In this document: one piece after another, positions 1-32,143 of the stretch | Numbering within the stretch: position 1 is the first letter of the stretch | How the letters are laid out: each line of letters opens with the position of its first letter | Source: Acetobacter sp. AN02 | GTDB taxonomy: Bacteria > Pseudomonadota > Alphaproteobacteria > Acetobacterales > Acetobacteraceae | NCBI RefSeq assembly: GCF_029759835.1 | Contig: NZ_JAJJND010000023.1 | Span: 1 to 32,143 of the forward strand | Direction: 5' to 3' | Length of the DNA stretch: 32,143 bases | The notes under the pieces: generated by a model | Told to the model about the DNA's origin: nothing | The model's input: the letters and a program-made list of their open reading frames with translations, nothing else | The model's database searches: none | Position numbers and translations under genes: made by a program

Positions 1-222
1 GACGGATACGGTTTGCGTGCAGTATTCATCCATCCGTTCTGAAACACTCACGCACGAAAGTACATAACACTCTCTAGGACTTGAGTTTAAGGAAATACCT
101 TTATTATTAGATAAAACATAAGGAAAACCATTTCTGTAAATAATGTTTATATCAGGATTATCCGGCCTGTCCTCATCAGTTCTCACGTGTGTCAGTCTCG
201 GACCGGTTGCATCCCCCCCCAC
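1..222 (-). CDS. Possible truncated hypothetical protein (N-terminal part, runs off left edge)
   Basis: The minus strand is open from a GTG at 222 to the window edge (74 codons), preceded by an in-frame TAA shortly upstream. The predicted peptide starts MGGDATGPRLTHVRTDEDRP and is polar, with a stretch reading like a beta-strand (INIIYRNGFPYVL); I recognise no family. GC is low (27 percent in 61-120) compared with roughly 60 percent or more in the neighbouring genes, suggesting transferred DNA. There is no good ribosome binding site before the GTG, and a run of eight G lies just inside the start, so the true start could be in another frame. Being open for 74 codons in AT-rich DNA is suggestive but not proof. 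Confidence 0.35.
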   Translation of the reverse strand, partial: MGGDATGPRLTHVRTDEDRPDNPDINIIYRNGFPYVLSNNKGISLNSSPRECYVLSCVSVSERMDEYCTQTVSV

Positions 223-467
223 GATATAAATTTACCGGAATGGTGAAATAAAATTCTTTTGGCGATTCAAAACCTGACACGCTGCCTCTTTCCTCTGATC
301 AGAATCAGATCTGATGATCGTATATTTACTGTACGCTATCGACCCTCACACAGAAAAACAATGCGTTCCGGTATAAGCAGCCCGGCTTATCAGGTGCTCA
401 CCATCTCTCCTGAAAGCCCAATGTTACGTCGACAACGGCAGGAAATAGGACAAATACACACCACACC
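223..467. other. AT-rich intergenic region
   Basis: No convincing gene is seen. The stretch lies downstream of the minus-strand LysE gene and upstream of the possible left-edge gene. A short inverted repeat (ATAAGC/GCTTAT, about 375-393) could be a weak hairpin but has no T-tract. A plus-strand TTG-initiated frame at 259-471 has no ribosome binding site and runs into the end of the LysE gene. Confidence 0.5.
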
Positions 468-1103
468 CTAAACCCGCCGCTCAAAAGCCAGCCGCAGCCC
501 GAATCCCATAAAGATGCACCCCGTCACCCGGTCCATCCGCCGCACCACCTCGAGCCGCGACAGAAACCGTCCGAGCGGGATCGTCATCACAACAAGAAGA
601 GAGAACCAGATCAGCCCCATCACCACATGAAAACACGCCAGAAACAGGGAATACGCCGCAACATTCACACCATGCGGAATAAACTGCGGAAGAAAGGTGA
701 TGTAGAAAATCCCCACCTTCGGATTGAGCACATTGCTCACAAACCCCTGCCGGAACGCCCCGCGCGGCGTCAGACGGACCGGAACACCCCCCGCCCCGTC
801 GGCAAGACCACTGCGCGGACGCAGAACCATCCGCAGCCCCGCCTGAAACAGATAAAGCGCCCCTGCCCACTTCACCACGCCAAACGCCACGGAAGACGCA
901 GCCAGCAAAGCCGTCAGCCCGAACGCCGCACACACCCCCCAGACAAAAAGACCCGCCGTGATGCCCACAGCCGCCGCACCGCCACACCGCGTGCCGGACG
1001 TCGCGGACGCCCGCAGAACCGTCGCCGTGTCCAGACCCGGCGTCATGGTAAACAGCGCCGTGGTCACGATAAAAGCACTCAGGGAAATCAGGATATCATG
1101 CAT
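468..1103 (-). CDS. LysE/RhtB family amino-acid exporter
   Basis: This 211-residue inner-membrane protein matches the LysE/RhtB family, which exports amino acids or related small metabolites by proton antiport. It has the family-typical opening (MHDILISLSAFIVTTALFTM, followed by TPGLDT), several hydrophobic segments and the mid-protein motif FVSNVLNPKVGIFYITFLPQ. The open frame extends upstream to 1556, but that extension is the opposite strand of a plus-strand gene, and the length and hydrophobic start favour ATG at 1103. It is divergent from the secreted-protein gene at 1291, so 1104-1290 should hold both promoters. Substrate cannot be predicted. The family call is firm. Confidence 0.9.
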   Translation of the reverse strand: MHDILISLSAFIVTTALFTMTPGLDTATVLRASATSGTRCGGAAAVGITAGLFVWGVCAAFGLTALLAASSVAFGVVKWAGALYLFQAGLRMVLRPRSGLADGAGGVPVRLTPRGAFRQGFVSNVLNPKVGIFYITFLPQFIPHGVNVAAYSLFLACFHVVMGLIWFSLLVVMTIPLGRFLSRLEVVRRMDRVTGCIFMGFGLRLAFERRV

Positions 1104-1290
1104 GAAACCACATCTCGCCCGCCCCGGAATATTCCGCAAGCCTTCGTGAGCACACATCCTGACGCATCCGTGATATACACGGGACGAACGGCCCCGCTCT
1201 TTGTCCATGCGGACAGATCGGGCTAAACCTTCCCCGCAGGCTGCACGTCCGCAACACAAGGGACAGAGCAGCGCAGGAGATCTCAGTCTG

Positions 1291-1710
1291 ATGCTTTCTT
1301 TCACCCTCCGCCTCATGCCGCGCCCGGCAGCAGGGCTCGCAGCCCTCGCCCTGATGGCCGCATCCCCGGCCGTCTCAACCGCGGCACTGGCCGCCCAGGT
1401 CGGCAATTCCGGCTTCGGCACCGCAACAACGGACACGAATTTCGGACCGGATACAGGCACATCGGACGCCTCACCGAAACGCCACGAGAAAATGACCGTC
1501 CACGGCCACCGCTCCCTGCCCCCGGGATACCAGGAAGCCCCGTCCGTCGACATCAACCACGGCCCGGACCCGGATCACGACATCGCCTCACACAGAGACG
1601 CCGTCACCGGAACCGATCTCTCGAAATTCGGATCAGCCTACCAGGAATCCGGCCCCATGCAGGGCAAACTCGGCGATTCCACAGGCAACGGATGGGTCAC
1701 CCCGCGCTGA
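1291..1710 (+). CDS. Small secreted hypothetical protein
   Basis: The predicted product has 139 residues. It starts with a signal peptide: basic residues, a hydrophobic Ala/Leu core, and a probable cleavage site near ALAA-Q about 35 residues in. The mature part is polar, rich in Gly, Asp, His, Ser and Thr, with no hydrophobic core or recognisable catalytic motif, so it may be disordered or bind metal or polymer in the periplasm. The start was chosen because the signal peptide begins here and an AGGAGA-like site lies about 11 bases upstream; the frame itself opens at 1201. It converges with the minus-strand gene ending at 1722. Function is unknown. Confidence 0.65.
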   Translation: MLSFTLRLMPRPAAGLAALALMAASPAVSTAALAAQVGNSGFGTATTDTNFGPDTGTSDASPKRHEKMTVHGHRSLPPGYQEAPSVDINHGPDPDHDIASHRDAVTGTDLSKFGSAYQESGPMQGKLGDSTGNGWVTPR

Positions 1711-1721
1711 TCACACACCCC

Positions 1722-2186
1722 TCAGACCCCGTCATCCGCCAGACCGGATGACGGCTCCTCCGGAGAAACCTCCCCAAAGGCACTCCCCCCGGAAACAGCC
1801 TCCTCAGACGCAGAGCCCTCAGACACAGGCCCCTCCGGCCAGCTCCGCATCTCCGCAATCCGGTTCGTAAGAGCGTGGTTCTCCAGAGACAAAGACACGA
1901 TCTGCTCCCGCTGCCACTGCTCCAGAGACAGCATGTTCGCAATCTGGCTCTCCATCGCCTCGATCCGCGCCTGCAGCGTCCCGATCAGACCCGCAAGCTC
2001 CGCCTGAGACCTCCCGTCCCGGAACCGCTCGCCGCGCAGGAACAGAGCCTCGGAACGCCAGCTCTCCATCTCCTGATGCAGCTCGCCATAAGCCTGAGCC
2101 AGATGCCGCACATCCTTCCCGACCCAGTACCGGGCCCAGTCCGTCCCCCCGGCACGAAACCGGTTGTCTGATGACGATCGCGACAT
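1722..2186 (-). CDS. Coiled-coil hypothetical protein downstream of transglutaminase
   Basis: The product is a 154-residue soluble protein of unknown function. Residues about 25-110 are heptad-like and rich in Glu, Gln, Ala and Leu (for example LIGTLQARIEAMESQIANML), predicting a coiled coil; the last 40 residues are low-complexity Ser/Glu/Pro/Gly. ATG at 2186 was preferred to the GTG at 2195 because AAGGAG lies about 10 bases before the ATG and only 1 base before the GTG. It follows the transglutaminase gene by 59 bases on the same strand and is probably cotranscribed with it. The tail has biased composition, so the exact extent is less certain than the existence of the gene. Confidence 0.6.
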   Translation of the reverse strand: MSRSSSDNRFRAGGTDWARYWVGKDVRHLAQAYGELHQEMESWRSEALFLRGERFRDGRSQAELAGLIGTLQARIEAMESQIANMLSLEQWQREQIVSLSLENHALTNRIAEMRSWPEGPVSEGSASEEAVSGGSAFGEVSPEEPSSGLADDGV

Positions 2187-2245
2187 AACAGACACGCTCC
2201 TTCACCCGGCCTGCACCCGGACAGAAAGGAAAAACAGCCCGGGAG

Positions 2246-3154
2246 TCAGACCACAGGCACAACCTGTTCCGGAAAAAGCTCCCCCTCCCACTCATCCGCA
2301 GGAACAAGATCAACACCGACACGCAGCGTATCCCCGCCGCCACCCAGGATCAGACCACGAACCGGACTGATATCCGCATAGTCCAGACCCCAGCCCAGAA
2401 CCACATGCTCCTCGGTCGTGACAATGCCGTTCGTCGGATCAAACCCCGCCCAGCCGATCTCCGGACCCAGCCATACACCCGCCCAGGCATGAGACACATC
2501 CGCACCCAGACGCCGCTTCTGCCCCGGCGGCGGACGCGTGCGGATATAGCCCGACATATACCGCGCAGGAAGCCCCAGAGCCCGAAGCCCGCTCACCATC
2601 AGATGCGTGAAATCCTGACACACACCCTGACGCATCTCCAGAACCTCCTCAACAGTGGTCCGCAGATTCGTCACCCCCGAACAGAACCGGAAATCTGTAT
2701 AGATCCGGGTGTTCAGCTCAGACACCGCCTCCAGAACCGGACGCCCCGGCGCAAAGGACTCCGCCGCCCAGGCCCCGGCCGCAACAGAAGTCGGACACAT
2801 CGCCCCGGCAAACAGAAACCGCGCAACCTCACCATCAGACGCCGCCATCCGCGCAACCTGTTCCCAGGACAGTGTGGCAGACATCTCGGGAAGAGGCGGA
2901 AAACTCACGTCAACCTCAGAGTCCGCAATCACACGGAACAGATCGTGCGGAACCTCATGAAACAGCCACGACACATGATTGCCAAACGAATCCCGCCCGC
3001 TCGTCCGCCGCACCGGATCAGGCTCACAGGACAGATGCGTGCGAAGAACACGCTGCCCCGGCAGATCACGCGGCGTGACATGCAGAATATGCGCCGCAAG
3101 ATCCACAGGACGGCCATAGGCATAGGTCGTGATATGACGAACCCGGTAAATCAC
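2246..3154 (-). CDS. Transglutaminase-like cysteine protease/amidase family protein (COG1305 type)
   Basis: This 302-residue protein has an N-terminal beta-rich domain typical of bacterial transglutaminase-like proteins (YRVRHITTYAYGRPV at the start) followed by a papain-like transglutaminase core. The triad is visible: Cys179 in RQGVCQDFTHL, His222 in DVSHAWAGVW and Asp239 in GFDPTNG. Such proteins cleave or form amide bonds. No signal peptide is seen, so it should act in the cytoplasm. The GTG start overlaps the stop of the upstream ATP-grasp/alpha-E gene (GTGA), implying translational coupling. Pairing with ATP-grasp and alpha-E proteins is a known conserved neighbourhood, predicted in the literature to make or modify peptides. 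Substrate unknown. Confidence 0.88.
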   Translation of the reverse strand: MIYRVRHITTYAYGRPVDLAAHILHVTPRDLPGQRVLRTHLSCEPDPVRRTSGRDSFGNHVSWLFHEVPHDLFRVIADSEVDVSFPPLPEMSATLSWEQVARMAASDGEVARFLFAGAMCPTSVAAGAWAAESFAPGRPVLEAVSELNTRIYTDFRFCSGVTNLRTTVEEVLEMRQGVCQDFTHLMVSGLRALGLPARYMSGYIRTRPPPGQKRRLGADVSHAWAGVWLGPEIGWAGFDPTNGIVTTEEHVVLGWGLDYADISPVRGLILGGGGDTLRVGVDLVPADEWEGELFPEQVVPVV

Positions 3155-5685
3155 GCGAAAAACCCGTCCTCAGCCGGAAGCCCCTCCCCGCCGGGAGAAG
3201 GATCAGACGAATCAACCCGGCGCGGCGCAACCAGAACCGTAAAACACGCCCGCGTCAGACGATCGGACAGCAGCTCCAGATCCTCCGTCACAGCCCGCAG
3301 ACCCGCAGGCAGATCCGCCGCCGCCACATCCTGATCCGCCGCATCGAAAACAGACTGCGCCAGACCCCGAAGTCCGTCGAGAATCTCCTGCGCCCCGCGC
3401 GGAAGATCATCACGCACACCATCGCCGCCCTCGGCCACGGACGCCATCGCCTGCCGCAGCGTCGCAAGCTGATATCCGGCCCCCCTGGGATTGTCCTCGT
3501 CAAGCAGCAGAAGATCGAGAACCGGAGCAGGCTGCATCACACCGAAATACCGGGACCGATAGGTGATGGAACTGTCACACAGCTCCAGCATCAGACGCAG
3601 CGCACTCTCCATCCGCCCGCGCTGCCGCAGACCCGGCTGATCCAGAAGCGTCGAACAGGTCAGAAGAACCGTGCCCGTACGCTCAAACCGCCGGCCCATG
3701 TCCAGAAACAGACGCCCGCCCGAACGCAGCATGTTCTCCGCGGAAAATCCCGAAATCGTCGCGCTGTACCCGACCACACGCTCCATCACGCGCGACAGAC
3801 GCTCCAGACTGCGCGCCGGATCATCCCCCCGCGCCCGGCAGCCCGGAATCGCAGACATCAGATCCTCCGCACCATACACAATAAAATGCCGCATCTCCCG
3901 CGTCAGACGATCCGAAAGCTCCGGAGCCAGACTGTCAATGCTGCGGAAAGACCGCATGAACAGCCCCTCCTGAGCCGTCGCCGTCAGCAGCTCACGCGTC
4001 AGCGCAACCAGACTGTAACCGGAAACCGGAACATCCTCGATCACCTTCGCCGCACGCAAAAGCCGGACCAGACCGTCAATATCCGCACGCTCACGCGGGG
4101 ACAGATCCGTCACGGACAGATGCGACAGAATCACGCGCATCATCCGCGCCGCACCCTCAACCCGCTCCAGATACCGCCCGAGCCAGAAAAAATCCTCCGC
4201 CGCACGGCTGGGAAGATCCCCGTGCGCACGACGGATCGGCAGACGCCGGGAAGGAATGAATGCCATGCCCCGGCGCTCCTCATGATTCCCCGCCAGAACC
4301 CACACGTCCTTGCTCACCATCCCCGAACGGATGCGCCCCGGAGCCAGAAGATCCTGAGCCGTCCGGCTGATCCGCGCCAGACCGCCGGGAAGAACATTCC
4401 ACTGCTCACCGTCAAAAGCCGCAAACATCCGCAGAACAACCGGATGCGGCTCAATACACTCCCCCGCCAGAGCCGGCGTCACGGACGGACCGTCAATCTC
4501 CAGAGCCATATGCTCCCAGCGCCGCTCCGAAAATGCCGCACACTCCTCCGCAGGGATCTCCCCGTAGCGGCGCACCGTACTGTCCCCGTCTGTTGCGGAC
4601 ATGACATGCCACCCGTCCTGCGGAACAGGACAGGACACATCACCCGGCCAGAACGCACGAACCGTCCGGAGCAGCAGATCCTCCCCGAGCAGAAACCGCG
4701 AAAGCTCCGGAAAAAACGGCAGAAGACCCGGCGTCTCGGCATAACCCGCACGCGGATCATTCATCAGACGCACCGCACCCCCGCGCGCAACATCCAGAAG
4801 ACCCGTAATCCCCCAGGCCCCCGTCCCGTCCAGCTCCAGAGGATCAAGCGTCGCCGCATCCTGCCGAATCAGCAGAACATCCACAGGACGCAGACCCCGC
4901 ACGGTCTTGAGCCACAGCTCACCCTGCCGCGCACTCAGATCCCCGCCCTCAGCCAGAGTACAGCCCAGCTCACGCGCCAGAAGAACATGCTCGGGCCAGT
5001 GCGGATCCTGAGGCCCCGGCGTCAGAAGCGCCAGAGCCGGACTGTTCGTCTCCGGGTCCGTCCGCGTCGCCGCCCCCAGAAGAGCCTCCTGCCACAGATC
5101 CATAAACGGAGAGATGTGCCGCAGGTCATAACCGGAAAACAGCTCCGGCAGCACACGCACCATCTGCCGCCGGTTCTCCAGAGCACGCCCCGCACCGTTG
5201 GCCCGGGACAGACGATCCCCCAGAACACTCCAGCGCCCGTCATTCTCACGAACGAGATCAACCGCGAAAAAGGAGAAAAACCGGTCCGTCGGCGGACAGC
5301 CATCCGTCTGCGGAACGCTCAGCCAGGTCCGGCTCGACCACAGCAGAGACGGCGGCAGAACCCCCGAAGACAGAATACGCCGCTCGCCATAGGCATCCTG
5401 AAGCAGAGCCTCCAGAAGCCGCGCCCGCTGAATGATCCCCGCCTCAAGATCAGCAAACTCCGCCGCATCAAGGATCAGCGGAACCGGATCACAGCCGGGG
5501 GCAACCATCGTCCCGGCCTCGGGACGCTGGCTCATCTGATCCCGCAGGGCCACAGAGATCTGCCCGCCCCGCTCCGCCAGCTCCTGAGCCCCCAGCTCCG
5601 AAATGGTGCTGAGAAGCCGCCGCCAGCGGGGACGGACACCACCCTGCCCGTCCACCATCTCATCAAGGGGCGTCGAATGAGTCAT
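3151..5685 (-). CDS. Circularly permuted ATP-grasp protein fused to alpha-E domain
   Basis: The 844-residue product combines two units. Residues roughly 1-480 match the circularly permuted ATP-grasp family (COG2308 type): CPPTDRFFSFFAVDL, SGAGRALENR-like NGAGRALENRR, LLTPGPQDPHWPEH, LAEGGDL and VRGLRPVDVLL are typical blocks. From about residue 490 (LPSRAAEDFFWLGRYLERVE) to the end it matches the helical alpha-E family (COG2307 type). In many genomes these are separate genes. ATP-grasp enzymes join a carboxylate to an amine using ATP, so an amidoligase role is inferred. ATG at 5685 was chosen over one three codons upstream. It is the first gene of a unit with the transglutaminase, overlapping by four bases. 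Confidence 0.88.
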   Translation of the reverse strand: MTHSTPLDEMVDGQGGVRPRWRRLLSTISELGAQELAERGGQISVALRDQMSQRPEAGTMVAPGCDPVPLILDAAEFADLEAGIIQRARLLEALLQDAYGERRILSSGVLPPSLLWSSRTWLSVPQTDGCPPTDRFFSFFAVDLVRENDGRWSVLGDRLSRANGAGRALENRRQMVRVLPELFSGYDLRHISPFMDLWQEALLGAATRTDPETNSPALALLTPGPQDPHWPEHVLLARELGCTLAEGGDLSARQGELWLKTVRGLRPVDVLLIRQDAATLDPLELDGTGAWGITGLLDVARGGAVRLMNDPRAGYAETPGLLPFFPELSRFLLGEDLLLRTVRAFWPGDVSCPVPQDGWHVMSATDGDSTVRRYGEIPAEECAAFSERRWEHMALEIDGPSVTPALAGECIEPHPVVLRMFAAFDGEQWNVLPGGLARISRTAQDLLAPGRIRSGMVSKDVWVLAGNHEERRGMAFIPSRRLPIRRAHGDLPSRAAEDFFWLGRYLERVEGAARMMRVILSHLSVTDLSPRERADIDGLVRLLRAAKVIEDVPVSGYSLVALTRELLTATAQEGLFMRSFRSIDSLAPELSDRLTREMRHFIVYGAEDLMSAIPGCRARGDDPARSLERLSRVMERVVGYSATISGFSAENMLRSGGRLFLDMGRRFERTGTVLLTCSTLLDQPGLRQRGRMESALRLMLELCDSSITYRSRYFGVMQPAPVLDLLLLDEDNPRGAGYQLATLRQAMASVAEGGDGVRDDLPRGAQEILDGLRGLAQSVFDAADQDVAAADLPAGLRAVTEDLELLSDRLTRACFTVLVAPRRVDSSDPSPGGEGLPAEDGFFA

Positions 5686-5807
5686 AGCCGCCATCTCTAG
5701 GTGGCATACCAGGAAGATGACAACCCTGTCATCCGCAATATTATGTTTTTAATTCAGGGAAGTTGCGGAAAAACCTCAGATTTTCCCCGGTTTCCCGCAA
5801 ACACCGG

Positions 5808-5840
5808 AAAAACTCTCCCGGAGCCGCAGCCCCGGAAGAG
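5808..5840 (-). terminator. Rho-independent terminator downstream of gloA
   Basis: Read on the minus strand, a 12-base-pair stem (CTCTTCCGGGGC with GCTCCGGGAGAG, including two G-U pairs) closes a TGCG loop and is followed directly by five T. It lies about 37 bases past the gloA stop and should end the long minus-strand envelope transcript before the ATP-grasp gene. A second perfect inverted repeat (ACCGGCC/GGCCGGT) sits between it and gloA. Confidence 0.85.
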
Positions 5841-5876
5841 CAGGAGCCTAAGAGCCGAACCGGCCCCGGCCGGTCG

Positions 5877-6272
5877 TCAGACGCCCCGGCCCTCGATCAG
5901 CTCGATCTTATAACCATCCGGGTCCTCGACAAAGGCAATCACGGACGTCCCGAACTTCAGCGGACCAGGCTCACGCGTCACCTTGCCACCCCCGGCACGG
6001 ATCTTCTCAACCGCCGCATAAATATCCGGGACACCGACGGCAAAATGACCGAATCCGTCGCCGATCTCATACCCGTCATCCTTGCCCCAGTTATAGGTCA
6101 GCTCAATCTCGGCCTGCCCCGCCGCATTGTCCGCATAACCAATGTAAACCAGCGTATATTTCCCCTCCGGAACCTCACGGCGCCGCAGCTCGTGCATCCC
6201 GAGAAGCTTATAGAACGCAAGCGAATTCACCAGATTCTTCACCCGGACCATCGTGTGCAGATAAGTCGCCAT
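5877..6272 (-). CDS. gloA: Lactoylglutathione lyase (glyoxalase I)
   Basis: This 131-residue enzyme converts the hemithioacetal of methylglyoxal and glutathione to S-lactoylglutathione in the cytosol, the first step of methylglyoxal detoxification. It aligns along its length with bacterial Ni-type GloA ([23 protein letters not shown]). The four metal ligands are all present: His6, Glu57, His76 and Glu124. The ATG is preceded by CGGAGA about nine bases upstream. It follows lpxI by 68 bases on the same strand with no clear terminator between, so it may be the last gene of the envelope transcript; a strong terminator follows it. In many alphaproteobacteria lpxB occupies this place. Confidence 0.95.
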
Positions 6273-6340
6273 TGCCGTTTTCTCCGTTCTTCTTTCTTCA
6301 TTTATCAGACAGCCGCCATAACCCCGGCCGCCCGGACCAT

Positions 6341-7192
6341 TCAGACCGCTCCCGGGCCCGCCTCATCCGGCAGCACCCCGTACAGAAACAGTCCCGCCTC
6401 GTCCGCCGCGCGGATGCAGCCCGGCAGATCCGTAAACAGAACGCCGCCAGCCCCGTAAGCGATCCCTGACAGACCGGCTTTATGTGCACCGCCGATCGTC
6501 ACAGGACCAATCACCGGCATGTCGGCACGATCCTCCTGACCAGGCTTGAGAAGCTTGACAAGCGTCCCGCCCTCCCCCGGCTGACGGCACAGACCCGCAC
6601 GCTCCAGCATCCGGTCCGTCCCCTCCATCGCCTCAACCGCCAGGACCACACCGTTCTGAACCACACAGCCCTGCCCGATATCCAGACGCCCCAGAGCCCG
6701 CACAACCTCCGCACCACGCCGGATATCCGCCATCATCCGCGCATCCGGCGCAATGCGCCCGCACACCCCGGCCGGACCCAGAGCAGAGCCCAGAAACTCA
6801 TGCGCCCCGCGGACACGAAACCCCTCCTCGCCCAGAATCCGGACCAGAGCCCCCAGAAGACCATCATCCCCGGAAAAAACAGCCCGCCCCAGACGCGCAA
6901 GAATCCGCGCCCCTTCCGCATCCGGACGCAGATCCCTGAAAGACGGACGACGCACCGGCCCGATCAGAACCAGATCCCGGCACTCCTGCGCCCGCAGCGT
7001 CGCCAGAATCTGCCCGGCCGCCGCCAGACGCACATAGGCATGCGGCCAGCCCCCGATCACCCCGGGCTCCGCAAAATCCTGAAAACCAAGAATGAAAACC
7101 CGACGCCCCTGCGCCGCAGCCGCCGCGGCAACCTGCCCCGGAAGCGGACCACCGCCCGCAAGAATGCCCAGAGCCGGATCAGACCCCGTCAT
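6341..7192 (-). CDS. lpxI: UDP-2,3-diacylglucosamine diphosphatase LpxI
   Basis: This 283-residue protein is the alphaproteobacterial LpxI (formerly DUF1009), which hydrolyses UDP-2,3-diacylglucosamine to lipid X and UMP in lipid A synthesis, replacing LpxH. Diagnostic blocks are [15 protein letters not shown] at the start, [15 protein letters not shown] in the middle, and [18 protein letters not shown] near the C-terminus. Length is usual for the family. It starts nine bases after the lpxA stop and is clearly in the same operon. lpxB, which acts next in the pathway and often follows directly, is not present in this window. Confidence 0.95.
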
Positions 7193-7201
7193 CAGCGCAG
7201 A

Positions 7202-8053
7202 TCAGTCCGCCTGCTCATCACGCAAAAGCGCACTGCGCGCCGCAGGCCTGACCAGCCCGCGATGCCCCGGAACCTCAATAAACGCCAGAATCTCCGCAAC
7301 ACGCGGATGCCCGCCGAATTCCTCACGCACACGCACCAGACGCACCGCAAAAGGCTCAGCCTCCTCCGCCGGATACAGCATCCGCCAGGCCCTGCGCATG
7401 ACATGCATCTCCGCAGACGAAACCCCGTTCCGGCGCAGCCAGATCCAGTGCAGACCCACCAGACGCGCACGGTTGCCCATCACGCTGCCATAGGGAATGA
7501 CATCCGCCTCAACACCGGTCACACCGCCCACCATGGCCGCACGCCCGATGCGGACAAACTGATGAATCGCCGCAGACCCCATCACACGCGCATCATCCGC
7601 AATATGCACATGACCGCCCATGACGACGTTGTTCACGATGATCACACGATCACCAAGCTCACAGTCATGCGCGATATGTGCATTCGCCATGATCAGACAA
7701 TCCGCCCCGACCCGCGTCAGACCAGACCCGGACGCCGTCCCGCGATGAATGGTCACATGCTCGCGCACAACCGTCCGCGGCCCGATCTCACACCGCGTCG
7801 GCTCGCCCCCGTATTTCAGATCCTGCGGTTCAAGACCCACGGACACAAACGGAAAAAGCCGCACACCGGCACCGATCACCGTGTGCCCGTCAGCAACGAC
7901 ATGGGAAATCAGCTCGGCCCCGTCACCGATCACGACATCAGCCCCGACCGTACACCACGGCCCGATCCGGACACCCTCACCGATCACCGCACCAGGCGCG
8001 ATGATCGCAGTCGGATGAATGGCACTGCCGGGCCGGGACTGTGTTACGTTCAT
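7202..8053 (-). CDS. lpxA: UDP-N-acetylglucosamine acyltransferase LpxA
   Basis: LpxA transfers a 3-hydroxyacyl chain from ACP to the 3-OH of UDP-GlcNAc, the first step of lipid A synthesis. The 283-residue product has left-handed beta-helix hexapeptide repeats over the first two thirds and the helical C-terminal domain with VGLHWIWLRRNGVS. The catalytic histidine lies in NAHIAHDC (His129), and IHRGTASG is also conserved. ATG at 8053 begins just before the first hexapeptide repeat. The frame is open to 8206, but the upstream 51 residues are Arg-rich and unlike LpxA. The 167-base gap to fabZ is the widest between fabZ and lpxI. Confidence 0.95.
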   Translation of the reverse strand: MNVTQSRPGSAIHPTAIIAPGAVIGEGVRIGPWCTVGADVVIGDGAELISHVVADGHTVIGAGVRLFPFVSVGLEPQDLKYGGEPTRCEIGPRTVVREHVTIHRGTASGSGLTRVGADCLIMANAHIAHDCELGDRVIIVNNVVMGGHVHIADDARVMGSAAIHQFVRIGRAAMVGGVTGVEADVIPYGSVMGNRARLVGLHWIWLRRNGVSSAEMHVMRRAWRMLYPAEEAEPFAVRLVRVREEFGGHPRVAEILAFIEVPGHRGLVRPAARSALLRDEQAD

Positions 8054-8220
8054 CTGTCGAACTTCCGCTGCGTGAGCCAGAACCGCCTCCTCAACGTCAT
8101 CTGCATGCCCCGATGCGCCGTCATTATGGCACCGGCAGGGCAGCAGCCGGTCACGCCGGGGCCGCCATCGCGGGCCTGACCGGAACGCCCGGCAAGCCCC
8201 TCTCAATTAAGAGACCTGTC

Positions 8221-8742
8221 TCAGGCCATGATCATGGCACTGAAGGATGCTTCGGCAACCGACACGCCGTCAACCTGGGCAACACCATGGAATTTCCACA
8301 CATTCGCCCGCCGGCGTTCTTTCGTTACAATAATCCGCAGCTGATCCCCCGGACCCACGGGACGGCGGAACTTCGCATTCTCGATCGTCATGAAATAAAC
8401 GAGCTTACCCTCGAAATCCTTACCCAGCGTCCGGACAACGAGAACCGCCGCAGTCTGCGCCATCGCCTCGATCTGCAGCACGCCCGGCATGACCGGACGG
8501 GACGGGAAATGCCCCTGAAAAAACGGCTCGTTCATCGTGACATTCTTGATGCCGACGGCAGACTCGCCAAGAACGACATCCTCCATCCGGTCGATCAGCA
8601 GGAACGGATAGCGATGGGGAATCGCCTCCATGATCTCCAGAATCTCAATCCTGTCCAGACGCACCGGCGCCTCACCATCCTGCGCAGGCTCCGCCGCCTG
8701 TACACCCGCCTGTCCTGCTTCCATCTTCTTCTGTCCGGTCAT
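8221..8742 (-). CDS. fabZ: 3-hydroxyacyl-ACP dehydratase FabZ
   Basis: FabZ dehydrates 3-hydroxyacyl-ACP in fatty-acid elongation and so competes with LpxA and LpxD for the same acyl-ACP pool, a reason for its place among lpx genes. The 173-residue product has the hot-dog fold motifs PHRYPFLLIDR and GHFPSRPVMPGVLQIEAMAQ, with catalytic His78 and Glu92. A roughly 27-residue Gln/Ala/Glu-rich N-terminal extension makes it longer than the usual 145-150. Its ATG overlaps the lpxD stop (ATGA), which supports this start and translational coupling. Confidence 0.95.
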   Translation of the reverse strand: MTGQKKMEAGQAGVQAAEPAQDGEAPVRLDRIEILEIMEAIPHRYPFLLIDRMEDVVLGESAVGIKNVTMNEPFFQGHFPSRPVMPGVLQIEAMAQTAAVLVVRTLGKDFEGKLVYFMTIENAKFRRPVGPGDQLRIIVTKERRRANVWKFHGVAQVDGVSVAEASFSAMIMA

Positions 8743-9833
8743 GTTATGTCACTGTCCCCGCCCGCATCCTGACCGTTTCCGGCCGGACGACGGGAGAGAC
8801 GGCGCAGTGTAGCCACATTTCGAAAAAATTCTCTGAACGGCATCGCAGGGCTGCCGATCACATCCGCACCGGCCTCAACGTCGGACATGACACCGCACTG
8901 AGCCCCGATCCGAGCACCCGTGCCAATGCGGATATGACCGATCAGCCCCGCCTGCGCCGCGACGGTCACGCGATCACCAAGCTCAGTGGACCCGGAAACC
9001 CCCGCCTGAGACACAATGATACAATTCTGTCCGAGCTTCGTGTTGTGACCGATCTGAACAAGATTATCGAGTCGCGACCCCCGGCCGATCACCGTGTCCT
9101 GAACCGAACCGCGGTCAATCGTCGCATTCGCCCCGATCTCAACATCATCACCCAGAATCACACGGCCAAGCTGCGGAACCGTCTCGAACCCCTCCGGCCC
9201 GACCGCAAAACCAAATCCGTCCTGACCGATCCGCGCCCCCGGAAACAACGTCACACGATCCCCGATCAGCGCATGGGACACACTGACATGAGACCCGATC
9301 CGGCAGTCCCGGCCGATCACGACCGCATCGCCGATCACCGCATGAGACGATACCACCGTCCCCGGACCGATCTCAGCCCGCGCGCCGATCACCGCAAAAG
9401 GACCGATCTCAGACGTCTCGTCCACAACGGCATCCGCCGCAATACACGCCGAAGGATGCCGCCCCGGAACCGCCGCCGGACGCGGATAGAACAGACGCGC
9501 AACCCGCGACCAAGCAAGATAAGGAACAGGCGCAACCAGAACCGCACACCCGTCAGGAACACGGGCGGCAAACGCCTTCGCCACAATCACAAGACCCGCC
9601 CGCGTCTGCTCCAGAAGCGGCGCATACCGCCGGTTATCCAGAAAACTGACATCAGACGGACCCGCACTCTGCAGCGGACCGATCCCGGTAAACCCGCCCT
9701 CGGGAACAGACCCGCAACGCGGCAGAATCAGCTCGGCACCCGCCGCAGCCGCCAGAGCCTCCGCCGTCTGCGGAGACGGACGGGCAAAGAAACGCGGATC
9801 GGCAGCCCCCGCGGACCCGTTCGGATCAGACAT
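8739..9833 (-). CDS. lpxD: UDP-3-O-acylglucosamine N-acyltransferase LpxD
   Basis: LpxD adds the second 3-hydroxyacyl chain, at N-2 of the glucosamine, in lipid A synthesis. The 364-residue protein has an N-terminal uridine-binding domain (residues about 1-115, containing SDVSFLDNRRYAPLL), then a long hexapeptide-repeat beta-helix, with the catalytic histidine in QIGHNTKLG and the neighbouring motifs GQDGFGFA and IDRGS. The last 20 residues are a polar tail. It starts six bases after the ompH stop and its own stop overlaps the fabZ start. Family assignment is firm. Confidence 0.96.
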   Translation of the reverse strand: MSDPNGSAGAADPRFFARPSPQTAEALAAAAGAELILPRCGSVPEGGFTGIGPLQSAGPSDVSFLDNRRYAPLLEQTRAGLVIVAKAFAARVPDGCAVLVAPVPYLAWSRVARLFYPRPAAVPGRHPSACIAADAVVDETSEIGPFAVIGARAEIGPGTVVSSHAVIGDAVVIGRDCRIGSHVSVSHALIGDRVTLFPGARIGQDGFGFAVGPEGFETVPQLGRVILGDDVEIGANATIDRGSVQDTVIGRGSRLDNLVQIGHNTKLGQNCIIVSQAGVSGSTELGDRVTVAAQAGLIGHIRIGTGARIGAQCGVMSDVEAGADVIGSPAMPFREFFRNVATLRRLSRRPAGNGQDAGGDSDIT

Positions 9834-9839
9834 CGGAGA

Positions 9840-10742
9840 TCAGTGACCGTTGTTCACACGGACCACGGAGGCCGGAGCCTGCCCCGCAGCCGCCCCCTGC
9901 TGTGCCTGCTCGGCAGATGCCGTGGTCGGGAACTTCCCGGACTTCGCCATAACCTCCGGATCCTCATTCGCCGCCGGAATGAACACCCTGGGAAGAACCT
10001 TGTTCAGCTGACCGGCAACTTCAGCCGTAATGTCCTGACCATCCACATGCAGCGCAATCTGCTCGGAATGCAGCACGAGATTCATCCCGTGAGACCCGGC
10101 AACACGCTGAACAACCTGAACCAGCTCACGCTCGATCTGACCCAGAGCAACCTGAGCCGCCTCCTGAATGATCCGGTTCCGCTCGCGGAAATCCCGCTGC
10201 GCCTTCATCACACGGGACTGCAGCGCATGCTCGCGGGACTGAATCTGCTCGGACGTCATGTTCTTCGCCGCAGCCTGCAGCTTCTGCTGCTCACTCCGCC
10301 AGCCCGCCTGCTCACGCTGCGCATCCCGCGCCAGAGCATCACGACGCCCGCCAAGCTCCTGCTCGACCTGCTGACCGGCCAGAGACTGCCGCATCACGTC
10401 CTGAACACTGATGATCCCGACAACAGCCGTCGGCGGAGGCGCACCCTTGGCAAGCTCAGGCGCCGTCGGAATCGGCGGCAGCGGCAGAACCGGCGGCGCA
10501 CGGGACGTATCCTCCTCCTCAGGCTGATCCCCCTCGGACGGATCAGGCGCCGCAGTCCTCACGGCCGGACGGGACACATGCGCAGGAGGCGGCGCAACCG
10601 GATGGGCCGCCCTGGGCACAAACCAGCCGCCCCCCTGCCCCGCAGCAGGCGCATCAGCCGCGAAAGACACGACCGGAAGGGAACAGCAGGCAAGAAGAGC
10701 GGACGCGAAGGCACACGTCACACCGGAGAAGCGGATCATCAT
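9840..10742 (-). CDS. OmpH/Skp-family periplasmic chaperone
   Basis: Skp-like chaperones hold unfolded outer-membrane proteins in the periplasm for BamA. The 300-residue product has a signal peptide (MMIRFSGVTCAFASALLACC then VVSFAA), a Pro/Ala-rich linker of about 90 residues, and then a Skp domain: IISVQDVMRQSLAGQQVEQE, a long Gln/Glu/Arg-rich coiled coil and a C-terminal beta/helix segment. It is longer than E. coli Skp (161 residues) because of the linker. Two adjacent ATGs (10742, 10739) are possible; GAGG at 10745-10748 is better spaced for the second. It follows bamA by four bases. The position between bamA and lpxD is the classical one. Confidence 0.88.
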   Translation of the reverse strand: MMIRFSGVTCAFASALLACCSLPVVSFAADAPAAGQGGGWFVPRAAHPVAPPPAHVSRPAVRTAAPDPSEGDQPEEEDTSRAPPVLPLPPIPTAPELAKGAPPPTAVVGIISVQDVMRQSLAGQQVEQELGGRRDALARDAQREQAGWRSEQQKLQAAAKNMTSEQIQSREHALQSRVMKAQRDFRERNRIIQEAAQVALGQIERELVQVVQRVAGSHGMNLVLHSEQIALHVDGQDITAEVAGQLNKVLPRVFIPAANEDPEVMAKSGKFPTTASAEQAQQGAAAGQAPASVVRVNNGH

Positions 10743-10746
10743 AACC

Positions 10747-13329
10747 TCAGAATTGCTGGCCAAAGCCGAAGCGCAGAAGCTGCGTGCGGTCGTTATGCGA
10801 CTTGTGGAGCGGAACACCCAGATCAATGTTCAGCAGACCGAACGGACTCTTCCAGGAAAAGCCGACACCCGTACTGACACGCGGCGTAGCCGTGTTGCCG
10901 GAAACACGAGTGTAGTAATCCCCGGCCGTCGCCGCATTCGTATAACGGTTCCTGACACGCAGACTGGACAGGGAACCGGCATCAACGAAGTAACGCCCGC
11001 GAATACCCATGTCAGCCGCAAACGGCATCGGGAAATTCAGCGTCATGGACGCGGTATAGATAAACCGGCCACCCAGAAGATCCTCCTGGTTCCGCCTGTT
11101 ATACCCGGGCGAATACCCGCCGTCAGGCGCATAAAGACTCTGCGCCACACTGCGGGGACCGACACCACCATCAAGGAAGCCGCGCAGGTTCGAACCGCCG
11201 AGATAGAAGTTATCAATAATATCGTGGCGCCCGTTGCCCCAGTCGGCCATATAACCGGCACCACCCTTGAAATCGAGGGTCCAGTCATGGTTGCCCGTCA
11301 GATCATCCAGCGGAACCGTATAGGCCGCGTCGATCTTGCCACGGACATATTTCTCGTTCCCGCCAAGCCCAGCAAAATCACCGCCCAGACGGATCACATA
11401 ACCCTTGTGCGGATAAAGCCGGTTGTCACGCGTGTCATAGACAAGCGTCGTGCCGAGCTGGGACAGGAACGAATGACCGTTCTGCTGATCCACATAGATC
11501 GACACGTCATCCCACGTGTTGCCGACATGACGGCCGATCGCGGAATAGGTCCAGGACTGGGACAGATGCTCCGTAATGGCATAACCCATACGGAACGTCG
11601 CACCATACCGCCCCTCAGAATAGTTCTGATAGGTCTGGTAGTTGTTGTTGATATAGAAAATATCCATACCGACAACGAGGTTCCGGTTCAGGAAGAACGG
11701 ATCCGTAACAGAGGCATCAATCTGCTTCTGATAATAGCCGACCGTTCCGGAAATACCGGCATCAATACCGCTGCCCAGAAGGTTGTGCTGCTTCAGACCG
11801 ACATTTCCAAGAATACCGACGTCAGTGGAGTAACCGCCACCAAGCGAGAACTCACCCGTCGGCTTCTCAACCACGTTGATCGCAACATTGCTCCGATCCG
11901 GCGCAGATCCCTGAGACTGCGTCACGTCAACCGAACTGAAATACCCCAGATCCTGCAGGGTCTGACGGGTGTATTTCTTGTAGCTCATCGGATACGGGTC
12001 GCCCTCAGCCATCGGAAGCTGACGACGGATCACCGTATCACGCGTGATCGTATTGCCGTTGATGTCAATCCGCTCCGCATAATTACGCGGCCCCTCGGAC
12101 ACATCGAACAGAAGATTGACAACCCGCTTCTCAGGATTACGCGCGATCGACGGACGGACAACCGCAAACGGCGTCCCCTCCGCCTGGATGTTCTCCTCCA
12201 TCCGGTTCGCGTTCTTCTGAATCTCCGTGCCATCATACCACTGGTTCGGATAAACCTCGATATACTTACGCAGCGCCAGAGCCGGAACATGCCGCAGGGA
12301 CGACCGGATATCGATCTTGCCCAGACGATACCGCGGCCCTTCCTTGATGGTGTAGGTTACATAAAAGGACTTGCGATCCGGAGACAGCTCGCCCGTCGCG
12401 TTGACGATCTGGAAATCAACAAACCCGTTGGACAGATAGAACCGGCGCAGAAGCTCGGAATCATACCTCAGACGCTCGGGGTTGTACTCGTCGGCAGAAG
12501 AGAAGAAACGATACCACGCCGTCTCCTTGGACGACACGACACCCGCCAGACGCGCCTCGCTGAAGGTCTGATTGCCCACAAACGTAATCTTGCGGATCAG
12601 CGTCTGCGGTCCCTCAACAATACGGAACACAACATCAACACGGTTATGCGCAAGCTTCACCGTCTCAGGCGTCACCGTCGCGCCATACCGCGCCTTCTGG
12701 GCATAAACCTCAAGAAGCTTCTGCCGGTCCGTCGCCGTCTGCTCCGCAGAAAACACCGCACGCGGACGCAGGGAAATCACCTTGCGGAGATCCTCGTCCT
12801 TCGCCGCATGGTTCCCCTCGAACACAATGCGGTTCACAACCGGATTTTCCGTCACATGAACACGCAGGATGTCACCCGAACGGCTGAGCGTCACATCCTT
12901 GAAAAGACCGGTGGCATAAAGCGTACGCAGCGAACGGTCGAGCTCGTCCTGGCTGAAGGAATCCCCCGGACGCGACACCATATAGGACAGGATCGTGCTG
13001 GTCTCGATACGGTCATTGCCCGAAACGCTGATCGCCCCGATCCGCCCGCCGGACGCCACCGAACCGGGCGCGGTACGGACCCGGCGGGTCGCACGCGCAG
13101 GCGCGGTCTCAGGAACGTCACCCGTATCCGGAGCCGCCTCTGACGGCGCATCAGGCTGCTGCGGACGGTCCGTCTCATGCGGCGTCACGCTGCGGGGCGC
13201 ATGAGCCTGCGGCGCAAACTGGGCACAGGCCTCCGATGCCGACATGGCCGGAGCCGCGACACAGACGGAAGCGAGCAGAAACGAGCGTTTCCTGCTCCGG
13301 TTACTCGTAGCCCCGTGTTCAGTTGCCAA
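10747..13329 (-). CDS. bamA: Outer-membrane protein assembly factor BamA
   Basis: BamA is the core of the BAM machine, inserting beta-barrel proteins in the outer membrane. The 860-residue protein has an N-terminal signal sequence ending near SEACAQF, a Pro/Ala/Arg-rich linker, five POTRA domains from about residue 95 to 445 (first: ISVSGNDRIETSTILSY; last: INGNTITRDTVIRRQL), then a 16-strand barrel domain. The barrel carries YDTRDNRLYPHKG and the loop-6 motif in the form GGSNLRGF, and ends in RFGFGQQF with the C-terminal aromatic signal. It lies 181 bases after rseP and directly before ompH. Confidence 0.97.
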   Translation of the reverse strand: MATEHGATSNRSRKRSFLLASVCVAAPAMSASEACAQFAPQAHAPRSVTPHETDRPQQPDAPSEAAPDTGDVPETAPARATRRVRTAPGSVASGGRIGAISVSGNDRIETSTILSYMVSRPGDSFSQDELDRSLRTLYATGLFKDVTLSRSGDILRVHVTENPVVNRIVFEGNHAAKDEDLRKVISLRPRAVFSAEQTATDRQKLLEVYAQKARYGATVTPETVKLAHNRVDVVFRIVEGPQTLIRKITFVGNQTFSEARLAGVVSSKETAWYRFFSSADEYNPERLRYDSELLRRFYLSNGFVDFQIVNATGELSPDRKSFYVTYTIKEGPRYRLGKIDIRSSLRHVPALALRKYIEVYPNQWYDGTEIQKNANRMEENIQAEGTPFAVVRPSIARNPEKRVVNLLFDVSEGPRNYAERIDINGNTITRDTVIRRQLPMAEGDPYPMSYKKYTRQTLQDLGYFSSVDVTQSQGSAPDRSNVAINVVEKPTGEFSLGGGYSTDVGILGNVGLKQHNLLGSGIDAGISGTVGYYQKQIDASVTDPFFLNRNLVVGMDIFYINNNYQTYQNYSEGRYGATFRMGYAITEHLSQSWTYSAIGRHVGNTWDDVSIYVDQQNGHSFLSQLGTTLVYDTRDNRLYPHKGYVIRLGGDFAGLGGNEKYVRGKIDAAYTVPLDDLTGNHDWTLDFKGGAGYMADWGNGRHDIIDNFYLGGSNLRGFLDGGVGPRSVAQSLYAPDGGYSPGYNRRNQEDLLGGRFIYTASMTLNFPMPFAADMGIRGRYFVDAGSLSSLRVRNRYTNAATAGDYYTRVSGNTATPRVSTGVGFSWKSPFGLLNIDLGVPLHKSHNDRTQLLRFGFGQQF

Positions 13330-13510
13330 GACCAGCCACCCCTCTCAGCCGACACCATGCCGCAGACCCGGACACTCCCGGTGCCGGGCGCACCACATTT
13401 CGCAGATACGCACGCCCCTGCATAGCAGAACTGCACGCCGTGCCAGACGCGACGTATCCGAATTAGCGGCTGCCGCGCAAGCACTCATCAGATTTTTACC
13501 ATTTCTAGCA

Positions 13511-14617
13511 TCACCCGACGAGAGATGCGACCCACCGGAACAGACCAAACCCCGAAAGGTCGTTGAACGTGGAAAACAGGAACAGACCGGCAATCAGCAC
13601 AAACCCGGCCTGGAAAAACACGTTCTGAACCGCCCGGGAGACCGGACGTCCCCGAATCGCCTCAAGCGCATAGAAAACCAGACGCCCGCCATCAAGAACC
13701 GGGATCGGAAACAGATTGATCAGCCCGAGATTAACCGACAGAAGCCCCATGAAAGACAGCAGGCTCGCCAGCCCGTAATGCGCCGCCTGCCCGGAAATCT
13801 GCGCGATCTTCAGCGGACCGCCAAGATCACGCGCCGTATGCTGCCCGCTCAGAACCTGCCACAGCCCCCCCAGCGTCTGAACCGTCACATTCCACGTCTC
13901 CGCAGCCCCGGCCACAATCGCAGCCCCCGGAGACAGAGGCGCCGTCCGCTCCACCGCAAACTCCACACCGATCTGACCATGCGGCGGACGCCCGCCCTTC
14001 CCCGGAACACTGCCGATCGTTATGGGAAACGTCAGGGAATGCCCGTCACGCAGAACCGTCACCGTCGTCTGCTGCCCCGCACGGTCGCCCACAAGAAACT
14101 GCAGATCCGAAACATTCGCGATCGTATGATCCCCGATGCTGCGGATCACATCCCCGTTCCTGACCCCCGCCGCAGCCGCCGCACTCGCCGCCTGAACCTG
14201 ACGGATCGTATTGCTGACCTTCACCTGCCCCGCCGTCGCGCACAGAACCGAGAAAATCACAAACGCCAGAATGAAATTGAAAACCGGACCGGCCAGAATC
14301 ACCGCCGCACGGGCATAAACCGACTTGTCATGAAACGTCCGGCCGGGAAGCCACGCCGCCTTCTGCTCCTCGGTCGCCTCATCCGGCCCCTCAAACCCGT
14401 GCGGCTTCACATACCCGCCCAGAGGCAGACAGCCGATGCGCCACTCCGTCCCGCTCCCGTCCGCCCATTTCAGAAGCGACGGCCCGAACCCGATGGAAAA
14501 ACTCTCGACATGAACCCCGCACCAGCGGGCCAGAAGATAATGGCCAAGCTCATGAATGAACACGAGAATGCCAAGCACAACCACAAAAGCAAGAACGGTG
14601 TGAAACAGCTCCGGCAT
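13511..14617 (-). CDS. rseP: Site-2 zinc metalloprotease RseP
   Basis: RseP is an inner-membrane protease that cleaves anti-sigma factors and leftover signal peptides within the membrane. The 368-residue product has the zinc-binding motif HELGH (residues 22-26) in the first membrane helix, FSIGFGP downstream, one central PDZ domain (about residues 125-200, RNGDVIRSIGDHTIANVSDL) and the second zinc-site motif in PVLDGGRLVF near the C-terminus. Several membrane segments are evident. With one PDZ domain it is shorter than E. coli RseP (about 450, two PDZ), as usual in alphaproteobacteria. It starts 11 bases after dxr. Confidence 0.95.
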   Translation of the reverse strand: MPELFHTVLAFVVVLGILVFIHELGHYLLARWCGVHVESFSIGFGPSLLKWADGSGTEWRIGCLPLGGYVKPHGFEGPDEATEEQKAAWLPGRTFHDKSVYARAAVILAGPVFNFILAFVIFSVLCATAGQVKVSNTIRQVQAASAAAAAGVRNGDVIRSIGDHTIANVSDLQFLVGDRAGQQTTVTVLRDGHSLTFPITIGSVPGKGGRPPHGQIGVEFAVERTAPLSPGAAIVAGAAETWNVTVQTLGGLWQVLSGQHTARDLGGPLKIAQISGQAAHYGLASLLSFMGLLSVNLGLINLFPIPVLDGGRLVFYALEAIRGRPVSRAVQNVFFQAGFVLIAGLFLFSTFNDLSGFGLFRWVASLVG

Positions 14618-14628
14618 CAGATATCCCC

Positions 14629-15789
14629 TCAGGCCGCAGCGCGCTGCACAACCAGACGCCCCGCCTCACGACGCGCCTCCGCATCCCAGTGCAGAACATC
14701 CTCAAGCGTCTCCAGAGCCGGATGCCCCAGACACTCCATCACACGCTCCACAATCCGGGCAATGTCCAGAAACCCGATGCGACCGGCCAGAAACGCCTCA
14801 ACCGCAATCTCATTGGCCGCAGACAGAATGTCCGACGCAGCCCCGCCGTCACGCAGCGCCTGCCGCGCCAGACGCAGCGCCGGAAACCGCACCTCATCCG
14901 GAGCCTCAAACGTCAGGGTCGCCAGAGCCGCCAGATCCAGACGCGGAGACGTCGTCGGCATCCGCTTCGGCCAGGCCAGACAATGCGCGATCGGAATCCG
15001 CATGTCCGCAGACCCGATCTGCGCGATCAGACTGCCATCCGTATACTGAACCAGACCATGAACCGCAGACTGCGGATGAACCAGAACATCAATCCGGTCC
15101 TCCGTCAGATCAAACAGACGCGCCGCCTCGATCACTTCCAGACCCTTGTTGAACATGGATGCGGAATCAATCGTGATCTTCGCCCCCATTGTCCAGGTCG
15201 GATGCTTCAGCGCCGCAGAAGGCGGAGCCTTCTCCATCTCCTCCAGCGTCGAACAGCGGAACGGCCCCCCCGACGCCGTCAGAATGATCTTCTCAACCTG
15301 ATCCGCCTGCCGGTCCGCCATCGCCTGCGCAATCGCATTATGCTCGGAATCCACGGGAAGAAGCGTCGCACCCGCAGCCTTCACCGCGCGAAGCATCACA
15401 TCCCCCGCACAGACCAGAGCCTCCTTGTTCGCCAGAGCCACCGCACGCCCGTTGCGGATCGATGCCAGCGTCGGTTCCAGACCCGCCGCCCCCGTAATCG
15501 CCGCCATCGTCCAGTCCGCAGGAACCGCCGCAGCCTCAATCACCGCCTGACGCCCCGCCGAAGCCTCGATGCCGGACCCCGCCAGAAGACCACGCAGCTC
15601 CTCCAGAGCCCCGTCATCAGCAATGACAGCCCGCTCCGCCCGGACCTTGCGCGCCTGCTCCGCCAGAAGCCTCACATTCCGCCCGCCGACCAGACAGCGG
15701 ACAGACACCTCGTCCGGCACCTGACACAGCAGATCAACAGTGGAACAGCCAATACTGCCGGTGCTGCCAAGAACAGTGATGGTTTTCAT
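14629..15789 (-). CDS. dxr: 1-deoxy-D-xylulose 5-phosphate reductoisomerase
   Basis: Dxr converts 1-deoxyxylulose 5-phosphate to methylerythritol 4-phosphate with NADPH, committing carbon to the MEP isoprenoid pathway that feeds UppS. The 386-residue protein starts MKTITVLGSTGSIG, the NADPH-binding loop. LPVDSEHNAIAQ holds the Asp/Glu metal ligands, and KITIDSASMFNKGLEVIEA holds the third and the substrate-binding Lys and Asn. A GTG four codons upstream (15801) is also possible, but the ATG fits the family. It sits between cdsA (50 bases) and rseP. Confidence 0.96.
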   Translation of the reverse strand: MKTITVLGSTGSIGCSTVDLLCQVPDEVSVRCLVGGRNVRLLAEQARKVRAERAVIADDGALEELRGLLAGSGIEASAGRQAVIEAAAVPADWTMAAITGAAGLEPTLASIRNGRAVALANKEALVCAGDVMLRAVKAAGATLLPVDSEHNAIAQAMADRQADQVEKIILTASGGPFRCSTLEEMEKAPPSAALKHPTWTMGAKITIDSASMFNKGLEVIEAARLFDLTEDRIDVLVHPQSAVHGLVQYTDGSLIAQIGSADMRIPIAHCLAWPKRMPTTSPRLDLAALATLTFEAPDEVRFPALRLARQALRDGGAASDILSAANEIAVEAFLAGRIGFLDIARIVERVMECLGHPALETLEDVLHWDAEARREAGRLVVQRAAA

Positions 15790-15839
15790 AAGACGGAACA
15801 CCCTGAAATCAGAAAAACCAGAAAAGGATCAGAAGCAGA

Positions 15840-16682
15840 TCAGCCGGGCATCCCGACAAAAATCCGGAGCCCGCGAAGAAGATCAGACCAGGTCACGGTC
15901 CAGAACGGAACCTCAGGACCGGAAATCAGAGCCAGAACCCACGCCAGAGGCGCCGCTGCCATCAGCGCGTCAAACCGGTCCAGAAGCCCGCCATGACCCG
16001 GCAGAAGCGTCCCGGAATCCTTCACCCCGCACGCCCGCTTGACCGCACTCTCCGCAAGATCACCGGCCTGACCCGCAATCCCCAGAACGACACTCCACAC
16101 AACCGTGGCTGCAACCGATGCATGAGAGGACGGAGCCAGAGCCGAAACCACCAGACCCGCCATAACCGCCCCCGCAAGACCACCGGCAGACCCGGACCAG
16201 GTCTTGCCCGGAGAAATGCGCGGCGCCAGCTTCGCCCCCCCGATCAGACGCCCCGTCACATAAGCCAGACTGTCACTGCACACCACGACGGCAACCGGAA
16301 ACACAACCGACCACGGCCCCGCAATCGTCCCCAGACGCAGCGCGATCAGACACCCGCCCGCCAGGATCACGGCCATAACCCCGGCCCAGGCCCGGGACCT
16401 GAACAGCCAGCCGGTCGAGGCCAGAACAACCATCACATCCAGACGGCCGATCGTCGCACAGACACCGCCCATAACAACCCAGCCCACAGCCAGAAGACCA
16501 CGCGGCCCGTACCGGTCCTCACGCGCCAGATCGAGGGCCTCCAGCATCATCCCGGCCATCGCACAGATGATCAGAAACGCAAAAATCCGGCCGCCGGCCG
16601 CAATCCCGGCCGCCGCAACCGCAACAAGAACCACCGCAGACATCAGCCGCGGCCCCAGATCATGCCAGCTCGTTTTCCGCAT
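15840..16682 (-). CDS. cdsA: Phosphatidate cytidylyltransferase CdsA
   Basis: CdsA makes CDP-diacylglycerol from phosphatidate and CTP at the inner membrane, the branch point for all phospholipids and the substrate of PgsA. The 280-residue product has seven or eight hydrophobic segments and the C-terminal family signature: SAVKRACGVKDSGTLLPGHG followed by GLLDRFD, with the conserved Lys, Asp and His-Gly-Gly. The start is uncertain between ATG 16682 and GTG 16703; the ATG gives the usual beginning, while GGGA upstream of it is a modest ribosome site. It lies 71 bases after uppS by this start. Confidence 0.93.
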   Translation of the reverse strand: MRKTSWHDLGPRLMSAVVLVAVAAAGIAAGGRIFAFLIICAMAGMMLEALDLAREDRYGPRGLLAVGWVVMGGVCATIGRLDVMVVLASTGWLFRSRAWAGVMAVILAGGCLIALRLGTIAGPWSVVFPVAVVVCSDSLAYVTGRLIGGAKLAPRISPGKTWSGSAGGLAGAVMAGLVVSALAPSSHASVAATVVWSVVLGIAGQAGDLAESAVKRACGVKDSGTLLPGHGGLLDRFDALMAAAPLAWVLALISGPEVPFWTVTWSDLLRGLRIFVGMPG

Positions 16683-16753
16683 CTCTCCGTCCCGCGCCCT
16701 CACCGGCAGAAACCCGCCTCACAGAAACGGCCCCGGACACATCCCCCATCAGT

Positions 16754-17509
16754 TCAGCCGCCCGGACGCGCGCCGAACCGGCGCTCCCGCCCGGCATAAA
16801 TCCGCAGAACAACCTCAAACTGAGCCTCGTCAAAATCCGGCCAGAGCACGTCCGTAAACACCAGCTCGGCATACGCACCCTGCCAGAGAAGAAAATTGGA
16901 CAGACGATGCTCGCCGCTGGTCCGGACAATCACATCCGGATCAGGAACCCCCGCCGTCAGAAGACAGCCAGACAGAGCCTCCTCGTCAATCTGATCCGCA
17001 CACAGATCCCCGCGCGCAACCGCCTCCGCCAGACGCCGCGCCGCAAGAGCCAGCTCCCCGCGCCCGCCATAGGACAGCGCAAGCTGAAGCGTCAGACCCG
17101 TATTCGCCGCTGTCAGATGCTCGGCCCGCCGCAGCTCATCCACCAGATCCCGGCCGAAACGCTCCAGATCCCCGATAAACCGGATCCGCACGTTCTCCCG
17201 ATGCAGCTCCGCAACCTTGTGCCGCAAATAATACCGCAAAAGAGACGTCAGATCCGTCACCTCCTCCGGCGTACGCCGCCAGTTCTCGGAGGAAAACGCA
17301 TAAAGCGTCAGATACCCGACACCACGCCGCGCCGCAGCCCGCAGCGTGCGCGTCACCGCCTCAGCCCCGGCCCGATGCCCCGCAACACGCGGCAGACCAC
17401 GCGCCGCAGCCCACCGGCCATTGCCATCCATAATAATCGCAACATGCACGGGAACGCTGCTCCCGCCCCCCGTCTGCGCCGGACGCAGAACCGGAGCGGC
17501 AACCGGCAT
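16754..17509 (-). CDS. uppS: Undecaprenyl diphosphate synthase UppS
   Basis: UppS extends farnesyl diphosphate with eight isopentenyl units in cis to make the C55 carrier used for peptidoglycan and polysaccharide export. The 251-residue product has IIMDGNGRWA, with the catalytic Asp28 of the cis-prenyltransferase family, GHRAGAEAV, LYAFSSENWRR, and the C-terminal blocks DVIVRTSGEHRLSNFLLWQ and WPDF. The GTG at 17518 is an alternative start, but AGGTGG is well placed before the ATG at 17509. It is 17 bases after frr. Confidence 0.96.
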   Translation of the reverse strand: MPVAAPVLRPAQTGGGSSVPVHVAIIMDGNGRWAAARGLPRVAGHRAGAEAVTRTLRAAARRGVGYLTLYAFSSENWRRTPEEVTDLTSLLRYYLRHKVAELHRENVRIRFIGDLERFGRDLVDELRRAEHLTAANTGLTLQLALSYGGRGELALAARRLAEAVARGDLCADQIDEEALSGCLLTAGVPDPDVIVRTSGEHRLSNFLLWQGAYAELVFTDVLWPDFDEAQFEVVLRIYAGRERRFGARPGG

Positions 17510-17526
17510 ACGGGCCACCTGAACCG

Positions 17527-18090
17527 TCAGACCTGCCTGATCTCGCGCTCTTTTTCCGCAAGCAGGTCGTCAATCTTCTTCACATACTGATCCGTCAGCT
17601 TCTGGATCGCATCAGACCAGACCTTCACATCGTCCTGGCTGATCTCACCCTTCTTCTCATGGCCCTTCGCCTGGTCCATGCCGTCACGACGCACACCGCG
17701 CACCGCAACCTTCGCACCCTCGGAATACCGCCCGGCCGTCTTCGCCAGATCGTTGCGGCGCTCCTCCGTCAGCTGCGGAATCGGCACGCGGATCGTCTGC
17801 CCCTCAGACGCCGGATTCAGACCCAACCCCGCCTCACGGATCGCCTTCTCAACAGCCCCCGCCAGAGACCGGTCCCACACCTGAACCGTCAGCATCCGCG
17901 CCTCGGGAACCGCAACCGACCCGACCTGAGACAGCGGAACCACACCGCCATACGCCTCAACACGCACCGGCTCCAGAAGCGCCGGACTCGCCCGCCCGGA
18001 ACGCAGACCCGCAAGATCACGCCGCAGACTCTCAATCGCCCCGTCCATACGACGGGTCAGATCATCAACAAGCTCTTTCATCTCGGCCAC
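17527..18090 (-). CDS. frr: Ribosome recycling factor
   Basis: Frr splits post-termination ribosomes together with EF-G. The 187-residue protein has the normal length and motifs: [20 protein letters not shown] near residues 27-46, and [16 protein letters not shown] in the second part of the coiled-coil domain, ending in a helix rich in Lys and Glu. GTG at 18090 is chosen over ATG 18081 because a perfect GGAGG (18097-18101) lies six bases before the GTG. It follows pyrH by 39 bases, the almost universal pyrH-frr pairing. Confidence 0.97.
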
Positions 18091-18129
18091 AGCACGCCTC
18101 CAGTCAGTCAGATCAGAACAGAACCGGCC

Positions 18130-18867
18130 TCAGCCGGCCACCTCGATACGGGTAAACTTCCCCTCACCACGCATCACGCGCGAGAAAGCCCCGGCCTCAT
18201 GAATATTGAACACGACGATCGGCAGGTGATTCTCACGCGCAAGACTGATCGCCGCCGCATCCATCACATTGAGATCCCTGGACAGAACCTCAAGATAGGT
18301 CAGACGCTCATACCGCTCAGCCGCCGGATCCTTGCGCGGATCCGCCGAATACACACCATCAACCTGCGTCCCCTTGAACAGACAGGTGCACTCCATCTCC
18401 GCAGCACGCAACGCCGCAGCCGTGTCCGTCGTAAAGAACGGATTGCCCGTCCCCGCCGCGAAAATCACAACCCGGCCCTTCTCCATATGCCGCACGGCAC
18501 GACGGCGGATATAAGGCTCGGCAATCGCAGACATCGCAATCGCAGACATCACGCGCGTAGGGACATTCTCACGCTCCAGCGCATTCTGAACCATCAGCGC
18601 GTTGATCACCGTCGCCAGCATCCCGGCATAATCACCCTGCGCCCGGTCCATCCCGCGCGCCGCAGCCGTCAGGCCCCGGAAAATATTCCCGCCGCCCACA
18701 ACCAGACACACCTGATGTCCGTCGCGATAGACACGCGCAATGTCAGCAGCAATCCGGTCAACAGTCGGCGCATCAACGCCATACTGACCCTCACCCATCA
18801 AAGCCTCACCCGAGACCTTGAGAAGTACGCGCTCTCCGCTGAACGGAGCAACAGTCGTGTCAGTCAT
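18130..18867 (-). CDS. pyrH: Uridylate kinase
   Basis: PyrH phosphorylates UMP to UDP, a hexameric bacterial enzyme of the amino-acid-kinase fold with feedback by UTP and activation by GTP. The 245-residue product has [11 protein letters not shown] (ATP site), [10 protein letters not shown] (glycine-rich UMP site), [17 protein letters not shown] and [13 protein letters not shown], all diagnostic. In most proteobacteria rpsB and tsf come before it; here the preceding 133 bases hold no gene and an AT-rich orphan follows, so pyrH probably has its own promoter, although I could not assign a convincing one. Confidence 0.97.
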
Positions 18868-19000
18868 CAGTCCTCAGCAAGGCAGGATGCCGCATGGCCG
18901 CAACCTGCCGGAAACGACAGCCCGCCACACGAAATAAGGTTCGCGTTCTCTTAACCCCCGCAGCCCCGCGCCACAAGGGCGAACCCTCAGCCCCGCCAGG

Positions 19001-19465
19001 TCAGAGACAACCCGACCTGTAAGAGGTCACGACCATATCCGCCGCACAATACATCATCCGGATAAACTGACGGCCGAACGCAACCACAGCCCCGGGGTCC
19101 GTCAGCGGTTTCTCAGAAAAGGGCACGACAAATGCACGATACGAATTATATCTGGCCTCAGGAAACACGGAATGAAGCTCGCCCTTAAACTTCTTCATAA
19201 AATCTTCGGAAAAACACGCGGGATATTTTTCATACCCGCCCTTTATCCACAAAGATGTATCTATGTTCAGCTTACCGCCTTCAGTGCTCCAGATATCCAT
19301 GCTCGGATACAAAAAAGGAACGCCCTGATACTCCCTGATATTAGCCCAGAATTTATCCTGAGCCCTCTCCAGATTCTCATCGCGAATGACAACGGACAGA
19401 TCGGTAAATTCAGAATTTCTCCTGACATACTCAACCGCCTTGAGCAGAAACTCGCATTTTTCCAT
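19001..19465 (-). CDS. AT-rich orphan hypothetical protein
   Basis: The product is a 154-residue soluble protein that I do not recognise. It starts MEKCEFLLKAVEYVRRNSEF, contains a mixed aromatic middle (VPFLYPSMDIWSTEGG) and ends in a Cys at CL; there is no signal peptide or clear membrane helix. GC falls to 40-47 percent in sampled lines, against more than 60 percent in the neighbours, pointing to horizontal transfer. The start at 19465 is supported by GGAGG at 19474-19478 with an eight-base spacer; upstream in-frame ATGs (19480, 19513) overlap that site. It starts 31 bases after the lolD stop and may be cotranscribed. Confidence 0.75.
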   Translation of the reverse strand: MEKCEFLLKAVEYVRRNSEFTDLSVVIRDENLERAQDKFWANIREYQGVPFLYPSMDIWSTEGGKLNIDTSLWIKGGYEKYPACFSEDFMKKFKGELHSVFPEARYNSYRAFVVPFSEKPLTDPGAVVAFGRQFIRMMYCAADMVVTSYRSGCL

Positions 19466-19496
19466 CACACACACCTCCATTACTGAAATCCCCGCC

Positions 19497-20183
19497 TCAC
19501 CCCGCAGGAACAAGCCGCCCGTCCCGCAGCGTCACAACCCGGTCCATCCGCGCCGCCAGATCCTCGTTATGCGTCGCAATCAGAGCCGCAAGCCCCGAAC
19601 CCCGCGCCGCCTCCAGAAGCTCCCCGAACACACGATCAGACGTGTGAACATCCAGATTCCCCGTCGGCTCATCCGCCAGAAGAACCGAAGGACGGTTGGC
19701 CAGAGCCCGCGCAATCGCCGTCCGCTGCTGCTCCCCGCCCGACAGCTTGCCCGGAAGATGATCCGTCCGGTGCTCCAGACCGAACCGGGACAAAAGCTCC
19801 CCCGCCCGGACGGAAGCCTGCCTGCGGGACACACCCGCAATCATCTGCGGCAGGATCACATTCTCCCGCGCGGTAAACTCCGCCAGAAGATGATGGAACT
19901 GATAGACAAACCCCACCTCATCACGGCGCAGCGCCGTCCGGCCCTTCTCGGACAGACCCGCCGCATCACGCCCCGCAATCTCAACCCCCCCCGAATCCGG
20001 AGTGTCCAGAAGCCCCGCAATGTGCAGAAGCGTGGACTTCCCCGTGCCCGACGGCGCAACCAGAGCCACAACCTCACCGGCATAAAGCGCAAGATCCGCA
20101 TCCCGCAGAACCTCAAGACGCACGGACCCGCCGGTCACATAGGACCGGGACACCCCGGACAGACGCAGAACGGGATCAGCCAT
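19497..20183 (-). CDS. lolD: Lipoprotein-releasing ABC transporter ATP-binding protein LolD
   Basis: LolD powers release of outer-membrane lipoproteins from the inner membrane to LolA. The 228-residue ATPase has Walker [10 protein letters not shown] (residues 43-51; the first glycine of the usual motif is Ala), Q-loop [11 protein letters not shown], signature LSGGEQQR (147-154), Walker [13 protein letters not shown], and the H-loop in ATHNEDLAA. The frame is open to 20258, but ATG at 20183 matches the family start and overlaps the lolC stop by eight bases. It forms a unit with the preceding permease gene. Confidence 0.95.
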
Positions 20184-21420
20184 TGCGAAGAGACTCCACA
20201 GGGTCCGTCCGCGCCGCCTTCCAGGAAGGATAAAGCGTGGCAAGAAGCGACAGACCAAGCGCCATCACAACAACCTCCGCAACCTCACTCCACACCATGC
20301 GCGTCGGAAGATGCACCAGATAATAAACCTCGGGATTGAACAGATTGGTCCCCGTCAGATGCTCGATCCCGTGACGGATGCTCTCGATATACCGGCAGAA
20401 CACAACACCGATCACCGTCCCCGCAACCGTCCCGCTCACACCCACAAACGCCCCGCACATCAGGAAAATGCGCATCACCGCCCCCCGCGTGGCCCCCATC
20501 GTGCGCAGAACCGCAATATCAACGGTCTTGTCACGAACCATCATGATCAGGGACGAAATCACATTGAACGCCGCCACCAGAATGATCAGCGTCAGAATCA
20601 GGAACAGAACGTTCTTCTGAACCTCCAGAGCCCCGAAAAACGCGTTGTTGCTGCGCGTCCAGTCCCGGACCATGATCTGCGGATCAGCCAGCATGTCCGC
20701 AATCCGCTGCGCCATCGCCCTGGCCCGGTCCGGATCAGACACCATCACCTTGATCTGAGACACCTGCGCAGGTTTTCGGAAATAAACCTGAGCCGCATCC
20801 AGAGGCATGAAAACATAGCCCCTGTTGTAGTCATTCAGACCGGAGTCAAAGATCGCCGCAACACGATACGCCTTCATCCTGGGAACCGTGCCGAACGGCG
20901 TCGCCGCCCCGTCCGGAGAAATCAGCGTCAGACGCGACCCGACAGACAGACCCGCATTACGGGCCATCGCCTCACCGACAGCCACGCTGTCCCCCTGAAA
21001 ATCCTTCAGAGACCCCGCAACAAGATCACCGCTCACCTGCTTTAACGCCGCAAAATCCGGACGCGTCATGGCCTGAACCATGCCCCCCGCATTCCAGCTC
21101 CCCGAACTGAGCAGAACCTGCCCCTCCAGAAGCGGCGTCACCGCCGTCACACCCGGAACCGCACGGACCCTGCGCGCCACATCCTCATAATCGGAAATCG
21201 AACGCGTCACGCTCAGAACCGTCAGATCACCGCTCAGACCCAGAAACCGGCTCATCAGATCAGAACGGAACCCGTTCATCACCGCCATCACGATGATCAG
21301 CGTCGCCACACCCAGCGCAATCCCGACCAGCGAGAAAACCGCAATGATGGACACGAAACGCTCCCCCTTGCGGGCGCGGAGATAACGCGCGGCAACCGCC
21401 CGCTCAAAGGGTCCGAACAT
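20176..21420 (-). CDS. lolC: Lipoprotein-releasing system permease LolC/LolE
   Basis: This 414-residue protein is the membrane part of the lipoprotein-releasing LolCDE-type transporter. It has an N-terminal membrane helix ([20 protein letters not shown]), a periplasmic domain of about 220 residues that contacts lipoproteins and LolA, and three C-terminal helices of the FtsX fold, including [17 protein letters not shown]. Only one permease gene is present, as in alphaproteobacteria where one LolC/E protein is thought to form a homodimer. It overlaps lolD and is seven bases after proS. Confidence 0.94.
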
Positions 21421-21427
21421 CCGCGCC

Positions 21428-22744
21428 TCAGCCCCTCGTAATCAGAGCAATCGCCTCGTCAGGCGTCATCTCATACCGCGCGCCGGTCGCACGGCACTTC
21501 ACCTCGACAACACCCGACACAGCCCCCTTCGGACCCACGATCAGCTGCAGCGGATGCCCCATCAGATCCGCATCGGCAAACTTCGCACCCGCACGGTCGG
21601 ACCGGTCATCATAAAGCAGGTCGTCCGGAGCCACCTCATAAAGCGCATCGCACAGCGCATCACACAGCGCATCACCCGGCTTGAGATTGATGATCACCGC
21701 ACGGAACGGCGCAACCTCCGCAGGCCAGATGATCCCGTTCTCATCATGAGACGCCTCAATGATCGCACCCGTCAGACGCGACACACCAATGCCATAGGAC
21801 CCCATCTCCGGATAAACCTGCGCACCGTCCTGGCCCGTCACGGAAATATCCATCGCCTGCGTGTATTTCGTGCCGAAATAGAAAATATGCCCGACCTCAA
21901 TGCCACGCCCCTCACGACGACGCTCCTGCGGAACATCCTCCCAGGCCGAAGCATCATGCTTCTCATCCGTCGCCGCATACCAGGACGTCACATTGTCGAA
22001 AAAGCCCTTCAGAGACTCGGTGCTCTGCGTGTCCACCGGCTGAGCCAGCCAGTCCTGCTCCTCCAGAGCCGCATCATAAAACACGCCGCTCTCACCCGTC
22101 GGCGCCAGAATCAGAAACTCATGAGACAGATCACCGCCGATCGGACCCGTATCCGCAACCATCGGAACAGCCCGGACCCCAAGACGCTGGAACGTCCGGA
22201 GATAGGCCAGCATCATCCGGCGATAGCTGTTCACCGCCCCTTCATAATCCGCATCGAAACTGTAGGCGTCCTTCATCAGGAACTCACGCCCGCGCATCAC
22301 GCCAAAACGCGGACGCACCTCGTCACGGAACTTCCACTGCACATGATAGAGCATCTGCGGAAGCTCACGATACGACTTCACACTCTGCCCGAAGAGATCC
22401 GTGATCATCTCCTCATTCGTCGGCCCGTACAGCAGATCCCGCTCATGACGGTCACGGATGCGCAGCATCTCCGGACCATAGGCATCATACCGCCCCGAAC
22501 GCTTCCACAGATCGGCAGACTGAAGCGTCGGCATCAGAACCTCCTGCGCCCCGATCCGGTTCTGCTCCTCACGCACGATCCGCTCGATGTTCCGCAGAAC
22601 CCGCAGACCCGCCGGCAGCCAGGCATAAATGCCCGACGCCGTCTGCCGCACCAGACCGGCACGCAGCATCAGACGATGGGAAGCAATCTGCGCCTCGGCG
22701 GGCGTTTCCTTCAGTGTAGGCAGAAAACTGCGGGAGAGACGCAT
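21428..22744 (-). CDS. proS: Prolyl-tRNA synthetase, short alphaproteobacterial type
   Basis: ProRS charges tRNA-Pro with proline. The 438-residue protein has class II motifs: motif 2 around [20 protein letters not shown], and motif 3 [16 protein letters not shown] is also diagnostic. It lacks the roughly 180-residue editing insertion of E. coli ProRS and ends after the anticodon-binding domain, the normal layout in alphaproteobacteria. The ATG at 22744 begins [15 protein letters not shown], the usual start; the frame is open to 22810. The C-terminal domain carries a small tandem duplication (DALC repeated), described separately. Confidence 0.96.
21642..21677 (-). repeat. Three tandem 12-base units inside proS
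   Basis: The plus strand shows three consecutive 12-base units (AGCGCATCGCAC, then two near copies). They encode the repeated residues [12 protein letters not shown] at the start of the anticodon-binding domain. Being a multiple of three they keep the reading frame and look like a recent slippage expansion. Confidence 0.8.
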
Positions 22745-22819
22745 CGACGGTCCTGTCTGATCGGTTGCATGAAACCGTCTGGCTATGCCCCCCGCAGCCG
22801 CATGAGGCAAGAGGCAGCC

Positions 22820-23761
22820 TCAGTCCGCCCGCCCTTTTCTGCCCTCCGCCAGGCCATAACGCAGATAATGCCCCAGAGGATGAACCCCCGCCTCGCGAAT
22901 GTCCGGATTGGCCGCAAGATAATACGCCACGTCAAACTGACGCCCCGCACGCTCCGCCTCCGGCACGACCCGCACGTCATACGCACGGAACTCCTCCAGA
23001 AACTCCGCCCGCATCGCCTCCGTCACCCAGGGCCAGCGCGCCACCGGATCATCCCGCACATGCTCCAGAATCCGGCCGTTCGCCTCAATGTCCTCCGGCG
23101 TCCCGCTGGTCGGCAGATCCGTCAGATGCACGCCGCCCCGCAGCACGAAAAAGACAAATGACCGCCGCCCGTCCCCGTCGGTCCAGTCAAACCCGCCATA
23201 CCCCGCCCTGATCAGACGCAGCGTATAATCCGTATGCTCATGCCCGTACCGGCCAAACCGCGGATCCATATACCCGACCAGGGAAAACGCCTCCCGGGTC
23301 ACAACCATGCAGGCCCCGCTCAGAAAGGTCGAAACCCCGATATCCGCCGCCGTACACCCGCCCGCAATCACAATCTCCGGCCCGAAATAATCCGGAACGA
23401 AATTCGCATGACCATACCGGCGCCCGGCCTCGATCCACTCCTGCTCCCAGCCGAACATCCGGGGAACGACATCATCATCCATCAGAAGCGCCATATCCAC
23501 GCCCCGACAGGCAAACAGATAATACAGCCCCCGGTTCTTGTTCCAGGCAATCCCCCGGTTCACACCGCCAAGAACCGTATACCCCGCCGCACGCACCGCC
23601 TCTGCCGTGCCATCGGACGAGCCGTCGTCACAGACAACGATCTCCGCATCACAGACCGTCATCTCCCGCAGCAGCTCAAGCTGGCGAAGCACCGTCTCCT
23701 TGCGGTTCCAGGTCGTGATCGCAATCCCGACCCGCAGCCCGCCCCGATCCGTCCCGGTCAT
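22820..23761 (-). CDS. Family 2 glycosyltransferase with C-terminal NPD repeat
   Basis: The 313-residue protein has the GT-A fold of family 2 glycosyltransferases: GIAITTWNRKE at residues 12-22, IVVCDDGSSDGT at 41-52, the nucleotide-sugar metal site MDDDVVP (DDD at 95-97), FLSGACMVVTREAF, and an acceptor-side segment with YGHEHTDYTLRL. The last 45 residues carry a short motif (DVAYYLAANPDIREAG then PLGHYLRYGLAEGR) seen at the ends of various glycosyltransferases and surface proteins. No membrane helix is seen, so it is cytoplasmic. Its start overlaps the stop of a small upstream frame (ATGA); no strong ribosome site of its own is close. Sugar substrate unknown. Confidence 0.85.
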   Translation of the reverse strand: MTGTDRGGLRVGIAITTWNRKETVLRQLELLREMTVCDAEIVVCDDGSSDGTAEAVRAAGYTVLGGVNRGIAWNKNRGLYYLFACRGVDMALLMDDDVVPRMFGWEQEWIEAGRRYGHANFVPDYFGPEIVIAGGCTAADIGVSTFLSGACMVVTREAFSLVGYMDPRFGRYGHEHTDYTLRLIRAGYGGFDWTDGDGRRSFVFFVLRGGVHLTDLPTSGTPEDIEANGRILEHVRDDPVARWPWVTEAMRAEFLEEFRAYDVRVVPEAERAGRQFDVAYYLAANPDIREAGVHPLGHYLRYGLAEGRKGRAD

Positions 23762-24006
23762 CTCAGACAAGCAGACATCCCCCGGCCCTGAAAAAATCTG
23801 AAAAAGATCCGCAAAAAAGACCCGCCCCCCGGTTCTAGTAAAATCTCCCCCCGCTGCAAACGCAGCCGCACCGGAAACCACATAAAATCACGAATTACAT
23901 CCGGGTAAAAAATATAAAAGAGATAATTCCCGAAACAGAAAACGATCCGGGAATAATACACATCCGAAAATACAACCTGAGCACGATATCCCTCTGATAT
24001 TTCCAT
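23758..24006 (-). CDS. Possible small hypothetical protein coupled to the glycosyltransferase
   Basis: This frame encodes 82 residues, rich in Phe, Tyr, Val and Ile in the first half (VYYSRIVFCFGNYLFYIFYP) and in Arg and Gly afterwards. Two details argue that it is real: GAGGGA at 24015-24020 lies eight bases before its ATG, and its TGA overlaps the glycosyltransferase ATG as ATGA, the usual sign of translational coupling. Against it, no family is recognised, the composition is unusual and the DNA is AT-rich. It could instead be a leader peptide or a chance frame. Confidence 0.4.
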   Translation of the reverse strand: MEISEGYRAQVVFSDVYYSRIVFCFGNYLFYIFYPDVIRDFMWFPVRLRLQRGEILLEPGGGSFLRIFFRFFQGRGMSACLR

Positions 24007-24123
24007 TCAATTATTCCCTCAATAGAAATCAAAGCTGAAAACATTCGCCGGAACATGAATAAAATGTGATGAAATCAGGCGTGATTCCCGTATACAGTCA
24101 CAGCACGACAACCGGAGGAAAAG

Positions 24124-24322
24124 ATGCAGTCAGCAATTCTCAATGGAAAAATAATCAGCGCACTCGACGCAGTAGAATACAGAAAAAAGACAAATATATA
24201 TGGGTATATATACATGCCCTGAATGCTCAACTCCTGCAAGAGTGCATAAAAAATCTGAAACCTATGCACATTTTGAACATAAAGATAGAATAGAATCCTG
24301 CTCGCTTTGCCATAAAGCATAA
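24124..24322 (+). pseudogene. CoiA-like zinc-ribbon small protein, interrupted by a frameshift between TA repeats
   Basis: A perfect GGAGG (24114-24118) lies five bases before ATG 24124. The frame begins MQSAILNGKIISALDAVEYR and runs into a TGA at 24222. One frame over, from 24215 to a TAA at 24322, the DNA encodes CPECSTPARVHKKSETYAHF, then EHKD and SCSLCHKA. Together these match the N-terminal region of CoiA-type proteins: Gly-x-x-x-x-Ala start, CxxC, HFxHK, and a final Cys pair, about 68 residues. The break falls at two TATATATA-like runs (24194-24211). Adding one TA unit restores the frame, so phase variation is possible; decay or sequencing error are alternatives. GC is about 30 percent, suggesting transfer. 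Confidence 0.65.
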
Positions 24323-24413
24323 TAGTACCCGATCATTACTGGATACACGCGACAGTCTTCCGCCCGCCCCTCCACGCTTGCAATCACCCGCCGGAGGACT
24401 GATCTGTGTACCC

Positions 24414-25466
24414 ATGACACAGAACCCCGCATTCCCCGTCTCCGACGAGGCCGCCGCCCTCCACGCGGAGCTTCTCACCCTCGACTCCCATATCGACATC
24501 CCCTGGCCCGACCGGAACGATGTCTTCACGGACACGCCGGACAGACACGTCGATTTCCCCAAGATGAAGCGCGGCGGCGTCTCCGCAGGATGCTTTGTCG
24601 CCTATCAGGCCCAGGGCCCGCTGACCCCCGAAGACCACGCCAGAGCCGCGGAAACCGGCATCGCCATGCTGGAAACCATCCGCGCCATGGCCCGCACCGA
24701 AAACGGCCTGACAGCCCGCCTGTGCATCCTGGCCGATGACGTGGAACAGTCTCACCGCGACAACGTCCTCGCCGTCATCCCGGCCGTGGAAAACGGCTAT
24801 GCCATGGGCGAGGATCTGAGCCTGCTGGCCCGCTTCCGCGCCCTCGGCGCACGCTATGTCACCCTCACCCATAACGGTCATAACGCCCTCGGCGACTCCT
24901 CCCGCCCCGCCTCGCGCCTGGGCGACCGGGAAACCCTGCATGGTGGTCTCTCCGCCCTGGGCCGCCAGGCCGTGACGGAAATGAACCGCCTCGGCCTGAT
25001 CGTGGACGTCTCCCACACCTCGCGCGATACCATGCTCCAGGCCACAGACCTCTCCTCTGTCCCGGTCGTCGCCACCCATGCCTGCGTGAAAGCGCTGTGC
25101 GATCACCCCCGCAACCTCGACGATACCCAGCTAGACGCCCTCAAGGCCTCCGGCGGCGTCATCCAGATCACCGCCATGGGCACCTTCCTGCTCCCGGTCA
25201 ACACCCTGCGGACCCGGGAAGCCAGCATCGCCGATTTCGCCGATCATCTGGACTACGTGGTCCGCCGGATCGGCCCCGAACATGTGGGCATCTCCTCGGA
25301 CTTCGATGGTGGCGGCCATCTCAGGGGCTGGGAAAACGCCGCAGAGTCCCCGATGCTGACGGCAGAACTGCTCAGACGCGGCTATGACCGCAGCGAGATC
25401 ACCGCCTTCTGGGGAGGAAATTTCCTGCGCGTCCTCCGCCAGGCCGAAGCCGCGGCAGAGGCCTGA
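24414..25466 (+). CDS. Peptidase M19 (membrane-dipeptidase family)
   Basis: The 350-residue product belongs to peptidase family M19, zinc dipeptidases related to renal dipeptidase. Visible motifs: LDSHIDIPW with the HxD metal pair (His26, Asp28), the bridging Glu in VENGYAMGED, YVTLTHNGHNALGDS, IVDVSHTSRDTML, VVATHACVKALCDHPRN and HVGISSDFDGG. No signal peptide is present, so the enzyme should be cytoplasmic and act on dipeptides, perhaps from cell-wall or protein turnover. ATG 24414 is assumed; the GGAGG at 24393-24397 is 16 bases away, further than usual, and a TTG at 24378 is in frame. Confidence 0.92.
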   Translation: MTQNPAFPVSDEAAALHAELLTLDSHIDIPWPDRNDVFTDTPDRHVDFPKMKRGGVSAGCFVAYQAQGPLTPEDHARAAETGIAMLETIRAMARTENGLTARLCILADDVEQSHRDNVLAVIPAVENGYAMGEDLSLLARFRALGARYVTLTHNGHNALGDSSRPASRLGDRETLHGGLSALGRQAVTEMNRLGLIVDVSHTSRDTMLQATDLSSVPVVATHACVKALCDHPRNLDDTQLDALKASGGVIQITAMGTFLLPVNTLRTREASIADFADHLDYVVRRIGPEHVGISSDFDGGGHLRGWENAAESPMLTAELLRRGYDRSEITAFWGGNFLRVLRQAEAAAEA

Positions 25467-25590
25467 CACCGGGACCTGATACCGGACAGCTGACACCGGC
25501 CGCCAGGGGTTGACGCGGCAGCCTCACGAGTCGGTGAATGAAGGCGGCTCCGCACCCCGGGAACAAACCGGGGACGAAGTCTCCGGAGCG
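25467..25590. other. Intergenic region with hairpins downstream of the dipeptidase
   Basis: No gene is seen here. A perfect inverted repeat CCCCGG/CCGGGG around a seven-base loop (25555-25573) and the palindrome CTCCGGAG (about 25581-25588) may form RNA structure at the end of the dipeptidase transcript, but neither is followed by a T-tract on the plus strand. Confidence 0.45.
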
Positions 25591-25631
25591 AAAAAAATGC
25601 CGGAAGGCCGATTTTGTCCACCTCCGGCATT
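25591..25631 (-). terminator. Rho-independent terminator in the uvrC upstream region
   Basis: On the minus strand AATGCCGGA pairs perfectly with TCCGGCATT (nine base pairs) across an 18-base interval that can add two more pairs, and the 3' arm runs into seven T. No annotated minus-strand gene lies immediately upstream, which is why a small RNA is suspected. Confidence 0.7.
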
Positions 25632-25690
25632 GACACCCTGTCCGGGCCGCCGATTCCCGGGATTCGCCCCCGGAGTCTCACGGGTTTTAT
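25591..25690 (-). ncRNA. Candidate small RNA ending in a Rho-independent terminator
   Basis: No coding sequence explains the strong minus-strand terminator at 25591-25631, so a short transcript starting in the AT-rich DNA to its right is inferred. On the minus strand a possible -10 TATATT with a weak TTCCAT 16 bases upstream would start an RNA near 25690. The RNA would hold a CCGGG/CCCGG hairpin and then the terminator, about 100 bases in all. It lies between dipeptidase and uvrC and is antisense to neither. It does not match tRNA, 4.5S RNA or tmRNA by eye. Promoter assignment is weak; only the terminator is clear. Confidence 0.3.
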
Positions 25691-25803
25691 GAAAATATAT
25701 ATATAAATCATATGGTTATGGAATTGTTTAAAAAATATGCAATATACAGAACAGCCCGGAAGACCGCGGAGTCCGGCAATCTGTCTGTGTTTCATGCACA
25801 AAG

Positions 25804-25812
25804 TTATCCACA
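25804..25812 (+). promoter_or_regulatory. DnaA-box-like site TTATCCACA
   Basis: This is a perfect match to the consensus DnaA box. A second site reading TCATCCACG on the minus strand (25818-25826, 7 of 9) faces it, making an ATCCAC/GTGGAT inverted repeat, and a very AT-rich tract (about 25687-25750) lies to the left. It sits 46 bases before uvrC, so it may regulate uvrC or reflect chance. Confidence 0.5.
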
Positions 25813-25857
25813 TGTTCCGTGGATGAATCGGAGAACTCCTGACAGGAGGCCGGATTT

Positions 25858-27756
25858 ATGACCGAACCCCCCGACGTCCCCGCACCGGATACGGACCCGG
25901 CACCCCCGTCCGTCAGAGGCGCGGACGCCATCCGCAACGCCCTGAAAACCATGCCCCTCTCCCCCGGCGTCTATCGCATGCTCGGGGAGAAGGGAGAGGT
26001 GCTCTATGTCGGCAAGGCAAAGGTTCTGAAGAACCGTGTCACCGCCTACACACGGGTCGCCGCCCTGCCCGAACGCCTGCGCCGGATGGTGGCGCTGACC
26101 GTCTCGATGGAAATCGTCACCACGCACACGGAGGCCGAAGCCCTCCTGCTGGAAGCGAACTACATCAAGCGCATGAAGCCCCGGTTCAATATCCTGCTCC
26201 GGGACGACAAGAGCTTCCCCTGGCTGGTCATGACCTGCGGACATGATTTCCCGCAGATCGCCAAACACCGGGGTAAGCTCGACGCGGACACGGAAAGCTG
26301 GGGCCCGTTCGCCTCCGCCTGGGCCGTGAACCAGACCCTCACCCTGCTCCAGCGCGTCTTCCTGCTCCGGACCTGCACGGACTCCGTGCTCGCCTCACGC
26401 ACGCGGCCATGCATGCTGTACCAGATCCGACGCTGCTCCGCCCCGTGCGATGACCGCATCAGCCAGGAAGACTACGCCCGCCTCGTCCGCCAGGCACGGG
26501 ACTTCCTCTCCGGCCGGGACTCCTCGCTCAACACCACAATGGCACAGGAGATGGAACAGGCTGCCGCCACACTGGACTACGAACGCGCCGCCGTGATCCG
26601 CGACCGCATCAGAGCCCTCGCCGCATTGCGGGAATCCAGCGTGATCAATCCCTCCAGCATCCGCGACGGAGACGTGGTCTCGGTCTGGCAGGAAGCCGGA
26701 CAGGCCTGCATCCAGGTATTCTTCGTCCGCGGCGCACGCAATAACGGCAACCGGGCCTATTTCCCCGCCCACACACAGGAGGAAACGCCGGGCGATATCC
26801 TCGCCGCCTTCCTCGGGCAGTTCTATGACGACAAACCCCCGCCCGCCCTGATCCTGGTCAATCACGACGTGCCGGAATCCGGCCTGCTGGCCGAAGCCCT
26901 CTCCCTGAAGGCCGGACGGAAAGTCACGATCCTGCAGCCGCAGCGCGGCGAACGGCGGGAGGTCTCAGCCCATGCAGAGCTTAATGCCCGGGAAGCCCTG
27001 CAGCGCAAACTGGCGGAAAGCGCCGGACAGGCCCGGCTCCTCGCCGGCGTGGCCGAGGTCTTCAGCCTGCCCGAACCACCCTCCAGGATCGAGGTCTACG
27101 ACAACAGCCACATCATGGGCGCCCATCCCTATGGCGTGATGATCGTCGGCGGACCGGAAGGCTTCGACCGCCGCGCCTACCGCAAATACGGCATCAAAGG
27201 CGCCATCGCACCGGGCGACGATTTCGCCATGATGAAAGAGGTGCTCAGACGCCGCTTCGGACGCGCCCTGAAGGAAGCAGAAGCCGGAGAGACACCCGAC
27301 TGGCCGGACCTGCTGCTGATCGACGGCGGGGCAGGGCAGTATTCCGCGGTCCGCGGCATTCTCGACGAACTGGGCGTAACGGACGTGACACTGGCCGCCA
27401 TCGCCAAGGGACCGGACAGGGACGCAGGACGCGAATGGTTCTTCACCGCCGGAAAACCGCCGTTCCAGCTCGAACCGCGCGACCCGGTGCTCTACTATCT
27501 CCAGCGTCTGCGTGACGAGGCCCACCGCTTCGCCATCACCACACACCGCGCCGGACGCTCCAAAGCCCTCGTCACCTCCGAACTCGACGAGATTCCCGGC
27601 ATCGGACCAGGACGCAAGAAAGCGCTTCTCCACCGCTTCGGCTCGGCCCGCGGCGTGAAAGAGGCCGGACTGACCGATCTGGAGGCCACAAAAGGCATCA
27701 GCCGGGAGATCGCACGAACAGTTTACGGACACTTTCATCCGGACTGGTCAGGCTGA
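25858..27756 (+). CDS. uvrC: Excinuclease ABC subunit C
   Basis: UvrC makes both incisions around a lesion marked by UvrAB in nucleotide excision repair. The 632-residue protein has the N-terminal GIY-YIG nuclease ([20 protein letters not shown], from about residue 36), a UVR domain binding UvrB ([20 protein letters not shown], about 225-250), the RNase-H-like nuclease with [13 protein letters not shown] (about 413) and LLIDGGAGQ (about 485), and a helix-hairpin-helix tail ([15 protein letters not shown]). A Pro/Asp-rich 20-residue N-terminal extension is present. The ATG has AGGAGG about eight bases upstream. Confidence 0.97.
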
Positions 27757-27848
27757 GGGCCACATGCAACCAGCCATGACGTTTCTGCGTATAACCTTCA
27801 CTGATTCCGCCCTTCCGGCTGCGGACAGCAGGGAGTAGGGTAAAGGAC

Positions 27849-28448
27849 ATGATCACGGACCTGCCCAACCTCCTGACACTGTCCCGGATCATCGCGATTC
27901 CGGTGCTGGTCCTGCTGGTGGCGCTCTGCCATCCCGCCACGGACGCGGCGGCCTGCGTCCTGTTCATCCTCGCGGGCATCACCGATTATTTCGACGGGCA
28001 CCTGGCCCGCTCACGCCAGCTTCAGTCCGATCTCGGACGGATGCTGGACCCCATCGCAGACAAGCTCCTGGTCGGCGCCTCCCTCATGGTCCTGGCCGGA
28101 ACGGACCGGATGGTCTTCGGCGCGCTCTGGCCCGCCATCGTGATCCTCTGCCGGGAAATTCTGGTCAGCGGCCTGCGCGAATATCTCGCCACGACAAAGG
28201 TCAGCCTGCCCGTCACACGCCTCGCCAAATGGAAAACCGGCTTTCAGATGACAGCCATAGGCTTCCTCCTCGCCGGAGACAGCACGGCCGGACTGATCGG
28301 ACTTCCGGCGCTTCCCATAGGCCTGACCGGCTCCGTTCTCCTGTGGATCGCCGCCATTCTCACGCTGATCACGGGATGGGACTATGTCCTCACCGGCCTG
28401 CGTCACGTGGAGCAGGCGCCGCGCGGCGCCCGGACCGGCAGCCGCTGA
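27849..28448 (+). CDS. pgsA: CDP-diacylglycerol-glycerol-3-phosphate 3-phosphatidyltransferase
   Basis: PgsA makes phosphatidylglycerol phosphate from CDP-diacylglycerol, the product of CdsA in the same window, and glycerol 3-phosphate. The 199-residue integral membrane protein has about five hydrophobic helices and the complete CDP-alcohol phosphotransferase signature: Asp49-Gly50, Ala53-Arg54, Gly63, Asp67 and Asp71 (DYFDGHLARS then GRMLDPIAD). It begins MITDLPNLLTLSRI, typical of PgsA. AAGGA lies just upstream of the ATG. It follows uvrC by 92 bases, a pairing also known elsewhere in proteobacteria. Confidence 0.95.
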   Translation: MITDLPNLLTLSRIIAIPVLVLLVALCHPATDAAACVLFILAGITDYFDGHLARSRQLQSDLGRMLDPIADKLLVGASLMVLAGTDRMVFGALWPAIVILCREILVSGLREYLATTKVSLPVTRLAKWKTGFQMTAIGFLLAGDSTAGLIGLPALPIGLTGSVLLWIAAILTLITGWDYVLTGLRHVEQAPRGARTGSR

Positions 28449-28506
28449 ACAGGCAGGGCAGGGGGCCTGCGCGTCAGGACTGACCCGTCCTCTCCGGGAA
28501 AGAACG

Positions 28507-28529
28507 AAAAAAAGACCCGGCATCCCGGG
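28507..28529 (-). terminator. Rho-independent terminator after the VanX-like gene
   Basis: On the minus strand a five-base-pair CCCGG/CCGGG stem with a GATG loop is followed, two bases later, by seven T. It lies 24 bases beyond the stop of the VanX-like gene. Confidence 0.7.
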
Positions 28530-28552
28530 ACTGGCAGCCTCAGACCCGCGCC

Positions 28553-29284
28553 TCAGAGATCCTCAAACCGCACATTCCCGATGGCGTAATGCGGCCAGTC
28601 GCGATAGTCGAAATGCCACCACTCCTGGTCGTACACCGTAAACCCCTCGCGCTCCATCGCCCGGCGCAGCAGGTCCCGCGCCTGCCGCTCCTCCTCCGTC
28701 CCCCCGGCATAATCCGCATAGGCCCGGGGCGTCATCTCATCATAGCCAGACGGCATCGGCACCGTGGCGCCGGTCTTCAGATCATAAAGCCCCAGATCAA
28801 CCGCACAGCCGCGATTATGCCGCGACCCGTGCGCGGGATTGCCGACAAACTCATGCCTGTCAGGCGGCGTCGCATCCCAGAACAGCTTCGTGACATACCA
28901 CGGGCGATACCCGTCATAGATCACCAGACCATAGCCCAAAGGCCGTAATCCCTGCTGAACCCGCTCCAGAGCCTCGGCAGCCGGGCGCTGAAGAAAGGCG
29001 CGCGCCTGAGAGTAAAGCGGCGTCCCCAGAAAATTTCGTGAGGTGGCATAGCGGATATCCAACCGGATCGTCGGGTCGAGCGTCGTCAGCTCAACCAGAT
29101 CAGAAGCACGGAACGCCCCATGTTCCGCAGGCGGCACAGCCGCCAGGGCTCCGGGCAGAAGCTCCGCCACCGGACGGACCGGAGTAATACGGAACACAGC
29201 CTCCGGCCCGTCCGCAAAAGCATCGGAAGCGGTCATGCCAAGAAGAAGGAGGGCAGAAAACAGTCCATATCGTGTCATCATCAT
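28553..29284 (-). CDS. VanX-family D-Ala-D-Ala dipeptidase, exported
   Basis: The 243-residue protein belongs to peptidase family M15D (VanX/DdpX), zinc enzymes that split D-Ala-D-Ala. The active-site set is complete: Arg127 in YDGYRP, SRHNRGCAVD with His156 and Asp163, and EWWHFDYRDW with Glu221 and His224, with the same spacing as VanX. A signal peptide (MMMTRYGLFSALLLLGMTAS, cut near AFA-D) directs it to the periplasm, unlike cytoplasmic VanX, so a role in peptidoglycan fragment recycling is likelier than resistance; no vanH or vanA is nearby. Three tandem ATGs start at 29284; the frame is open to 29767 but the signal peptide fixes this start. Confidence 0.92.
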   Translation of the reverse strand: MMMTRYGLFSALLLLGMTASDAFADGPEAVFRITPVRPVAELLPGALAAVPPAEHGAFRASDLVELTTLDPTIRLDIRYATSRNFLGTPLYSQARAFLQRPAAEALERVQQGLRPLGYGLVIYDGYRPWYVTKLFWDATPPDRHEFVGNPAHGSRHNRGCAVDLGLYDLKTGATVPMPSGYDEMTPRAYADYAGGTEEERQARDLLRRAMEREGFTVYDQEWWHFDYRDWPHYAIGNVRFEDL

Positions 29285-29555
29285 CCCGCTGCCGTCAGAC
29301 AGAGCCCGTGTCCCGGCCCCATATCCCGGAAAGGCACCCCGCACACATGACAGGAGTATAGACACGAACCTTTCCTGTGCGGAATCGTAATAAAAATCCC
29401 TCCCCACGGTTTCGTCCGCACACCACCGCCCCACACCCGCCAGCCGGGGCCGGAACAGGCACCGAGGTTGCCCTTCCGGCCCCGGCTGGCTAAGCACGCC
29501 CTTTCTCGTTTCCATCCCGTGTTCACAAGATCTGCCCGGAAAGAGACATCCGCTC
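29285..29555. other. Divergent promoter region between the VanX-like gene and purH
   Basis: These 271 bases separate two divergent genes and should hold both promoters and the purH leader. I see no small gene. The main structure is the large hairpin at 29439-29490. Around 29350-29400 the DNA is locally AT-richer. Confidence 0.5.
29439..29490. repeat. 17-bp perfect inverted repeat upstream of purH
   Basis: GCCAGCCGGGGCCGGAA (29439-29455) is exactly repeated in inverse at 29474-29490, separated by 18 bases that can pair further (GGCA/TGCC). It ends 65 bases before the purH ATG. No T-tract follows on either strand, so it is not a standard terminator; a leader RNA structure or a dispersed hairpin repeat are possibilities. 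Confidence 0.85.
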
Positions 29556-31136
29556 ATGACACAGTCCGCCAGCCAGCCGGTTGCCCGCGCCCTCATTTCC
29601 GTCTCCGACAAGACCGGCCTGCTCGACCTGGCCCGCGCCCTCGCAGCCTCCGGCACGGAAATCCTGTCCACCGGCGGCTCCGCCCGCACCCTGCGTGAGG
29701 CCGGAATCCCGGTGAAGGAAGTTTCGGAACATACGGGCTTTCCGGAAATCCTCGACGGACGGGTCAAGACCCTGGTGCCGCAGATTCACGGCGGAATCCT
29801 CGGACGGCGCGATCTTGAGGATCACGTGCAGCAGATGCAGGCGCACGGCATCGCCCCGATCGACCTCGTCGCCGTCAATCTCTACCCCTTCGAGGCGACA
29901 GTGGCCTCCGGCGCAGGCGCGGAAGACTGCATCGAAAATATCGATATCGGCGGCCCGGCACTGATCCGCGCAGCCGCCAAAAACCACGGACATGTCGCTA
30001 TCCTTACCGATCCGGCACAGTACGCGGACGTCATCGCAGCCCTGAAAGAGGGCGGCACCACACTCGAGGCACGCCGCGCCCTCGCCGGTGCAGCCTATGC
30101 CCGCACCGCAGCCTATGACGCCGCCATCGCCGCATGGTTCGCAGGACAGCGCGGCGAACAGTTCCCCGATCGCCTCACCCTCGCCGGTCAGCGCCGGGAA
30201 ATCCTGCGCTACGGCGAAAATCCGCATCAGCAGGCCGCATTCTACACAGACGGCACAACCCGCCCGGGCATCGCAACCGCAGAGCAGATTCAGGGCAAGG
30301 CTCTGTCCTACAACAATCTGAACGATACCGACGCCGCCTTTGAAGCCGTCGCCGAATTCGACGCCCCCGCCGTCGTGATCGTAAAACACGCCAACCCCTG
30401 CGGCGTCGCCACAGGCCGCAGCCTGGCCGCAGCCTGGGACCACGCACTGCGCTGCGATCCGGTATCCGCATTCGGCGGAATCGTTGCTGTCAACCGCGAA
30501 CTGGATGAGGAAACCGCCGCACGTATCTCATCCATCTTCACGGAAGTGATCGTAGCCCCCTCCGCTGACGCGGGCGCCAGAGAGATTCTCTCCCGGAAGA
30601 AAAATCTGCGACTCCTGCTGACAGGCGGTCTGCCGGACCCGACAGAAGGCGGGATGACAGTCCGCTCCGTCGCCGGAGGCTTCCTCGCACAGACACGTGA
30701 CAACGGCCGGATCGCTCCGGACGCACTTAAGGTCGTGACGAAACGCGTGCCATCCCCTGCCGAGCTGGCCGATCTGATCTTCGCTTTCCGTGTCGCCAAA
30801 CACGTGAAATCCAACGCGATCGTCTATGCAAAAGACCAGGCCACCGTGGGAATCGGCGCAGGTCAGATGAGCCGCGTGGATTCGGCTCGTATCGCCGCCA
30901 GCAAAAGCGGTGAAGCCGCAAAGGCATCCGGCGCAGGCCAGCCGCTGACCGTAGGCAGCGTAGCCGCCTCAGATGCCTTCTTCCCCTTCGCCGACGGCCT
31001 CGAAACCATCGTAAATGCCGGTGCAACCGCCGTAATCCAGCCCGGCGGATCCATCCGCGATGACGAGGTCATTGCCGCAGCAGACGCCGCTGGAATCGCG
31101 ATGGTCTTCACCGGTATGCGTCATTTCCGTCACTGA
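29556..31136 (+). CDS. purH: Bifunctional AICAR transformylase/IMP cyclohydrolase
   Basis: PurH performs the last two steps of IMP synthesis: formylation of AICAR with 10-formyl-tetrahydrofolate and ring closure. The 526-residue protein has the N-terminal MGS-like cyclohydrolase domain ([48 protein letters not shown]) and the transformylase domain with [10 protein letters not shown], containing catalytic Lys277 and His278, ending with [10 protein letters not shown] and the typical FTGMRHFRH tail. Length is usual. The start matches the family; a GGAAAGAGA-like site is upstream. Confidence 0.97.
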
Positions 31137-31229
31137 TCTGTGATCATACGGGGTTGCATGAGACTCCGGCGCGTGCAGAAACTGAGGTCTGTGTGCCGGA
31201 TTTCCGGCTGATTTTCGGGTCAGATACTC

Positions 31230-31964
31230 ATGCGCGCCGTTTTTCTGGGACTTTCACTTGCTGCCGGACTGGCCGGCAGCCTTACAGGGCAGGCTTCCGC
31301 TGAACAGAGACCGGCCCCGCCTGCCGGGCACACCGTTTTCACGTCGGTATACGATCTTTCCCCCCTGCCGACCTTCAGCGGTACCGTCGCCCAGTATCTG
31401 CCTGATCCTTACGGCGGCATATCCGGTCTTCTGCTGACAGACGGGACAGAGATTCTGTTCGCACCCGATATCGGCAGCGCCGTCTCCGGCCTAGCAAAGC
31501 CCGGCAGCCGGATTACGGGACGCGGTCTTAAGGCCCGCTCGGCTCCGGTGATCCGGGCGTTTTCCCTGACGGGAAGCGGACGAAGTGTCGAGGATGACGG
31601 CTTCCAGAGATCCCTTCCCGGCCTTGACCAGACACCTGGACCGGACATCTCCGTGCAGAGCGTAGTCGCTCATCCGCTGTACGATCTGCATGGCTCCGTG
31701 ACAGGCGTCATACTGAAAGACCAGACTGTCGTTCATATCCGCTCTGAGGATATCAGCAGACTGTCCGACTGGCTCAGACCGGGACAGGTTATTCACGTCG
31801 CGGGAACCGGACACAGCAGCGCGCTGGGTGTTGCTCTCAATGCCAGAGAGATCGGACCGGAGGGCGGAAAGTCTGTTCAGATCACACCGGAGGGATCCGT
31901 TCCTCCCGGCCCGGCTGCAGGCAGCCCGGGATATGACGTGATCCTTGGAAATTTATCAAAGTAA
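31230..31964 (+). CDS. Secreted hypothetical protein with duplicated OB-like domain
   Basis: The 244-residue product has a signal peptide (MRAVFLGLSLAAGLAGSLTG, cut near ASA-E) and two related segments, residues about 50-113 and 141-209. Both follow the pattern Gly-x(3)-Gly-Leu/Val-Leu/Ile-Leu-x-Asp, then a hydrophobic strand, Leu-x(2)-Trp/Ala-x-x-Pro-Gly and a strand ending Gly-x-Gly, suggesting two small beta-barrels of OB type. The last 30 residues are Pro/Gly-rich. I know no function; periplasmic binding is a guess. It begins 93 bases after purH. The C-over-G bias of the earlier genes is absent here and an IS-like end follows 46 bases downstream, hinting at a different history. Confidence 0.75.
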   Translation: MRAVFLGLSLAAGLAGSLTGQASAEQRPAPPAGHTVFTSVYDLSPLPTFSGTVAQYLPDPYGGISGLLLTDGTEILFAPDIGSAVSGLAKPGSRITGRGLKARSAPVIRAFSLTGSGRSVEDDGFQRSLPGLDQTPGPDISVQSVVAHPLYDLHGSVTGVILKDQTVVHIRSEDISRLSDWLRPGQVIHVAGTGHSSALGVALNAREIGPEGGKSVQITPEGSVPPGPAAGSPGYDVILGNLSK

Positions 31965-31974
31965 TCCGGCAGGT

Positions 31975-32005
31975 GATATCGGGGGGATACCCCCCCCGAA
32001 ATATC
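31975..32005 (+). terminator. Possible hairpin terminator after the duplicated-domain gene
   Basis: GATATCGGGGGG can pair with the C-run and GAAATATC across a three-base loop, with small bulges. It lies 10 bases after the stop codon. There is no T-tract, so termination is uncertain. Confidence 0.4.
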
Positions 32006-32065
32006 AGAGGTGGCCCCGTCTGTTCGGACAGTTTTTCGGGCCTGATAAGCTATAGCCGGTTGTTG

Positions 32066-32143
32066 TCATGCTGCCGCCTTGACGGCGTTGCTGCTGGCCA
32101 CTGGGTTCGGGGTTAACCCCGAACCCAGTGGCGTCGGCGCGTC
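32066..32143 (-). CDS. Possible C-terminal end of a transposase, runs off right edge
   Basis: The minus-strand frame from the window edge to a TGA at 32066-32068 is open for 25 codons and encodes DAPTPLGSGLTPNPVASSNA then VKAAA. Its position just inside a probable IS end suggests the tail of a transposase, but no family motif is present. A 36-bp palindrome overlaps it. Confidence 0.25.
   Translation of the reverse strand, partial: DAPTPLGSGLTPNPVASSNAVKAAA
32097..32132. repeat. 36-bp perfect palindrome
   Basis: The sequence from GCCACTGGGTTCGGGGTT (32097-32114) continues with its exact reverse complement (32115-32132) and no spacer. Such a perfect palindrome is rare; it lies inside the presumed IS end. 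Confidence 0.9.

Follow-up and report, generated by a model that had tools for sequence, protein, structure and literature searches.

A small CoiA-like gene in the genome of Acetobacter sp. AN02 changes reading frame at a pair of short TA repeats, and this raises the question of whether the break is a phase-variable switch, as the initial annotation had proposed, or has another origin. The stretch of DNA analysed here (the window) is 32,143 nucleotides long, and the features of the gene and its surroundings are listed in Table 1.

Organization of the locus and position of the break

Table 1. Features of the split CoiA-like gene and its immediate surroundings.
Feature	Position	Strand	Remarks
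Low-GC interval, 40% GC overall	23882-24377	.	Flanked by a glycosyltransferase ORF (22820-23881, minus) on one side and the M19 dipeptidase ORF on the other
Ribosome-binding site region GGAGGAAAAG	24114-24123	+	Adjoins ATG 24124; read from sequence
First half, 32-codon ORF	24124-24222	+	ATG 24124; frame-0 stop TGA 24220-24222
First alternating run ATATATAT	24194-24201	+	
Second half, 40-codon ORF, other frame	24200-24322	+	ATG 24200; stop TAA 24320-24322
Second alternating run TATATATA	24205-24212	+	Frame change here, about 24206-24213

The first frame is opened, as initially annotated, by a ribosome site and start codon, with GGAGG ahead of the ATG. Its codons 1–30 correspond to columns 1–30 of the intact relatives described below, followed by two out-of-register codons and the TGA, and its product in this assembly has 32 residues and no conserved cysteine or histidine. 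The second-half ORF encodes CPEC, HFEHK, and CSLC, the continuation (CxxC, HFxHK, CxLC) that had been placed in another frame, and within it positions 24215–24319 correspond to columns 32–66 of the relatives. The window copy thus occupies two frames, and the claim that it is a single CoiA-like gene split between them is upheld by these ORFs and by the matches of intact relatives to both halves: a profile of three such relatives matches the first half over columns 1–31 (E 1.4e-8) and the second half over columns 23–65 (E 7.1e-17). On these profile scores, the homology of both halves to the intact relatives is well above chance.

The break lies, as had been claimed, at two alternating runs, with the GGG at 24202–24204 separating ATATATAT from TATATATA, and a register scan, in which BLOSUM62 scores against the three relatives were summed for each possible point of frame change, assigns it to the second of them. 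The best score of 217.3 is shared by frame changes after columns 28, 29, and 30, and a change after column 31 scores 216.0, 1.3 below the best; the first frame alone scores 35.7 and the second alone 119.7. The best scores after columns 28–30 place the frame change within the second TA run. At the junction the frames overlap by two bases, which leaves the window copy two bases shorter there than its relatives; frame-0 codon 30 and second-frame codon 31 share exactly these two bases, and when joined they read GYIY-T-CPEC in the register of the relatives.

The gene has a GC content of 36% and the stretch preceding it (23880–24123) one of 38%, rather than the approximately 30% first estimated for this island, and the 1-kb averages of the window range from 51 to 67%. 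M19 dipeptidase matches were found in 46 of the 49 genomes of the genus, and 30 of these loci, including the window's own, were compared. The uvrC gene is found on the far side of M19 in all 30, whereas the window's glycosyltransferase lies beside M19 only in its own locus and has no match, within up to about 1.5 kb upstream, in any of the 29 sister loci; the gene therefore sits at a change in gene order. A promoter scan gave nothing above chance, and neither an Rfam family nor a tRNA was found in the window.

Between 468 and 31136 the window is by Pfam an ordinary core-gene neighbourhood, with 21 of the 29 scanned ORFs matched, including LpxI, LpxD-type and other hexapeptide acyltransferases, OmpH, Omp85, an M50 peptidase, DXP reductoisomerase, CTP transferase, undecaprenyl diphosphate synthase, ribosome recycling factor, a class II tRNA synthetase, UvrC, and AICARFT. 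A longer alternating AT run of 11 bases (25695–25705) is present between the M19 dipeptidase and uvrC ORFs, and the uvrC of one sister genome (G028, L049 2905–4012) matches in two pieces in different frames, a possible frame break. A 28-base stretch at 23884–23911 is nearly identical (96%) to positions 1501–1528 of another locus of the same genome (L002), both copies being seemingly intergenic; a pattern built from it matches 9 of 61 loci, all of them in this genome, and it may be a small dispersed repeat.

Intact relatives and protein family

Three intact relatives carry both halves in a single frame, two in Asaia (G195 and G377) and one in another genus of the same family (G454). Among named genomes a single matching locus was found, in Asaia bogorensis GD-01 (L019), which is counted together with G377 as one genome throughout. 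The three proteins align without gaps over 67 columns (alignment A1), with the first ATG of the A. bogorensis protein at column 3; a more distant relative (G367) is excluded from this alignment and from every count out of three. Two of the three pass the cut-off of 27.5 bits for DUF7830 (Pfam PF25169), with 29.9 and 30.5 bits, and the third reaches 26.4 bits, slightly below it; the A. bogorensis piece that was scored began one codon past its first ATG. The second half of the window gene reaches 18 bits, below the same cut-off, and the first half has no match to DUF7830; matches of the intact relatives to CoiA_N are weak where present. The pattern of CxxC, HFEH, and CxLC is nonetheless preserved in the window copy, which keeps all seven of the invariant cysteine and histidine columns. 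The identification as a small CoiA-type zinc protein, which had been suggested from the sequence and is in keeping with the DUF7830 scores of two of the three relatives, is supported: the comparisons point to one CoiA-like (DUF7830-type) zinc-finger gene, DUF7830 itself being akin to the N-terminus of CoiA.

The more distant relative, in another genome of the same family, encodes an intact, single-frame protein of 83 residues with CxxC, HFEH, and CSLS in the same order as in the window gene, but it is longer and scores 20.2 bits against DUF7830, below the cut-off. It matches four of 72,556 plasmid records (Acidiphilium, Sphingobium, and two Methylobacterium), where no gene is annotated beneath the matches, the gene tables being incomplete; the window piece and the G454 protein gave no plasmid match. 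No named neighbour is common to the three of these four loci that were compared. The Sphingobium locus has genes for a putative RecB-like nuclease and for a DUF2779 protein nearby, and the Acidiphilium locus has one for a recombinase.

The gene is sparsely distributed. With one genome per species, the three-relative profile finds it in one of the 49 genomes of the genus, its own, and it occurs in one of 19 and two of nine genomes of the two other genera, a patchy occurrence such as would be expected if a dispensable gene were gained and lost. A DNA search with the island likewise returned only its own genome among the 49, a protein search of the family with the second half returned two of 200 genomes (its own and G195), and a DUF7830 search among relatives returned four of 195, including its own, with none above the cut-off. 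In a wider search at E 0.01, nine of 397 genomes were matched, namely its own, G195, G377, G454, and five with weak matches, among which G367 is a real intact relative; the other four (G054, G057, G058, and G411) lack the HFEH/CSLC pattern and were dropped. Alignment A1 used as the query recovered only the window's own genome in samples of the class (one of 289) and of the phylum (one of 299). No match was found in viral contigs and phages, and PHROGs, NCBIfam, and PADLOC yielded weak matches at most. A candidate in the same genus (G027, L007) was rejected, having an in-frame TAG and lacking the HFEH/CSLC part, although CMPC is present. Elsewhere in the class, G316 has a weak DUF7830 match, and G293 (L005) has CPSC...HHFKH in a frame of 432 residues and may encode a longer CoiA-like protein.

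Judged by its CxxC, HFEH, and CxLC motifs, the intact protein probably binds zinc. The three matches among solved structures are all weak zinc-finger matches, and a model of the A. bogorensis protein, begun one codon past its first ATG, is poor (mean pLDDT 58). The most that can be said is that this is probably a zinc-binding accessory protein of patchy occurrence; that it might contact nucleic acid or a nuclease partner is a guess by analogy with CoiA. No paper on DUF7830 was found in open PubMed Central, nor is a study of stand-alone CoiA-like proteins evident from the titles and the beginnings of abstracts of nine papers found there that mention CoiA-like proteins or CoiA homologues.

Interpretations of the break

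The two sides of the break are similarly conserved. Ahead of the break 20 of 30 positions are identical to G454, and beyond it 23 of 35, with corresponding counts of 16 and 20 for G195 and 15 and 21 for A. bogorensis. Where all three relatives agree, the window copy retains 13 of 18 columns before the break and 19 of 23 after, including all seven cysteines and histidines. The pN values between the window copy and G454 (0.19 before and 0.24 after) are close to those of the intact pair G454 and G195 (0.23 and 0.255), and those against the two Asaia copies are 0.29–0.32 on both sides. The break is undatable because dS, and likewise pS, is saturated, although with the conserved cysteines and histidines all kept and the halves similarly conserved it looks recent. 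No second disabling change is seen in the gene and the ribosome site is intact, so that with both halves conserved either the break is recent or the loss is not real.

We conclude that this accessory gene, encoding a CoiA-type zinc finger that stands alone, was probably inactivated recently. Compared with its intact relatives it is two bases short within the short TA run, which puts the second half out of frame; the loss would be real, recent, and not usefully reversible. The intact ribosome site and lack of further decay also fit a gene still in use or an error in the assembly, and the latter is the main rival to gene loss, although an unlikely one. The living strain would then have an intact gene, the short TA run having been read wrongly where the GC content of the draft sequence dips, and the 186 contigs of this draft, the dip in GC at the gene, and the absence of decay beyond the break are all in keeping with this. 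Against it, a Pfam scan of 29 long ORFs of the window, which was not designed as a systematic search for frame breaks, brought no further broken gene to notice, and among the 21 ORFs with matches the core genes extend over long single frames. To our knowledge, moreover, a four-unit dinucleotide run is not a classic site of short-read error.

Under the switch originally proposed, gain or loss of TA units would start and stop production of the protein often enough to be useful. The frame change does fall in one of two adjacent alternating runs, both halves are still conserved, and the frame arithmetic given for it, with one added TA unit or the loss of two restoring the full protein, is correct. 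The run has four units, however, below the survey cut-offs of six (PMC6321876) and five (PMC2651432) dinucleotide units stated in the accessible parts of those papers, and in the same portion of the latter, seven of eight five-unit dinucleotide loci are without frame-changing length variation. The corresponding codons are GGA TAT GTG TAT TCA in G454 and GGC TAT ATC TAT GCC in both Asaia copies, so that a TA run is absent from all three aligned relatives and the tract is not kept among them; TATATATA also occurs in 14 other runs of the genome (20 overlapping plus-strand placements merged to 15 runs, this one included). With a tract of four units, no TA run in the relatives, and a patchy gene, phase variation is very unlikely here, and no literature was found joining frameshift, phase variation, acetic acid bacteria, and Acetobacter. 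Recoding of the transcript has only a slight chance. Ribosomes would slip back two bases on AUA-UAC, where re-pairing of the tRNAs with AUA-UAU is conceivable, or else RNA polymerase would slip, yielding some protein of the relatives' length; the two-base codon overlap does yield the relatives' register across GYIY-T-CPEC, a −2 slip at AUA-UAC would keep its pairing as the sequence reads, and a hairpin is predicted at the junction. That fold is unremarkable, however (z-score −1.65, with 10 of 200 shuffles at least as good), and all four relatives seen, the three aligned ones and G367, are single-frame, so that there is no sign of a conserved break. At the stop, the context CCC-UGA is similar to the +1 site type of Listeria phage PSA, in which a proline codon directly precedes the stop according to the available part of PMC5009743, but a +1 slip there would cost the first cysteine of CxxC, and CCC-UGA arises by itself from the Cys-Pro-Glu codons read in the first frame. 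A combined form, in which slippage by one dinucleotide on UAUAUA (by the ribosome or RNA polymerase) would give a minor full-length protein and DNA slippage would tune it further, is an equally slim prospect. Two separate small proteins, the second a 40-residue zinc ribbon begun at its own ATG, are barely plausible: this ATG does precede CPEC and all seven conserved cysteines and histidines lie downstream of it, but a ribosome site before 24200 is not clear in the sequence, and at the columns concerned the residues in the relatives are G and Y rather than M.

Comparison with known systems

Small stand-alone CoiA-like zinc fingers are patchy in the genomes searched and have little described function. 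Read as recent gene loss, the locus offers a clean case of a recent break in an accessory gene in a relative of the acetic acid bacteria, and a caution that the position of a frame break within a short repeat is not enough to identify a switch.

With the scores given above, the intact relatives lie above or slightly below the DUF7830 cut-off, whereas the window copy, also stand-alone, lies in two frames and its pieces fall below the cut-off. Its second half is weakly similar to the N-terminal zinc finger of CoiA (Pfam PF25164; 14 bits, below the cut-off of 26.3). For CoiA itself, a PD-(D/E)XK nuclease region is predicted in the middle of the protein, as described in the part of PMC1189080 that was available; the window gene lacks this region, since its second frame ends at 24322, ahead of the M19 dipeptidase ORF. 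As switches, Helicobacter pylori oipA and Haemophilus influenzae hif both have a dinucleotide run at a site on which expression depends, as here. The oipA tract is reported to vary in the portions of the literature available, as is that of hif, which is a (TA)9-11 promoter tract in the accessible part of PMC2651432, whereas the run in the window has four units and lies in the coding region.
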